Assembly: GCA_019244415.1 (NCBI GenBank)
Contig: JAFASN010000080.1
Span: forward strand, 1-64,000
Length of the DNA stretch: 64,000 nt
Reading direction: 5' to 3'
From: Verrucomicrobiota bacterium
GTDB taxonomy: Bacteria > Verrucomicrobiota > Verrucomicrobiia > Chthoniobacterales > UBA10450
In this document: piece by piece, positions 1 to 64,000 of the stretch
How positions within the stretch are numbered: the first letter of the stretch is position 1
Layout: each line of letters begins with the position of its first letter
Position numbers and translations under genes: made by a program
Notes under the pieces: model-generated
The model's database searches: none
Seen by the model: the letters and a program-made list of their open reading frames with translations, nothing else
What the model was told of the DNA's origin: nothing

Positions 1-1101
1 GCGTTTCACCTGCCGCTCATCATTGTGGCGGCAACTGTAATTAGCGCCTTCGTTCTGGCCGGTGTCTGGCCGCAGTTCCGCTACTGCGTCTTTGCCCATA
101 ACATGGTGCCGAACATCGACCCGAAAAACCATAGCCCGTGGCTGCGCTGGGCTTATCCTTTTCTGCTCGTACTCATTGCGGGTGGGGCCACGTACGTTGC
201 GCGATGGCAGTCGCACGATGGTCGCGCGCCGCGGCGAACTTTCGTGTTTGCGGTTGTTGCGGTTTACCTGGCGACACTGTGCAGCTTCTGGCGCTTGATT
301 ACGCGGCAGGATTTTATGCCGGTTACGCCGCTGGCGATTATTCTTTGCACCGGCGCACTGGTTCACTTTGCCGGCATTGTCCTCGGCGCTGATGTCCGAA
401 TAGCTAACCGTCGAGCGCGCGAGTGGTGGATACCTGCGGCGGTGGCTGCTCTCACAGCCGCATCGTGCGCGATTGTGACGCGGCCCTTATGGCATCCCGC
501 CACTGCGCGGGAGTTCGCTCGGCTTCGCGCGGTGCTGACTCTTACGCGACCAGATGAATTCGTGATGGACTCGAAAGGCGAAGCCATTTTCCGGCAACGA
601 TGTATCCGCGCGGTGCTGGAGCCGGTCACGCTCGAACGCATTCAGCGTCACGAGTTGATAGATGACGTCGAGGAGCGGTGTATCGCCACGCGCACCTGCC
701 TGGTTGTTACGGGCCCGCGGCTGCGAGTACTGCCGGCACATGGCCGCGAATTCATTTCGCGCAATTTCATCCCGGTGCTCGGCGGGCTGCGCGTTGCTGG
801 AGGTCTGCTTCATGCCGCGGCGGCGAATACGCCGGTACTGCATTTCACCGTTAGGATCCCGGCTGAGTACGACCTGGTGGCCCACAAGAAAACCGTCGCC
901 GGCATCTTAGATGGAACCGAGTGCCACGGCGCCCGCTTCCTCGAATCCGGGGAGCATACCTTTGTGCCGGGCGCGAGCGTCTCGCCCGTTCAGTTTGTCT
1001 GGGCGCGAGCGGTCGAGAACCATTATTTTCCGAGCGAAAAAGTGCTGGCCGCAGATGTCCTCACGGATGACGAGATGACGACGCCATCCGCCAGAGATTG
1101 A
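1..1101 (+). CDS. Membrane glycosyltransferase (GT39/PMT-like), 3' part
   Basis: The reading frame is open from the first base of the window, so only the C-terminal 366 residues are visible. A GTG at 25 is in frame but is unlikely to be the start. About five hydrophobic helices are visible, including ones around residues 5-22, 50-70, 80-97, 105-125 and 140-158. A soluble tail of about 190 residues follows. An array of helices followed by a soluble C-terminal region is typical of lipid-linked-sugar glycosyltransferases of the GT39/ArnT type, which modify envelope glycans or proteins from the periplasmic face of the inner membrane. The catalytic N-terminal loop with its acidic residues lies upstream and cannot be checked, so the family assignment rests on architecture and general resemblance. 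The next gene is on the opposite strand, 24 bp away and convergent. Confidence 0.55.
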   Translation, partial: AFHLPLIIVAATVISAFVLAGVWPQFRYCVFAHNMVPNIDPKNHSPWLRWAYPFLLVLIAGGATYVARWQSHDGRAPRRTFVFAVVAVYLATLCSFWRLITRQDFMPVTPLAIILCTGALVHFAGIVLGADVRIANRRAREWWIPAAVAALTAASCAIVTRPLWHPATAREFARLRAVLTLTRPDEFVMDSKGEAIFRQRCIRAVLEPVTLERIQRHELIDDVEERCIATRTCLVVTGPRLRVLPAHGREFISRNFIPVLGGLRVAGGLLHAAAANTPVLHFTVRIPAEYDLVAHKKTVAGILDGTECHGARFLESGEHTFVPGASVSPVQFVWARAVENHYFPSEKVLAADVLTDDEMTTPSARD

Positions 1102-1125
1102 TTGCGGAGGACTTTTCCGGGGGAG

Positions 1126-1593
1126 TTAGCGGAGAGTTTGCAGCGTCCAAGTCCAGCCCCGATTCTGCTGAAATTCGAGCCAGGCGAAGCTCGGTGGCGC
1201 GCCGCGACTCGGTCGCGTGACACAACCGGGGTTGAGGAAGCGGACGCCGTTGATGATCTCATCGCGCGGCACATGGGTGTGGCCGTGCAGGAGCATGTCG
1301 CAAGCGCCGAGTGCCTGGCGGGGTGATGGAGGAATGTGCTGAAGACGAAAACGTGTACTATTCCTCGTTAGCTCCAGCATCAGGCGCCAGTCGGGGTTAG
1401 TGTCACAGTTGCCGCGTACCAGGGTCACGGGTGGCCCGATTAGCTTCAACTCCTGCAAGAGCGCGTCGCTACAAACATCGCCCAGGTGCCAGATCTCGTT
1501 AGCTATGCGCGCTGCTTCGGTGACAACTGGTGGGAGCTTGTTGTGCGTGTCGGCGATAACGAGAATGCGTTGCGCGGTCTGTTCGGTTGCCAT
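1126..1593 (-). CDS. YfcE/MJ0936-family metallophosphoesterase
   Basis: A 155-residue protein that carries the complete set of calcineurin-like phosphoesterase metal-binding motifs. These are D-T-H at residues 15-17, GD at 38-39, GNCD at 61-64, HGHTH at 103-107 and NPGC at 121-124. The size and motif spacing match the small YfcE/MJ0936 phosphodiesterases, which hydrolyse phosphodiester model substrates using a two-metal centre in the cytoplasm. Their physiological substrates are mostly unknown. The frame is open upstream to a Met at 1722. I prefer the ATG at 1593 because the conserved first strand (ILVIADTH) begins nine residues later and the upstream 43 residues look like noise. The gene is convergent with the glycosyltransferase and divergent from the helicase that starts at 1737. 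Confidence 0.85.
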   Translation of the reverse strand: MATEQTAQRILVIADTHNKLPPVVTEAARIANEIWHLGDVCSDALLQELKLIGPPVTLVRGNCDTNPDWRLMLELTRNSTRFRLQHIPPSPRQALGACDMLLHGHTHVPRDEIINGVRFLNPGCVTRPSRGAPPSFAWLEFQQNRGWTWTLQTLR

Positions 1594-1736
1594 GTCGAGA
1601 AGTACGAGAGATTTGTCACTAATCCGGCGAGGACAAATCGCGAGACATTCCTTTGGCGGTCGTTTGCAGCGAGGAGCGGCGACGTCGAACTCGCGCCGAA
1701 TGACAACCAGAGCGGCTGGCATTACGCTCTGCCAGA

Positions 1737-2954
1737 ATGTCTTTCAGTGATTTCGGCCTTTCAGCGGAAGCAGTGCGCGGCGCGCAGGCGATGGGATTCA
1801 GCGAACCGACGCCGATCCAGCTCCGGGCCTTTCCGATCGTACTCGCAGGGCGCGACCTCATCGGAACGGCGCAGACAGGCACGGGCAAAACGGCCGCGTT
1901 CGCTCTGCCGATTCTGACCCTGCTCGCGCAACACGGGAAATTCCGCTGTCTTGTCCTCGAGCCGACGCGGGAGCTCGCGGCCCAGGTGGAAACGGCCTTT
2001 CGCGACTACGGCCGGTTCACCGACATTCGCGCCACCGTCGTCCATGGGGGCGTCGGCTACGGCAAACAACGCGACGAACTCAAGCGAGGCGTGGACGTCG
2101 TCATCGCTACGCCGGGGCGGCTGCTGGATCATTTGGAGCAAGGCACGCTCCACTTTCGCGACGTCCACATTCTGGTGCTCGATGAAGTGGATCGCATGCT
2201 CGATATGGGCTTTTTGCCCGATGTGCGGCGGATCGTGAATCGGATCTCGAGCGACCGGCAGACACTGCTGTTTTCCGCGACGCTGCCGCCAGAAATCGAA
2301 AGGCTGGCTGCGACTGTTCTTCACGAGCCGGAAGTTGTCGAAATCGGGGCGCGGCGTTCGCCTGCTGAAACGGTCACTCACGCGGTGTATCCGGTCGCGG
2401 CCGAGCAAAAGTTCGACCTCCTCATGGCGCTGCTCGAGCGCACCAACTTTGATAGCGTCCTGATTTTTTGCCGGACAAAACAGAACGCTGATCGCGTGGC
2501 GCACTCGCTCAAGCACGCCAAGCACGCGGTGGCGGTTTTGCATTCCAACCGTACTCAGCGTGAGCGAATCGAGGCGCTGGAAGGATTCAAAACGGGGAAG
2601 TACGAGGTGATGGTGGCCACCGATATCGCCTCGCGCGGGCTCGACATCGCGGGCGTCAGCCACGTCATCAACTACGACGTGCCGGAGCATCCGGAAGATT
2701 ACGTGCACCGCATTGGCCGCACCGGCCGCGCGCAAAACGTCGGTGACGCCTTCACCTTGATGAACGGCGAAGAACTGCCCGCCTTGCAAGCCATCGAGCG
2801 ATTCATCGGCCAAAAAATCCCGCAGCTGAAACTGGAGAATTTTCCCTACAAGTACACCGCGCTTTTCGAGCCACAGGTGATCGCCGGCGGTAAACGCGGC
2901 ATCGGTGGCGGCCGCACGTATCGCGGGTACTCGTTCGGGCGCAGGCGACATTAG
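1737..2954 (+). CDS. DEAD-box ATP-dependent RNA helicase (RhlE-like)
   Basis: A 405-residue protein with all canonical DEAD-box motifs in order. They are the Q motif (PTPIQ, about 24-28), Walker A AQTGTGKT (45-52), PTREL (76-80), TPGRL (125-129), SAT (180-182), a FCRTK strand and HRIGRTGR near 330. Motif II reads DEVD (149-152) where most family members have DEAD. The helicase core is followed by a short Gly/Arg-rich tail ending in GRRRH, as in RhlE/CsdA-like proteins that remodel structured RNA, ribosome precursors or the degradosome. The ATG at 1737 is 143 bp upstream of, and divergent from, the phosphodiesterase start at 1593. The long antisense frame inside this gene is a compositional shadow. 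Confidence 0.93.
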   Translation: MSFSDFGLSAEAVRGAQAMGFSEPTPIQLRAFPIVLAGRDLIGTAQTGTGKTAAFALPILTLLAQHGKFRCLVLEPTRELAAQVETAFRDYGRFTDIRATVVHGGVGYGKQRDELKRGVDVVIATPGRLLDHLEQGTLHFRDVHILVLDEVDRMLDMGFLPDVRRIVNRISSDRQTLLFSATLPPEIERLAATVLHEPEVVEIGARRSPAETVTHAVYPVAAEQKFDLLMALLERTNFDSVLIFCRTKQNADRVAHSLKHAKHAVAVLHSNRTQRERIEALEGFKTGKYEVMVATDIASRGLDIAGVSHVINYDVPEHPEDYVHRIGRTGRAQNVGDAFTLMNGEELPALQAIERFIGQKIPQLKLENFPYKYTALFEPQVIAGGKRGIGGGRTYRGYSFGRRRH

Positions 2955-2975
2955 AGCCGAGGGTTGGTGCGCTCG

Positions 2976-5420
2976 ATGACATCTTTCCTGAGTGACCTCC
3001 TGCTCGATACTCGCTACGCGCTACGTATGTTTTGGAGAACGCCTGCGTTCACCTGTGTCGCTGTACTTACTCTCATGGCGGGCATTGCTGCTAACGTAGT
3101 GATGTTCGGCGTCGTTGAAGCGGTTCTACGACCGCTGGATGTCGCCGAGCCGCGCAACTTCTATCAAGTCCGGAACGGGGTGTGGACGAATTGGAAGTTA
3201 CTAACTACATCTTATCCGGCATTCCGCGAGTACCAGCAACGGAATACTACCTTCAGCGGACTGGCCGGATACTATGGCTACTGCGAGGCACGGCTGCACG
3301 GTGCCGGGGAAAGCAAAGCGATCAATGGTTACGCAGTAACCGGTAACTATTTCGATCTTCTCGGAGTACAACCAGAACTAGGACGCTTAATCCACTCCGA
3401 TGATGAGCACGGTCCGGGTTCTGCGCCTTTTGTGGTACTCAGCGATAGTCTTTGGCGTAGTGCCTTCAAGGCGGATCCGAAAGTTATCGGTAGCATTATT
3501 CGGCTGAACAAGGATCAGTTCACCGTCATCGGAATTACGCCGGCGCGGTTTCATGGCACAGAACGGTTTGTTTGGCCAGACTACTACATACCATTACTTA
3601 ACTACTTTAGCGCAACTTACCTGAACGATCGCTCAGGTTATGGCCTCACCGTGCTCGGGCGATTAAAGGGAGGCACCACCCGCTGGCAGGCGGCAGAAAA
3701 TCTCAGCGCAATTTCCGCGGCTCAGGCAAAGGAGCATCCACAAACCGATGCCGGGTTGCCGGTGCGACTAGTGCGTCCGGGACTTTACGCCGATACCGGC
3801 GACGTCATTCGCAGTTCTCTGTACGCGGTCATGGGACTGTCACTACTGGTACTGGCGGCGGCGAGCGCAAATCTCGCGGCGCTTTTTGCCGCCCGCGCGG
3901 CCGATCGCGGCCGCGAGCTGGCGATTCGTCTGGCCGTGGGGGCAAGCCGCTGGCGTCTCGTGCGCCAACTTCTTACTGAAGCGCTGCTCGTGGCGGTGAT
4001 CGGCGGCGCAGCCGGGCTCGGCTGCGCTGGGTATCTGCTGAAGGCGATTAGTCGAAGCTCGTTAGCCGCGTTTTTCCCAGTTAACTCGCCGCTCACGGGT
4101 GCGCCAATTGTGCTGAATGCAACGAGCTATCTTGTCGCCTTGGTGTTCACTGTACTTAGCGCGCTGTTCTTCGGAATAATTCCCGCGCGACAGATCTGGC
4201 GAAGCAGCGAAACGCCAGGGAGCGGTGCCGCAGTGGCAAGCGATTTACCCCGTTTTAGCGCGCGGGATCTGTTGCTCGGCATACAGATCGCGATTTGTGC
4301 GTTGATGGTTACAGCTTCTCTCGTGGCGGTGCGCGGGATGTGGCGAACACTGCACGCGCCGCTCGGGTTCCAGCCAAAAGGCGCGACACTTACCGAGATC
4401 GACCTGACCGATGCTGAAGCCAATGGCGAGGCTTCGCTCGTCCAAAAGAAAGCGATGATCAACGCCCTCCAAAGCATTCCCGGCGTGACGAGCGCGGGAA
4501 GTCTGAGCAAGCCATTTTTCACCGGAGGCCGGCGCGGTACGCCGGTTTTCGCACCGGGAACGACCGAGCTTACGCTGAAGAAGTCGCTGCTCTCCGCCTT
4601 AACGTTTGCGATTTCGCCTGAGTACCTCGCGGTTGCGCGGACGCGGCTCTTACGCGGCCGCGATTTTTCCTGGCGCGACACGATGGGGACGCCCGACGTC
4701 GTCATTGTGAATGAAACATTCGCGCGCAAGATGTGGGGCGACACGCCGGCTATTGGGCGGCGGTTCATTTTCCTTAACAAGCTGCGGGAAGTCACAGGTG
4801 TGGTAGAAGACGGGAAGTACCTCGAGATGCAAGAGCCGCCGCAGCCGGTGGTGTTCCTGCCGCTGGCGCAAGACGAGCACGCTAACACCGCCTTTATCGT
4901 GCGGTCGCAACGGCCGCTTAGTGAAATGGGCCCGCTGATCGAACACGCACTTCTATCGGTGGAGCCGAATGCAGTCGTCACCTCGCAGGATTGGTACGCC
5001 GCCCTGGCTTGGCCATTGTTTCCGGTCCGCGCAGCAGCGGTGGCGATCGGAACCATGGCCGCGCTTGCATCGATGGTAGCCGTAACCGGCATTTTCGGCA
5101 TGGCCGCTTACAACGTTAGCCGAAGAATGAAAGAGCTAGGGATTCGCGTCGCCCTGGGCGCGCGCCTGAGGCACGTCCTGAGTACAGCAGTAGGAAAGCC
5201 GCTGGCGCTGCTTGGCGCGGGCTCAGTGGTGGGTGTGATGTGGGCGATTTTTGCCAGGTCGTGGCTAGGAGAAATTGTGCACGAGCCCAATCCCGCCGAC
5301 CCGCTCGTGATGCTCGGCGCCGTACTCACGATGACACTGCTCGGCGTTGCCGCCTCGACGCTTCCAGCCCTACGGGCGGTCGCCGTTGATCCATCCAAAC
5401 TCCTCCGCGAAGACGCCTAG
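2976..5420 (+). CDS. Orphan MacB/FtsX-type ABC permease (ADOP family)
   Basis: About 814 residues. The N-terminus resembles the ADOP (acidobacterial duplicated orphan permease) family: an amphipathic LLDTRYALRMF segment and then a first membrane helix at about residues 25-48. A periplasmic MacB-PCD-like domain follows, then FtsX-type helices around 275-400, a second periplasmic domain and a second FtsX block near the C-terminus (about 690-805). Thus the FtsX/MacB-PCD unit is duplicated in one chain. No ATPase gene is adjacent, which is usual for this family, so the energising partner is unknown. Roles in efflux or lipoprotein/peptide export are only inferred. I chose the ATG at 2976; a TTG at 2964 in the same frame would add four residues. 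The first third uses more AT-rich codons than the last third. Confidence 0.85.
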   Translation: MTSFLSDLLLDTRYALRMFWRTPAFTCVAVLTLMAGIAANVVMFGVVEAVLRPLDVAEPRNFYQVRNGVWTNWKLLTTSYPAFREYQQRNTTFSGLAGYYGYCEARLHGAGESKAINGYAVTGNYFDLLGVQPELGRLIHSDDEHGPGSAPFVVLSDSLWRSAFKADPKVIGSIIRLNKDQFTVIGITPARFHGTERFVWPDYYIPLLNYFSATYLNDRSGYGLTVLGRLKGGTTRWQAAENLSAISAAQAKEHPQTDAGLPVRLVRPGLYADTGDVIRSSLYAVMGLSLLVLAAASANLAALFAARAADRGRELAIRLAVGASRWRLVRQLLTEALLVAVIGGAAGLGCAGYLLKAISRSSLAAFFPVNSPLTGAPIVLNATSYLVALVFTVLSALFFGIIPARQIWRSSETPGSGAAVASDLPRFSARDLLLGIQIAICALMVTASLVAVRGMWRTLHAPLGFQPKGATLTEIDLTDAEANGEASLVQKKAMINALQSIPGVTSAGSLSKPFFTGGRRGTPVFAPGTTELTLKKSLLSALTFAISPEYLAVARTRLLRGRDFSWRDTMGTPDVVIVNETFARKMWGDTPAIGRRFIFLNKLREVTGVVEDGKYLEMQEPPQPVVFLPLAQDEHANTAFIVRSQRPLSEMGPLIEHALLSVEPNAVVTSQDWYAALAWPLFPVRAAAVAIGTMAALASMVAVTGIFGMAAYNVSRRMKELGIRVALGARLRHVLSTAVGKPLALLGAGSVVGVMWAIFARSWLGEIVHEPNPADPLVMLGAVLTMTLLGVAASTLPALRAVAVDPSKLLREDA

Positions 5421-5606
5421 TACCGAAGTGCGCGTGACATGCCGTTTGTGAGCCGAGGCACAAGGTGCCATGTACTCTCTCCGTTAATGATCGGTAGCGT
5501 GCCGACGTTTTTCGCCAGCTACAGAAAGCCGGCTGCGGTGCCGTTGGCGGGTTGAGTACGCGCCACGGAAGGTTGCTCCCGTTTCAGTTCCTTCCATCTT
5601 TGCCGG
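5421..5606. other. Intergenic region, no gene seen
   Basis: This is 186 bp between the permease and the helicase. It contains a small GGCAC/GTGCC inverted repeat at 5457-5469 with a three-base loop and two of the abundant GAGTAC/GTACTC hexamers. I see no open frame with coding character, no T-run after the small palindrome, and no confident promoter. Confidence 0.5.
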
Positions 5607-8036
5607 GTGTTTCGCGGACTTGGCACCGGGCTGGTGATTCCGGACGGGTGGCAGCATGAGGCGGCGCGAGCGTTGCAGGAAGGGGCGGACGTGGTGGTTC
5701 AGGCGCCGACGGGCGCGGGAAAAACTTACATTTTCGAGCTGCTCTACCCAGCCTTGAAACAGCGCGCGGTTTTCACCGTGCCGACGCGAGCGCTGGCGAA
5801 TGACAAGCTGGTGGAATGGCGCGGCCGCGGTTGGGACGTGGGGATTGCCACGGGCGATGTGGCGTTTAACCTCCATGCCCGCGTGGTGGTCGCGACGCTC
5901 GAGACGCAGCGGGCGCGATTGCTGCGCGGAGAAGGACCAGGCCTGCTCGTCATCGACGAGTTCCAGATGCTGGGCGACGAAACGCGCGGTGTGCACTACG
6001 AGCTGGCGGTGGCGCTCGCGCCGCGTCACACGCAATTGCTGTTGCTCAGCGGCAGCGTGGCGAATCCGTCGGACGTGGTGCAATGGCTGGAGCGCATTGG
6101 CCGGCGGGTTGTACTGGTGGAACACAGCGAGCGGCCGGTGCCGCTGGAAGTACGAGACGTGGAGAGTTTGCCCGATTCGCAGTTTGTGCAATCGCGCGAG
6201 AAATGGGCGCGTCTGGCCGGGCGCGTCATTCGCGCTGAGCTTGCGCCATTACTGATTTTTGCGCCGCGTCGAAAGGCTGCCGAGCAAATCGCGCAGGCGA
6301 TTGCTTCGGGTGTGCCGGTTCGCGATCCGCTGGCTCTCACGGCCGAGCAGGAGAGTGTGGCGGGCAAGGGGCTGAGCAAGCTTCTCCGGCAGCGAGTGGC
6401 TTATCATCACAGCGGCTTGAGTTATGCCGCGCGCGCGGGCGTTGTCGAAGCGCTCGCGAAAACAGGCCAGCTCAATGTGGTTGTTGCCACCATGGGACTT
6501 GCTGCCGGCATTAACTTCTCCATGCGTTCCGTCCTCGTCGCCGATCGCCGGTATTTTGCTGGAAATTTCGAGCGGCAAGTCGAGCCGGATGAATTGCTGC
6601 AAATGTTTGGCCGTGCTGGCCGGCGTGGGCTGGATGACACGGGCTACGCACTTTTTACGGCGGATTTGCCGCGGCTGGCGGATGCGCGGGCGCGGCGTCT
6701 GCGCAGGCCGGCGCAGGTGGATTGGCCGACCTTCCTGAGTGTGATGCACGCCGCGGCGCAGCGAGGAGAACAGCCTTACGCGGCCGCGGTCGAGCTGTCG
6801 CGCTCGCTCTTTAGTACACAAACGGTGCGGCTCGGCGTCGAACACGCGCTCGAGACAGGAGCGCGTCCATGCGGGCTCTGGGTTTCAGATGAGCGGAGCC
6901 GCTTTGTGCGGCGTGGAGTTACAGAGATGCTGAACTCGCAAGGTTATTGGGAGCAGCGACCCAATGGCTCCGAGGCTGAGCTGGGAGAAGCTCTCGTGCG
7001 GGTGAATGACCGCTGGGTTCCTGCTTTGTCCGTGCCGCAAACCTTGGCTGGAATAAAGTACGGAAGCGTTTGCCGCTTGCCGCGACAGCTTCGCGGTTTG
7101 GAGTACGGCCGCGAAGTACCGATAGCGAGAGCGGGAACTAACGACAAATATATTATAGTTAAACCATTCAGGCGAATAGTTGGCCGTAAACTTATAGCTG
7201 CAGCAGAGCTCGATTGTGTACTTAACGGCTTGTTAACAACATTCTTCAAGCCCGCCCGCATCATTGATCGAGTCACTCGCAATGGTACTATTTCCGCCCG
7301 GCTCGACTACTCAAGCATGCGTGTCGCTGCCCACATTGATTCGGTCGGGCGCGCTTTAATCAATCCGCCGTTGCGGGAAAATCTGCCGGAGGTTTGCCGA
7401 GGGTGTGATCAGCTGGCGCGCGATCAATCAGCCGCGATCGAACGCTCACCCGCGTATGCCTGGCGTGAACTTGGGCTGACTCAGCCGGACGGTACTCCGA
7501 CAGCGCGCGGCGTGATTTTTTCCTTTTTCCACGGCGGAGAAGGGCTGGCCATCGCCGCAGCTTTAGAAGACGAAAGCTACCCGGTCGATGAACTTATCTT
7601 TGATCTTGCCAATATCCGTGCTGGCCCGCGTTTCGCCGCTGAAGATTCGCCGATGGGCGGCCGGCTGGGGATTCTCTGCCAGCGCGTGTTCGCCCGCAAC
7701 GATTATCCTGGGTACCTGCAAATGGGCGTCCCGCCGCAGTACGGCGCGGGCGCTTCCGAGATCGTGCGCGACATTGTGGAGAATGCGACCTCGCGTCATC
7801 GCTTTGCCACCGAGACGCTGCGGCCGGGAGACATCGAGCGCGCGCTGATGGAGTGGCGTAGTCTGCTGCGGCACATTGTGGCCGCGCCCGAATATCCGCT
7901 GGCGCGATGGCAGCAGGTACAAGCGGCTGCCGCCAGGTACGTGGAGCAAACGACGTCGCCGGTAGTTTGGGAGCTGCCGCCACTTCTCGCCGTACAACAG
8001 CAGCGACGCGTGCCCGGTACTTTTTCGTCTCGTTAG
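5607..8036 (+). CDS. Ski2-like superfamily 2 helicase
   Basis: An 809-residue SF2 helicase. It shows Walker A APTGAGKT (33-40), a VPTRALANDK motif Ia, a Walker B of DEFQ rather than DEVH (117-120), SGSV (148-151), and HHSGL and the late motif QMFGRAGRRG near 331-340. The GRAGR.G motif and the MG.AAGINF stretch before it are characteristic of Ski2/Hel308/Brr2-like enzymes. A C-terminal half of about 400 residues follows that I do not recognise. The start is taken as the GTG at 5607, since no ATG precedes the helicase core; no good Shine-Dalgarno sequence is visible. The exact nucleic-acid substrate is unknown. A short AT-rich patch with unusual codons lies at about 7135-7215 (see findings). 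Confidence 0.85.
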   Translation: MFRGLGTGLVIPDGWQHEAARALQEGADVVVQAPTGAGKTYIFELLYPALKQRAVFTVPTRALANDKLVEWRGRGWDVGIATGDVAFNLHARVVVATLETQRARLLRGEGPGLLVIDEFQMLGDETRGVHYELAVALAPRHTQLLLLSGSVANPSDVVQWLERIGRRVVLVEHSERPVPLEVRDVESLPDSQFVQSREKWARLAGRVIRAELAPLLIFAPRRKAAEQIAQAIASGVPVRDPLALTAEQESVAGKGLSKLLRQRVAYHHSGLSYAARAGVVEALAKTGQLNVVVATMGLAAGINFSMRSVLVADRRYFAGNFERQVEPDELLQMFGRAGRRGLDDTGYALFTADLPRLADARARRLRRPAQVDWPTFLSVMHAAAQRGEQPYAAAVELSRSLFSTQTVRLGVEHALETGARPCGLWVSDERSRFVRRGVTEMLNSQGYWEQRPNGSEAELGEALVRVNDRWVPALSVPQTLAGIKYGSVCRLPRQLRGLEYGREVPIARAGTNDKYIIVKPFRRIVGRKLIAAAELDCVLNGLLTTFFKPARIIDRVTRNGTISARLDYSSMRVAAHIDSVGRALINPPLRENLPEVCRGCDQLARDQSAAIERSPAYAWRELGLTQPDGTPTARGVIFSFFHGGEGLAIAAALEDESYPVDELIFDLANIRAGPRFAAEDSPMGGRLGILCQRVFARNDYPGYLQMGVPPQYGAGASEIVRDIVENATSRHRFATETLRPGDIERALMEWRSLLRHIVAAPEYPLARWQQVQAAAARYVEQTTSPVVWELPPLLAVQQQRRVPGTFSSR

Positions 8037-8134
8037 CTCGCGTTTCACTCCAGCCCGGAGACGTGTAGCTCCGATAGTGAGTGATCTACTCTCTTGTCCG
8101 TGCGTTGAACAGCGGGCTCTGCTAGCGTCGGGAT

Positions 8135-9899
8135 ATGCGATATATCGTTTTCGGATTGGTTCTGGCGGCGATTGCCCCGCCATCATTCGCGCAGATCGCG
8201 CCTTTAGCAGACCGCGTCGCCAGGCAGAACGCGTTATTCGAGGAATTTTACCAGACGAGCCTGAAGAACTCGCCGGAACGCGCGACAGCTTACGGCGATT
8301 ACCGATATAATTCGCAGCTTGGGCAGTACTCGCTGGCCGAGATCGCGCGCCAGCACGCGGAGGCCGACAATTTTCTGAAACAGCTGCAAGCGATTCCGAC
8401 TGAAGGTATGAGCGACAAGGACCTGCTCAGCCATCAATTGCTGGAGCGGCAGCTCCAACGCGAGGACGTCAATTACAGCCTGAAAAACTACGAGATGCCA
8501 GTGAACCAGCAGAATGGGATTCACACGCGGCTGGCCGATTTGCCGCTCAGCGTTCCGCTTGACTCCGTGGAACACTACCAGGACTACATCTCGCGCTTGA
8601 GGCAAATCCCGCGCGTACTCGAGCAGACGACCGAGGTGATGCGGCAAGGAGAGAAGGATGGGCTCATGCCGCCGAATCTTGTGCTCGAGAAGTTACCCGG
8701 CCAATGCGAAGGCATTATCGCAGCGAACCCGTTTCTCCGACCAACGACGACGTTTCCGGCGAGCTTTTCCGAAGCGGACAAAAAGAGGCTCACGCAAGAA
8801 ATTACGGCAGCGGTGAATGCCCAAGGTCTTTCCCGCTCATCGGAAGTTCGCCGAGTTCCTGCGCACTGAGTACGATCCAAAAGGACGGCCTGAGCTTTCA
8901 ATCGAAAGCCTGCCGGATGGGAAGCGACGCTACGCGGAAGCGGTAAAGATGATGACGACGGTAAACATTACGCCGGCTGAAGTACACGAGTTGGGCTTGA
9001 AGGAGGTAGAGCGAATCACGGCGGAGATGACGAAGTTAGCACAGACGCAAGGTTACACGGACCTGGCCAGCTTCCGCGCCGCGATCAACAACGATCCGAA
9101 GTGGAAGCCGCAAAACGAGCAGCAGATTGTGGATGACTTCAAAAAGTACATCGACCAGATGCAGCCGAAGCTGCCGGAGCTATTCGGTCTGCTGCCGAGG
9201 TCGCCGGTGACGGTGGAGGCAATCCCGGACTTCGCGAAGGCCGAATCGACGCACTATGTGGCCGGAACGCCGGACGGCAAACGGCCTGGACGCGTGGTTG
9301 TCGCCGTCGCCGACCCGACCAAACGCACGCTGGTGGATGACGAAGCCGTCGCCTACCACGAGGGCGTACCCGGTCACCACATGCAGATCAGCATTGCGCA
9401 AACGTTACCCGATTTGCCGAAGTTCCGGCTGCACGGCTTTTACTCGGCCTACGCGGAAGGCTGGGCGCTTTATGCTGAGGAATTAGGGAAGGAGATCGGC
9501 TTCTACAAAGACCCGGTTTCTGATTACGGCCGGCTCAGCTCGGAGCTATTCCGCGCCGTCCGGCTGGTCGTCGATACCGGCATTCACGACCAGAACTGGA
9601 GCCGTGAGAAGGTCATCGACTACATGCACGCGAACGACGTGAACGATGCGCTTGCGCAGACGGAGGCGGATCGTTACATCGCGTGGCCGGCGCAGGCGCT
9701 TGCTTATAAAATGGGGCAGCTAACGATTCGCAAACTACGCGAAGAGGCGAAAACCAGGCTCGGCGCGAAGTTCGATATCAAAGCATTCCATGACGAGATT
9801 CTGAATGGAGGAGCAATGCCGCTGGATTTGTTGCAGGAACGAGTGGAGCGGTGGATCAACGCGCAAGCTTCTGCGGGCGGCGCGAGTACGGGTGGGTAG
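8135..9899 (+). pseudogene. DUF885-family secreted metallopeptidase-like gene, disrupted by a one-base frameshift
   Basis: Two overlapping frames together encode one DUF885 protein. Frame one (8135-8869) begins with a signal peptide ending SFAQ near residue 20 and continues through the usual helical N-terminal part up to ITAAVNA. Frame two is open from before 8817 to 9899 and holds the family's zinc-site-like YHEGVPGHH (about 9352-9378) and the EGWALYAE motif. Deleting one C from the CCC at 8820-8822 restores a continuous reading: AAVNA followed by KVFPAHRKF. The reconstituted protein would have about 587 residues, a normal length for DUF885 proteins. Apart from this one base, both halves look well conserved and under coding constraint. 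This suggests a recent mutation or a sequencing/assembly error rather than an old pseudogene. Confidence 0.85.
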
Positions 9900-9933
9900 A
9901 TAATCACCGGCGATTCTCCTCAGAGTCTCTCGC

Positions 9934-11397
9934 CTACTGCACCTCGCGAAAAGCGCGCCCGAGATTTTCGATAACGTCGCGCGCGAGCAGTGATTGCTCG
10001 CTGGCTGAGCCATTGTAAATAGCGAGTTCGGCAGCGCGACCGCAGACCCAAGCGCCGAGTCGCGCGGCGTCGAACAGCGAAAGTTTCTGGCCGATCAAAG
10101 CCGCACAGACGCCGGTGAGGGCGTCGCCCATTCCGCCAGTCGCCATTCCGGGATTGCCCGTTGTATTGTAGCTGAGTCCTGTGCGGTTTTCCGCCACCAC
10201 GGTGCGGCTGCCCTTCAGCAGAAGTGTGACGGGAAACTCGCGCGTGAATTTTCGCGCCAGCTCGGCCCGCGTGTACTTCTCGTCGCCAGCGAGGCGTTTC
10301 ATTTCACCGGGATGAGGCGTGAGCAACCGCGGAGCGGCGCAGTTCTTCAGGATGTTTGTGTCCGTCGAGAGAATGTTCAGCGCGTCAGCGTCAATCACCA
10401 TCGGCTCCGCGGCGCGTTGAATCAGGCGCAGGATGGATGGCGCATGCGAGCGCCCCAAGCCAGGACCGACGGCCCAAACGGCGACCGATTCCGTCTCGAG
10501 CGCATCGTACGATTCAACCGGCTGGATCATCGCCTCGGCCGGCGCAGCGGAGGCTACGATTTCGTAAATGTCTTCGAGTACGAACACGCGAACAAGCCCG
10601 GCGCCACCGTGGAGCGCGCCGGCTGCCGACAAGAGCGCCGCGCCGCTCAATCCGCGTGAACCGGCGACGATACCGATGCGACCGAACTGATTTTTATAGG
10701 CGCTAAACTCGCGCCGCGGTAACAACCCGCGCAGCGATGCAGCGCAAGCGATTGTCTCATCAGCCGAAGGCAGCTCGAGCTCGGGTAGCGGCACAATTCC
10801 GAGCCGGCCAACGAAATTGATCGCCTGATCTGCTACCAGGCCGCGCTTGGCGGCGCCGATCGTCGCGGTAAAATCGGACACGACGCAATCTTCGTCACAG
10901 ATTCCGCTGTCGCCATCGAGGCCGCTTGGCAGATCGATGGCGAAGACGTAAGCGTTCTCCGCGGTGCGCAGCGCGTTAATCTCGCGCGCGAGTTTCTTCA
11001 CCGGCTCGCGCAAAGGCGGCTTTGAGCCGAGCCCGAGCAGCCCGTCGAGCATGATGAGCGGCGCCGAGGAATGCGCAGCCGTACGTTCGACAGCCGCGCC
11101 GTACTCAGCGAGCTTCTTGCGCAGCAACTCGCCGCATTCGGATTCGGAAAACGCGAGCCGAATTTCAGTTTCCCATCCGCCGCGTCTGAGGTGCAGCGCC
11201 GCAACGACAGCGTCGCCGGCGTTGTTTCCCTTGCCGGCAAAAACGAGGCAGCGCCCTGCACACGGGAAGAATTGCCGGACGAAATCGGCAATGCCCGCGC
11301 CAGCTTTGTCCATCAATGTTTCAGCGGAAATTCCGCGCGCAAAAGCTGCGTCTTCCGCATCGCGCATCTCAGCGCAGCTAACCACCGGCGAGTTCAC
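9934..11397 (-). CDS. nnr: Bifunctional NAD(P)H-hydrate epimerase/dehydratase
   Basis: A 487-residue two-domain metabolite-repair enzyme. The N-terminal YjeF epimerase domain (about 1-215) contains GKGNNAGD (55-62) and the IDLPSGLDGD motif. The C-terminal ADP/ATP-dependent NAD(P)H-hydrate dehydratase domain (about 225-487) contains AGSRGLSGAALL, VDADALNIL, LTPHPGEMKRL and the nucleotide site GNPGMATGGMGD. Together the two activities repair NADHX and NADPHX. The gene starts with an ATG that overlaps the stop of the upstream amidase by four bases (ATGA, 11394-11397), so the two are probably co-translated. Length and fusion order match the typical bacterial Nnr. Confidence 0.96.
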   Translation of the reverse strand: MNSPVVSCAEMRDAEDAAFARGISAETLMDKAGAGIADFVRQFFPCAGRCLVFAGKGNNAGDAVVAALHLRRGGWETEIRLAFSESECGELLRKKLAEYGAAVERTAAHSSAPLIMLDGLLGLGSKPPLREPVKKLAREINALRTAENAYVFAIDLPSGLDGDSGICDEDCVVSDFTATIGAAKRGLVADQAINFVGRLGIVPLPELELPSADETIACAASLRGLLPRREFSAYKNQFGRIGIVAGSRGLSGAALLSAAGALHGGAGLVRVFVLEDIYEIVASAAPAEAMIQPVESYDALETESVAVWAVGPGLGRSHAPSILRLIQRAAEPMVIDADALNILSTDTNILKNCAAPRLLTPHPGEMKRLAGDEKYTRAELARKFTREFPVTLLLKGSRTVVAENRTGLSYNTTGNPGMATGGMGDALTGVCAALIGQKLSLFDAARLGAWVCGRAAELAIYNGSASEQSLLARDVIENLGRAFREVQ

Positions 11398-12173
11398 TGA
11401 TTATCGTCGTCCGTGCTGGTCCGCTTCTTCTTTTTCTTCGAGGTCTTCTTCTTTTTAGACTTTGCTTTGTGGTGATGCGTCGTGCCGGAGCCGCGCACGT
11501 GACGCTGATCGAGAAACGGCTGAAGGCCGACGTCCACGCGCGACGAACTGTCCGTGTAGCGTGTGCGCGTGGCAATGGCCGGCCGGGCAAGAATCCCGTG
11601 GGCGATGCTTTGCGCCAGTTGCTGCCGATACGCGGCATTCTGCGCCTCGGTGGCTTCGTATGGATTCGTTAGGAAGCCGCATTCCACCAGCACGGCTGGG
11701 ATCGTAGTCCGGCGGAGGACAAAATAGCCGCGCCGGCGCACGCCGCGATTCTCCGTTCCGGCAGTTCGCACGACGGCACTCTGGATGCTCGCGGCGAGTG
11801 GCGCGCTTTCCGTGCTGTAAAAGTACGTCTCGATCCCGCTGGCGCCGGCGCGCGTGGCGGAGTTGAAGTGAACGCAAATGAAAACGGCGTCGTGCTGTGC
11901 ATTGGCGGTGGCGACGCGCGTGCCGAGCGGGACGAAGACATCGCGGTCGCGCGTCATGATCACGCGGTAACCGGCGCGCTCCAGGACTTGGCGCAGGCGC
12001 AGAGAAACGTCCAGCGTCATTTTGCTCTCGGCCACGCGCTGTCCAGGGATGCCCCCGCGATCGAAACCACCGTGGCCCGGATCAATGACGACAGTGGTGA
12101 ACTGAGTGTCGCCGCGTACCATCGTGCCGGCGCAAAAGAACAGAATGGCGGTAAGTACAACAGCCCGGCGCAT
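11394..12173 (-). CDS. N-acetylmuramoyl-L-alanine amidase (Amidase_3, AmiC-like)
   Basis: A 259-residue exported zinc amidase that cleaves the amide bond between MurNAc and the stem peptide. A signal peptide occupies about residues 1-21. The Amidase_3 domain shows VVIDPGHGG (zinc His34), VAES (Glu49), CVHFNS (His102) and VECGFLTN (catalytic Glu164). The last 25 residues are a strongly basic Lys-rich tail followed by acidic residues, which may bind the wall or nucleotides; its role is not known. No LysM, AMIN or SPOR domain is present. The stop overlaps the nnr start. The upstream neighbour is a secreted protein of unknown function 12 bp away in the same direction, so a small operon is likely. 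Confidence 0.93.
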   Translation of the reverse strand: MRRAVVLTAILFFCAGTMVRGDTQFTTVVIDPGHGGFDRGGIPGQRVAESKMTLDVSLRLRQVLERAGYRVIMTRDRDVFVPLGTRVATANAQHDAVFICVHFNSATRAGASGIETYFYSTESAPLAASIQSAVVRTAGTENRGVRRRGYFVLRRTTIPAVLVECGFLTNPYEATEAQNAAYRQQLAQSIAHGILARPAIATRTRYTDSSSRVDVGLQPFLDQRHVRGSGTTHHHKAKSKKKKTSKKKKKRTSTDDDNQ

Positions 12174-12185
12174 GATTACTGGTTT

Positions 12186-13097
12186 TTAATCGCTGCCCGG
12201 CTGAGTACCCGGACGAGTTGATAGTTTCGGTACGTTTTTCTGCGCCGCTTGCGCCGCGGCCGTTTCCGTCATGCCGCCGATTACAACCACTTCGCCATCA
12301 GCCGTGCGTTTGAAGTGCGGTCGCGATTTGGTTTCAATGATGCTCGAGTGCGCGAGCATCTGTCCATTCAGTCCGATCAACGCGTATGACCATGTCCGCG
12401 GCGCGGAGCAATGCAGCACGTGCAGCCGATTTTCGCGATCGATCTCCGCGTGCGGCTCATCAAAGGCGATAATCCGGCCGAGTGAATAGGTCGCATAAAC
12501 GACGCCACGGCTCTGGTCTTCCACACGCACATACAGCGACGTATGATCAGGAAATCGATTCGCCAGTAGCGAGTAGGTTCGCGTTTCACCGCCGCTTCCT
12601 CCGGGAACACCCACGCTTTGTTTCCAGACCGGACGCGCGTCGGTGATTTCCACCACCTTTGCCGGCGAATAAAAGTACCGGCCAAGATCCGCAAAATAAA
12701 CGTGGGCGCGCACGTGGTAGGGACCGAATTCCTGCATCGGGAACTGCGCGGAAAGATCGATTTTTCGCGTGACGGTTTTGCCCGCCTCGATGTGCAGCGG
12801 CGGAGTTTCCGGCATGGTGCCCGCGCCGACGGACTGGCCGCCTTCACCCGTAACCTCGAAGCCGAACCAGCGCTCTCCGGCGTCATCGCGGAGATCGATG
12901 TCGCGCCCGGCGCGATTAGTGATGGAGACGGTGGCGATCAACGGTTCGTAAGCGATGTATTGCAGCCGGGAGAACTTGAGCTGTACTCCGATTTGAGCAT
13001 TGGCCGCACCAGCCACCATGCAGAAAGCGAGAAGTACGGCGGGAATTTTCACGCCGGAAAATACCGCATGTGCGGCGGCTGCAAAGCGCAGCAACAT
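12186..13097 (-). CDS. Secreted protein of unknown function
   Basis: A 303-residue protein that I do not recognise. It has a hydrophobic segment at about residues 17-35 ending ANAQ, consistent with a signal peptide; a Met at about 27 is an alternative start. The mature part begins with a beta-rich, Ig-like stretch (EPLIATVSITNRAGRDI) resembling domains that describe interactions between strands in secreted proteins. No enzyme motif or cysteine pair stands out. The C-terminus is Ala/Gln/Pro rich. It lies upstream of the amidase with a 12-bp gap and downstream of murI with a 16-bp gap, which suggests co-transcription with wall-related genes. A role in the envelope is only inferred from that context. 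Confidence 0.75.
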   Translation of the reverse strand: MLLRFAAAAHAVFSGVKIPAVLLAFCMVAGAANAQIGVQLKFSRLQYIAYEPLIATVSITNRAGRDIDLRDDAGERWFGFEVTGEGGQSVGAGTMPETPPLHIEAGKTVTRKIDLSAQFPMQEFGPYHVRAHVYFADLGRYFYSPAKVVEITDARPVWKQSVGVPGGSGGETRTYSLLANRFPDHTSLYVRVEDQSRGVVYATYSLGRIIAFDEPHAEIDRENRLHVLHCSAPRTWSYALIGLNGQMLAHSSIIETKSRPHFKRTADGEVVVIGGMTETAAAQAAQKNVPKLSTRPGTQPGSD

Positions 13098-13113
13098 GCT
13101 GGCGTGCGGGTGG

Positions 13114-13911
13114 TCAACAAACCGACTGTACTGTCACGTCGCCGATTTCGAGCTGGAGAGCGTTACGGGCGACGCTGAGGAAATTATCGGCTGCATCAGT
13201 GAGTACGACGCGCAGTGTTCCTTCGGCGTCACCGGACGCGGCGAGTGATTGGCGTTCGAGTAATTCTTTCACTGAGCTGGCGCAATTCCGGGCAGAATCG
13301 ACCAGCTGAACGGCGTTCTCCAGTGACCGCGCGATCGCCGGCGCAAGCAGCGGATAATGCGTACAGCCGAGTACAAGCGTGTCGATTCCGTCGTTCATCA
13401 TCGGTTTGAGATAACGCGCGAGCGTCAGATCGGTGAGCTGATCTTCGAGCAAACCTTCCTCGATCAGCGGCACGAGCAGTGGACAGGCGCAACTGCTTAC
13501 ACGCACATGTACGTTCAGCGCGCGCAAGGCATTTTCGTAAGCGCCGCTGCGAATGGTCGCGCGCGTGCCGATGACGCCCACATGCCGGTTGCGCGTCAGC
13601 GCGATGGCGGCGTGCGCGCCCGGCTCGATGACGCCAATCACCGGCACCGGCAAGGCGGCGCGGAGCTTGGGAATTGCGACGGAGGAAACGGTGTTGCAGG
13701 CAACAACAATCAGCTTGGCGTTTTCGCGCAAAAGCAGCCCGGCCAATTCCAAAGCGTAACGCTCGACCGTTTCAGCGCTCTTGTTCCCGTACGGCACGCG
13801 CGCGGTGTCGCCGATGTAGAAAATGTTTTCGCGCGGCAGGAGGTCGCGCAGCGCTTTCACCACGGTCAGTCCGCCGATGCCGGAATCGAAGACGCCGATC
13901 GGTTGGTGCAT
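13114..13911 (-). CDS. murI: Glutamate racemase
   Basis: A 265-residue cofactor-independent racemase that converts L-glutamate to D-glutamate for peptidoglycan. The key elements are all present: FDSGIGG with Asp9-Ser10, YGNK, the first catalytic cysteine in ACNT (Cys72), and the second in GCTHYP (Cys183 with His185). The length is normal for MurI. It is the first gene of the minus-strand set murI - unknown secreted protein - amidase - nnr. Its start codon faces valS across 76 bp that contain a palindromic repeat. Confidence 0.97.
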   Translation of the reverse strand: MHQPIGVFDSGIGGLTVVKALRDLLPRENIFYIGDTARVPYGNKSAETVERYALELAGLLLRENAKLIVVACNTVSSVAIPKLRAALPVPVIGVIEPGAHAAIALTRNRHVGVIGTRATIRSGAYENALRALNVHVRVSSCACPLLVPLIEEGLLEDQLTDLTLARYLKPMMNDGIDTLVLGCTHYPLLAPAIARSLENAVQLVDSARNCASSVKELLERQSLAASGDAEGTLRVVLTDAADNFLSVARNALQLEIGDVTVQSVC

Positions 13912-13952
13912 CGAAGAAAGGTTGCGCGACTTAGTAAGTTGCGCATTGCGCA

Positions 13953-13973
13953 GCGCAAGTTGAAAACTTGCGC
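13953..13973. repeat. Perfect palindrome, REP-like extragenic element
   Basis: GCGCAAGTT at 13953-13961 is followed by a three-base loop and its exact reverse complement AACTTGCGC at 13965-13973, giving a 9-bp stem. It is preceded at 13937-13950 by a related half-site (AGTTGCGCATTGCG). The stem is not followed by a T-run on either strand, so it is not a typical intrinsic terminator. It sits in the short divergent region between murI and valS. A degenerate copy is found inside valS (15743-15768). Confidence 0.8.
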
Positions 13974-13987
13974 CACATTATCTCGCC

Positions 13988-16639
13988 GTGGCGGAGTTAC
14001 CGAAGACCTACGATCCAAATCTCCTCGAGCCGAAGTGGTATGCGCGCTGGATGGAGGCAAATGCGTTTCAGGCGGATGCGAACTCGGCGAAGCCGCCATT
14101 TTCCATCGTTATCCCGCCGCCGAACGTCACTGGCATGCTCACGCTTGGGCATGTCTTGAACAACACGATCCAGGACATCCTGGCGCGGCGCGCGCGAATG
14201 CAAGGCCACGAGGTACTTTGGTTGCCCGGAATGGATCATGCCGGGCTCGCCACGCAGACCGCGGTGGAGAAATGGCTGCGGAAAAATGAAAACATCAGCC
14301 GGCATGACCTCGGCCGCGAGGAATTCATTCGCCGGGTTTGGGAATGGAAAGAAAAACATGGCGGTATCATCATTGAGCAACTGAAGCGGCTTGGCTGCTC
14401 GTGTGACTGGTCGCGCGAGCGCTTCACCTTTGACGCTGAGTACTCACGCGAAGTACAGCGCGTATTTATTGACCTGTACAACAAGGGGCTGATCTACCGC
14501 GGCCGGCGCATGATCAACTGGGACCCGGTCGCGCTCACTGCGCTCTCCGATGAAGAAGTAATTCCCACGCCGACAAAGAGCACGCTGTACTACGTGCGAT
14601 ACGAGCTTGCCGATGAGCCAGGAAAATTTCTCGAAGTCGCTACTACCCGTCCGGAAACGATGATGGCAGACGTGGCCCTGGCCATTCACCCGGATGATGA
14701 GCGCTACAAGTCGTTAGTCGGCAAAACGGTTTGGCGGCCGCTGCTGCGCGAAACGATCCCAGTTATCGCTGACACAGCCATCGACCCGAAATTCGGCACC
14801 GGCATTCTGAAGGTTACGCCGGCACACGATAAACTCGATCTGGAAATTGGCACCCGGCATGAGCTGCCGGTGATTGATGTACTCACGGAAGACGCGCGCG
14901 TGAATTGCCCGGCTGTTCCGCAACTGCACGGGCTGGATCGATTCGTTGCCCGCGAAAAAGCGGCTGAGCTTTTACGCAGAGGCGGTTTACTGGCGAAAGC
15001 CGAGCCGCACGAGAGCAACATCGGATACAGCGAGCGCGCCGGCGTTCCGATCGAGCCGCGGCTGAGCGAGCAATGGTTTTTGCATTACCCGAAAACGGAA
15101 GAAGCGCTGCGCGTGGTGCGCGAGCATCTGGTTCGGTTCTTCCCGGCGCATTGGGAGAAAGTGTACGGGCAATGGCTGGATAATATCCAGGACTGGTGCA
15201 TCAGCCGGCAGGTTTGGTGGGGGCACCGGATTCCGGTTTGGTACCGGAATAGCGAGATGCGCGCCCAAATCGAGTCGCCGGGCGAAGGCTGGACGCAGGA
15301 CGGAGATACGCTCGATACGTGGTTTTCTTCCTGGCTGTGGGCGTTTGCCACCATGGACGCGAAGACGCGCGCGAAATTTTATCCCACCAGCGTGCTTGTG
15401 ACCGCGGCAGACATCATTTTTTTCTGGGTCGCGCGCATGATCATTGCCGGGCTGGAATTTAGGCCGGGCAAAACAGAGCGAGACGAGGACAACATCCCAT
15501 TTCGCGATGTCTTTTTTACCGGCCTGATCCGCGACAAACAGGGGCGTAAAATGTCCAAGTCGCTCGGCAATTCGCCCGCTCCGCTGGAGCTCATGGCAAA
15601 GTACGGCGCCGACGGTTTGCGCTTCGGTCTAATGCGCACCGCGCCGAGCGGGCAGGATATTCGCTTCGATGAAAAGCAGATCGAAGAAGGTCGGAACTTC
15701 GCGACCAAGCTGTGGAATGTGGCGCGTTTTCGCCAGATGCAGAATGTGGCGCAACTTTCCAACTCGCGGTTTGCGGAAGAAGGCAACTCAGATGCTGGCC
15801 CTGCATTATCCATCTACGCGATCGAAGTGCTGGCGCGATTGAACGAGACCATCGCCGAAGTCGAAGCCGCTTATGCGGATTATCATTTCAACGCCGTGGC
15901 GCAGCGGCTTTATGATTTCGTCTGGGGCGATTTTTGCGATTGGTTCGTGGAGGCCGCAAAGACGGACATCTTTGCTGAAGATAAAGCGCGGCAAGCCGCC
16001 ACTCTGGCCACGTTCGATCATGTGTTCTCCGCCGCTTTGCGCTTGCTCCATCCTTTGATGCCGCACGTGACGGATGAGCTTTGGTCGCGGATGGGCTTTG
16101 CACAAAACGAGACCGCTTTTCTCGATCGTGTGCCGCCGCCTCAACCTCTCGTCATCAGTGATGCTGCCCGTGTGCAGAAAGCGCGCGAACAGGCGCGGTT
16201 GATCTACGAAACTGTGGAAGCTGGCCGGAATTTGCGAGCTGAAGCGAGAGTACCGTCGAATCGCAAGGCGAAGCTTGCGCTACGATCGGCCCAAAGCTGG
16301 GTGGCGGACGAGCAGAGTACGCTGGCGCGATTGCTGAATGCCGATCCGCTCATCATCGACGAAGATTTCGCAGCGCCCGCTGGCGCTTCGCTGAGTGCGA
16401 CCAGGCTGGGTGAACTTTTTTTGCTGCGGGATGAGAGTGATCGAGGGAGCGAGATGGAGCGACTACGAAAGGAGGTCGCGAAACTGGAGAATGACTTGAG
16501 ATCGACCGAAGCGAAGCTGGCGAATCCCGCTTTTACCCAACGCGCGCCTGCGGCTGTGGTCGAGGAACACCGGCGCCGGCGAGATGATTTGATGATGCGC
16601 CTGACGCAGCTGCGAGAGGCGCGAGAGTCCCTGGCTTAA
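13988..16639 (+). CDS. valS: Valine-tRNA ligase
   Basis: An 883-residue class I aminoacyl-tRNA synthetase that charges tRNA-Val. PPPNVTG (43-49) precedes the HIGH region, which here reads TLGH (52-55) so that the first His is Thr. KMSKS lies at about 520-524. The editing domain occupies the insert in between, and a C-terminal coiled-coil tRNA arm covers about 815-880. The start is a GTG at 13988, because the conserved N-terminus begins right there (LPKTYDP). Around residues 585-605, between the anticodon-domain entry LWNVARF and the next helix, there is a short insertion. Its DNA matches the palindromic repeat found upstream of the gene. The 3' end overlaps the convergent methyltransferase by 107 bp. 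Confidence 0.97.
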   Translation: MAELPKTYDPNLLEPKWYARWMEANAFQADANSAKPPFSIVIPPPNVTGMLTLGHVLNNTIQDILARRARMQGHEVLWLPGMDHAGLATQTAVEKWLRKNENISRHDLGREEFIRRVWEWKEKHGGIIIEQLKRLGCSCDWSRERFTFDAEYSREVQRVFIDLYNKGLIYRGRRMINWDPVALTALSDEEVIPTPTKSTLYYVRYELADEPGKFLEVATTRPETMMADVALAIHPDDERYKSLVGKTVWRPLLRETIPVIADTAIDPKFGTGILKVTPAHDKLDLEIGTRHELPVIDVLTEDARVNCPAVPQLHGLDRFVAREKAAELLRRGGLLAKAEPHESNIGYSERAGVPIEPRLSEQWFLHYPKTEEALRVVREHLVRFFPAHWEKVYGQWLDNIQDWCISRQVWWGHRIPVWYRNSEMRAQIESPGEGWTQDGDTLDTWFSSWLWAFATMDAKTRAKFYPTSVLVTAADIIFFWVARMIIAGLEFRPGKTERDEDNIPFRDVFFTGLIRDKQGRKMSKSLGNSPAPLELMAKYGADGLRFGLMRTAPSGQDIRFDEKQIEEGRNFATKLWNVARFRQMQNVAQLSNSRFAEEGNSDAGPALSIYAIEVLARLNETIAEVEAAYADYHFNAVAQRLYDFVWGDFCDWFVEAAKTDIFAEDKARQAATLATFDHVFSAALRLLHPLMPHVTDELWSRMGFAQNETAFLDRVPPPQPLVISDAARVQKAREQARLIYETVEAGRNLRAEARVPSNRKAKLALRSAQSWVADEQSTLARLLNADPLIIDEDFAAPAGASLSATRLGELFLLRDESDRGSEMERLRKEVAKLENDLRSTEAKLANPAFTQRAPAAVVEEHRRRRDDLMMRLTQLREARESLA
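15743..15768. repeat. Degenerate copy of the REP-like palindrome inside valS
   Basis: The sequence here begins AATGTGGCGCAA and continues TTTCCAACTCGCG. Compared with the reverse complement of the murI-valS element (AATGTGGCGCAA, then GTTTTCAACTTGCG), I count 22 identical bases of 26. It is in frame and encodes the stretch NVAQLSNSR of ValRS. This stretch looks like an extra segment relative to typical ValRS sequences, judged from memory of the family rather than an alignment. Confidence 0.6.
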
Positions 16640-17354
16640 ATACAACGCGGTAAGCGTGCAGCTCCGCGCCGCGCGCCCGGAAAAACGCAGCGAGCTCGGG
16701 CGAGTAGTAACTGCCGTCGTACTCACGATTCAGCTCGAGCCAGACGCGGCCGCCTGGAGCCAGATGCGACGCGAGATCATTCAGGAAAAAATCCCATTCC
16801 GGAGGTCCCCAGAGCTTATCGCTTTTGTGCGCATTAAAGCAGATCAGGTGCGCAGTGATGAGGTCGAATTTGCGATGAAATTCCGGCAACGGCTGAAACG
16901 CTTCGATGCGCGCGATTACGCGTGGTACTTCCAGGAGCTGAGTCATTTCACGGAACATCGGAAACTCGATGTCCAGCCCGGTTACCTGGTGCCCGAGCGT
17001 TTTGCAGATGTAAAGGAAATAACCGGCGCCGCAGCCGATATCGAGGATGCTGCCTGGCGGCGCGTAATCCAGCTCAAGCTCACGCACGCGCTGCACATTG
17101 ATGCGCATCCATTCGCGGAGGTTCAGGTACTTAGGCGGAGCGTCGGCCGGCGCGGTCGGATCGGCGTACTTACGCCGTATTTCCTCGAAACGCTGCGGAT
17201 CAATCGTCTTGATGACAGAGCTTGCTGTGACGCGCGCGGGGAAGCGGCGATTGCGCAGAAAAGCGCGCGTGTGCCGCGCCGCACTATCAAGCGCTTCGCC
17301 GTTGACGATTTTTTCGATCTTTTGCGAGAGGCGCAAGCGGGCTCTATACCGCAC
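16533..17354 (-). CDS. SAM-dependent class I methyltransferase
   Basis: A 273-residue protein with a Rossmann methyltransferase core. Motif I is ILDIGCGAGYF (about 103-113), followed by TGLDIEFP, which places an acidic residue for the SAM ribose. DLITAHLICFN and the APGGRVWLELN strand come later. The substrate is not recognisable. The N-terminal 90 residues are helical and basic. The domain appears complete by about residue 240; the remaining 30 residues (Ala/Pro/Gly rich) are encoded by the stretch that runs antisense into the end of valS. The stop at 16533 makes a 107-bp convergent overlap. The gene is divergent from cstA, 62 bp away. Confidence 0.85.
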   Translation of the reverse strand: MRYRARLRLSQKIEKIVNGEALDSAARHTRAFLRNRRFPARVTASSVIKTIDPQRFEEIRRKYADPTAPADAPPKYLNLREWMRINVQRVRELELDYAPPGSILDIGCGAGYFLYICKTLGHQVTGLDIEFPMFREMTQLLEVPRVIARIEAFQPLPEFHRKFDLITAHLICFNAHKSDKLWGPPEWDFFLNDLASHLAPGGRVWLELNREYDGSYYSPELAAFFRARGAELHAYRVVFKPGTLAPLAAASGASSNHLAGAGVPRPQPQARVG

Positions 17355-17416
17355 GGCACAGCAGTGTCAACGGCAGGCCAGTAGCGGCGATTTGCAGCGC
17401 GGGATAGAATGACGCG

Positions 17417-19498
17417 ATGAGCTGGTGGAACAAGCTCCTCTGGATCGGCGTCACCGTGCTCGGGTTGACCGCGCTGGCGGTACTCGGGCTCTCGCGCGGT
17501 GAGCAAATCAACGCCCTCTGGATCATCGTCGCCGGGTTCTGCGCATTCGCGATCAGCTATCGCTTCTATTCCAAATGGCTCGCCACAAAAGTACTCGTAC
17601 TCGATGACACGCGCGCCCCTCCGGCGCTGGTGCAAAACGACGGCAAAGATTTCGTCCCGACAAACCGCTGGATGGTTTTCGGCCATCACTTCGCCGCCAT
17701 CGCCGGTCCAGGGCCGCTGGTCGGACCGGTACTCGCCGCGCAATTCGGCTTTCTGCCGGGCACGCTCTGGATTTTGGTTGGCGCCACGCTCGGCGGCGGT
17801 GTGCACGATATGATTGTACTTTTCGCCTCGGTGCGGCGGCGGGGAAAAACACTCGGCCAAATGGTGAAGGAAGAGATTGGCGCCACCGTGGGAACGATTG
17901 CCCTCGTTAGCGTGCTCGCGATCATGATCATCCTGCTTGCCGTGCTCGCCCTGGTCGTTGTGCAGGCGCTGGCGAAAAGCCCCTGGGGCGTATTCACCAT
18001 CGGTATGACAATCCCAATCGCGCTCATCATGGGCGGGGCATTGCGTAGCGGCAAAGTGCATTTGCGCTGGATCACTCTGTTCGGAATCGCCGGCCTGTTA
18101 TTCGCGGTCTGGAGCGGCCAGTTCCTCGCGAATTATCCGACACTCCAAGGATGGTTTCGCCAAAGCGACAAATGGCTTGCCTGGGCCATCATGATCTACG
18201 GGCTTGCCGCCTCGATCCTTCCGGTGTGGATGCTCTTAACGCCGCGCGATTATCTCAGCACGTTCCTGAAAATCGGGACGGTGGCTGCGCTCGCGGGTGC
18301 GGTCGTCATCATTCATCCCTCTTTGCAAATGCCGGCGTTGACAAAGTTCATCAACGGCACTGGGCTTGTCTTTGCCGGTCCGGTTTTTCCGTTCGTCTGC
18401 ATCACCATCGCCTGCGGCGCGGTCTCCGGTTTCCACTCACTCATTGCTTCGGGCACGACACCGAAGATGCTCGAGCGCGAATCGCGCATTCGTGACATCG
18501 GCTACGGTGCGATGATCACGGAAATGATGGTGGCGCTGATGGCGCTCGTGGCCGCGTGCGTACTCGCGCCGGGAGAATACTTCGCCATCAACAGCAAAGG
18601 GCCGCCGGCCGAAGTAGTGGCGAAAGTTTCAGCGGCAGGTTTTCCTGTGACCGAGTCGCAGATGCGGGACCTCGCGCGCGACCTGGGCGAGCAGACGATG
18701 TTTGGCCGCGCGGGCGGGGCGCCGACGTTTGCCGTTGGCATGGCACACATGTTCGCGCGCGTCCGGCAGAGTGGCGCGAGCTCATCGCTGCCGTCCGGCC
18801 ACGGCAGCGGTCGCTCCACCATGGCGCTCTGGTATCATTTCGCCATCATGTTCGAGGCGCTATTTATTCTTACAACGATCGACGCCGGTACCCGGGTAGG
18901 CCGCTTTCTACTTCAGGATTTCCTTGGTACTCTTTGGCGCCCGCTGGGGAACACGCGTTCATGGACTGCCAATATGTTCGCCAGTGTGTTGCTGGTGGCG
19001 GCATGGGGCTGGTTCCTTTACCAGGGCATCATCGATCCACTGGGAGGAATTAACACCCTCTGGCCGCTATTTGGACTGGCGAACCAGCTCCTTGCAGTAA
19101 TCGCCCTTTGCCTCGGCACCAGCCTGCTTATCAAGATGAACAAGGTGCGTTATCTATGGGTTACAATTGTGCCTCTCATTTTCATGTGCCTGGTTACGTT
19201 CTCGGCAGGTTACATGAAGATCTTCTCGGCGGATCCGAAGCTTGGGTTGTTATCCGGAGCTACTTCCCTCCTTGAGGGCGGGCATGGAATAGCTAACGCC
19301 AGTAAAGCTGCTGATGTCGCGCGGCAGGCTGCCGTCTGGCGCGTGGACGCGGTGGTAGCTGGTACTTTTCTGCTACTCGTTCTACTTATCGTGGCCGGAT
19401 CAGCGCTTGATTGGTACCGGCTGCTAACCGGGACAAAGCCGGCTCAACTACGCGAAAGCAAGTTCGTGCCGCTAACTAAAGTAGCTCGTGCTACCTAG
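17417..19498 (+). CDS. cstA: Carbon starvation protein A (CstA) family transporter
   Basis: A 693-residue inner-membrane protein with about 16-18 hydrophobic helices. It has the conserved CstA N-terminal signature NRWMVFGHHFAAIAGPGPLVGP (about residues 83-104) and the GGGVHDM loop that follows. The family includes peptide and pyruvate uptake transporters (CstA, BtsT/YjiY). Which substrate this one carries cannot be told. The upstream gene is divergent and the downstream pil-like operon is convergent, 15 bp away, so the gene is probably monocistronic. From about 18830 to the end the codons change from GC-rich (CTC, CTG, GCG) to more CTA, CTT, GTA and GCT. Confidence 0.94.
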   Translation: MSWWNKLLWIGVTVLGLTALAVLGLSRGEQINALWIIVAGFCAFAISYRFYSKWLATKVLVLDDTRAPPALVQNDGKDFVPTNRWMVFGHHFAAIAGPGPLVGPVLAAQFGFLPGTLWILVGATLGGGVHDMIVLFASVRRRGKTLGQMVKEEIGATVGTIALVSVLAIMIILLAVLALVVVQALAKSPWGVFTIGMTIPIALIMGGALRSGKVHLRWITLFGIAGLLFAVWSGQFLANYPTLQGWFRQSDKWLAWAIMIYGLAASILPVWMLLTPRDYLSTFLKIGTVAALAGAVVIIHPSLQMPALTKFINGTGLVFAGPVFPFVCITIACGAVSGFHSLIASGTTPKMLERESRIRDIGYGAMITEMMVALMALVAACVLAPGEYFAINSKGPPAEVVAKVSAAGFPVTESQMRDLARDLGEQTMFGRAGGAPTFAVGMAHMFARVRQSGASSSLPSGHGSGRSTMALWYHFAIMFEALFILTTIDAGTRVGRFLLQDFLGTLWRPLGNTRSWTANMFASVLLVAAWGWFLYQGIIDPLGGINTLWPLFGLANQLLAVIALCLGTSLLIKMNKVRYLWVTIVPLIFMCLVTFSAGYMKIFSADPKLGLLSGATSLLEGGHGIANASKAADVARQAAVWRVDAVVAGTFLLLVLLIVAGSALDWYRLLTGTKPAQLRESKFVPLTKVARAT

Positions 19499-19513
19499 AA
19501 GCTAGCTACCTGG

Positions 19514-19927
19514 TTATCTTCGCCGCAACGGCACAATGATTTCTTCGCCGCCGCGCGCGAGAATGACGCGGCCATCCTGAATGCTCTTAACCGTAAGCTG
19601 GTAAACCTGGCCGCTCATTTGCAGCCCAAATTGCTGGCCTTCACCCATCACCTTGCCGTTGATAATGGCAAACCGGGCGCTTGGATCGAGCATGATGGAA
19701 CTCACCACGAAAGAAGATGGAGGAATAGTTGGCCCGGCAACTTCGGCCGTCGCACCGGCCGCGTTGGCCGGCTTCCAGCCGATCGGCCAGAACGGATTAC
19801 GTTCATCTGCCTGCAAGGCGAAGCTGGATGTATGCTTTAGCTCGACCTTCGCTGTCGGCGCGGCAATGGCGCCGCGCGGGTTCACACTAAGTACGGGGAC
19901 GAGGAGCAGGAGAAGGAAGCGCTTCAT
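19514..19927 (-). CDS. PilP/GspC-position secreted protein
   Basis: A 137-residue exported protein with a signal peptide at about 1-22 and a small beta-rich C-terminal part (VYQLTVKSIQDGRVILARGGEEI). This resembles the compact homology-region folds of PilP and GspC, whose role is to link the inner-membrane platform to the secretin. It also has a RNPFWPIGW motif near the N-terminus of the mature protein, a feature seen in pilus/secretion linker proteins. It is the last gene of the pilM-N-O-like operon, and its start overlaps the pilO-like stop by four bases (ATGA, 19924-19927). The name is inferred from position and general features, as sequence similarity is weak. Confidence 0.6.
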   Translation of the reverse strand: MKRFLLLLLVPVLSVNPRGAIAAPTAKVELKHTSSFALQADERNPFWPIGWKPANAAGATAEVAGPTIPPSSFVVSSIMLDPSARFAIINGKVMGEGQQFGLQMSGQVYQLTVKSIQDGRVILARGGEEIIVPLRRR

Positions 19928-20487
19928 TTCTTGTCAATGATTGTCGCCACGGTGAGTGTTGCCTGCTGCAATTGTGGCAGCTCGTTGTTCGCTCGGATAC
20001 CTATTTTCCTGACTGAGAGCAGCGGCTCCGAGTTCTCCAGCAGTGCGATCGCTTTACCAAGGGTGATGAAATCGGCCTGCGGCAAGTCGATCGTCCAGAT
20101 ATAACGCGACCAGTCACTCAACTCTTTCTCTTTCGGTGCGCCGGTCGAGTCTAGCCGCGCGTTTGCTTTATCGATGTGCTGCTCGGCGAAGAAAGTCTTG
20201 ATGCGCGGTGGGAACCAGGCGATGGGCGCGCCCTCAGGGGTGAGAGCCCGTAGCGCCTCGTAATGGGCGGTAGCGGCGCGTGCGCTTTCCTCCAGCCGGC
20301 CGGCTTTGGCGATCTCCGTCTTGGACGATGCAACCTTGCCTTGCAGCTCGGCGATCTTGCTCTGCATCGTCTGTTCGCTGTGGTGCAAGGGGCCGATGAA
20401 GAAATTAAAGTACACGTAGAGCAAGGCCACCAGGCAGATAGCGCCGAGTACGAGCTTCTTTATCTGCTCTTTATCCAGCTTATTCAT
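19924..20487 (-). CDS. pilO: PilO-like inner-membrane pilus/secretion assembly protein
   Basis: A 187-residue protein with a short cytoplasmic N-terminus, one membrane helix (about 12-32), a coiled-coil (about 38-75) and a C-terminal ferredoxin-like domain. This is the architecture of PilO/GspM, which pairs with PilN/GspL in type IV pili and type II secretion. It starts inside the end of the pilN-like gene (8-bp overlap) and ends over the start of the pilP-position gene. The gene order is that of the Verrucomicrobial cluster that includes Amuc_1100 of Akkermansia, a PilO-like protein studied for host immune effects. Orthology to that protein is likely from position but not tested. Confidence 0.7.
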   Translation of the reverse strand: MNKLDKEQIKKLVLGAICLVALLYVYFNFFIGPLHHSEQTMQSKIAELQGKVASSKTEIAKAGRLEESARAATAHYEALRALTPEGAPIAWFPPRIKTFFAEQHIDKANARLDSTGAPKEKELSDWSRYIWTIDLPQADFITLGKAIALLENSEPLLSVRKIGIRANNELPQLQQATLTVATIIDKK

Positions 20488-21133
20488 CCTTCTTAGAGCG
20501 GCTGCGGCGCGTTTGTGGCGTGGGAGCGGGAATTGGTGATGGGTTGAACTCTATCGCGACGACGAAGTGCGCCGTGCCGGCGTTGTTGCCGCTGACGCGC
20601 AGGACGGTATCGAGGTCCTCCAAAGTTTTAAACTCCGCCTTCATCCCGGGATGATCTTTCCCGATTTGCTCGAGCAACATCTGCCGGAAATCTTCCGCCA
20701 CCGCGCGCGGTTCACTGCCAGCGGCTAATCCATCAATGACTAACGAGATGCCGCGGCTTTCATCCTCGGCTGAGCCGTCGATGCTCGTCAGCTGAACGTT
20801 TGGCGTGACGCAATCTGCCACCTTCGCCAGCAGCGGCGCCCAGTAAAAGCGCGACTCCATGATCCCGTCCAGCGTCTTGGTAGTACCGATGATGGCGTTT
20901 AGCTCGCCGGCGCGCTTTTGCGCGGCGGTCACCTTGGGTTCGATCTTGCTCCAGTCACGCTCGACGCTCGCGAGCTGGCTCTTGATGTTGAGTACGCGGT
21001 AACCGGTCCAAAGGTAGTTCAAGGCAAAGAGGGCGGCGATGCCGATGCCGACGTAGATGGTGAGCTTGAGAGGATCGCGCTGGCGTTGCCGCTGCTCGGC
21101 TATTTCCTCATGGAGAAGATTGAGTCGCAGCAT
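20480..21133 (-). CDS. pilN: PilN-like inner-membrane pilus/secretion assembly protein
   Basis: A protein of about 217 residues starting MLRLNLL, the usual beginning of PilN. It has a membrane helix at about residues 24-45 followed by a coiled-coil and a ferredoxin-like periplasmic domain. The frame is open upstream to 21256, but the ATG at 21133 lies two bases beyond the pilM-like stop at 21136 and gives the expected N-terminus. The C-terminus is a basic, Pro/Ser-rich tail (RRSRSKKDE). In T4P and T2S machines this protein binds PilM in the cytoplasm through its N-terminal tail and PilO in the periplasm. It overlaps the next gene by eight bases. Confidence 0.72.
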   Translation of the reverse strand: MLRLNLLHEEIAEQRQRQRDPLKLTIYVGIGIAALFALNYLWTGYRVLNIKSQLASVERDWSKIEPKVTAAQKRAGELNAIIGTTKTLDGIMESRFYWAPLLAKVADCVTPNVQLTSIDGSAEDESRGISLVIDGLAAGSEPRAVAEDFRQMLLEQIGKDHPGMKAEFKTLEDLDTVLRVSGNNAGTAHFVVAIEFNPSPIPAPTPQTRRSRSKKDE

Positions 21134-21135
21134 GA

Positions 21136-22215
21136 TTAGCTCCGCAGGTACTCGAACGCTGCCCCGCAGGCGACGCTGAGGGAGGCGAACTCCTGCTGTA
21201 ACGCCTTGCGTTTCGGCGCGGGGAGCGCGACTTCGCAGTTCTCCAGCGGGTCCCAAATTTCACAGGGCAATCCCAGCTCATCGCTCAGGGTTTGCAGCAC
21301 CATCTCGATCCTCGAAAGGCCGCCGGAGACAAAGAGGCGCTGAATGGATGTCTCATATTGCCCTTCAAAAAAGCCGATGGAATTGCGTACTTCGGTAGCG
21401 AGCCTGGTGAGAGTGTTACGGCAGATTTCGGTCATGCCGGAGTCGCCTTGCTGGACGAGCAACTGAGCCGCGCTCGCATCCAGTGCGCCCCCGGCGGTGA
21501 GCGCATCGATGAAATGTTTGCCGCCGTAATCGAAAGCGCGTGTGAGCGTAAGCTCACCGTTGCGGCCGATGAGTACGGTACTTTGCACGTGGCCGAAATC
21601 GAGAAGCAGAAACGCTTCGTTCAGGTGCACCTGCGGATGCGCGAACTCGAAGGCATTGAGGGTGCATACTGGCGCGAGCTGTAAAATCTCCGGCACAAGC
21701 CGCGCCTTGCCTGCTGCTTGCACGATTTGCTTTGCTTGTGCGCGAAGCATTCCGCCGACGAGGTAGCGCGTCTGTGTTGCCGTGGCCGTTTGCACTGCGA
21801 TTCCGCCTTCGCCCGAAACAGACGCAGCTCCGTCTGATGATGGCGGCGGCTCATTCGAGATGCGAGCAACATCGAGCACAAATTCCTTGCAGTCCTGGTT
21901 GAGCATGCCGAGGTCGTTATAGCGGAGCGCGTTCCGGAGCAGCTCCGGCGGCGTGTTCGGCTGCTCAATCATCCGGAGGAGGGCGCCCGGTTCAGACACG
22001 GCAATCGCGCAGTTTCTGGGATGGCCGCCGAGGTCCTTGAGTAATGTTTTTAGCTCGGAGGCGATCGCATCCGCATCAGCAGGTTCTCCGGGCAGCTGGT
22101 GGGTGGCGAAGCTGTTCAAAACGTAGCGCGCCTCGCCTTTTTTCTGGAGCAGTACCGCTTTGTAACTGCGCTTTCCCAAATCGATGCCGATGACAGAGTT
22201 CCCGCGTCTGGCCAT
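21136..22215 (-). CDS. pilM: PilM-like actin-fold cytoplasmic pilus assembly protein
   Basis: A 359-residue protein that begins with an actin-like phosphate-1 motif, VIGIDLGKRSYKAVLL (about 8-23), as in PilM. PilM is the cytoplasmic partner that ties PilN to the assembly ATPases. Further actin-like elements include LLLDFGHVQSTVLI and the FVSGGLSRIEMV strand. The gene has a good ribosome binding site (GAGGAG, complement of 22219-22225) just before ATG 22215. It is the first gene of the pilM-pilN-pilO-pilP-like operon. No secretin (pilQ), ATPase or pilin gene follows, since cstA converges immediately downstream. Confidence 0.8.
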   Translation of the reverse strand: MARRGNSVIGIDLGKRSYKAVLLQKKGEARYVLNSFATHQLPGEPADADAIASELKTLLKDLGGHPRNCAIAVSEPGALLRMIEQPNTPPELLRNALRYNDLGMLNQDCKEFVLDVARISNEPPPSSDGAASVSGEGGIAVQTATATQTRYLVGGMLRAQAKQIVQAAGKARLVPEILQLAPVCTLNAFEFAHPQVHLNEAFLLLDFGHVQSTVLIGRNGELTLTRAFDYGGKHFIDALTAGGALDASAAQLLVQQGDSGMTEICRNTLTRLATEVRNSIGFFEGQYETSIQRLFVSGGLSRIEMVLQTLSDELGLPCEIWDPLENCEVALPAPKRKALQQEFASLSVACGAAFEYLRS

Positions 22216-22357
22216 AGTGCTCCTCGTGCTTATAGCGGGAACCGTGCCGACGATGATGCGGTTTTATCCCCAGGCGAAGCGGTGTGATTCTTCTGTCCCG
22301 GTGACCAATCGCGCGCATCTGCTCTTTCGCTATGTTGCGTAATCTGAGCGACGCCCA
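22216..22357. promoter_or_regulatory. Divergent promoter region of pilM-like operon and hsp20-lon
   Basis: 142 bp separate two start codons that point away from each other, so promoters for both operons must lie here or overlap the genes. I cannot place confident -35/-10 boxes. No CIRCE-like inverted repeat is visible. Confidence 0.4.
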
Positions 22358-22741
22358 ATGGAAAAGATCCGGCAGATCAAACTCCGAGTGCAAGGCACTG
22401 AGGTGCGGGTGAGCAGCTTTCAGCTTTGGCGAGGCGAGCCACACCGGTGGCAGCCAGCCATTAACGCTTTTCGCTGCGCGACGGCGGTGCGCATTTGCGT
22501 CGATCTCGCGGGTGTAGATCAACGCGCGATCGAGCTGACGGTGGAGTCTCGGCGCGTCATTCTCCGCGGTTCGCGCAGCGCGCCCGAGCCGACGGATCAA
22601 GCGGTGCAAATGCTGGCGTTGGAAATCGATTACGGGCCGTTCGAGCGCGAGGTGCACCTGCCGCGCGAAGTCGAGGTGAACGAAGCGCGCGCCGAGCAGG
22701 ATAACGGGCTGCTCTGGATTTACCTGCCGCTGAAGAAATGA
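22358..22741 (+). CDS. Hsp20/alpha-crystallin small heat-shock protein
   Basis: A 127-residue protein whose C-terminal 85 residues form an alpha-crystallin domain: ICVDLAGVDQRAIELTVESRR, the FEREVHLPREVEVNEARAEQDNGLL strands and a terminal beta-strand ending WIYLPLKK. Small heat-shock proteins are ATP-independent holdases that keep unfolding proteins refoldable or degradable. The stop overlaps the ATG of lon (ATGA at 22738-22741), which implies coupled translation of a holdase with a degradative protease. The C-terminal IXI motif found in many Hsp20 proteins is not obvious. Confidence 0.88.
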   Translation: MEKIRQIKLRVQGTEVRVSSFQLWRGEPHRWQPAINAFRCATAVRICVDLAGVDQRAIELTVESRRVILRGSRSAPEPTDQAVQMLALEIDYGPFEREVHLPREVEVNEARAEQDNGLLWIYLPLKK

Positions 22742-25173
22742 ACGAAAACGCCATCTCCACCCTTCAATCTGAGCCGGACGCGCCACCGCCGCAGGGGTGC
22801 GCGGTGGCTGCGGAACCGGCAGCCAAGCATGGCGTCCCGCGCATTCCCGAGGAACTCGCGATCCTGCCGGTCCGCGGGTTTGTCGTTTTTCCCGGGAGTG
22901 TTCTGCCGCTGACGGTAAGCCGGCCGGCATCGATCAAATTGCTGGATGAAACATTGCCGATCACGAAGATCGTTGGCCTGCTGGCGCAGCGCGATGAAAA
23001 GACGGAGCAACCCGCGCCATCCGATCTGTATCACACCGGCACCGCCGCGATTGTACTCAAGCTCCTGCGGCAGGCTGACGATCGCATCATTATCGTCGTC
23101 CAGGGTCTTCGGCGTTTCGCCATGCGGAAGATTGTCGCGACCGAGCCGTACTTGCGCGCCGAGATTGATCTGCCGAAATCGATCACGCCCGCGCCGAGCA
23201 GCGCGTGGCAGGCAGAATTCCAGAACTTGCGTGACACAGCGGCGAGGCTGGCGCAATTGCGCCCGGAGATTCCCGACGAAGTGGTAGGCATTATCCGGGA
23301 GATCGATGACCCGGAGCAACTAACCGATTTTCTGGCCGGCAACCTTTCGGCCGATGTCGCGCAAAAGCAGGCCATCCTGGAAGAACTGGACGTGCAAAAA
23401 CGGTTGCGCGCCGTGCAGACCCACATTTCGGCGCAGCTCGAGGTGGCGGAGATTCAGCAAAAGCTCCAGCAGGATGTGCAATCACAGTTCAGCGAGGCGC
23501 AACGCAAAGCGTATTTGCGCTCGCAATTGAAAGCCATCCAGCGCGAGCTCGGCGAAGGCGGCGATACCGGTGCGGACGAGCAGATCGCGACTCTGCGCAC
23601 CCGCCTCGAAGAAGCGAAGCCGCCGGCGGAAGTGCTCGCGCAAGCCGAACGCGAGCTGAAGCGGCTCGATATCGTTCCGCCGGCCAGCCCGGAGTACTCA
23701 GTCATCGTCAGCTACGTGGAGACAATCGCGGAGCTGCCCTGGTCAAAGGTGAGCGAGGACAATCTCGATCTCGATAAAGCGCAGCAAATCCTCGATCGCG
23801 ACCATTACGACTTGGAGAAGGTGAAACGGCGGCTGATTGAGTACCTCGCCGTGCACAAGCTTAATCCCGGCGGACGCGGGCCAATTCTCTGTCTTCTCGG
23901 CCCGCCCGGCGTGGGCAAGACAAGCCTCGGTCAATCCGTGGCCGATGCGCTCGGCCGAAAGTTCGTGCGCATGAGTCTCGGTGGCATCCGCGATGAAGCC
24001 GAAATCCGTGGGCATCGCCGTACTTACATCGGCTCAATGCCGGGGCGCATCATCCAGGAATTGCGCCGGGCCGGGACGCGCAATCCGGTCATGATGCTGG
24101 ATGAGATTGATAAAATCGGCGCGGATTTTCGCGGCGATCCGGCCAGCGCATTACTCGAAGTACTCGATCCGCGGCAGAACTTCGCCTTTGTCGATCGCTA
24201 CCTCGATGTGCCTTTCGACCTTTCGCAAATCATCTTCATCGCCACGGCCAATTACATTGGCGGAATCCCCGGACCGCTGCTTGATCGAATGGAGCTAATC
24301 GATCTGCCGGGTTACACCGAGCGCGAGAAGCTGGAAATCGGCAAACGATATTTGATCCCGCGGCAGCTCACGGAGAACGGGCTGAAAGCCGAGCAGATTG
24401 AGTTCGAGGAAGAAGCGTTGCGGCTCATCATTAACGACTACACGCACGAAGCTGGTGTGCGCGAGCTCGAGCGGCAGATTGGCGCCGTTTGCCGCGCGGT
24501 GGCGGCGCGTGTGGCGCGTGGCATCACCGAACGCGTCATCATCACGCGCGACTTTGTGCGCGAGACGCTCGGGCCGCAGCGTTACATTCACGAGCAGCGG
24601 CTCACCAGCAATCTGCCGGGCGTTGTCACCGGGCTGGCCTACACGCCTACGGGCGGCGAAATTTTACACATCGAAGCAACGCGTTATCCCGGCAAGGGAA
24701 ACATCACGCTCACGGGTCAGATCGGCAACGTCATGAAGGAATCGGCGCAGGCTGCACTCAGTCTCGTGCGCACGCGCGCGACGGCGGTGGGGGCAAAGCC
24801 GGAAGATTTTCGCGAATACGATATTCACATTCATGTGCCGGCCGGCGCAGTGCCGAAGGATGGGCCGTCTGCCGGCGTCGCCATGTTCACGGCGTTGGCT
24901 TCGCTGTTCAGCGACACTCGGGTGCGCAGCGATGTCGCCATGACGGGAGAAATCACGCTGCGCGGCATGGTATTGCCCATCGGCGGATTGAAAGAAAAAA
25001 GCCTGGCTGCCATGCGCGCCGATATCGGCACCGTCATCATTCCGAAGCTGAACGAGAAAGATCTTGCCGAGCTTCCCGAGGAAGCGAAACAAAAGCTGCG
25101 CTTTGTTCCGGTGGAAACGGTGGACGCGGTGCTGGCGAACGCGCTCGAATCCGCCGAGCAGGCGAACGAGTGA
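22738..25173 (+). CDS. lon: ATP-dependent Lon protease (LonA)
   Basis: An 811-residue LonA-type protease. An N-terminal substrate-binding LAN domain starts with [19 protein letters not shown]. It is followed by a helical linker, an AAA+ module with Walker A GPPGVGKT (388-395) and Walker B MLDEIDKI, and a Ser-Lys protease domain with Ser711 in PKDGPSAG and Lys754 in GGLKEK. The Ser-Lys spacing of 43 residues matches E. coli Lon. It degrades misfolded and regulatory proteins in the cytoplasm. It is translationally coupled to hsp20. It converges with the cytochrome c gene, only 17 bp beyond its stop. Confidence 0.97.
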
Positions 25174-25190
25174 GTACAGGCCTGACGCCC

Positions 25191-25799
25191 CTACGGAGCA
25201 GGCGTGGCCGAGCTTGCCGGAGAAGCTGATTCCGCGGGTGAAGGCGACGCCGTCGTTGCGGCTGCTGCTGGCTTGCGCTCGCCGCCCGGACCTTCGCGGA
25301 GTACCGCCTGCACTGACGCGGGTAGCTTATCAGCGTTGTGCAGGAGCAGGCTGACCTGCCAAAGCTCCGTGTCGCTGAGGCGCTCGTTGTAGGTCGGCAT
25401 TGCGCTAAACCGGATCCCATTTTTCACGACCCAATGCGTTTCTCCCACTTCGTCATCGGTCACGCCTTTTGATGGCGGAAGAAGATGCGGCGCGAGCGGG
25501 TAGAAATTTTTGCCCGCGCCGGAGTGCGGATCATCGATGTGACCGTGGCAACCGGCGCAGCCTTTCGTTTGGTAAATGTGCGCGCCGGCGAGCAGGTTTG
25601 TTTCATCCGCTTGAATCGGCGACTGTTCCTGCCCGGCCTTGCCCATCGATGCAGTGATGGCGGTCCGCGCCAGGAAGCGTTCCATCGGCTGCGAGCTGGC
25701 GCTCACGTTCATCGGTACTCCGCCCTGCGCGATGAAAATGTACACCGCCGCCACTGCCAGGAGAATGCCTGCGATTAAACCGACAAAGAATTTGCCCAT
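25191..25799 (-). CDS. Membrane-anchored class I cytochrome c
   Basis: A protein of about 202 residues starting MGKFFVG with a single N-terminal helix (about 3-23) that may act as an uncleaved anchor. One heme-binding CAGCH lies at 81-85, and a probable axial ligand is Met134 in FSAMPTY. The C-terminal 40 residues are an Ala/Ser/Pro-rich low-complexity tail. The frame is open upstream to 25961, but the chosen ATG precedes the membrane segment directly. The protein is likely an electron carrier on the periplasmic face; its redox partners are not encoded nearby. Confidence 0.87.
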   Translation of the reverse strand: MGKFFVGLIAGILLAVAAVYIFIAQGGVPMNVSASSQPMERFLARTAITASMGKAGQEQSPIQADETNLLAGAHIYQTKGCAGCHGHIDDPHSGAGKNFYPLAPHLLPPSKGVTDDEVGETHWVVKNGIRFSAMPTYNERLSDTELWQVSLLLHNADKLPASVQAVLREGPGGERKPAAAATTASPSPAESASPASSATPAP

Positions 25800-25872
25800 G
25801 AGGAAAGTTTGAGCCTGGACGGAATCTCTGGAAAGAGAAAAGAACGCGCAGGACAACCCTGACCGCGGTCCG

Positions 25873-26238
25873 TTACACTGCCGCGCCGTGCCATTTGCCT
25901 TCCAGCACTTGCCTGAGTACGACCGCCTGGTTGTGCTCTTCGTCGCGCGCGGAATAGACAAGTGTCACGCAACCGTGACGCGCCTGTTGCGAGATCAGCT
26001 TCAACTCCTCGCCACGGGTGGCAAGTTCTCGCCGGTAGCGCGCAGTAAACTCCCGCCACTTCTTCGGGTCGTGACCGAACCATTTCCGGAGCGCAGTACT
26101 TGGCGCGATCTCCTTCATCCAGAGATCGATCCTGGCTTTCTCCTTGCGCAAACCTCGCGGCCAAAGCCGGTCCACCAGAATGCGCACGCCGTCTGATTTT
26201 GAGGGCGCCTCATATGCGCGTTTGAGCCGGACTTCCAT
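25873..26238 (-). CDS. DUF488 family protein (YeaO-like)
   Basis: A 121-residue protein matching the small DUF488/YeaO family: VRILVDRLWPRGL (about 18-30) and LVYSARDEEHNQAVVL near the C-terminus are its hallmark segments. The function is unknown; a single-domain cytoplasmic protein is expected. It lies downstream of the amino-acid permease on the same strand with a 27-bp gap and upstream of the cytochrome gene by 73 bp. Confidence 0.88.
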   Translation of the reverse strand: MEVRLKRAYEAPSKSDGVRILVDRLWPRGLRKEKARIDLWMKEIAPSTALRKWFGHDPKKWREFTARYRRELATRGEELKLISQQARHGCVTLVYSARDEEHNQAVVLRQVLEGKWHGAAV

Positions 26239-26265
26239 GCATCGGGCGGTGGCGTGGCCACAACG

Positions 26266-27774
26266 TCACCGCGTAAGATCGATCCCGGCCGGCAGTTCCG
26301 GCGGCGGCTCATTGATCCGGCTGTGGTTTTTACCGTAGCTAAAATAGAACACCAACCCGATTACCAGCCAGACCAGGAGCCGCATCCAGTTCGTCCAGCC
26401 GAGGCCGTAAATCATCGCTCCGCAGACGATGATGCCAAGAGTCGAGACAACTGGCACCGCTGGAACGCGAAAGCCGCGTTCCAAATCTGGCCGGCGCACC
26501 CGGATGATCCAGACGCCCGCGCACACCAGGATGAATGCGAATAACGTGCCGATACTCGTCATTTCGCCAGACACGTCGGCCGGCACGAACGCCGCGAAAA
26601 GCCCGGTGAAGACAAAGAAGAGCATGTTTGATTTAAAAGGCGTGCGGAAGCGCGGATGAATATCGGAGAAGACGCGCGGCACGAGCCCATCGCGGCTCAT
26701 CGAGAAAAAGACACGCGATTGCCCGAGCAGCATGACGAGGATCACGGAGGAGAACCCGAGAAGAATCGCGACGGTGACGGACTTGGAGAGCCACTCGTAT
26801 CCGTGCATGTAAGTACTAATCGCGTAGGCGACTGACGCTTCTCGGCCGTGAGTGCGAAAATCCTGTACCGTCGCGATGCCGCTGAGTACGTAAGAAAACA
26901 GCACGTAAAGTACGGTGCAGATCACGAGCGAACCGAGAATGCCGATAGGCATGTCGCGTTTGGGATTGCGCGCTTCCTGTGCCGCGGTCGACACGGCATC
27001 GAAGCCGATATAAGCAAAGAAGACGACGCCCGCCGCGCCGAGGATTCCGAGTACGCCGCCGAAGGGATGAGTAATGCCTTCCGGTGTTTTGTAGGTCGTC
27101 GCGGCCGGAATCATTGGCGTGTGGTTGGCGGGATTGATGAAGTGCCAGCCGAGGGTGATTACGAGAATCACGATCGTCACTTTCAGGACAACGATGATGC
27201 CGTTGACGAACGCCGATTCCTTGGTGCCGCGAATGAGCAGCAACGTGAGTACAAGCAAAATGAAGACAGCGGGAAGATTTACAATTCCGGCCGCGCCGGT
27301 GACGGGATCGTGCTGGAACGGCGAATGCGACCAGCCGTAAGGCACGGCGATGTGGAACCAGTCGAGTACACGGTTGGCGTACTCAGCCCATGCGGTAGCG
27401 ACGGTGGCGGCGGCGACCGCGTACTCAAGGATCAAATCCCAGCCGATGATCCAGGCGACCATCTCACCCATCGTCGCGTAAGAATAAGTGTAAGCGCTGC
27501 CGGCGACGGGAATCATGGAGGCGAATTCGGCGTAGCAGAGCCCCGCAAACGCGCAGCCGATCCCGGCGACAATGAACGAGAGTACGACTGACGGGCCGGC
27601 GCGGTCGGCGATCGCGGCGGCGGTTCGCACAAACAAACCTGCGCCGATGATCGCGCCGATGCCGAGCGCGACGAGGTTCATCGGCCCGAGCGACCGTTTG
27701 AGGCTGTGCTCGCCCACTTCCTGCGCTTCAGCCATTAACCGCTCGAGCGGTTTTCTCGTGAACAGGTTTGCCAT
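26266..27774 (-). CDS. APC-superfamily amino-acid permease (CAT-like)
   Basis: A 502-residue inner-membrane transporter with 12-14 predicted helices. Its N-terminus (LGPMNLVALGIGAIIGAGLF) contains the glycine-rich first helix that binds the amino-acid backbone in the APC fold. Length and sequence character fit bacterial cationic-amino-acid-transporter-like permeases (YfnA/YhdG type); the substrate is not determinable. A strong Shine-Dalgarno (AAAGGAGT, complement of 27782-27789) supports the ATG at 27774. It follows another permease of the same superfamily by 29 bp on the same strand, and the two may form an operon. Confidence 0.92.
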   Translation of the reverse strand: MANLFTRKPLERLMAEAQEVGEHSLKRSLGPMNLVALGIGAIIGAGLFVRTAAAIADRAGPSVVLSFIVAGIGCAFAGLCYAEFASMIPVAGSAYTYSYATMGEMVAWIIGWDLILEYAVAAATVATAWAEYANRVLDWFHIAVPYGWSHSPFQHDPVTGAAGIVNLPAVFILLVLTLLLIRGTKESAFVNGIIVVLKVTIVILVITLGWHFINPANHTPMIPAATTYKTPEGITHPFGGVLGILGAAGVVFFAYIGFDAVSTAAQEARNPKRDMPIGILGSLVICTVLYVLFSYVLSGIATVQDFRTHGREASVAYAISTYMHGYEWLSKSVTVAILLGFSSVILVMLLGQSRVFFSMSRDGLVPRVFSDIHPRFRTPFKSNMLFFVFTGLFAAFVPADVSGEMTSIGTLFAFILVCAGVWIIRVRRPDLERGFRVPAVPVVSTLGIIVCGAMIYGLGWTNWMRLLVWLVIGLVFYFSYGKNHSRINEPPPELPAGIDLTR

Positions 27775-27803
27775 GGCAGTTACTCCTTTTCGGTTTTGCT
27801 AAC

Positions 27804-29333
27804 TCACGCGGTTGCTGATTTGCGCCAAAGGAAATAGATCGGCACGCCGGTGAGTACAATGATCAGCCCCGGCCACGTCGTTGCCGTCTGGTAAATAAAA
27901 AGTACGAGCAGGATCACGGTGGCGCCGATGATATAAAGAGCGGGCACGACCGGATAGCCGAAAGCTTTGTATGGCCGCTCGGCTTCCGGCCGTTTTCGCC
28001 GGAGTACGAAGACGGCGAGAATTGTCAGGATATAGAAAATGAGTGCGGCGGAAATGACGTAATCGAGCAGGTTGCCATAGAGATTGCCGTAGCCGCTGAC
28101 CGCGCCGGCAGCATCGCGCTTCACCGTGCGCGGCAACACGAGAAACGCGGCCCAGATTCCCTGGATGACGAGTCCCCAGGCTGGCACGTGGTACTTATTG
28201 AGTTCGCCGACGCGCCGGAAGAAAAGCCCGTCCCGCGCCATGGCGTAGTAGGCGCGCGCGCCGGCCAGGATCAGGCCGTTGTTGCAGCCGAAAGTCGAGA
28301 CCATGATGGCGATGGCCATGATCGCTGCGCCCGCGCCGGGAAAAATGACGTTGGCCGTTTCAGAAGCGACGCGATCACTCGGCGCGTTTTGAATCGAGGC
28401 AAATGGGAGCGCGGTGAGATAAGCAACGTTAGCCAGCAAATAAAGGCCGATAACGAGAATGGTGCCGAAGGCGAGCGAAAGCGGAATGTTGCGGCGAGGC
28501 TCCTTCACTTCGCCGGCGGTAAAGGTGATGTTGTTCCAGGCGTCAGCGGAAAAGAGCGAGTTCGTCTGCGCCACGCAAATCCCGACGAACAGCCCAAAGG
28601 CGGTGAGCGCGCTCAGGCCTCCGCCGACATCCTGCAAGCTGCCGCGCACATGCCAGAGATCAGCGAAATTTGCCGTGCCCGCGCCTGATCTGAGGCCGAC
28701 GGCAATGCCAAGTACGATGAGCGCGATGAGCGCGCCCGTTTTCGCGGTGGTGAAAATGTTTTGCACGATTTTGCCCAGCTCGAGCCCGCGCGTGTTCATG
28801 AACGTGAGCAGCGCGATGAGCGCCAGCCCGATGAGTTGCGCGGTGGAAAGCGACAGGGCGTAACTGCCCACGCGGATCGGCGGGATGAGATAATTGCTTT
28901 CCGAAACCCACGGAATGAGTACGCCCATGTAGCGCGCAAAACCGACAGCGACGGCTGCGATCGTCCCGGTCTGGATGACGAGGAACAACGTCCAGCCGTA
29001 AAGAAAACCCCACAGCGGCGAAAAACCTTCGCGCAGATAGACGTACTGTCCGCCCGCTTTCGGCATCATCGCCGCCAGCTCGCCGTAAGAGAGCGCGCCG
29101 ATTAACGTCAGCACGCCCGTGATGATCCAAACGACAAGCAGCCAACCGGGCGCGCCGACCTGCCGCCCGATGATGGATGAAACGATGAAAATTCCCGACC
29201 CGATCATCGATCCGGCCACGAGCATGGTCGAATCGAGCAGCCCCAGGCCGCGGACAAATTTCTCCTGCTCGGGCGCGGTGGGCTGAGGCATCGCGCCTGT
29301 GATTACGCGTTTGTCCGCCGCAACGCAATCCAT
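27804..29333 (-). CDS. APC-superfamily amino-acid permease (LAT/YkbA-like)
   Basis: A protein of up to 509 residues with 12 predicted membrane helices. The first carries SMIGSGIFIV, the substrate-backbone loop of APC transporters, and GGQYVYLREGFSP resembles the LAT/SteT exchangers. An ATG at 29291 in the same frame would remove 14 residues and bring the start closer to the usual family N-terminus, so the start is uncertain. It is clearly different in sequence from the permease that follows, so this is a tandem of distinct paralogues rather than a recent duplication. The gene is divergent from the aspartyl protease gene, which begins 38 bp away. Confidence 0.9.
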   Translation of the reverse strand: MDCVAADKRVITGAMPQPTAPEQEKFVRGLGLLDSTMLVAGSMIGSGIFIVSSIIGRQVGAPGWLLVVWIITGVLTLIGALSYGELAAMMPKAGGQYVYLREGFSPLWGFLYGWTLFLVIQTGTIAAVAVGFARYMGVLIPWVSESNYLIPPIRVGSYALSLSTAQLIGLALIALLTFMNTRGLELGKIVQNIFTTAKTGALIALIVLGIAVGLRSGAGTANFADLWHVRGSLQDVGGGLSALTAFGLFVGICVAQTNSLFSADAWNNITFTAGEVKEPRRNIPLSLAFGTILVIGLYLLANVAYLTALPFASIQNAPSDRVASETANVIFPGAGAAIMAIAIMVSTFGCNNGLILAGARAYYAMARDGLFFRRVGELNKYHVPAWGLVIQGIWAAFLVLPRTVKRDAAGAVSGYGNLYGNLLDYVISAALIFYILTILAVFVLRRKRPEAERPYKAFGYPVVPALYIIGATVILLVLFIYQTATTWPGLIIVLTGVPIYFLWRKSATA

Positions 29334-29371
29334 CTTCGCTTCGGCGTGGCTCGTGCTACTTTCCCCGCTCG

Positions 29372-30340
29372 ATGAGTTTCATCCGAGTACGACGCGCGCT
29401 GTTCATTGTCGGCGGAGCAATGTTGCTCCTGCTGGCGCAGCCGGCTTTTGCCCGCCAGCCGGCGCCGCGCTCGTCCAGTCCGCAGTTCGAAGCGCTCCCG
29501 CTGGACCGTTCGGCGCAAAATCACCTCATCGTCCGGGCGTTCATCAACGGAAAACCGGCACGTCTCGCCGTCGATACCGGCGCGCCGGTCAGTGCCATCG
29601 CGGCCAATCGTCGCGTACATTTCGGCGTTCCCTTCATTTCAGACACGTCGAAGTTACCGCCGCGCATTATTATCAATGGCGCCTTCAGCTCTGTGGGAAT
29701 TGCCAAAACCTTGCGCATTGGCGCGCTCACGCTGGTGGACGAGCCGATGGTCGCCATTAATCTCGGCCCGGAAAGCCGCGCCGCGCGCATTCGCGGTGAA
29801 CAGGAAATCGACGGAATCCTCGGCGCCGACATTCTTTTCCCCACCCGCGCCGTACTCGATTGCCAGCGGCAGTTGCTGATTTTGAATCTTGATCCGGACT
29901 CGCAGCGAGCCACTCCGGGCGTGGATTACACCGGCCTCGCCAGCCTGCCGATCCACGTAAGCGATGGATATAACTTGTACGTTGATGGCGCGGTCAACGG
30001 CGCGCCTGGCCAGCTCCTCGTCGATACCGGCGCGTTTGCGACTTTGCTACACCGGCCGTTCGTGCAGCAAATGAAAATCCCGATGCGCCGTACGCGACTG
30101 GTCTCGGCAGGGGTGAATACGCTGCAAACGCGTGTGCAGGTTGCGCGAATACGGCGGCTGAGCGTGGGCGAAGTGAACGTTGTGGGTCACTACGTGGGTG
30201 TGATCGATCTCGCCAGCCTTCTCGGCGACCGAGTGCTTGCAGGCAAGCGCCCTGTAGTCGGCCTTCTCGGGGGCGAACTTCTACGAAGTTTGCACGGCAT
30301 CATCGATTTCGGTACGCGCCGTTTGTACTTGAAAGGTTGA
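29372..30340 (+). CDS. Exported aspartyl protease-like protein with two retropepsin-like domains
   Basis: A 322-residue protein with a signal peptide (about 1-28). It has two retroviral-type aspartyl protease half-site motifs: AVDTGAPVS with Asp68 and LVDTGAFAT with Asp218. Each is followed by a beta-rich domain with an ILGAD or LLGGE closing strand. Single-chain proteins with two D-T-G sites can form a pepsin-like bilobed active site. The periplasmic substrate is unknown. The GILGADIL and GLLGGELL repeats support an internal duplication. The gene is followed 33 bp later by the MurU-like gene in the same direction. Confidence 0.82.
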   Translation: MSFIRVRRALFIVGGAMLLLLAQPAFARQPAPRSSSPQFEALPLDRSAQNHLIVRAFINGKPARLAVDTGAPVSAIAANRRVHFGVPFISDTSKLPPRIIINGAFSSVGIAKTLRIGALTLVDEPMVAINLGPESRAARIRGEQEIDGILGADILFPTRAVLDCQRQLLILNLDPDSQRATPGVDYTGLASLPIHVSDGYNLYVDGAVNGAPGQLLVDTGAFATLLHRPFVQQMKIPMRRTRLVSAGVNTLQTRVQVARIRRLSVGEVNVVGHYVGVIDLASLLGDRVLAGKRPVVGLLGGELLRSLHGIIDFGTRRLYLKG

Positions 30341-30373
30341 GCTGTTCGCGGCTCGAGCGCGCTGAGTCCTGCC

Positions 30374-31303
30374 ATGACAGACGCGTTTGTGCTCGGTGCC
30401 GGCCTGGGTACGCGCCTGCGCCCGCTCACGGACGAATTGCCAAAGCCGCTTGTGCCGATCTTTGGCAAGCCGCTGATCAGCTTTGGCTTTGACCACCTCA
30501 TCAATGCCGGCGTGCAACGATTGATTGTGAACACGCACCGGCTGCCCGGGAAATTCGGGCAAGTGTTTCCAGATCCAGTGTATCGCGGCCATCGGATCAC
30601 TTTTGTGCACGAGCCGGTTTTGCTCGGCACCGGCGGCGGGCTGCGGAATGCGGAGCGTCATTTCGAGAGCGAATCCGTGATCGTGTACAGCGGCGATATT
30701 CTGACCGATTTTGATTTGGCGCCTTTGCTGGAGGAGCACGCCCGAACCGGCAACGCCGTCACGCTTGCGCTTCGGCAAACTGAGTTCGCCCCCAGCATCA
30801 ACCTGCACAGCAATCGCGTGGAAAAAATCGGCGATGGGGCCGAGTACGACTTCGCCAACGTTTCTGTCTGGACGCGCAAGGCGATTGAATGGATTCCAGC
30901 CGGCAAACCGATGTCGTTTATTCCCGTACTTCAGCAGGCAATCGCGGACGGCCGCGCGATCGGCGGCGTGGTGGTGAATGACGGGAACTGGTTCAACATC
31001 GGTTCAGCTTCGCAGTACCTCGCCGTTCACGGCAAAGTGGCGCGCGAGAACTGGCGGCCAGCTTACCTCGATAAGGCAGAGCGATGGCCGGAGATGGTCG
31101 GCGCCGGCGCGAGCGTCGATCCGGGTACGACGCTCTCCGGGTTTTATTCCATCGGCACCGCTTGCCGCGTGGAAGCTGGTGCCAGCGTGACTGATTCTGT
31201 TCTCTGGCCGGGCGCGCGGATTGCTGCGGAAAGTACGCTGCGGAATTGTGTTGTTCGTTCCGGCAAAATAGCCGAAGGAACGCTCGAGAACGCCGTTGTG
31301 TGA
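30374..31303 (+). CDS. murU: Sugar-1-phosphate nucleotidyltransferase, MurU-like
   Basis: A 309-residue enzyme. Its N-terminal nucleotidyltransferase domain has the signature LGAGLGTRLRPLT and KPLVPIFGKP near residues 7-32, GTGGGLRNA, and VYSGDILTDFD for metal binding. The C-terminal 60-70 residues contain left-handed beta-helix-like hexapeptide repeats (GASVDPGTTLSG, GASVTDSVLWPGA). It is fused by a GTGA overlap to an AmgK-like sugar kinase. In Pseudomonas, AmgK phosphorylates MurNAc at C1 and MurU makes UDP-MurNAc, bypassing de novo synthesis. That pairing is the basis for the name. The extra C-terminal repeats are more typical of other NTP transferases, so a different sugar is possible. 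Confidence 0.72.
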   Translation: MTDAFVLGAGLGTRLRPLTDELPKPLVPIFGKPLISFGFDHLINAGVQRLIVNTHRLPGKFGQVFPDPVYRGHRITFVHEPVLLGTGGGLRNAERHFESESVIVYSGDILTDFDLAPLLEEHARTGNAVTLALRQTEFAPSINLHSNRVEKIGDGAEYDFANVSVWTRKAIEWIPAGKPMSFIPVLQQAIADGRAIGGVVVNDGNWFNIGSASQYLAVHGKVARENWRPAYLDKAERWPEMVGAGASVDPGTTLSGFYSIGTACRVEAGASVTDSVLWPGARIAAESTLRNCVVRSGKIAEGTLENAVV

Positions 31304-32307
31304 AAACAGCCTCGCTTCTTCGCCAGACGCGCTTGCGCGTGCCCGAGTTCACCGGTACTCGACCGATTGCCATCGCGCCGATCGAAAAAGGCGGATCGGA
31401 CCGGCGTTTCTACCGGATCCGATGCCCGGGCGAGCAATCGCTGATTCTGGTAAAGTACAATCTCGCGCAGGAGGAGAACCGCCATTATGTGCGCATCGCG
31501 CAGTTTCTTGCCGGACATGGCATTCATGCGCCGCGCATTTACTTCCACGACGCGGATGAGGGGCTGATCTGGATCGAGGACCTGGGTGAAACGGACCTGT
31601 TCAGTTTTCGTGATGAACCGTGGCTGGTGCGCGGCGCCTTCTACCGCTCCGCCATCGATGAAATCGCGAAGCTGCATGCGATACCCGAGGCGGAATGGTC
31701 GCAGTTGCGTGGCGAGATGCCGCCGGAATTCAACGCCGCCCTTTACCGGTGGGAGCAAAATTACTTCGTGGAAAACTGCCTCGGCCGCGTGTTTCACCTC
31801 GATGAAAGAGAGCGACGCGCGCTTGGCGCATTGCCCGCGCTGAGTGAAATTGCGGAGCAGCTTGCCGCGCTGCCCCGCGTACTCGTCCATCGCGATTTTC
31901 AGTCGCAAAACATCATCATGCGCAACGCCCAGGCGTTCCTGATCGATTTCCAGGGGCTTCGGCCCGGCGTTGCCCAGTACGATCTCGCTTCACTGCTTTT
32001 TGATCCATATGTCAGCCTGAGTACCGGCGAGCGCGAAGAAGTGCTGGCCCATTACATGGACGCGCGGGGCGACATTGCTGGCGGTGAATTCTTCCGTGCC
32101 GTTTTGCGCCTGTGCGCGATGCAACGCCTGATGCAGGCGCTTGGCGCTTATGGGTTCCTGGCGCTGGCAAAAGGTAACCGCCATTTCCTCGCTTACGTCC
32201 CGCCGGCGCTCGCCTCGCTTCGCCAAATCGTGAAGGAAATCCCCGGTCTGGAAGCGCTCGGTGCGGCGCTTGCTTCTCTGGCAGGGGATGTCGTCAGCCC
32301 CGGCTAG
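31300..32307 (+). CDS. amgK: Phosphotransferase/sugar kinase, AmgK-like
   Basis: A protein of about 335 residues of the aminoglycoside phosphotransferase (APH) fold. It has the catalytic LVHRDFQSQNIIM motif and LIDFQGLRPG, which replaces the DFG-like metal site. The start is the GTG at 31300, whose last two bases overlap the stop of the murU-like gene (GTGA). The frame is open further upstream, but the extra residues would lie inside that gene. It is most similar in character to AmgK, the anomeric kinase for MurNAc/GlcNAc in wall recycling. Substrate assignment depends on the partner gene. The end overlaps the start of the CPBP protease gene. Confidence 0.74.
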   Translation: MKTASLLRQTRLRVPEFTGTRPIAIAPIEKGGSDRRFYRIRCPGEQSLILVKYNLAQEENRHYVRIAQFLAGHGIHAPRIYFHDADEGLIWIEDLGETDLFSFRDEPWLVRGAFYRSAIDEIAKLHAIPEAEWSQLRGEMPPEFNAALYRWEQNYFVENCLGRVFHLDERERRALGALPALSEIAEQLAALPRVLVHRDFQSQNIIMRNAQAFLIDFQGLRPGVAQYDLASLLFDPYVSLSTGEREEVLAHYMDARGDIAGGEFFRAVLRLCAMQRLMQALGAYGFLALAKGNRHFLAYVPPALASLRQIVKEIPGLEALGAALASLAGDVVSPG

Positions 32308-33250
32308 CGCGCCTCTCGCTCCTCCTCGCACGATTTCCGCCCGCGGCCTTGCCGGCGCGCCGCAAGTCGAGCGCATCGATCCCTTGCGGCGCGGCGTGGC
32401 CTGGGGCGCGATGATCGCCGGCAGCGCCTTGCCAGTAATCATCAGCCGACTCAGCGGCGAAGGAGCGCCGGCATTCGTGCCACTTGCCCAAACGCTGGTG
32501 CTGGTAATCACAGCGTTGCTGATCTATCGCTCGGAACGGCTGCGGCCGCTCGTCGGCTTCGTACTCACGGTCGCCATTCTGCGCCTCGGCTGGTACAGCA
32601 TCGCGCCGGTGCTGGCTGATTGGCCACCGATCCACAATCTTTCCGCCGGCTCGAGCTGGGCCGCTCAGCAATTCATCGCCCGTTGCCTCTTCGGCGCTGG
32701 CGCCCTGCTCATGCTGCCAACGATCTTCGCAGCCAAGCTCAATCGCCACGATCTCTTCCTCTGCCCCGGTGTGCTCGACGCTCCCGCTCAGCCGGAGCCA
32801 ATCCTCTGGTTCCGCAAACCGGTTCCGTGGACGCGCCTCGGTCCACAGCTCCTGTTCGTCTTTGGAATCGCGCTGCCGATTTTTCTTTACCTCACCCTGC
32901 GTCCGGATTTCGCGCATCTCTCGCGTTTGTGGGCGGTGCTGCCGTGGGCGTTTGCGACCGCTGCCGTTAACGCGTTTAACGAGGAATTCCAGTTCCGCTG
33001 CGTGCCACTGGCGCATCTGCGAGGAGTACTGCCGGTGCGCGAATGCATGCTGCTCACTTCGGTCTCCTTCGGCATGGCGCATTATTTCGGGCAGCCCTCA
33101 GGACCCGTCGGCATTGTCATGGCCGGATTAGCCGGCTGGATCTGGGCCAAAAGCCTGTTGGAGACGCGCGGGCTCGGCTGGGCGTTCGGCATTCACATGG
33201 TGCAGGACGTGGTGATCTTTTGTTTCCTGGCGCTCTCGGCCCAGGTTTGA
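32288..33250 (+). CDS. CPBP-family intramembrane metalloprotease (CAAX-like)
   Basis: A protein of about 320 residues with eight or so hydrophobic helices. The C-terminal CPBP domain contains the EExxxR motif (NEEFQFR), an FGMAH motif and a final GIHMVQDV. Together these correspond to the glutamate and histidines of Rce1/CPBP glutamic proteases. Roles are mostly unknown; known members process prenylated or bacteriocin-related proteins. I chose the ATG at 32288; a GTG at 32261 in the same frame would add nine residues. Both overlap the kinase gene. It faces the MBL hydrolase gene convergently. Confidence 0.85.
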   Translation: MSSAPASAPLAPPRTISARGLAGAPQVERIDPLRRGVAWGAMIAGSALPVIISRLSGEGAPAFVPLAQTLVLVITALLIYRSERLRPLVGFVLTVAILRLGWYSIAPVLADWPPIHNLSAGSSWAAQQFIARCLFGAGALLMLPTIFAAKLNRHDLFLCPGVLDAPAQPEPILWFRKPVPWTRLGPQLLFVFGIALPIFLYLTLRPDFAHLSRLWAVLPWAFATAAVNAFNEEFQFRCVPLAHLRGVLPVRECMLLTSVSFGMAHYFGQPSGPVGIVMAGLAGWIWAKSLLETRGLGWAFGIHMVQDVVIFCFLALSAQV

Positions 33251-33283
33251 AACGGCCGCAGCGTCGCGAAGCGGAACGTGTAC

Positions 33284-33895
33284 TTAGCGCACGAACGGAT
33301 TACTGGCGCGTTCTTCTCCGATCGTAGTACTCGGCCCATGCCCCGCCAGAACCGTGATCTCGTTGCCGAGCGGAAAAATCTTCTCGCGGATTCCCTGAAA
33401 CAGCAGCTCGCCATCTCCTCCCGGCAAGTCCCACCTGCCCACTCCACCGGCGAAAAGGACATCGCCGCCGACCAGCACGTTCTCAGTACGGGAGAAGAAA
33501 CAGAGACTTCCCGGGCAATGTCCCGGCACTTCCAGCACCTGCCATGGCGCGCCGAGGAAATCGCGCGCCGGCGTTGCCTCGATCACAAAGTCCGGCTGCA
33601 CTGGTTCGACGTCGAAGGCGAAGCCGAACCGACGGAAGAAGCCCGGATCGGAAATCATCGGTGCTGTGTCGGGATGACAGCCAATCTGGCAATGGAACTT
33701 TCGCTTAATTTTCGCTACGTCAGGCACATGATCGAAGTGTCCGTGGGTGAGCAACAGCAGCTTGAGATCAACACCGAGCCGGTTGAGCCAGTCGCAAGCG
33801 CCATCGGGAGCATCGAACAACATTGCGCCACCGGGAGCGTGAAAAAGATAGCAGTTCGTTTCGAAAATCCCGCCGCAAAACGTCTCGTACTTCAT
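33284..33895 (-). CDS. MBL-fold metallo-hydrolase (glyoxalase II-like)
   Basis: A 203-residue cytoplasmic protein with the metallo-beta-lactamase fold. THGHFDH (about 50-56) supplies metal ligands, VPGHCPGSLCF carries the next histidine, GGDVLF the bridging aspartate, and LAGHGP the last histidine. Size and motif spacing fit the short glyoxalase II-like/YcbL subfamily of hydrolases acting on thioesters. The substrate is unproven. The upstream 194 bp to the next start at 34090 hold simple-sequence repeats. Confidence 0.9.
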   Translation of the reverse strand: MKYETFCGGIFETNCYLFHAPGGAMLFDAPDGACDWLNRLGVDLKLLLLTHGHFDHVPDVAKIKRKFHCQIGCHPDTAPMISDPGFFRRFGFAFDVEPVQPDFVIEATPARDFLGAPWQVLEVPGHCPGSLCFFSRTENVLVGGDVLFAGGVGRWDLPGGDGELLFQGIREKIFPLGNEITVLAGHGPSTTIGEERASNPFVR

Positions 33896-33920
33896 CGCTT
33901 ATCTCCTGCTCTCACGGGCA

Positions 33921-33963
33921 CAAGCAGATCAAGATCACGAGCAGGAGCAAGAGCAGGAAGATA
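33921..33963. repeat. AGCAGG/AGCAAG-type simple-sequence repeat
   Basis: This is an imperfect repeat of hexamer-like units (AGATCA, GAGCAG, GAGCAA) running 43 bp within the 194-bp gap between the MBL hydrolase and prc. The same pattern, in reverse complement, occurs at 39202-39240 inside the signal-peptide region of a TPR protein. The rest of the gap, to 34089, shows no gene. Confidence 0.65.
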
Positions 33964-34089
33964 GAAATCGATGATTGAATCTTCTGCCGCGCCGATTGTC
34001 TCACCTTGCTGCAGACGCGCCGGCCGAAAGCCGTGGTTGTTGCTTTCGGGCGGCCAATCTGCGACTATCCAAAACCCGTTTTTTAACGA

Positions 34090-36303
34090 ATGAAACCTCG
34101 TTTACGCGCCGCTGCCGCGGCCATTCTGCTCCTGAGCTTGGGCGCGCCCCCGCTCTTCGCCAAGTCTGACCTGGAGAACATTTGCGTCTCCGTCGGCCGA
34201 CTCCTCGAAGAAGGCCATTACACGCACAAGCAACTCGACGATTCGATGTCGCACAAAATCCTGCGCACTTACGTCGAGATCCTCGATTTTTCGCATCTCT
34301 TCTTCACCCAGGAAGACATCAACGCCATGGACGCTAAGTACGGCAACTCGTTGGCTGACGACATTCTTCTTGGCAATCTCAAGCCGGCTTACGAGATCTA
34401 CGATTTGTACCAGAAGCGGGTCGATGACCGCGTCGCCAAGATCAAGCAGTTCCTTAAAAAGCCCCCTGATTTCGACACTAACGCAACGATCGAGCTCAGC
34501 CGGCAAAAATCTCCCTGGCCCAAGAACATGGCTGAGGCGGATGACCTCTGGAAAGGCCGCATCACGAGCGAGCTTTTGCAGGAACACTTAAGCGAGCACC
34601 CGATCGAGCCCGGGCCGCAGCTCGTCGAGCGCCGGTATGACCGTCTCGACCGCAACGTGCACGAGGAAGATCGGGATGAACAGGCGAAGTACTTCCTGGA
34701 TGCCGTCGCTCAGTCGTATGACCCGCACTCTGAGTACCTGAGCAAGGACGACATGAAGAATTTCAACATCAACATGAGCCTGTCCGTGGTCGGGATTGGC
34801 GCCATGCTGCGCACCGATGATGGTTATGCTCGGATCGAGAGCCTGGTGCCGGGCGGACCGGCGCAGCTCGATGGACGCCTGAAGGTCGGTGATAAAATCG
34901 CCGCCGTCGGCCCGCAGGGCAGCGACCTTGTTGATGTGCGCGACATGCGGCTGGACAAAGTGGTGGACATGATTCGCGGGAAAAAAGGCTCGAAGGTGCG
35001 GCTCATCGTCATTGCGAGCGACGCCGCCGATCCCTCCAAGCGCAAAGACATCCAACTGGTGCGCAATGAAGTGAAGCTGAAAGACCAGGAAGCGCGCGCT
35101 GACATCATCATCAAGAATGATGCGGACGGTAAACCGGTGAAGCTCGGATGGATCACGTTGCCCTCGTTTTACGCCGACATGGATCACCATTCCAAAAGTA
35201 CGACCAAAGACGTACTCGCGTTGCTCAAGCGGCTGAAAAAGGAAAACATCGGCGGTCTGGTCATCGATCTGCGGCGCAACGGCGGCGGCTCGCTCGAGGA
35301 AGTGATTTCGCTGACCGGATTGTTTTTGAAATCGGGGCCGATCGTGCAGACCAAAGGCTCGAACGGCAACATTGTCGTCTCGAGTAATCCCGATCCCGGC
35401 ATCGCGTACTCAGGGCCATTGATCGTGCTGACCAGCCGGCAGAGCGCGTCTGCGAGCGAGATTTTCGCGGCGGCGCTACAGGATTACGGGCGCGCCGTGA
35501 TCGTGGGCGACCACAGCACGTTTGGCAAAGGCACGGTGCAAACGGTGCTGCCGATCGCCGGCTTTACCTCACTGCTCGGCAGCCGCTCGGATGATGATGG
35601 CGCGCTGAAATTGACCATCCAGAAGTTCTACCGCGTCGCCGGCGGGTCGACCCAGCTCAAAGGCGTGACTTCGGATATTGTGTTGCCGTCGCTAACAGAC
35701 CTTCCGGAATTCGCGGAGGGCGCGCTGAAAAATTGTCTGCCTTACGACGAAGTACCAAAGGCGAGATTTACAAAGTGGAGCGAGCCGGTCTCGCTCTACC
35801 TCGATGAGCTGAAGCAACGTTCAGCCGAGCGGGTGCAAAACGATCCCGAGTTCCATTACGTCACGGAAGACATGGAACGGCTACGTAAGCGCATCGATGA
35901 GAACCGGATTTCGCTTAACGAAAACGTGCGGCGGAAGGAGCTCGCCGATGATAAAACGCGCAAGGAACTCCGCTCGAAAGAACGCCTCGCCCGTAATACC
36001 GAGGAACCGCGCGTCTACCGGCTCACGCTCGACACCGTGGACAAGCCAAATCTTCAGCTAATCATGTACCCGGGTAAACTCGCCGAAGCGAAGAAGAACG
36101 GCTCGGCGAAAGTCGCGCCGGAAGCTGCGAGCGATTCCGACAGTGACAACGATCTGCTCGGCGCCCCTGACGCAGGAGACGACACCAAGACACCGGCCAT
36201 CGATCCTGAGCGCGACGAGACGATCAACATTTTGGCTGATCTGGTGCGCTTGGAACACGGGCCGAAAACCGCCAGCGCGAACGCCAACGCCGCCGCCCAC
36301 TAG
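34090..36303 (+). CDS. prc: Carboxy-terminal (tail-specific) processing protease, S41A
   Basis: A 737-residue periplasmic protease with a signal peptide (about 1-24). An N-terminal Prc-type helical domain of about 200 residues is followed by a PDZ domain (about 235-335) and the S41 catalytic domain. The Ser-Lys dyad is Ser454 in SASASE and Lys480 in FGKGTVQ; Asp465 matches the third conserved residue of E. coli Prc. The DUF3340-like C-terminal extension contains DLPEF and a basic coiled-coil. Prc degrades misfolded or tagged envelope proteins and matures penicillin-binding proteins and wall hydrolases. It heads a same-strand run with the TPR and ExbBD genes, with a 50-bp gap to the next. Confidence 0.95.
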   Translation: MKPRLRAAAAAILLLSLGAPPLFAKSDLENICVSVGRLLEEGHYTHKQLDDSMSHKILRTYVEILDFSHLFFTQEDINAMDAKYGNSLADDILLGNLKPAYEIYDLYQKRVDDRVAKIKQFLKKPPDFDTNATIELSRQKSPWPKNMAEADDLWKGRITSELLQEHLSEHPIEPGPQLVERRYDRLDRNVHEEDRDEQAKYFLDAVAQSYDPHSEYLSKDDMKNFNINMSLSVVGIGAMLRTDDGYARIESLVPGGPAQLDGRLKVGDKIAAVGPQGSDLVDVRDMRLDKVVDMIRGKKGSKVRLIVIASDAADPSKRKDIQLVRNEVKLKDQEARADIIIKNDADGKPVKLGWITLPSFYADMDHHSKSTTKDVLALLKRLKKENIGGLVIDLRRNGGGSLEEVISLTGLFLKSGPIVQTKGSNGNIVVSSNPDPGIAYSGPLIVLTSRQSASASEIFAAALQDYGRAVIVGDHSTFGKGTVQTVLPIAGFTSLLGSRSDDDGALKLTIQKFYRVAGGSTQLKGVTSDIVLPSLTDLPEFAEGALKNCLPYDEVPKARFTKWSEPVSLYLDELKQRSAERVQNDPEFHYVTEDMERLRKRIDENRISLNENVRRKELADDKTRKELRSKERLARNTEEPRVYRLTLDTVDKPNLQLIMYPGKLAEAKKNGSAKVAPEAASDSDSDNDLLGAPDAGDDTKTPAIDPERDETINILADLVRLEHGPKTASANANAAAH

Positions 36304-36353
36304 CCTAGCGATCGCGCTTCTCAAGCTGGGTCGGTTCAGGTAAACTGGCGCGC

Positions 36354-39164
36354 ATGCTGGAGTTGCGCAGGCGTTGGTGGCGAGGCTTGCCTGCGCTCTT
36401 CCTCGCAGTCGCTCCGCTCCACGCCCAACAGCAGGGCGACGAGCTTTCGGCGCTCTACACCCGCGGGATGGCGGAGTTCCAGGCCGGCGAGTACGCCAAA
36501 GCGGCGGCTGATTTGGAGTCGCTTTCGCTCAAAGCCGAAGCGACACCGCAACTTGAGCCGGTCTTTTTCACCCTCGGCTCAGCGTGGTTTAACGCGGGTG
36601 ACTTCAAGAAAGCGATCGCGGCATTCCAGAATTACGGCAAGAAATTTCCCCGCGGCACGCATTTGCCGGAAGCAACATTCGCCATTGCCCAGTGCAATCT
36701 TTCGCTCAAAAACTACGCTGACGCGGCGAGCGGTTTCGCGTCGCTGGAAAATGACCCGCGGCTGCGTGAGCAGGCGTTGTTTTCCGAGGCGACAGCGCTG
36801 AAGGAGGAAAACAAAATCGATCAGGCAATCGCCGCGCTGGAAAAGCTTGCCGGCGGCGACATGCGCACGCCGCTGGCGATCCGTGCCGCAACGACGCTCG
36901 CGCAGTTGTATGCGCAAAAGGGCAACTCAGATAAGTCGATTGCGCTGATTCGCAAGCTGCGCACCCAAGCGAAGCTGGTGGACAACATCGTCGAGCTGAA
37001 TGCCACGACGATCGAGCAGGGCGACGCGCTCTTTAAACAGGCGAAGTACGCCGCTGCGCTGGAATGTTATCGCGCCGCATTTTCGCGCGAGCAAATCATT
37101 CAAATGCAAAAGGACCGGATCACAGCGATGCAGCGCAACATCGACGCGAACCTCGCCAGCGCGCGTTCTGATCCAACGCAGTTCACGGAGCTGGCGGCCG
37201 AAAATAATCAGCTGAAGGCGGACATGGCGCACGCGCAGAGCCTGCTGGGAGAGCTCGAGAAGATGCCTTCGGTTACGCCGGCGATTTACGTCCGCATGGC
37301 GCGTTGCTTCGACGAGACGGACCGCAAGTGGGAAGCGATCGTGGTTTACCAGGAAATCCTGGATCGCTTTCCGAAAGCGGCCGAGCGCGAGCCGGCGCTG
37401 TTCGGCTTAATCCTGGCGCTGGCAGATGTAAACCAGGCGCAGAAGGCGCAGGCGCGCTGCGAGCAGTATCTGCGGGAATTCAAAACCGGACCGAATGCGA
37501 ACACTGTCGGGTATCTCCTCGGCGCGATGGCGCTCCAGGCCAACGACGCAAAGGCGGCGGAAAGTTATTTCGGGCGCGCCCTGACGACGCAGCCCAAAAG
37601 TACTTTTCGCGAACAAATGCGTTATCTGCTCGCGAACGCCAAGCTCCAGGAAGGCAAGTACGATGAGGCGAACGATGCCTATCAAAAGTACCTGGGCGAT
37701 TTCCCGAAAGGGCAATACGTCGAGGATGCGCATTACCGCATGGCGCTGACGCAGCTTTTCGCGGGTAAGTACGAGAATGCGATGAATGCGCTGCGCGATT
37801 ACATCTCGAAAAATCCGCGTGGTTCGTACATCACGGACGCAAGATACCGGCTGGCCGTCTGCAAGTACGCCGCGTCGCTCTACGACGAGGTCATTCGCGA
37901 CTGCAAGGATTGGCAAGCCGATTACCCGGATAACCAGCAGCTTGGAGAGGTGCTCGCGCTGCTCGGCGACGCCTACGCCGCGACCGGCCGCGATGACGAT
38001 GCCGTGCAGGCGTACATTCGCTCCTACAAAATCGCCGCGACCGAGGAGGTCACAAACTATTCGCTGAACGCCGCGAGCAAGCTGCTCCAGAAAAAAGGAG
38101 ACTGGCCGAAGCTGGCCGAGCTCTACAACCAATTTATAAATGAGAAACCGGACAGTCCAACGGTGCTGACGGCGCTGTATTGGATCGGCAAAGCAAAAGC
38201 GCACGAAGGCAAGACGGATGAGGCAAAACAGATCACGGCGGACACGATCAAGAAGTACATCAACGATCCGGCGCGCGAGCAGGTGGAATTATTGCTGACG
38301 CAACTGGCGCAGCTTTGTGTCCGGAAGAAAACACCGGCTGATCAATCCGCAACCGCAACGCCCACGCCCACGCCCGCGCCAGATCCCGGCGTGGAGCTGG
38401 ATCATCTGCTCGGAGCGACTGAGCAAAACGCGACCGGCAAAGCGCGCGTACTTTATGCGAAAGCCGAGCTGGCCCGTTTACGGCGCAACACCGCGGAAGA
38501 GGAACGCAACATCGCGGAAATCGCGAAAAATTTTCAGCCGGATGACTTGAGTCCGGTGCTGCTCGGGCGCGCAGGCGATTATCTCCTGGCGCAAAATCAG
38601 CCGGATCGCGCGGCGACATTTTACCAGCGGCTGATGGATGAGTACCCGAAGAGCGACAGCATCGATTACGCTTACAATGGCTTGGGCGAGATCGCGCTTC
38701 AGAAACATGATTTACTGCGCGCCTTGAAGTACTTCACCGATGGCACGGATAAGATCGCGGCTTCGACGAAGCTTAAAGATCTCACGATTGGAAAAGCAAA
38801 GACGCTTTTCGACATGGGCCGGTTTGTGGAAGCGAAAAAGGCGTTTGAGCAAATCGCGTCCGTGCGGGAATGGCGCGGCGAATCCACCGCTTACGCCGTG
38901 TACGAGCTGGGCGAAATCGAGGCGAAGCGCAACCATTGGGCGGAAGCAAACGCGTACTTCCAGCGCGTCTATGTCGGCTACCAGAAGTTCCTGCCCTGGG
39001 TGGCGAAGGCTTATGTGCGCAGCGCCGAGTGCTTCGAGAAACTAGGTAAACAGCAGGAAGCGGTGAACACTTACCGCGAACTTTTACGCAACGAGAAGCT
39101 GGCGAATTTCGCCGAGGCGGCCGAGGCGAAGAAGAAACTGGAGTCGATGGGGCAACAAGGATGA
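36354..39164 (+). CDS. Large exported TPR-repeat protein
   Basis: A 936-residue protein with a signal peptide (about 1-24, ending LHAQQQ) and then tetratricopeptide-like helical pairs through nearly the whole length. Typical units read EYAKAAADLES, DFKKAIAAFQNYGKKFP and KYDEANDAYQKYLGDFPKG. A Pro/Thr-rich linker interrupts them around residues 655-675. A short coiled-coil lies near 250-310. Long TPR solenoids of this sort form scaffolds in the periplasm, such as those seen next to Tol-Pal or ExbBD systems. No enzymatic motif is visible. Its stop overlaps the start of the next TPR protein (ATGA, 39161-39164), and the genes downstream encode ExbB/ExbD. A role in assembly of that complex is inferred from context. 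Confidence 0.85.
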   Translation: MLELRRRWWRGLPALFLAVAPLHAQQQGDELSALYTRGMAEFQAGEYAKAAADLESLSLKAEATPQLEPVFFTLGSAWFNAGDFKKAIAAFQNYGKKFPRGTHLPEATFAIAQCNLSLKNYADAASGFASLENDPRLREQALFSEATALKEENKIDQAIAALEKLAGGDMRTPLAIRAATTLAQLYAQKGNSDKSIALIRKLRTQAKLVDNIVELNATTIEQGDALFKQAKYAAALECYRAAFSREQIIQMQKDRITAMQRNIDANLASARSDPTQFTELAAENNQLKADMAHAQSLLGELEKMPSVTPAIYVRMARCFDETDRKWEAIVVYQEILDRFPKAAEREPALFGLILALADVNQAQKAQARCEQYLREFKTGPNANTVGYLLGAMALQANDAKAAESYFGRALTTQPKSTFREQMRYLLANAKLQEGKYDEANDAYQKYLGDFPKGQYVEDAHYRMALTQLFAGKYENAMNALRDYISKNPRGSYITDARYRLAVCKYAASLYDEVIRDCKDWQADYPDNQQLGEVLALLGDAYAATGRDDDAVQAYIRSYKIAATEEVTNYSLNAASKLLQKKGDWPKLAELYNQFINEKPDSPTVLTALYWIGKAKAHEGKTDEAKQITADTIKKYINDPAREQVELLLTQLAQLCVRKKTPADQSATATPTPTPAPDPGVELDHLLGATEQNATGKARVLYAKAELARLRRNTAEEERNIAEIAKNFQPDDLSPVLLGRAGDYLLAQNQPDRAATFYQRLMDEYPKSDSIDYAYNGLGEIALQKHDLLRALKYFTDGTDKIAASTKLKDLTIGKAKTLFDMGRFVEAKKAFEQIASVREWRGESTAYAVYELGEIEAKRNHWAEANAYFQRVYVGYQKFLPWVAKAYVRSAECFEKLGKQQEAVNTYRELLRNEKLANFAEAAEAKKKLESMGQQG

Positions 39165-40012
39165 AGGACTGCCGAGTGCCGAATGCCGAGTGGCGAGTTG
39201 GCATCATGCTTCTGCTCTTGCTCATGCTCCTGATCCATTCCCGAGCATTTGCGCAAAACATCGAGCTGAAGACAGGGCAGGTCATCGAGACAACCGGCCT
39301 GCGCGCCTCCGGTGACATGGTGATGGCAAAGGTGACCGTGGGTGAAACAACGGGCGAAGTCGGTTACCCGATTTCGCAGATTGCGAAAATCGATTTTCCG
39401 GAGCCGCGCGCATTACAAACCGCGCGAGATTTATTGACGCAAGGTCAGGCGGAGAAAGCGGTCGAGGAAATCGAGCCGATCATCCGGTACTACGCACCTT
39501 ATAAATTAGTCGCTGGGTCGTGGTGGGCGCCCGCGGCGCTGGTCAAGGTCTCTGCGCTCGCCGTACTCAAGCGCGACCGGGAGGCGGAAGCGTTGGCGGA
39601 AGAGGTGCGCGTGTCAGCGACATCGCCGGAAATTGCGCGCGCGGCCGAGCTTCGCACCGCGGCAGGGTTGATTCGCAAGCAGCAATTAGCAAAAGCGGCG
39701 CAGATTTGCGACGCAGCCATTCACGAGAGCACGGATGAAAGTGTCCTCGCTGATGCGTGGACGACCAAAGGTGACGTACTCGCCGCGCAACGGCAATGGG
39801 ACGCGGCGCTCGTCGCTTATCTACACGTGCCCGTTTTTTATCGTGAGCAATCGTTGTTCATGCCAGCGGCAATGCTCGGCAGCGCCCGGGCTTTCCACCA
39901 CATTGATGATAACGCCCGCGCCCGGCGCGAGTTCGGCGAGCTAATCGAGAGCTTCCCGAAATCAGCGGAAGCGTCAATTGCGCAAAAGGAGCTAGCCAAA
40001 TTACCGAGGTGA
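39161..40012 (+). CDS. Exported TPR-like protein
   Basis: A protein of 283 residues that appears exported. The hydrophobic segment (residues 16-26, then HSRAFAQ) is a signal peptide preceded by a 15-residue polar N-terminus; the ATG at 39206 (Met16) is a good alternative start and gives a typical signal peptide. After a short beta-rich segment (residues 33-75, with repeated VGE.TGEVGYP) the rest consists of TPR-like helices (QAEKAVEEIEPIIR, DREAEALAEEV, ARAFHHIDDNARARREFGEL). The N-terminal region may be a YtkA/SH3-like module; I do not recognise it. It is coupled to the preceding TPR gene by ATGA. The DNA encoding its first 30 residues is unusual (see repeats). Confidence 0.8.
   Translation: MKDCRVPNAEWRVGIMLLLLLMLLIHSRAFAQNIELKTGQVIETTGLRASGDMVMAKVTVGETTGEVGYPISQIAKIDFPEPRALQTARDLLTQGQAEKAVEEIEPIIRYYAPYKLVAGSWWAPAALVKVSALAVLKRDREAEALAEEVRVSATSPEIARAAELRTAAGLIRKQQLAKAAQICDAAIHESTDESVLADAWTTKGDVLAAQRQWDAALVAYLHVPVFYREQSLFMPAAMLGSARAFHHIDDNARARREFGELIESFPKSAEASIAQKELAKLPR
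39171..39198. repeat. Four-copy 7-bp tandem repeat
   Basis: The units GCCGAGT, GCCGAAT, GCCGAGT and GGCGAGT follow one another without gaps. The array lies at the 5' end of the TPR gene and encodes residues 4-13 if the ATG at 39161 is used. Because seven is not a multiple of three, a change in copy number would shift the frame. That argues for the downstream ATG (39206) as the start or makes the region a potential switch. Confidence 0.7.
39202..39240. repeat. Simple-sequence repeat forming the TPR signal peptide
   Basis: The reverse complement of this stretch reads as GAGCA, GAGCAAGAGCAG and related units, the same pattern as at 33921-33963. In frame it gives the Leu-rich core LLLLLMLL of the signal peptide. 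The similarity is visible by eye and suggests that a mobile or expanding simple repeat has been used as a secretion signal. Confidence 0.6.
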
Positions 40013-40027
40013 TTTGCTACAATCCAG

Positions 40028-40129
40028 CTGTCATTTTGAACGGAGCGAAAGTGAAGCTGAAAAATCTCGTCGTGGTGGAAGCTTGACGATAGCGCAACGG
40101 GATGCCTCGAGTTCGCTCGGTGTGACGGA
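40028..40129. repeat. Imperfect inverted-repeat extragenic element
   Basis: The 120-bp gap between the second TPR gene and exbB is almost filled by an element. It starts CTGTCATTTTGAACGGAGCG and ends, in reverse complement, CCGTCACACCGAGCGAACTC. The two ends are related (GTCA, GA.CGGAGCGAA versus GAGCGAA), so it is an imperfect long inverted repeat of about 100 bp. It resembles the GTCAT-type interspersed repeats (ending ...GTGTGACGG) that I know from several Bacteroidetes and Verrucomicrobia genomes, where they form long hairpins in transcripts. A second copy was not seen in this window. Confidence 0.6.
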
Positions 40130-40132
40130 ATT

Positions 40133-40999
40133 ATGAAAAAGAGAATCGCTTATCTGGGCGCGCTGTTCCTTCTCGGCGCGGGCTTGCTTGTTTCCAGCGT
40201 CATGGCGCAAGCGCCGTCGCCTTCGCCTGGACCCGCGATCCATTCCAAGACGCTCTGGGAACAGATCGAGCAGGGCGGCTGGGTCATGGTGCCGATCGCG
40301 CTTTGCTCAGTGGCCACGCTTTACCTGATCGGCGACGGCGTTCTCCGTACTTCGCGCAATCGCGTTACCCCACCGGCCCACGAGGAAAGCCTGAAGGCGC
40401 TTTTTCGCCAGGGCGATTACGTGGGAGCGTACAATTTTTGCAAAGAGAATCCATCGCCGCTCACGAACGTTGTACGCGTGGGCGTCGGGCTGCTCGGAGA
40501 AGGCAAGGAGTTGACCGAAGAAGGGATGCTCGGCGAGCTGGCGAAGGAAAACTCGCAGATGCAGACCTACATCAGCTACCTGTCTGTTATTGGTGTTTGC
40601 ACGCCCATGATCGGTCTGCTCGGCACCGTCACAGGAATGATCAAGGCATTTGCCAAACTTGGAGCATCTGGGATCGGCGATCCGTCCGGGCTTTCTGCCG
40701 CGATCGGCGAGGTGCTGGTGGCGACGGCCAGCGGTCTGATTATCGCCATCCCTGCATTCGGCGCATTTTATTTCCTGCGCAACCGCGCCGCGTCGGCGGT
40801 GCATCGGATTCAGGACATCGTGAACAGTCTTTTTCGCAAGATGCCGTACGAGTCGTTAGCTGGCGTGCAAATCGGCGACGAGGAACTTTACGCGGCGATT
40901 CCGAACTGGCTGGTCGGCGCGCCCGGTTCGGGTCACACCGGGCGCATTCTTACCGAGGACGCCCACGAAACTGCTGCCCCAGCCGAGCAGCCGATGTGA
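40133..40999 (+). CDS. exbB: MotA/TolQ/ExbB proton channel protein
   Basis: A 288-residue protein of the ExbB/TolQ family. An N-terminal hydrophobic segment (about 5-25) resembles a signal peptide or extra helix and is followed by a Pro/Ser-rich stretch. The three canonical membrane helices then follow: GGWVMVPIALCSVATLYLIG (about 48-67), ISYLSVIGVCTPMIGLLGTV and GEVLVATASGLIIAIPAF. The last two carry the conserved small-residue surface that surrounds the ExbD helix. The C-terminus extends to a low-complexity Ala/Glu tail. Such proteins conduct protons in a 5:2 complex with ExbD and power a periplasm-spanning partner. Two ExbD genes follow. Confidence 0.94.
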   Translation: MKKRIAYLGALFLLGAGLLVSSVMAQAPSPSPGPAIHSKTLWEQIEQGGWVMVPIALCSVATLYLIGDGVLRTSRNRVTPPAHEESLKALFRQGDYVGAYNFCKENPSPLTNVVRVGVGLLGEGKELTEEGMLGELAKENSQMQTYISYLSVIGVCTPMIGLLGTVTGMIKAFAKLGASGIGDPSGLSAAIGEVLVATASGLIIAIPAFGAFYFLRNRAASAVHRIQDIVNSLFRKMPYESLAGVQIGDEELYAAIPNWLVGAPGSGHTGRILTEDAHETAAPAEQPM

Positions 41000-41022
41000 A
41001 TCCCAGTAAGCCGTACTAAGCA

Positions 41023-41478
41023 ATGGCGGGCGGAGGTGGCGGAACAGAATCCGGTGAACCTGAATTTCAGGTGGCGCCGATGATCGACGTCCTGCTGACC
41101 ATCCTCGTTTTTTTTATGACGATCACCTCCGCGCAGGTCTTGAAAGTCGATAAAACGATCCAGCTGCCGGTCGCGAAAGACGCACAGAAAAAAGACAACA
41201 GCCGCGCGGAAGCGATCGTCAACGTGCGCTGGAAAAACAAGCAGGCGCAGTTCGTCTTCAATGATCGCGTTTTTCCGAACGCGCCAGCGATGGTCGAGCC
41301 GCTGAAGACTGCGCGGATCACGGGCGAGAAAAAGGTCACCGGCACCGCCAATCCGACGTTTCGCGCTGTCATCCGGGGCGATCGCGACGTGCCGGCGCTC
41401 TACGTTTCCCAGGCGATGAATGCATGCGGCGAAGCGGGAATTACCGACATCTCGTTCTCAGCTGTGAACAAGGAATGA
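41023..41478 (+). CDS. exbD: ExbD/TolR-family protein, first copy
   Basis: A 151-residue protein with a short Gly-rich cytoplasmic N-terminus, one membrane helix (about 22-41: MIDVLLTILVFFMTITS) and a periplasmic C-terminal domain. The aspartate at the start of the helix (PMIDV) is the conserved proton-carrying residue of ExbD/TolR/MotB. The periplasmic domain is about 100 residues and contains several lysines and a ALYVSQAMNACGEAGI motif. It starts 23 bp after exbB. It is different from the second ExbD copy, so a heteromeric stator is possible. Confidence 0.92.
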   Translation: MAGGGGGTESGEPEFQVAPMIDVLLTILVFFMTITSAQVLKVDKTIQLPVAKDAQKKDNSRAEAIVNVRWKNKQAQFVFNDRVFPNAPAMVEPLKTARITGEKKVTGTANPTFRAVIRGDRDVPALYVSQAMNACGEAGITDISFSAVNKE

Positions 41479-41519
41479 GCCGCCACAAAAAGCGCGGCTG
41501 CGCCTGACGAGAAGTACCA

Positions 41520-41963
41520 ATGCGCCTCGATACCAACGTTAACGAAGGCACGCTCGGCTTCCAGATCGCGCCCATGATCGACGTTGTTTTCGTCATCATG
41601 CTCTTCTTCATGGTCATGGCCGGCGCGGTGAAAGTTGAGAACGAGCTCAACACGCAGCTCCCCGGCACTGCTTCCACGTCCACGTCCACCGATTTCGTCG
41701 ATGAGCAGATCATCACCATTTCGGACACAGGCGAAATTGCGCTCAATGACGAAGCGTTTGATTCACCCTCGAGCAAGGATTTGCCCCAGCTGAAAGCGAC
41801 ATTGATGCGGCTTAAGCAAAATGCTGATGCAGCTAAAACTCCCGCGGTTGTCACCATCATCAGCGATGAGCAGGCGAAGTACTCTCGCACGATTGATGTC
41901 CTTGACGCGCTCGCCGTGGCCAAAATCGACAACGTGACCTTCACCGTAAATGAGGAGGAATGA
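41520..41963 (+). CDS. exbD: ExbD/TolR-family protein, second copy
   Basis: A 147-residue ExbD homologue with the helix PMIDVVFVIMLFFMVMAG (about 18-35) and the same critical aspartate. The periplasmic domain includes an acidic/Thr-Ser-rich loop (TASTSTSTDFVDE) and ends with DNVTFTVNEEE. It is only distantly similar to the first copy. A 41-bp gap separates the two. Its stop overlaps the ATG of the next gene (ATGA, 41960-41963), tying it closely to the PA14-like protein. Confidence 0.92.
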   Translation: MRLDTNVNEGTLGFQIAPMIDVVFVIMLFFMVMAGAVKVENELNTQLPGTASTSTSTDFVDEQIITISDTGEIALNDEAFDSPSSKDLPQLKATLMRLKQNADAAKTPAVVTIISDEQAKYSRTIDVLDALAVAKIDNVTFTVNEEE

Positions 41964-43171
41964 ACGGCACCGCCTCGATTGATGATCCGGTCTTGCCCAC
42001 CCGCCGACGGCGTTTTCGGTGGGGGCGCTTCGGCGGCGGTTTCCTGCTGGTGAGCATCATCGTGCACGTGGTTTTCATCGGCGGTGCGACGGTGTTTGTG
42101 GTGCAGCGTTATGAAGCGGCGCGCAAACTTACCTTCAAAGGTGGGCCGCCTTCGCCCAATCCATCCACGCGCGCCATCGAGCACAAAGTACAGCTGGCCA
42201 AGAAGCAAAGTACAATGAGCGTCCCCTCGATGGCGAAGCGGATCACCACCACCGGGCTCGCCAAAATCGCTTTGCCGGACATGCCAGCGATGCCGAAGCT
42301 GGCTTCCGCGCCCACGAAAATGGCGGGCGCAGCAGGCGCCGACGTCAGCTTTAATCCGGGATTGAACATTGCCGCCGGCGGCGCGATTTCCGGTGGCGCG
42401 CCAGTCCCCTTTTTCGGGTTTAAAGAATCACGCGGTGGTGGCGCATTGGTCGGCCGGTTGTTCGATTTGAAGCAGCTCGCGAACGGCACGCCCTCGAAGC
42501 TAGAGCAGGACCACGCCTACCCGGCGGAGATCGCAAACTTCGTCAAAGCCGGGATGAACGACACGTACTTATCGAAATATTTCGCCGGCCCGAAGCCGCT
42601 CTACACCACGCAGGTTTTCATTCCGAAAATTCCGTCAGACCAGGGTCCCGGCGCCTTCGGTCTTGCCGAGCGGGTACAGCCGAAGATGTGGATCGTGCAT
42701 TACAAAGGTACTGTGATTCCGCCCGAGAGCGGCACCTTTCGCTTCGTCGGCGTTTGCGATGACATTCTGGTGGTGCGCTTCAATGGCATGGTCGTACTCG
42801 ATTGCGGCTCGATGACGCCCAGCGGCCGCGCGCCGCAGAAATTTTACAATAGCGATGGGCTGCAATTGAAAAAGGACATGGCGTGGTACAAAGGACTCGG
42901 CCGCGGCGAGCCCTTCCAGGTGAACGCCGGCCAAAGTTATCCGCTCGATATTCTCATCGGTGAATGGCCCGGCGGCGACTTCAAGGCGTTCCTGCTCATC
43001 GAGAAGGATGGCGTTTCCTACGATAAAGATTCCAAGGGCAATCCGATCCTTCCCATCTTCAAAGTTGCCGCGGGCGAGACGACCCGCGGCGGCACGGAAG
43101 CGCCGGTCTTCGCGAAAACCGGCCCTGTCTGGAAAGCTGAGCAGCCGGCGGAGACGGCCGGAGCGAAGTGA
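41960..43171 (+). CDS. Membrane-anchored protein with PA14-like domain in the TonB position
   Basis: A 403-residue protein with a basic N-terminus (residues 13-22, RRRRFRWGRF) followed by a single membrane helix (about 25-48). This is the topology of TonB or TolA. A Gly/Ala/Met/Pro-rich linker (about 90-155) leads to a periplasmic region that looks like a PA14/GLEYA beta-sandwich at about 215-370. Its markers are the GTVIPPESGTFRFVGVCDD and VVRFNGMVVLDCGS strands and the later YPLDILIGEWPGGDFKAFLLIE. PA14 domains bind sugars in glycosidases, toxins and adhesins. I see no TonB C-terminal domain. It is translationally coupled to exbD2, so it is probably the moving or coupling partner of the motor; that is inference. 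Confidence 0.72.
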   Translation: MNGTASIDDPVLPTRRRRFRWGRFGGGFLLVSIIVHVVFIGGATVFVVQRYEAARKLTFKGGPPSPNPSTRAIEHKVQLAKKQSTMSVPSMAKRITTTGLAKIALPDMPAMPKLASAPTKMAGAAGADVSFNPGLNIAAGGAISGGAPVPFFGFKESRGGGALVGRLFDLKQLANGTPSKLEQDHAYPAEIANFVKAGMNDTYLSKYFAGPKPLYTTQVFIPKIPSDQGPGAFGLAERVQPKMWIVHYKGTVIPPESGTFRFVGVCDDILVVRFNGMVVLDCGSMTPSGRAPQKFYNSDGLQLKKDMAWYKGLGRGEPFQVNAGQSYPLDILIGEWPGGDFKAFLLIEKDGVSYDKDSKGNPILPIFKVAAGETTRGGTEAPVFAKTGPVWKAEQPAETAGAK

Positions 43172-43181
43172 AAATTTCGTT

Positions 43182-43778
43182 CTACCAGCCCGGGCCGTAG
43201 TACCGCGGATCGCGCGGCGGCGTTCCAAACCACGGCGGGAAGCGGATCGGTTGCGGTCCGAACCGGAACAAGCCGCGTGTGCGCGGAGTACGGCCGAAAA
43301 CATGCACCGGTGTTCCCACTTCGACTGCGTTGTAAAACGCGATCGCGTTCTCCTCCGGCATGCGTACACAGCCATGCGACGCCGGATAACCTGGCAAGTA
43401 ACCGGCGTGCAACCCATCCGCGCCATTGAAGCGCATAAAGTACCGCATTGGCGCGGGGATAAATTTTCCGCCGCGCGGTACTTTCATGTCGGCGTCGGCA
43501 TCCGCCACCACGGTTTGGCCGCTGCGATCAACGATCTTCCCGTACAATGACGAATAATGATTCCGCTCCTTCTCGATCACGTGGAAGGAGCCTGTCTCGG
43601 TGAGATGACCATAACGGCCGCTTGAAATCGGTGTGGCGAGAAGAACGCGCCGGCCTTGGAGCAAGTAGGCGCGTTGTTCTTCAAGGTCGATCTCGACCGA
43701 AGTGCCGGACGCGGCATGTATCCGAGATACCGCCGCCAGACAGAAAATGAACGCGAAAATCCCTGTTCGCCAACCCAT
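43182..43778 (-). CDS. L,D-transpeptidase (YkuD domain)
   Basis: A 198-residue exported protein with a signal peptide (about 1-22). The YkuD active-site motif is complete: H124 in LHAGYLP and S134-H135-G136-C137-V138-R139, where Cys137 is the nucleophile. YkuD enzymes form 3-3 peptidoglycan crosslinks or attach lipoproteins to the wall. The C-terminal tail is Pro/Arg/Tyr-rich (PPRDPRYYGPGW). It converges with the PA14-like gene, with 10 bp between the stops. The 171 bp upstream to 43949 contain no gene. Confidence 0.93.
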   Translation of the reverse strand: MGWRTGIFAFIFCLAAVSRIHAASGTSVEIDLEEQRAYLLQGRRVLLATPISSGRYGHLTETGSFHVIEKERNHYSSLYGKIVDRSGQTVVADADADMKVPRGGKFIPAPMRYFMRFNGADGLHAGYLPGYPASHGCVRMPEENAIAFYNAVEVGTPVHVFGRTPRTRGLFRFGPQPIRFPPWFGTPPRDPRYYGPGW

Positions 43779-43949
43779 GAAACCTGGAGCTCTCCAGATT
43801 CAACCGCGGAACTGGCGTCTGGTTTTCCGCTCATTGCGACTTTCTCGCCGGAGTACAGCGTGCATCGTCGCGGTACTTAGGAAGACAGGTCGCCAGAACG
43901 CGGAGACGCTAAGTACAACGCATCCCCGAGCCGGTCGCTTTCCACTGCG

Positions 43950-44744
43950 CTACACCGCGATGGGCGCTTTGATGGAGGGATGCGGGTTGTACTCAAGCAG
44001 GGTGATATCGTCAAAACGAAAATCTTCAATCCGCCGCACAGCAGGACTTAACTCGATGCGAGGCAGTGGCCGGCACTCGCGCCCAAGCTGCTCGCGTGCT
44101 TGATCGAGGTGATTCAGGTAAAGATGCAAGTCGCCAAAAGTGTGAATAAACTCTCCCGGTCGGAGATTGCATACCTGCGCGATCATCAATGTAAGCAAGG
44201 CGTAGCTCGCAATGTTGAATGGAACGCCGAGGAACAAATCGGCGCTGCGCTGGTAGAGTTGGCAGCTAAGCTCGCCATTGTTGACGTAGAACTGGAACAG
44301 CAAGTGGCAGGGAGGGAGTGCCATGCTCGCGAGTTCAGCGGGGTTCCAGGCGCTGATGATCAGCCGGCGCGAGCTCGGGTTGGTCCTGATCTGCTCGATC
44401 ACTCGCGCCAGTTGATCCACGCACTGGCCGTTCGCTCCGCGCCAGTCACGCCATTGCGCGCCATAGACGCGGCCGAGGTCGCCCTTCTCGTCTGCCCATT
44501 CGTCCCAAATGGTCACGCCATGCTCGTTGAGATAGCGCACGTTCGTTTCGCCGCGAATAAACCAGAGCAACTCGTAAACGATTGATTTCAGATGCAGCTT
44601 TTTCGTCGTGAGCAATGGAAAACGTTCACGTAAATCAAAGCGCGCTTGTGCTCCGAAAACGGACAATGTTCCGGTGCCGGTGCGATCCTCGCGTGACGCG
44701 CCGTGATTAAGGACAAGCCGAAGTAGCTCGTGATACTGCCGCAC
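43950..44744 (-). CDS. thyA: Thymidylate synthase
   Basis: A 264-residue ThyA, the same length as the E. coli enzyme. It makes dTMP from dUMP using methylene-tetrahydrofolate. The catalytic Cys146 lies in [12 protein letters not shown], preceded by [10 protein letters not shown], and the dUMP-binding [20 protein letters not shown] follows. The C-terminal valine ends the protein in the usual way. It is not adjacent to folA; the downstream neighbour on the same strand is the L,D-transpeptidase after a 171-bp gap. Confidence 0.97.
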
Positions 44745-44807
44745 GCCGAAACCTAGCGGCGGGAAAAAAACTGCGCGACAGGAATTTCGCCCAGAGGAGT
44801 GATGGTA

Positions 44808-45134
44808 CTATTTCTTGCCGACGGCGAGTTCCGCTTCGAGCTCGGATTTGCGCTCGTTCAGCGTTTGCAGACGCAGTTTCCAGCGATGAATCTGGATGCA
44901 CAGCTGGTTAATGTAACCGGTCACTTCTGTCCGTTGCGATTCGTTCTCCCTCAACTCGCGCTGAATCTCCGCCATCCTCGCGCTCGCCTGAGCCAGCGGA
45001 ACGGTAGTAGATTGCCCGCAATGCTGACAATTGAGTGTCATGCCGGCGGCGGCGGCATCGACGATCAACGCGCCGTCGCAAGTACCGCAACGGAAGACAA
45101 TATCGCGTCCGGCGGATGGTTGAAGCGGAGCCAT
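44808..45134 (-). CDS. Small zinc-ribbon/coiled-coil protein
   Basis: A 108-residue protein with two CxxC pairs, Cys16/Cys19 and Cys36/Cys39, spaced as in a rubredoxin-like zinc ribbon. A long amphipathic coiled-coil follows at about 48-105 (ARMAEIQRELRENESQRTEV...), ending in a Lys tail. I do not recognise the family. The plus-strand frame covering the same DNA is an upstream extension of the 45195 gene and lacks coding character. It lies 63 bp upstream of thyA on the same strand and may be co-transcribed with it. Confidence 0.65.
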   Translation of the reverse strand: MAPLQPSAGRDIVFRCGTCDGALIVDAAAAGMTLNCQHCGQSTTVPLAQASARMAEIQRELRENESQRTEVTGYINQLCIQIHRWKLRLQTLNERKSELEAELAVGKK

Positions 45135-45194
45135 GGACGGACGTTTTTAAGCAAATTGCATACCGTCGTTTTTCGAGACCGCGGCGCTGGTATA

Positions 45195-46061
45195 ATGATG
45201 ACGCGGGCCGTTTGCGTGACCGCTATTCTCGCCACCTCTCAACTGCGCGCCGACGATCAAAACGCCAGCCCTTCTCCGACGCCGGACAAATCGAGTTATA
45301 CCATCTTTAATCCCACGCCGATTTCGAGCCGACGTGCCTTTAACACTGACCGCCCCACTAAAACTGATAGTCCGTTTACGATCGATGCAGGCGTGTTCCA
45401 GTTGGAAAACGACCTCGCGAACTGGACGCTTGATTACCAGCACGCAGTTCGCACGCGTACTTGGGTCGCGGGCAACAGCAACTTCAAGCTCGGACTCACC
45501 AACTGGATGGACGTACAGGTGTTTCCGGAATTCTACGTCAACACTCGCACGAGCGGTCCGGCATTCGCACGACCGGTCGAGCACAGTGGATTTGGCGACA
45601 CCACGGTGCGGTTGAAGATCAATCTGGCAGGAAACGACAGCGGTAAGTTGATCGTCGGCTTCGTCTCCTCGCTTAAAATCCCTACAAACAGCGACCATCT
45701 CGCGAACCATGTCTGGGAACCTGGATTCGGTTTGCCGATGAACTATACGTTGCCCGGCGGCTTCACCCTCTTCGCGCAAACTCGGATCGACGTACTCGAT
45801 CAGCACCACAGTAGCGCCATGCGCGTGCAATGGCAGAATCCAGTGGGAATTTTGCGAAAGCTTGTCGGCCAGCTAAGCGGCTACGTCGAGTTCTACGACG
45901 CTGTGAGTACCGGGAAAGACCAGCCCTGGGTCGGTAGTATCGATACCGGTGTGATTTATCAGGTGACGGCCGATTTCGCCATCGATGCGAATTCATTTTT
46001 CGGTGTGAGCAGGGCCGCGCCTGAGTACAACGTGTTCATCGGCTTCGCACGCCGGTTTTGA
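45195..46061 (+). CDS. Outer-membrane transporter-like beta-barrel protein
   Basis: A protein of about 288 residues with a signal peptide (about 1-20, cleaved near LRADDQ). The rest is alternating beta-strand sequence typical of the MetA-pathway/phenol-degradation and related transporter barrels: RPTKTDSPFTIDAGVFQLENDLANW, NFKLGLTNWMDVQVFPEFY, SGFGDTTVRLKINL. It ends with an aromatic residue (RRF), as outer-membrane barrels do. Two adjacent ATGs (45195 and 45198) both precede the signal; the frame is open far upstream but that part lacks a Met-led coding signal. Its substrate is unknown. It faces the efflux-pump gene convergently. Confidence 0.75.
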   Translation: MMTRAVCVTAILATSQLRADDQNASPSPTPDKSSYTIFNPTPISSRRAFNTDRPTKTDSPFTIDAGVFQLENDLANWTLDYQHAVRTRTWVAGNSNFKLGLTNWMDVQVFPEFYVNTRTSGPAFARPVEHSGFGDTTVRLKINLAGNDSGKLIVGFVSSLKIPTNSDHLANHVWEPGFGLPMNYTLPGGFTLFAQTRIDVLDQHHSSAMRVQWQNPVGILRKLVGQLSGYVEFYDAVSTGKDQPWVGSIDTGVIYQVTADFAIDANSFFGVSRAAPEYNVFIGFARRF

Positions 46062-46127
46062 GCGAGTACGTGCCTGGATGCGATACACGGGCGTTAGACA
46101 TCGTCCATAGCTCGCGACCGGGAAACA

Positions 46128-49100
46128 TCAGGCCGGCGCCGGCTCGAGTTCCGCGATCGGCGGATGCTCGCGTTTAACTGCGGGCTCATTGAGGAACATC
46201 GAGCAGACAACGGGGAGGACGATCAGGGTGAGAATTGTCGAGGAAATCAGGCCGCCGACAATGACAACCGCGAACGGCCGCGCCGTTTCTGCGCCCACCG
46301 CGTGCGACAACGCAGCCGGCAATAACCCGAATGCCGCCATCGAACTCGTCATCAATACCGCGCGCAGGCGCGACAGGGCGCCTTCAACAACCGCAGCGAA
46401 AAGATGCTGCTCTTCATCGAGCAATTCGCGAATGCGTTCGAGCAGGATCACGCCGTTCTGTACTGAGGCGCCGAATAAGGCGACAAACCCGACCAGCGCC
46501 GAAACCGAAATGGGCAGACGCGCAATCCAGAGCGCTACGATTCCACCAATCGCTGCCAGCGGAACATTGATAAGAATGATCAATGCCAGGCGTGCTGAGT
46601 GAAAGGCGGTGAAGAGAATGAAAAAGATCGCCAGGAGCGTGATCGGTACGACCACGGAAAGCCGCGCCATGGCGCGCTGCTCGTTTTCGAAGCTGCCGGT
46701 CCATTGCTCGCGATATCCAGTCGGCAGCTTCACTTTCGCCGCGACCTGCCGCTGCGCGTCAGCCACGACACTGCCGAGATCGCGGCCGCGCACACTGAAC
46801 TTCACCGCGATCCGCCGCTCGTTATCTTCACGGTAAATCCTGCCAAATCCCCCACGCGTGTTTACGTCGGCGAGTGTGCCGAGCGTGACCAGTTCGCCAT
46901 TGCTGCCGAACAGCGGAATCGCGCGCATCGCTTCGAGATCAGCAACCGCGTCAGGCCGCAGCTTCACCGCGAGATCAAACGAGCGTTCGCCCTCGATGAT
47001 TTGCGTCGCGACTGTTCCACCGAACGCAGTTTGCACCACCGCATCTACGTCGCCCACGCTCAGCCCGTAGCGTGCGACAGCAGGGCGGTCGATCCGGATT
47101 TGCACCTGCGGTTGTCCTGCCAGATGCTCGGCGCTTACGTCCACCGCGCCGGGAATTTTCTCGATGATGGGCGCGATTTCGTCGGCGAGCTTTTGTAGTA
47201 CGTCCGGATCGGTGCCGAAAATCTTCAGGCCGCATTCACCCTTAATGCCGCTCACCGCCTCGTTCACGTTGTCTTCGATCACCTGGCTGAAATCGACGTC
47301 GATGCCCGGCGTTTTGGTCAATTGCGCGTTGATCTTGGCGCAAAGATCGGACCGGTTATGCGTGCTCTTCCATTGGTCCTGCGGAATGAGGTCCGCATAT
47401 ATCTCCACGGTGTTGAATCCGTTCACGTCCGTGCCGTCGTCGGGACGCCCGAGCTGGCTCACCACCGTTTTCACTTCAGGAAAACTGGCGATCGTTTCTC
47501 GGGCGCGGCGCGTGATTCGGTCCGCATCGGCCGGCGAGATCGATTCCGGCATGGTGATGCGGATCCAGAGGGCACCTTCTTCCAGTTTCGGCAGGAACTC
47601 CGAGCCGAGATGTTTCGCCAGCAGGATCGAGAGCAGCAGCGCGACGGCGGAAATGCCGATGGTGAGCCCGCGTTTGCGCAAGGCGAGGTTCAGCAGCGGA
47701 ATGTAATGCCGCCGTACATAAGCGACGACGCCGAATCCCATTCGCCCTCCTTTTTCTTCATCTCGCTCGCGCAGAAAATAGCTGGCGAAGCACGGCACGA
47801 CGATGAGCGCGAGCAATGTGCCGGCGATGATGGCAAACGTCAGGGTCAACGCCATTGGCCGGAAAATTCGCCCTTCCACACGTTGCATCGTGTAAAGCGG
47901 CAGAAATGCTGTGAGCAGAATGATCTTCGAAAACACGATCGGCTTACCCATTGCCGCCGTGCCTTCGATGATCGCCTGGCGAACGCCGAGCCCGCGTCTG
48001 CCTTGCTCGACTCGATGGATCACATCCTCAATGATGACGACGGCAGCATCGACAATGATGCCGAAGTCGATCGCTCCCATGGAAATGAGATTGGCCGGAA
48101 TATGCTCGAGTTGCAGTAAGGTGAACGCGCCCAGTAACGCCAGCGGAATTACTGAGGCCACGATCACGGCCGAGCGCCAGTTGCGTACGCCGAGAAAAAC
48201 GATCAGCAGCATTAACACCAGTGAGATGCCTTCGAGCATGTTGTGCCGCACAGTGTGCAGCGTGCGTTCGATCAAGTCGGTGCGGTCGTAATGAGGCACA
48301 AGCTTCACGCCGGGCGGAAGGTAATTCCTGTTAATAGTACTGACCTTTTCCTCAACCAACTTCAACACGTCCAGCGCGTTCTCACCGCGCCGCAGCAGGA
48401 CAATCCCTTGCACGATGTCGTCCTGGTCAGTCTTGGTCACCGGAACACCGCGGACCGGCTTGTTGAGGCCCACACGGCCAAGCCGTAGCTGATGACCTAT
48501 CTGCACCTCGCCGATGTCACCAACTCGGATTGGCGTGCCGTTACGAACCACCAGTACGGTTTGCCTGATGTCATCAAGGTTGCCGATCAATCCAATGCCC
48601 CGGACAATGAACATCTGTGAGCCGCGCTCGACATATGCGCCGCCAGCGTTCTGATTACTTGAGCTCAGCGCGTCAGTTACTTGTTTGAGGGTAATGTTGT
48701 AACTCTTGAGCTTTGCCGGGTCGACCAGTACCTGGTACTGCTTGGTCGGCCCGCCGAATCCCACCACATCAACCACACCGGGAACAGTGCGGAACTGGCG
48801 CTCGACCACCCAGTCTTCCAGCGCCCGCAACTCTGTGAGCGGAAACTGCGGTGGCGCCTGGAGTGAGTACCGGAAAATTTCTCCTACCGGCGTTGCATCC
48901 GGTGAAAGGGAAGCTTGCGCGTTCGCGGGTAAAGTTACTTGTGCAAGCTGCTGGCCCACCAGGCTGCGCGCCCGGTAGTTATCGGCATCATCATCAAAGA
49001 CGACAGTGATCTGCGAAAGCCCGAAGAGCGAGATGGAACGAAGAGCCGCGCGTTGCGGCAAACTGTTAAGCTGGTTCTCGATCGGGATGGTGACAAACTT

Positions 49101-49283
49101 CTCCACTTCCTCAGCGGCGTGACCTGGCCACAACGTGATTACCTGTACTTCCACGTTGGTTACGTCAGGATATGCCTCGATCGGGAGCCGCTTGAATGCG
49201 AGGACACCGGCAACAGTGTAAACGACGAGCAGTCCGCTTACGATCGCGCGGTTGTTAAGCAGCGCGGCAACTGCTCGTTTCAT
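46128..49283 (-). CDS. Heavy-metal-type RND efflux transporter (CzcA/CusA family)
   Basis: A 1051-residue inner-membrane proton-driven antiporter of the HME-RND class. The N-terminus (LLNNRAIVSGLLVVYTVAGVLAFKRLPIEAYPDVTN) is typical of CzcA/CusA. The fourth helix carries DFGIIVDAAVVIIED, which in CzcA reads DFGIIVDGAVV and holds the aspartates used for proton transport. Twelve helices and two large periplasmic loops are evident. It starts four bases inside the adaptor gene (ATGA overlap at 49280-49283) and is the last gene of the operon. Which metal is exported cannot be decided: I did not find a clear Met cluster as in CusA, nor can I exclude it. Confidence 0.93.
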   Translation of the reverse strand: MKRAVAALLNNRAIVSGLLVVYTVAGVLAFKRLPIEAYPDVTNVEVQVITLWPGHAAEEVEKFVTIPIENQLNSLPQRAALRSISLFGLSQITVVFDDDADNYRARSLVGQQLAQVTLPANAQASLSPDATPVGEIFRYSLQAPPQFPLTELRALEDWVVERQFRTVPGVVDVVGFGGPTKQYQVLVDPAKLKSYNITLKQVTDALSSSNQNAGGAYVERGSQMFIVRGIGLIGNLDDIRQTVLVVRNGTPIRVGDIGEVQIGHQLRLGRVGLNKPVRGVPVTKTDQDDIVQGIVLLRRGENALDVLKLVEEKVSTINRNYLPPGVKLVPHYDRTDLIERTLHTVRHNMLEGISLVLMLLIVFLGVRNWRSAVIVASVIPLALLGAFTLLQLEHIPANLISMGAIDFGIIVDAAVVIIEDVIHRVEQGRRGLGVRQAIIEGTAAMGKPIVFSKIILLTAFLPLYTMQRVEGRIFRPMALTLTFAIIAGTLLALIVVPCFASYFLRERDEEKGGRMGFGVVAYVRRHYIPLLNLALRKRGLTIGISAVALLLSILLAKHLGSEFLPKLEEGALWIRITMPESISPADADRITRRARETIASFPEVKTVVSQLGRPDDGTDVNGFNTVEIYADLIPQDQWKSTHNRSDLCAKINAQLTKTPGIDVDFSQVIEDNVNEAVSGIKGECGLKIFGTDPDVLQKLADEIAPIIEKIPGAVDVSAEHLAGQPQVQIRIDRPAVARYGLSVGDVDAVVQTAFGGTVATQIIEGERSFDLAVKLRPDAVADLEAMRAIPLFGSNGELVTLGTLADVNTRGGFGRIYREDNERRIAVKFSVRGRDLGSVVADAQRQVAAKVKLPTGYREQWTGSFENEQRAMARLSVVVPITLLAIFFILFTAFHSARLALIILINVPLAAIGGIVALWIARLPISVSALVGFVALFGASVQNGVILLERIRELLDEEQHLFAAVVEGALSRLRAVLMTSSMAAFGLLPAALSHAVGAETARPFAVVIVGGLISSTILTLIVLPVVCSMFLNEPAVKREHPPIAELEPAPA

Positions 49284-50506
49284 AGCGAGCTACGTGTCGC
49301 CACCGCGTCGTCAGCCGGTTCCGTCTCCGGTAGCATCTCATTCAGCAACAGCGCACCTTCACTCACGACGCGCTCGCCCGGTTTCACTCCGCGCACCACA
49401 ACTACCGATGCCGAGGCGTCCCGTAACATCCGTACTTCGCGTTTTTCAAACTTGTCCGTCTCCGGCTCGACGAATACGAAGTACTTGCCGGCAAGGAAAA
49501 TCACTGCGCTGGAAGGAAGCGATACCTCGTTGGCTGAAGGAGCGAGCTCCTTTACGTCCACCGAAACATACATGCCTGCTTTCAGCAGACCTTGTGAGTT
49601 ATCGACCGTCGCCCGGGCATGAGCTACGCGCGTCTGCGGATCAAGCGCGGCGCTAACGACGGTGATATTGCCATCGAAAACGGAGTCTGGGTAAGCAGAC
49701 GTTTTTAGTTCTAACGGCTGGTTCGCGTGGACCTCGGCCAGCTCATTCTCCGGCACATCCAGCTGCAACCAAAGCTTCGTAGGATCAGTGATCGTAAATA
49801 ATGGCAGGACGAGCTGCGGGGCGTTGGCCAGCATAATGTCGGCCCGGACTTCCTGGCCTACATTCACGTTTTTATCCACGACCACGCCGGCGATAGGCGC
49901 AGTGATGCGATAAAGGTCGGTGAACTTATCACCATTGCCGCCGAGTAGCTGAAGGTGTAACTGCGCGCGTTGCTTTTCCGCAACCGCGCGATTGTAGTCC
50001 GCCTGCGCGCCCTCCACGTCCTTCGCCGCGGCTGCGCCGTGTTGCGCCAGGGTTTTCTCGCGCGTTAACGCTTTCTCAAACTGAGCGAGATCGCTCACGG
50101 CCTTCTCGTAGTCTGCGTCGGCTTGCGCGAAATCCGGTGACCGCATCTCTGCAAGGTCATCGCCTTTGTTCACCTGCTGGCCTACTTCAGCGATGACTTT
50201 CTCGATTCGTCCAGCCACCGGAGAAAACACCCGGTTGGTGCAATCTTCATCCCAAACCAGCTGGCCGGTAAGCTGCGCGTCCCCATGCTGGAATGGTTTT
50301 GCCGCGACGATTTGGAGCGTGTGTAGCTGGGGAGCGTTCGGGGAAAATTCTACTGCATTCGCCGTTACCCGGGCAGGTTCCGCGGCGCTACTTTTCTCGT
50401 GTTTACCACAACCGCTCAAGGCCAGCCCGACGAGCAGTGTGAGTACAAACGCACCCGCAAGCTTGACGAGATGTGAAGTGAACGCGCGCCTCATTCGATG
50501 TCCCAA
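49280..50506 (-). CDS. RND periplasmic adaptor lipoprotein (CzcB/CusB-like)
   Basis: A 408-residue membrane-fusion protein. A lipobox LSGC (about 30-33) follows a hydrophobic segment, so it is probably lipidated after signal cleavage. The mature part has the usual order: barrel-sandwich strands (GRIEKVIAEVGQQVNKGDDLAEM), a coiled-coil hairpin, a lipoyl return strand (APIAGVVVDKNVNVGQEV), a beta-barrel and a membrane-proximal domain. The last acidic stretch (LPETEPADDA) is short. Its start is inside the TolC-like gene (16-bp overlap, 50491-50506). It bridges the RND pump to the outer-membrane channel. Confidence 0.93.
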   Translation of the reverse strand: MGHRMRRAFTSHLVKLAGAFVLTLLVGLALSGCGKHEKSSAAEPARVTANAVEFSPNAPQLHTLQIVAAKPFQHGDAQLTGQLVWDEDCTNRVFSPVAGRIEKVIAEVGQQVNKGDDLAEMRSPDFAQADADYEKAVSDLAQFEKALTREKTLAQHGAAAAKDVEGAQADYNRAVAEKQRAQLHLQLLGGNGDKFTDLYRITAPIAGVVVDKNVNVGQEVRADIMLANAPQLVLPLFTITDPTKLWLQLDVPENELAEVHANQPLELKTSAYPDSVFDGNITVVSAALDPQTRVAHARATVDNSQGLLKAGMYVSVDVKELAPSANEVSLPSSAVIFLAGKYFVFVEPETDKFEKREVRMLRDASASVVVVRGVKPGERVVSEGALLLNEMLPETEPADDAVATRSSL

Positions 50507-51783
50507 ATGCCGGCTGATTGCTCCAGCGCCACAAATGCTTTTGCCCGTTCGCCCAATGCGTCGATGGCAGCGAGGCGCACATCGGTCTCGGCTTTTTGCG
50601 CATTGAGTACATCCAGCAGAGTTGCGCCGCCCTGTTTGTAAGCGGCCAGCTTTGCGTCGAGCACCTTGGCCGCAAGTTCGAGAATTTGTCCCTGGTACTG
50701 CGCCGCGCGCTGGCGGGCGAGATGGTAATGCTCATAGCTCTGCCGCACATCTACTTCAGCCTTCAGCTCGAGAGATCGTAGCGTTCGTTCGCTTTGCCGC
50801 GCGGTATAGGAAGCGGCCAGGTATTCACCCCGGAAGGTATTAAATAGCGGAACTGGAAGTGCGACACCAAATGTTACCGAATCAAACCGCGGCGAAGGGT
50901 TGATCGGGTTAGTACCGGCTTCGGTTTGCTGAAGCGCGGCACTGAAGGTCAAATCGGGGACTCGGTTCGCCGCGGCGAGACGCGCGGAGGCAAGGGCAGC
51001 GTCATGGGTATTTCGCGCAGCGACGATGTCCGGCCGTGAAGCTTCTGCGTGGCCAATCAAGGACGAGAGATCAAACTCGCGGTCGGCAAAGTCCAGACTT
51101 GTTGCGCAACGCGGCACCGGCGCATCGGGCTGTCCAAGTAGCTGAACTAACGCAAGCGAGTTTGTGCTGGCTGCTACCTCCGCCGTGAATACATCGGCCT
51201 TGGCTTGAAGTGAATCGACCAGCGCCTGGTTGTAGTCTACCTCAGCGATGTCGCCGGTCCGCATGCGCAACCGATTTAATTCCGCAAGCCGGCTGAGCGA
51301 TCCAAACGCACGCTGCTTCTGCGCCACAACCATCCGCGCACTAACGGCATCAATATAGGCGTTCGCCGCCGTACCGCGAAGGGTGCGAATGAAATCATCG
51401 AGTGTAGCGGAAGTCGCGAGCAGGTTTCTCGTCGCGGCGGCTACGCGAAAGTGACGTTTGCCACCGAGCTCCACCAGCTCGGAAAGGCCGGCGTTTTCAC
51501 TTGCCGGTTGTTCCTCGTGCGAAATGTCGCGCGCGCCCCCGAAGTTTAGCGTCGGGTTCGGCAGCACGCGTGCGGCGATTAGCTGAGCTTGCGCGATTGA
51601 GACAGCATAACGTTGCGCGGCTAGGTCAAGGTTCGAGGAAGTTACCGCGGCGACAAATTGGCGGAGCGTAAGTACAGGCAGGGACAGGGGCCGCAGCTCA
51701 TCACCGGCCCGCGCTTCTAGGCACAAGCTAGCCGTGGTGAAGCCAGTTAGTATGAAAATGAGCGGCAGCGATTTGCAATACAC
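50491..51783 (-). CDS. TolC-family outer-membrane efflux channel (CzcC-like)
   Basis: A 430-residue protein with a signal peptide (about 1-25) and two internally similar OEP domains rich in long helices. These include SNLDLAAQRYAVSIAQAQLIAARVLPNPTL and its later counterpart SRPDIVAARNTHDAALASARLAAANRVPDL. The two halves form the alpha-barrel of trimeric TolC-type channels. It is the first gene of the CBA pump set and is preceded by the response regulator after 142 bp. The 142-bp gap has no gene and no obvious operator. Confidence 0.92.
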   Translation of the reverse strand: MYCKSLPLIFILTGFTTASLCLEARAGDELRPLSLPVLTLRQFVAAVTSSNLDLAAQRYAVSIAQAQLIAARVLPNPTLNFGGARDISHEEQPASENAGLSELVELGGKRHFRVAAATRNLLATSATLDDFIRTLRGTAANAYIDAVSARMVVAQKQRAFGSLSRLAELNRLRMRTGDIAEVDYNQALVDSLQAKADVFTAEVAASTNSLALVQLLGQPDAPVPRCATSLDFADREFDLSSLIGHAEASRPDIVAARNTHDAALASARLAAANRVPDLTFSAALQQTEAGTNPINPSPRFDSVTFGVALPVPLFNTFRGEYLAASYTARQSERTLRSLELKAEVDVRQSYEHYHLARQRAAQYQGQILELAAKVLDAKLAAYKQGGATLLDVLNAQKAETDVRLAAIDALGERAKAFVALEQSAGIWDIE

Positions 51784-51925
51784 GACAATTCATTACCCGA
51801 CTCAGTACAAGTGACGCGCCGCACTCTAGCTCGGGCAGGAGCGGTCGCGCTAGTGGACGAGCCTTACAATTTTGCCCCGGTTAATAGATGTATTGCGCGT
51901 CAGCTAATGCCCTGCACGTTCGCTG

Positions 51926-52597
51926 CTACAAAGCGCTTCCTTCAAACTGCACAGCTTCGCGGACTAGCTCGCCAAACGTATTCACCCCAAGCTTCTCTTT
52001 AACTCGGGCACAATAAGCTTGTACTGTCTTCGGGCTTAGATGAAGTGTTTCAGCGATCTCGCTTGTGCCGCGACCCTGGCCTAAAAGCCGGAAAACTTCC
52101 AGCTCGCGATCGCTTAGTAGCTCGACCGGCGAAACGGCTGCTTGCTTCTGTCGTTGCAAGTACTTAGTGGCAAGCTTTGTCGCAACAGCTTCGCTGACGT
52201 AGATCTCGTCGCTTAGCACCCGTCGAATACAAGTGACGATACTCTTGCTCGTCTCGCTTTTCATCACATAACCACGCGCCCCGGCGCGGAGCGCGCGCTC
52301 TGCGTAAAGCGCCTCCTCATGCATCGACAAGACCACGGTGGCGAGCGATGGATGACGAACAGCCAGATCCTTGATCAACTCCAGCCCAGATCTGTTGCCG
52401 AGCGACAAGTCGATCACGGCGATATCTGGTTTAGTCGCCGCAATCGCTTCCAAGGCTGCGGCCGGGTTATCCGCTTCGCCGGCGACAGCAAGGCCGGTCT
52501 GTTGATTTATCAGGTTCGTCAGCCATTCTCGCACGAGCGGATGGTCGTCTACGATAAAGACCCGTGTACTATTGCACGTTTCGCTCGGCTTAATCAT
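51926..52597 (-). CDS. LuxR/NarL-family response regulator
   Basis: A 223-residue response regulator. The receiver domain (about 1-125) starts with VFIVDDHPLVREWL, phosphoacceptor Asp in IAVIDLSLG (about 58), and Lys in VMKSETSKS. The output domain at about 155-215 is a LuxR-type helix-turn-helix with the signature LSDRELEVFRLLGQGRGTSEIAETL. Paired with the histidine kinase encoded 18 bp upstream on the same strand. Its probable targets are the neighbouring porin and efflux operon, although no binding site can be named. Confidence 0.93.
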   Translation of the reverse strand: MIKPSETCNSTRVFIVDDHPLVREWLTNLINQQTGLAVAGEADNPAAALEAIAATKPDIAVIDLSLGNRSGLELIKDLAVRHPSLATVVLSMHEEALYAERALRAGARGYVMKSETSKSIVTCIRRVLSDEIYVSEAVATKLATKYLQRQKQAAVSPVELLSDRELEVFRLLGQGRGTSEIAETLHLSPKTVQAYCARVKEKLGVNTFGELVREAVQFEGSAL

Positions 52598-52615
52598 CTC
52601 GCGAAGGACACTGTG

Positions 52616-53668
52616 TTAGGATGCAAGGAGGCAACAAACCAATGTGCCGCCGTTGCCCCCGTGCCGCACCTCCAGTGTTGCGCCGATCAAAGCAGCGCGA
52701 TGCTTCATAATCTGCAACCCTAAGCCGCTCGCCTGAGCGGAATCGGCCGCGCAACCAATGCCGTCGTCACCCACAGTAAGTTCAACGCCGCCCGGCCGGT
52801 GCCGAAAGCGAATCTCGATGGTGGTTCCACGGCTGTGCCTGGCTGCGTTAAGGGTTGCCTCCTGCGCGATTCGGTACAACTGCATCGGTTTCACAGAGTC
52901 TGCCGGAACAGCCGATTCGTCACAACTACAATGACACGCGATGTTAAAGCGCGAGGCGGTTTGTTCGGCCAGCTCGCGCAGCGCACCGCACAGACCTTCG
53001 CCGGCCATTTCCAGTGAGATCAACCCACGAGCCAGGTTCCGGCTAAGATCAATCCCCGTTTCTACCAGCTCCGTTACCTTTGCCGCTGCCGTTGCCTGCG
53101 GCAGACTGGCGGACTGAAGTTCGCCGGTAAGTACCTGTGCAGCTAACGAGGTCGCAGTAAGATGCTGGCAAAGGCTGTCATGCAGTTCGCGACCAAGTAG
53201 CTGTCGCTCGCGTTCTGTCACTTCCGCGATCTCTTGTTCGAGTTTACGGCGGATGGCAATCTCGTTTTCCAGCGCGGCTGTTCGCTGGCGCACCCGCTCG
53301 TTCAGGTCCTGTACTACCGACCGCAGCCTCAGCACCAGCCACACCACCAGGAGCAACGAGGTGAGCGCGACGGCCGAATTCCAAAAAGGAACAACGGGGC
53401 TGGTATATCTGGCGCCCGCGGCGATGTCGCCAAGAATCCAGACGATCACGCTGGCCACGCAAAGAGTGGTGGCGAAGATTGGGCCGACGAACCAGGCTGC
53501 CAGCCCCGCGGGCAACAGATAAAATACGAGCATCGATCGCTCGTAACCGACCACGTAATCAGCAAAGCCGACGATTCCAACAAGCAGCAGACAGAGCAGT
53601 ACGACAGGTACTTTGTGAAAGCGCGCGACGCGCGTCATCGCGTCCTCGGTAAAGTACCGCGACCGCAT
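52616..53668 (-). CDS. Membrane histidine kinase (HisKA_3, NarX/DesK-like)
   Basis: A 350-residue sensor kinase. About four N-terminal membrane helices (residues 15-110) form a MASE1/DUF4118-like sensing part without a large periplasmic loop. A coiled-coil linker precedes the HisKA_3 dimerisation region with the phosphoacceptor His in GRELHDSLCQHL. The C-terminal ATPase domain has VGDDGIGC, a Gly-rich SGLGLQIMKHRA and GGTLV. The signal may be membrane or intramembrane. It lies 12 bp downstream of the porin stop, and an internal ATG (residue 11) is possible. Confidence 0.9.
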   Translation of the reverse strand: MRSRYFTEDAMTRVARFHKVPVVLLCLLLVGIVGFADYVVGYERSMLVFYLLPAGLAAWFVGPIFATTLCVASVIVWILGDIAAGARYTSPVVPFWNSAVALTSLLLVVWLVLRLRSVVQDLNERVRQRTAALENEIAIRRKLEQEIAEVTERERQLLGRELHDSLCQHLTATSLAAQVLTGELQSASLPQATAAAKVTELVETGIDLSRNLARGLISLEMAGEGLCGALRELAEQTASRFNIACHCSCDESAVPADSVKPMQLYRIAQEATLNAARHSRGTTIEIRFRHRPGGVELTVGDDGIGCAADSAQASGLGLQIMKHRAALIGATLEVRHGGNGGTLVCCLLAS

Positions 53669-53680
53669 ACGGGGCGTAGT

Positions 53681-55060
53681 CTAAAGCTGAAAGTGAAAGC
53701 GCGCTGAAAAGATATGCACCGGGCCGCGATCCTGATTATAGCCCGGGTTGGCTACGAACTGGTAGTCGAACATCAGGTGAACCGACTTCACGACTTCGGC
53801 ATCATAGTACGCCTCAAGCACGTTTTCGAGGCCATAGTGCGGTAGTTTCCCATCCCCGATCAGTATGCTGAGTCCGCCGGCGGCAAGGTACTCGCGATGT
53901 GACTGACTCAACCCGCTCAATACTTCGCCGATACCGATAGTGTCATTAAGCCTTTTCCACGACGATCCTTTTATCTGCACGCCGGCGGCGATGTTGCGAT
54001 CGATGTCGGTGAACTGCCATACCTCGCTCTTGCCATCACGCCAGCTCGCACGTAGAAATACACCGACCTCTTTTGTTAATTCCTGATCCGCGCTCAGAGA
54101 CACTCCGCCTTGAAAGCGGTACCGCCGGGTTAGTGTAATGTCTTCCATCAAGTCCGGCTGAGCAAGTGTTTCACTATAGCTGCCCATATGCGCATGCTCG
54201 ACCCACCCCAGGAGGCGAATATTTCCGGGATGGTCATTGACCGAAACCCGCAGCTGGAATTCCACGACCTGCTGCCAGGCTTTGGCAAAGTGCTGGTCCT
54301 TGGCAAAGCCGTTGGACTCGCGAGGCACATCAAACACGCCGTAACGAAGCGCCCAGCTCCTCTGGTTTAGTTCAAAGGTTGCACCTTCGATATAGCCGAG
54401 CGAATCGGCCGCATAATCGAAGGCGCCACTATCGACCAACACCCAGTTGATAAATTGGTGCCGCTGGTCGTGAGCATAAATATTACCGTCAAACTGATCG
54501 GTAACCGCCATCCGCCCGATCGTAAATGTTAGTCGCGAGACGTCCTGCTTCTCACCAAGCTGAAGTTGATCCGGCGCCAAGTCTTCCTGTTCTCCACCTA
54601 ATCCGATCGTTTCGCGAATAATAATGTGCGGGAAGAATACATCGCCGATTTTCTGACCCACCTTGTAAGCTTCGGCACTTGGGAAGGCAGCGATACCATG
54701 CGTCGTGCCGAGGCCAAATCCCTGGTAGTACTCCCCGTTTACGTACAATTCTCCAGATGGCCAAAGACGTGCCCCAAAGTACAGATCAAAGGACGATGTC
54801 TGCCTGAAGTTATCTTCGGGTGGCAAACTGTAGGCTCCCTGATAGGGCGAGTCGAACCCGGGCTGACCTTGCGCGATTTCGGTGCCTTGAACGTGAACTG
54901 CCCAGTCCTGTTGCCTTAGCTCTGATTCAACTGCTGTCTGGGCGTGCGTGTGTTCCAGCGTCGCAAACAGAGCGCTCGCGACAAGGGAGGAGCGTACAGA
55001 TCGGCGGATCGCTTGCAGGCTAGCAAGGAAGTTCAACACGATGTTCTTCCGCCGCTGCAT
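53681..55060 (-). CDS. OprB-family carbohydrate-selective porin
   Basis: A 459-residue outer-membrane protein with an N-terminal signal segment (about 18-40). The mature part is made of beta-strands with OprB-like landmarks: WAVHVQGTEIAQGQPGFDSPYQGAYSL at its start, RLTFTIGRMAVTDQFDGNIYAHD, SWALRYGVFDVPRESNGFA and a final FSARFHFQL ending in the typical aromatic-leucine pattern. OprB proteins let mono- and oligosaccharides through. It is the first gene of the porin-kinase-regulator run, so the kinase and regulator may control sugar or metal access. Confidence 0.88.
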   Translation of the reverse strand: MQRRKNIVLNFLASLQAIRRSVRSSLVASALFATLEHTHAQTAVESELRQQDWAVHVQGTEIAQGQPGFDSPYQGAYSLPPEDNFRQTSSFDLYFGARLWPSGELYVNGEYYQGFGLGTTHGIAAFPSAEAYKVGQKIGDVFFPHIIIRETIGLGGEQEDLAPDQLQLGEKQDVSRLTFTIGRMAVTDQFDGNIYAHDQRHQFINWVLVDSGAFDYAADSLGYIEGATFELNQRSWALRYGVFDVPRESNGFAKDQHFAKAWQQVVEFQLRVSVNDHPGNIRLLGWVEHAHMGSYSETLAQPDLMEDITLTRRYRFQGGVSLSADQELTKEVGVFLRASWRDGKSEVWQFTDIDRNIAAGVQIKGSSWKRLNDTIGIGEVLSGLSQSHREYLAAGGLSILIGDGKLPHYGLENVLEAYYDAEVVKSVHLMFDYQFVANPGYNQDRGPVHIFSARFHFQL

Positions 55061-55153
55061 ACATAATTGCTGATCTAGTTGCCTTTAGTACGGCAGACCA
55101 ACTTGCCGTGTAGTTGGCAAATACAGGGTCAACATCGCGATCCATCCGTGTAC

Positions 55154-57805
55154 TTAGATCCAGGATTTTCTAAGCAGCCAAACTTTCACGAGCTGAGTTA
55201 ATGCGACATAACAAAGCAAGGTCGCCGCCAGAAAAGGCCAGAATTGCCACGGCAGCGGGACGAACCCTAGAAGCTGGCCAAGTGGGGTGAACGGCAATAC
55301 CGCGCCAATTCCCATGATCAGTATCGTCGTCATGGTAAGCTGCCAGCTCGCGCGAGACTGGATGAACGGAATAGCGTTAGTACGAATCACATGCACGATG
55401 AGTGTTTGTGTCATGAGTGATTCTACAAACCAGCCGGTATGGAATAGGGCTGCGGCGTAAGTAGAATCAGGTTGCGGGCCTTGAGGAAAGCGCCAGGAGA
55501 GAAATGGCGGAGCAGGCAAGCCGAGGTCGCTACATTTAAAGTAGAACCACATCAGGCAATAAGTGGTGTAATCAAAGATGGAGCTGATGGGTCCAATGAA
55601 CAGGATGAAACTCGCGATCTCGCCCATGTTCCATGGCCTCGGCCGCGTGACCTGGCGTGCCCCCACGTTATCAGTAGGAATCGGTACCTGTGAAAAGTCA
55701 TAGAGCAGGTTGTTCGTGAGTACCTGGATGGGTGCCATTGGTACAAAAGGGAACCAGGCGCTCGCACCGATGACGCTGAACATGTTCCCGAAGTTCGAGC
55801 TCGCCCCCATGCGAATGTACTTTAGGATATTGATGAAGACTTTCCGGCCTTCGAGTACACCTTCTTCAAGTACCATCAGGCTTTTTTCCAGCAGGATCAT
55901 GTCGGCCGATTCCTTGGCGATATCGACCGCATTATCGACAGAAATACCTACATCCGCCGCACGAAGAGCCGGGGCATCGTTGATGCCGTCTCCCATAAAA
56001 CCAACAACGTTGCCGTTTCTTTGTAGCGCCTTAACGACTCGCTGCTTATGCGAAGGGGAGAGACGGGCAAACACATCGGTTGTACTTACCGCGCCTGCGA
56101 GGTCGCTCTCACCCATCCCCTCGATATCTCGACCGACTAGGATTTTTTCCGCGTTGATTCCTACTTCGGTACAAACTTTCCGTGCGACAAGGTCGTTATC
56201 ACCGGTTAGTACCTTCACCGTCACTCCATGCTGCCGAAGTGCGGTGATGGCCTGTGCGGCGGTATCTTTCGGCGGATCAAGGAAGGCAACATACCCGGTG
56301 AGTACGAGTTCGGACTCATCGGCCTTTGAATAAGACGCGCGCGGATCAACGTCCTTTGTCGCAATAGCTAGTACCCGGAGTCCATCCTCATTTAAGCCAT
56401 TCACCTGCTCGGCGAGGTCGCCGACAAAGATCGGCTCCATCGGAAAAATCTCGCCGTTACATTCAAAGTGTGAGCACTTACTGAAAACGGCCTCGGGAGC
56501 GCCTTTCGTAAGTAACTGCCGGCCACCGTCGGGTTTCGCCACAACCACGGACATCATACGCCGCGAGAAGTCGAACGGAATCTCATCGATCTTGGTGTAC
56601 TTCTCGATGTTAAGTTCGCCGTGCAGCTCAGCATGCTTGAGTACGGCGCGGTCGAGCACATTCTTCAGACCGGTTTGGAAGTAACTGATGAGATAAGCGT
56701 CGCGCAGGACTTCCTCATTCTCGTTTTTAAAAACGTCGCAGTAGAGCTCGAGAATAACGCGATCAATCGTTAGTGTGCCCGTCTTGTCCGTGCACAGCAC
56801 GTCCATGGCGCCGAAGTTCTGGATCGAATTCAGCCGCTTGACGATGACCTTCTTGCGCGACATCGCCATCGCGCCCTTGGACAAGCAGACGGAAACGATC
56901 ATGGGCAGCATTTCCGGAGTAAGACCGACCGCTACCGCCAGCGCGAAGAAGAACGCTTCTTTCCAGTCATGCTTTGTCAGGCCATTAATCAGGAACACGA
57001 GTGGCACCATCACCGCCATGAACCGCAGCATGAGCCAGGTGAATTTCTTTACTCCTTTATCGAACGCCGTTTCGACCTGCTGTGTGACAAGGCTACGGGC
57101 TATTTTGCCGAAGTAGGTTTGCGAGCCAGTCGCGATAATGACTGCCGTGGCCGAGCCCGTCTCGACGCTGGTGCCGAGAAAACAAACGTTGTGATGCTCG
57201 ATCGACGAAATGTTCTCGCGAGTGTCGGGCGTGTCGGCTTTTTCCACCGGTAGCGATTCGCCGGTCAACGTGGCCTGGATGACGAACAAATCCTTGGCCG
57301 AGAGCAGCCTCACATCACCCGGGATCATGTCGCCGGAGGAGAGCTTCACGATGTCACCCGGGACGAGTTCGCGAAGAGCGATTTCCTTTTGCCGGCCTTC
57401 GCGCACGACCGTGGCTGTTACGCTGATCATCGCCTTGAGCTTTGCCGCTGCGTTGTCAGCGCGCGTTTCCTGCACGAAGCGAAGCATGACGCCGAGGAAC
57501 ACCATCAGCATCATGACCGTTCCGCCGGCGTAATCGTCTGTGGCGTATGATAGAATCGCGAGAACAGTTAACAGGATCACGAGCGGGTTGCGGATCGCGG
57601 TCCACAGCCGCCGCACCCAGGTATGTTTTGTGTCCTGGGCTACTTCGTTAGGACCGAACTTCTCCAGCCGCTCGGCCGCTTCAGCCTCGGTTAGGCCATT
57701 GAGCGAAGTATTGAGGCGTCGCAGCGTACCGTCGATTTCGCGGGTGGCGGCGTCTCGAATCAGGTCAGCCGCCGGGGCAGCTTGAGCTTCTTTTACGGCG
57801 TGCAT
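55154..57805 (-). CDS. mgtA: P3B-type magnesium-translocating P-type ATPase (MgtA-like)
   Basis: An 883-residue P-type ATPase. It has the actuator motif LTGES (about 176-180), the phosphorylation site CTDKTGTLT (about 340-348) and GDGIND in the hinge. The N-terminus carries a cation-ATPase amino-terminal domain, and the last helices carry P3B-like polar residues. These ATPases import Mg2+ and are normally induced by low magnesium or, in bacteria, antimicrobial peptides. The overall length and N-terminal domain (TLRRLNTSLNGLTEAEAAERLEKFGPNEV) match MgtA/MgtB rather than Ca2+ pumps. The leader (57806-58149) was searched by eye for a riboswitch-like structure without success. Confidence 0.92.
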   Translation of the reverse strand: MHAVKEAQAAPAADLIRDAATREIDGTLRRLNTSLNGLTEAEAAERLEKFGPNEVAQDTKHTWVRRLWTAIRNPLVILLTVLAILSYATDDYAGGTVMMLMVFLGVMLRFVQETRADNAAAKLKAMISVTATVVREGRQKEIALRELVPGDIVKLSSGDMIPGDVRLLSAKDLFVIQATLTGESLPVEKADTPDTRENISSIEHHNVCFLGTSVETGSATAVIIATGSQTYFGKIARSLVTQQVETAFDKGVKKFTWLMLRFMAVMVPLVFLINGLTKHDWKEAFFFALAVAVGLTPEMLPMIVSVCLSKGAMAMSRKKVIVKRLNSIQNFGAMDVLCTDKTGTLTIDRVILELYCDVFKNENEEVLRDAYLISYFQTGLKNVLDRAVLKHAELHGELNIEKYTKIDEIPFDFSRRMMSVVVAKPDGGRQLLTKGAPEAVFSKCSHFECNGEIFPMEPIFVGDLAEQVNGLNEDGLRVLAIATKDVDPRASYSKADESELVLTGYVAFLDPPKDTAAQAITALRQHGVTVKVLTGDNDLVARKVCTEVGINAEKILVGRDIEGMGESDLAGAVSTTDVFARLSPSHKQRVVKALQRNGNVVGFMGDGINDAPALRAADVGISVDNAVDIAKESADMILLEKSLMVLEEGVLEGRKVFINILKYIRMGASSNFGNMFSVIGASAWFPFVPMAPIQVLTNNLLYDFSQVPIPTDNVGARQVTRPRPWNMGEIASFILFIGPISSIFDYTTYCLMWFYFKCSDLGLPAPPFLSWRFPQGPQPDSTYAAALFHTGWFVESLMTQTLIVHVIRTNAIPFIQSRASWQLTMTTILIMGIGAVLPFTPLGQLLGFVPLPWQFWPFLAATLLCYVALTQLVKVWLLRKSWI

Positions 57806-60114
<2,309 letters not shown>

Positions 60115-60123
60115 CTACTAATT

Positions 60124-60165
60124 TGCCGGGAGTAGCTCGTTAACTCCTTTGAGTCGCTCCCGGCA
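60124..60165 (+). other. Hairpin between dnaK and groES
   Basis: TGCCGGGAG at 60124-60132 is the exact reverse complement of CTCCCGGCA at 60157-60165, a 9-bp stem with a 24-base loop. No T-run follows, so it is not an intrinsic terminator; it could be a processing site or an attenuator that sets dnaK apart from groESL. The first stem arm is ten bases beyond the dnaK stop. Confidence 0.65.
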
Positions 60166-60199
60166 GCAACCATCAACTAAGAAGGAGCAAGTTAAAACT

Positions 60200-60496
60200 A
60201 TGGCAGCAGTCAATGTAAAACCACTTGGAGATCGGGTGCTGGTGCAGCCGATTGAAGAGCAGGAAATGAAGAAGGGCGGCATCATTATCCCGGATTCCGC
60301 CAAGGAAAAACCGCAGGAGGGGAAAGTCGTCGCTCTCGGCACCGGTAAGGTGGATGACAACGGCAAGAAACTCGACTTTACCGTCAAAGAGGGAAACAAG
60401 GTGCTGATCAGCAAATACGGCGGCACTGAAATCAAAATCGACGGCGAAACCTACCTTATCATGCGCGAGGATGACATCCTTGGCATCATTGGGTAG
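60200..60496 (+). CDS. groES: Co-chaperonin GroES (Hsp10)
   Basis: A 98-residue Hsp10 that caps the GroEL ring. It begins [13 protein letters not shown] and contains the mobile loop ([14 protein letters not shown]) with the conserved GGI-I hydrophobic contact to GroEL and the final EDDILGIIG. Start at the ATG at 60200, with a good AAGGAG (60182-60187) upstream; the longer frame to 60149 would include the Shine-Dalgarno. A 38-bp gap separates it from groEL. Confidence 0.98.
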
Positions 60497-60531
60497 TCCG
60501 TTTAATCCTCAACTAACGATTAACAAAATAA

Positions 60532-62175
<1,644 letters not shown>

Positions 62176-62203
62176 TCCCATCTGAACAACGATTCGATTC
62201 ACG

Positions 62204-62237
62204 ACAGCCGAGCTCGAAAGGGCTCGGCTGTTTTGTT
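62204..62237 (+). terminator. Intrinsic terminator after groEL
   Basis: A perfect 10-bp stem, ACAGCCGAGC (62204-62213) with GCTCGGCTGT (62222-62231), has an 8-base loop and is followed by TTTTGTT. It lies 28 bp beyond the groEL stop and ends just before the next gene. This is the clearest rho-independent terminator in the window. Confidence 0.93.
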
Positions 62238-62247
62238 ATGGTCAGGC

Positions 62248-64000
<1,753 letters not shown>

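Follow-up and report, generated by a model that had tools for sequence, protein, structure and literature searches.

The gene under study lies in a 64,000-nucleotide stretch of a Verrucomicrobiota genome (contig JAFASN010000080.1), referred to here as the window. It encodes a 322-residue protein with two D-T-G motifs, and an earlier note on the window had described it as a retropepsin-like protein in which two active-site halves, centred on Asp68 and Asp218, are carried by one exported chain. Both sites were found, both halves belong to a single open reading frame, and the start of the protein resembles a signal peptide (Table 1). Judged by eye and by hydropathy, the N terminus consists of basic residues, a hydrophobic run, and A-F-A at residues 25-27; the protein is thus probably exported and may reside in the periplasm. 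The note had also pointed to two similar closing strands, LGAD and LGGE. Both stretches are present as the ends of the ILG and LLG hydrophobic-hydrophobic-Gly motifs, but the wording was loose, as they are modelled as a short strand followed by a helix. Upstream of the protease gene are two divergent amino-acid permease genes. Downstream, a gap of 33 bases separates the protease gene from that of a MurU-like nucleotidyltransferase, which is followed by genes for an AmgK-like kinase, a Rce1-like membrane protein, an MBL-fold protein (on the other strand), and a tail-specific protease.

Table 1. Features of the protease gene and its adjacent gene pair, in window coordinates.
Feature	Position	Strand	Basis
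Protease gene, 322 aa, ATG start	29372..30340	+	ORF, Pfam domains, homologues
Signal-peptide-like N terminus (residues 1-27, A-F-A before presumed cut)	29372..29452	+	Putative; sequence, hydropathy, low pLDDT at start
Domain 1, first retropepsin-type half (residues 39-175)	29486..29896	+	Pfam, model, half alignment; borders approximate
D68-T-G, first half of predicted catalytic dyad	29573..29581	+	D in 63/63 rows
Flap-like beta-hairpin, domain 1 (residues 98-116)	29663..29719	+	DSSP of model; putative role, from position
Hydrophobic-hydrophobic-Gly motif, domain 1 (ILG, 149-151)	29816..29824	+	G151 in 63/63 rows
Domain 2, second retropepsin-type half (residues 189-322)	29936..30337	+	Pfam, model, half alignment; borders approximate
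D218-T-G, second half of predicted catalytic dyad	30023..30031	+	D in 62/63 rows, T and G in 63/63
Flap-like beta-hairpin, domain 2 (residues 238-265)	30083..30166	+	DSSP of model; lower pLDDT in block 241-250; putative role, from position
Hydrophobic-hydrophobic-Gly motif, domain 2 (LLG, 298-300)	30263..30271	+	G300 in 63/63 rows
MurU-like nucleotidyltransferase and AmgK-like kinase, side by side	30374-32307		Both far under NCBIfam cut-offs

Each half carries the D-T/S-G and hydrophobic-hydrophobic-Gly motifs of a clan AA retropepsin-type domain. PF13650 (Asp_protease_2) scored 68.5 bits against a cut-off of 24.3 and PF13975 (gag-asp_proteas) 54.1 bits against a cut-off of 28.2, each matching two stretches of the protein, while the NCBIfam model TIGR02281 (clan_AA_DTGA) reached 34.1 bits, under its cut-off of 57.95. 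At E up to 1, where the HMMER filters remove most matches above about 0.1, none of the five Pfam matches was to a model of the pepsin family A1; by Pfam, the protease lies outside that family. PF20729 (PE-PGRS_C) gave no match to the window protein, whether at E up to 0.01 or up to 1, and matches three of the 63 proteins aligned below, all of which match both PF13650 and PF13975. The halves were also compared with one another. Local alignment of residues 39-178 with residues 189-322 gave a BLOSUM62 score of 88, whereas 500 shuffles averaged 29.5 (sd 5.0, maximum 49), and a profile of the N halves aligned with a profile of the C halves over 133 columns at E 6e-35. By these sequence comparisons, the two halves are homologous and align end to end.

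A search for homologues, proposed together with the earlier reading, turned up a family. Protein matches at E up to 1e-3 were present in 40 of 58 near genomes (own included), with a match of 52-74% identity in 27 of the 57 others. Profile searches matched 84 of 197 genomes of the order (own counted, E up to 1e-8) and 36 of 194 genomes drawn from the phylum (E up to 1e-5). The window genome (G000; C9, C47, C80, and C121) itself holds further Asp_protease_2 matches, including a tandem paralogue, L002, at 30% identity. From the close and order-level matches we aligned 63 complete or nearly complete proteins (alignment A2), 20 of them close ones, with the window protein among them, while the other 43 share 21-32% identity with it. 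We omitted fragments, copies that were masked or frameshifted (e.g., L006, L020, L021, L026, and L048), near-duplicates, and many further matches. In A2, Asp68 and Gly151 are invariant, position 69 is Thr (53 rows) or Ser (10 rows) throughout, and Gly70 is present in 62 of the 63 rows. In the second half, Thr219, Gly220, and Gly300 are invariant and Asp218 is found in 62 rows, with Glu in the remaining one (L146). The D-T-G motifs, on whose conservation the earlier reading depended, were not lost in this alignment. Furthermore, the gene is under purifying selection, with dN/dS values for six orthologue pairs of 0.10-0.17 in four and 0.07-0.08 in the two pairs that include the window gene, for which dS was saturated.

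This conservation bears on whether the protein is a protease or a non-catalytic, peptide-binding pseudo-protease that has retained the fold. For the latter speak the five of 71 surveyed tandem loci in which one motif is missing, the Glu at position 218 in one of the 63 rows, and the absence of activity in the structural study of mycobacterial PE_PGRS16, as told in PMC6819658. Because of the substitution and the missing motifs, some relatives are probably inactive, and because the PE_PGRS16 study saw no proteolysis, the fold alone is no proof of activity. For the window family, however, a pseudo-protease is quite improbable, as even rows with as little as 21% identity show almost no variation at the two Asp residues, at the Thr/Ser and Gly that come after each, or at the glycines of the two hydrophobic-hydrophobic-Gly motifs; this is the pattern of a kept active site.

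AlphaFold2, run without templates on A2, returned a monomer model with a pLDDT of 91.3 and a pTM of 0.85; nine residues fell below 50, eight of which are residues 1-8. We compared the model by VIA-align with the 999 chains ranked highest by Foldseek, and the figures given here are from the best 50 of these 999. The top row was 9IY9 (Z 20.9, 258 residues, 3.6 Å, model residues 36-321, 17% identity). The other 49 were A1-type enzymes (renins, pepsins, plasmepsins, and others; Z 16.3-17.3, 237-249 residues, 3.5-4.2 Å, model residues about 33-322), including pepsin 1pso (Z 16.3, 239 residues) and renin 5sy3 (Z 17.2, 244 residues). Foldseek agreed and also matched 4eqj, a single-chain form of HIV-1 protease, with a TM of 0.71 by target length. 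Since a half is about 140 residues long and about 240 residues are aligned, the alignments span much of both halves, which fixes the relative placement of the lobes as in pepsin. The predicted model therefore has the A1-type build, two lobes in one chain that superpose on pepsins over both, although AlphaFold2 was exposed to many pepsins in training and may favour this arrangement. The model of a relative, L053 (pLDDT 82.3, pTM 0.81), has the same lobe arrangement and matches 9IY9 (Z 21.5), renin (Z 17.5), 4eqj (Z 16.9, 195 of 200 residues), and PE_PGRS16 4EHC (Z 16.5, 228 residues); 15 of the 25 rows in its alignment come from the wider family of the window protein, which leaves the two models partly dependent on each other. 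In a viral structure library, the 50 matches listed were mostly one-domain retropepsins of viruses and phages, together with two Pandoravirus proteins and one klosneuvirus "pepsin-like" protein.

The model is consistent with the earlier proposal of a covalently joined retropepsin-like pair resembling a pepsin-like bilobal enzyme: the predicted monomer has the pepsin lobe arrangement. The proposal had been staked on the two sites not facing apart in such a model, and, as far as superposition tells, the model follows bilobal enzymes over both of its halves. On a rival reading, the two sites would not face each other within the chain, each half would pair with another chain, and the active form would be a dimer of tandem chains. 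The exported bacterial retropepsin RloA is indeed described as a homodimer (PMC12239564). We nevertheless judge this arrangement very improbable for the window protein, given the confident monomer model and given that 9IY9, its nearest solved relative by fold among the best 50 of the 999 chains, likewise carries, by sequence, two D-T-G halves in a single chain.

Our favoured interpretation is that the window protein is an exported, monomeric, two-lobed aspartic endopeptidase of clan AA with one shared active site, a reading that we consider probable, with catalysis as a prediction. Two retropepsin-type halves, duplicated within one chain, would form a covalent pseudo-dimer and pack in the pepsin arrangement, such that Asp68 and Asp218 would share one site at the lobe interface. 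This Asp dyad would activate a water molecule, and a peptide bound in the cleft would be cut. The enzyme may serve to process or turn over proteins of the envelope or proteins that are imported. In each half, DSSP analysis of the model assigns a long hairpin after the D-T-G motif (residues 98-116 and 238-265), which suggests that the modelled enzyme has two flaps, like a retropepsin. An Ala directly follows both D-T-G motifs, a residue described as characteristic of retroviral rather than pepsin-type enzymes (PMC12239564), and because of this trait our guess, by analogy, is that the pH optimum may be near neutral. As for the earlier suggestion of an authentic bacterial pepsin-like protease, "pepsin-like" fits the build; Pfam gives no A1 membership, and "protease" describes a predicted activity.

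The closest known system is 9IY9, the best fold match among the best 50 of the 999 chains. It is titled a "putative endopeptidase" from Bacteroides fragilis in the PDB (released 2025-08-06), and its single chain, an "Exported protein," has by sequence two D-T-G retropepsin-type halves, the second weakly matched. It differs from the window protein in coming from another phylum and in its length of 420 residues, with roughly 150 more before the protease part. We found no paper naming 9IY9 in the open-licence literature. A second likeness is the mycobacterial PE_PGRS16/PecA (4EHC), an aspartic protease exposed at the cell surface that has its D-T-G and D-S-G motifs in a single chain. PecA is reported to be active (PMC6819658), so single-chain aspartic proteases exported by bacteria are not new to the literature. 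PE_PGRS16/PecA is set apart by its PE domain and type VII secretion, and PF20729 is absent from the window protein; 4EHC was not among the best 50 of the 999 chains for the window model, though the L053 model matched it. Besides the work on mycobacterial PecA, we found no description of a single-chain, tandem retropepsin-type architecture from bacteria in the open-licence literature.

Other relatives have a single domain. RloA shares the domain type, export, and the Ala after D-T-G (PMC12239564). However, RloA, Lpg0085, and Ddi1 are described as single-domain dimers, with RimB grouped with RloA and Lpg0085 as the same domain type, and ApRick (RC1339) as a single-domain protein without the canonical dimer. 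When the A2 profile was compared with the PDB, the best match was of the Ddi1 type (1e-10), 9IY9 was third (2e-9), and ApRick reached 6e-8. Amuc_1434 of Akkermansia, which we compared by its description, is reported with D-T-G, LLG, and one hydrophobic-hydrophobic-Gly motif, and with pepstatin-sensitive activity (PMC6982040). Toward the pepsins and shewasins of A1, the likeness is the bilobal single chain with one Asp per lobe, with Z 16-17 over both lobes of the window model, and sequence reaches A1 weakly (A2 to polyporopepsin 1wkr, E 4e-4; a further profile, A3, to plasmepsin II, E 2e-4). The lobes of pepsin, by contrast, are described as alike in motifs only, and bacterial A1 homologues as having no signal peptides (both PMC2761423), whereas the window halves are alike along their length and the protein has a signal-peptide-like start. 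With respect to classification, two prokaryotic families of the clan are characterised in PMC2642776 as single-domain proteins of about 120 residues, and pepsin representatives are mentioned there for several prokaryotes. A structural classification from 2024 (PMC11313796) distinguishes one bilobal family from three active as dimers, and the available part of its text names no single-chain retropepsin-type class.

According to the earlier note, bacteria usually have this fold as a dimer of one-domain proteins. Of 194 genomes sampled from the phylum, 72 contain PF13650. We took a census of the 86 loci of the PF13650 list outside G000, G020, and G022, counting two short ORFs of one G182 contig as one. 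The HMM used to count domains was built on 90 half-domains, part of which came from these loci themselves. The census found 71 tandem loci, 14 single ones, and one (L245) missed by the HMM; close kinship among many of the genomes means that the 86 loci do not count as independent cases. D-[TS]-[GA] is present in both domains of 66 of the 71 tandem loci (64, together with L198 and L217, which appeared as three pieces in the script output). In the other five one motif is missing, though L203, of the same size as L198 and L217, is perhaps a miss of the script. Tandem forms also occur in Acidobacteriota, in Pseudomonadota, and, as a solved structure, in Bacteroides.

A search of plasmid records with the relative L053 returned 12 records. 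In 10 of them a single place spans 80% or more of the tandem query; these are Acidisarcina, two Polymorphobacter, Roseomonas, three Novosphingobium, two Klebsiella, and one Clostridioides. An aspartic or aspartyl protease name is given to 10 of the 12 places. We read five plasmid copies; L159, L161, and L162 have two D-T/S-G motifs, L163 (Klebsiella oxytoca) has D-T-G and a D-S-G that the pattern missed, and the second half of L160 (Polymorphobacter) reads D-L-G. The query P0001 gave no match in the plasmid records, and neither did the relative L110. Because tandem forms are common in the phylum and already named on plasmids, the premise of one-domain dimers fails here and the window gene is one more routine case within an annotated group, ordinary for its phylum. 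The earlier reading was thus right on the build and wrong on the rarity.

We then considered the number of fusions. A half-domain tree was built from 90 rows (42 N halves, 42 C halves, and 6 single domains) and 143 columns, few for so many rows. In this tree, 43 N and C halves of the wider family of the window protein form one group (support 84, not starred), with L157_C outside; the two halves of L096 fall together (95, starred), and the halves of L053 and L055 group with one more half (97, starred). The starred branches require at least three changes of the N label. A tree in which all 42 N halves were held together against the 42 C halves was rejected (p-AU 0.0015, quick tree). In a more careful tree of 19 proteins, which were picked after the first tree had been seen, the single-origin constraint was likewise rejected (p-AU 6e-5), with support of 100/100 (starred) for L096 and 92/79 for L053/L055. 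Because a single origin for all tandem families is rejected in both trees, at least two fusions among them are likely, as far as these short, long-branched sequences, in which gene conversion between halves is possible, can indicate. L096 looks like a separate fusion, its protease halves being sisters on the tree (100/100). By eye, the 494-residue L096 protein (L096:1132-2613, plus strand) seems to be a unit of leading domain and protease domain duplicated whole.

The tandem type with genus code g33, which we guess to be "Akkermansia-like," was a candidate for a further origin, separate from that of the window family. This was dropped, as the N halves already fall together (64/76, not starred) once L096, L053, and L055 are left out; these sequences are compatible with one shared fusion for both. 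A comparison of the A2 and A3 profiles was discarded as circular, since A3 contains A2 rows. The broadest claim, that bacteria built the pepsin architecture from retropepsin-type domains several times, with at least two to three separate tandem duplications in Verrucomicrobiota alone and some halves still easily aligned, is tentative, and we rate it at somewhat less than an even chance.

Pepsin has long been inferred to derive from a retropepsin-like half that was duplicated and fused. The attendant chicken-and-egg problem is set out in PMC2761423. The window family keeps similarity between its halves along the whole half, and single-domain forms coexist with it in the same phylum. Should the repeated fusion on these trees be true, the step assumed for the birth of pepsin would be open to study at different ages in living lineages, and direct tests could be made of early symmetric stages, of the stability of the monomer, and of how symmetry was lost. 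It is this repeated fusion that is worth following, the individual gene being ordinary for its phylum.

Finally, the gene neighbourhood was surveyed. MurU and AmgK genes side by side are the arrangement of a cell-wall recycling pathway. The protease might accordingly be linked to the cell wall and act with its MurU-like and AmgK-like neighbours in the recycling of cell-wall sugars. The MurU and AmgK models match the two neighbours at E 5e-34 and 1e-20, and Pseudomonas mutants without all three RloA proteases are described with cell-shape and antibiotic phenotypes, as well as osmotic and biofilm defects (PMC12239564). The scores are, however, far below the NCBIfam cut-offs (118 of 250 and 74 of 550 bits), and the best NCBIfam match of the MurU-like gene is a mannose-1-phosphate guanylyltransferase model (4e-44, also under cut-off). 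For 52 family genomes with a strong protease match, we recorded the best nucleotidyltransferase match. Protease and nucleotidyltransferase are on one contig and strand within 1.75 kb in 41 of the 52, 14 of them within 160 bases and 27 at 447-1742; some matches are partial, so that the gaps are upper bounds. G006 was counted by a second, partial copy on the nucleotidyltransferase contig, and partial copies in G357 and G384 were omitted. The linkage is absent in 11 of the 52; the protease gene ends at the contig end in G011 and G031, and the pair is some 30 kb apart on one contig in G015. The neighbourhood is thus old. An opposite-strand gene with a start like MAEETVWRG lies in nine of 11 chosen wide gaps (L004, L005, L006, L007, L008, L011, L019, L026, and L027), which therefore are not crossed by one transcript; in the wide gap of L033 there is another gene, on the same strand. 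Since a common transcript is not general, we draw no function from the neighbours, and an operon-based function was dropped; a joint role in cell-wall recycling is unlikely.

In the window, the small MAEETVWRG-type gene is not at that place, the gap being 33 bases. L006 and L026 seem to be a single locus present in two collections. In this orthologue (L006:5001-5909 and L026:1423-2331), the match ends at residue 285 and the altered ending is identical in both collections, which looks like either an assembly error or a decaying copy.
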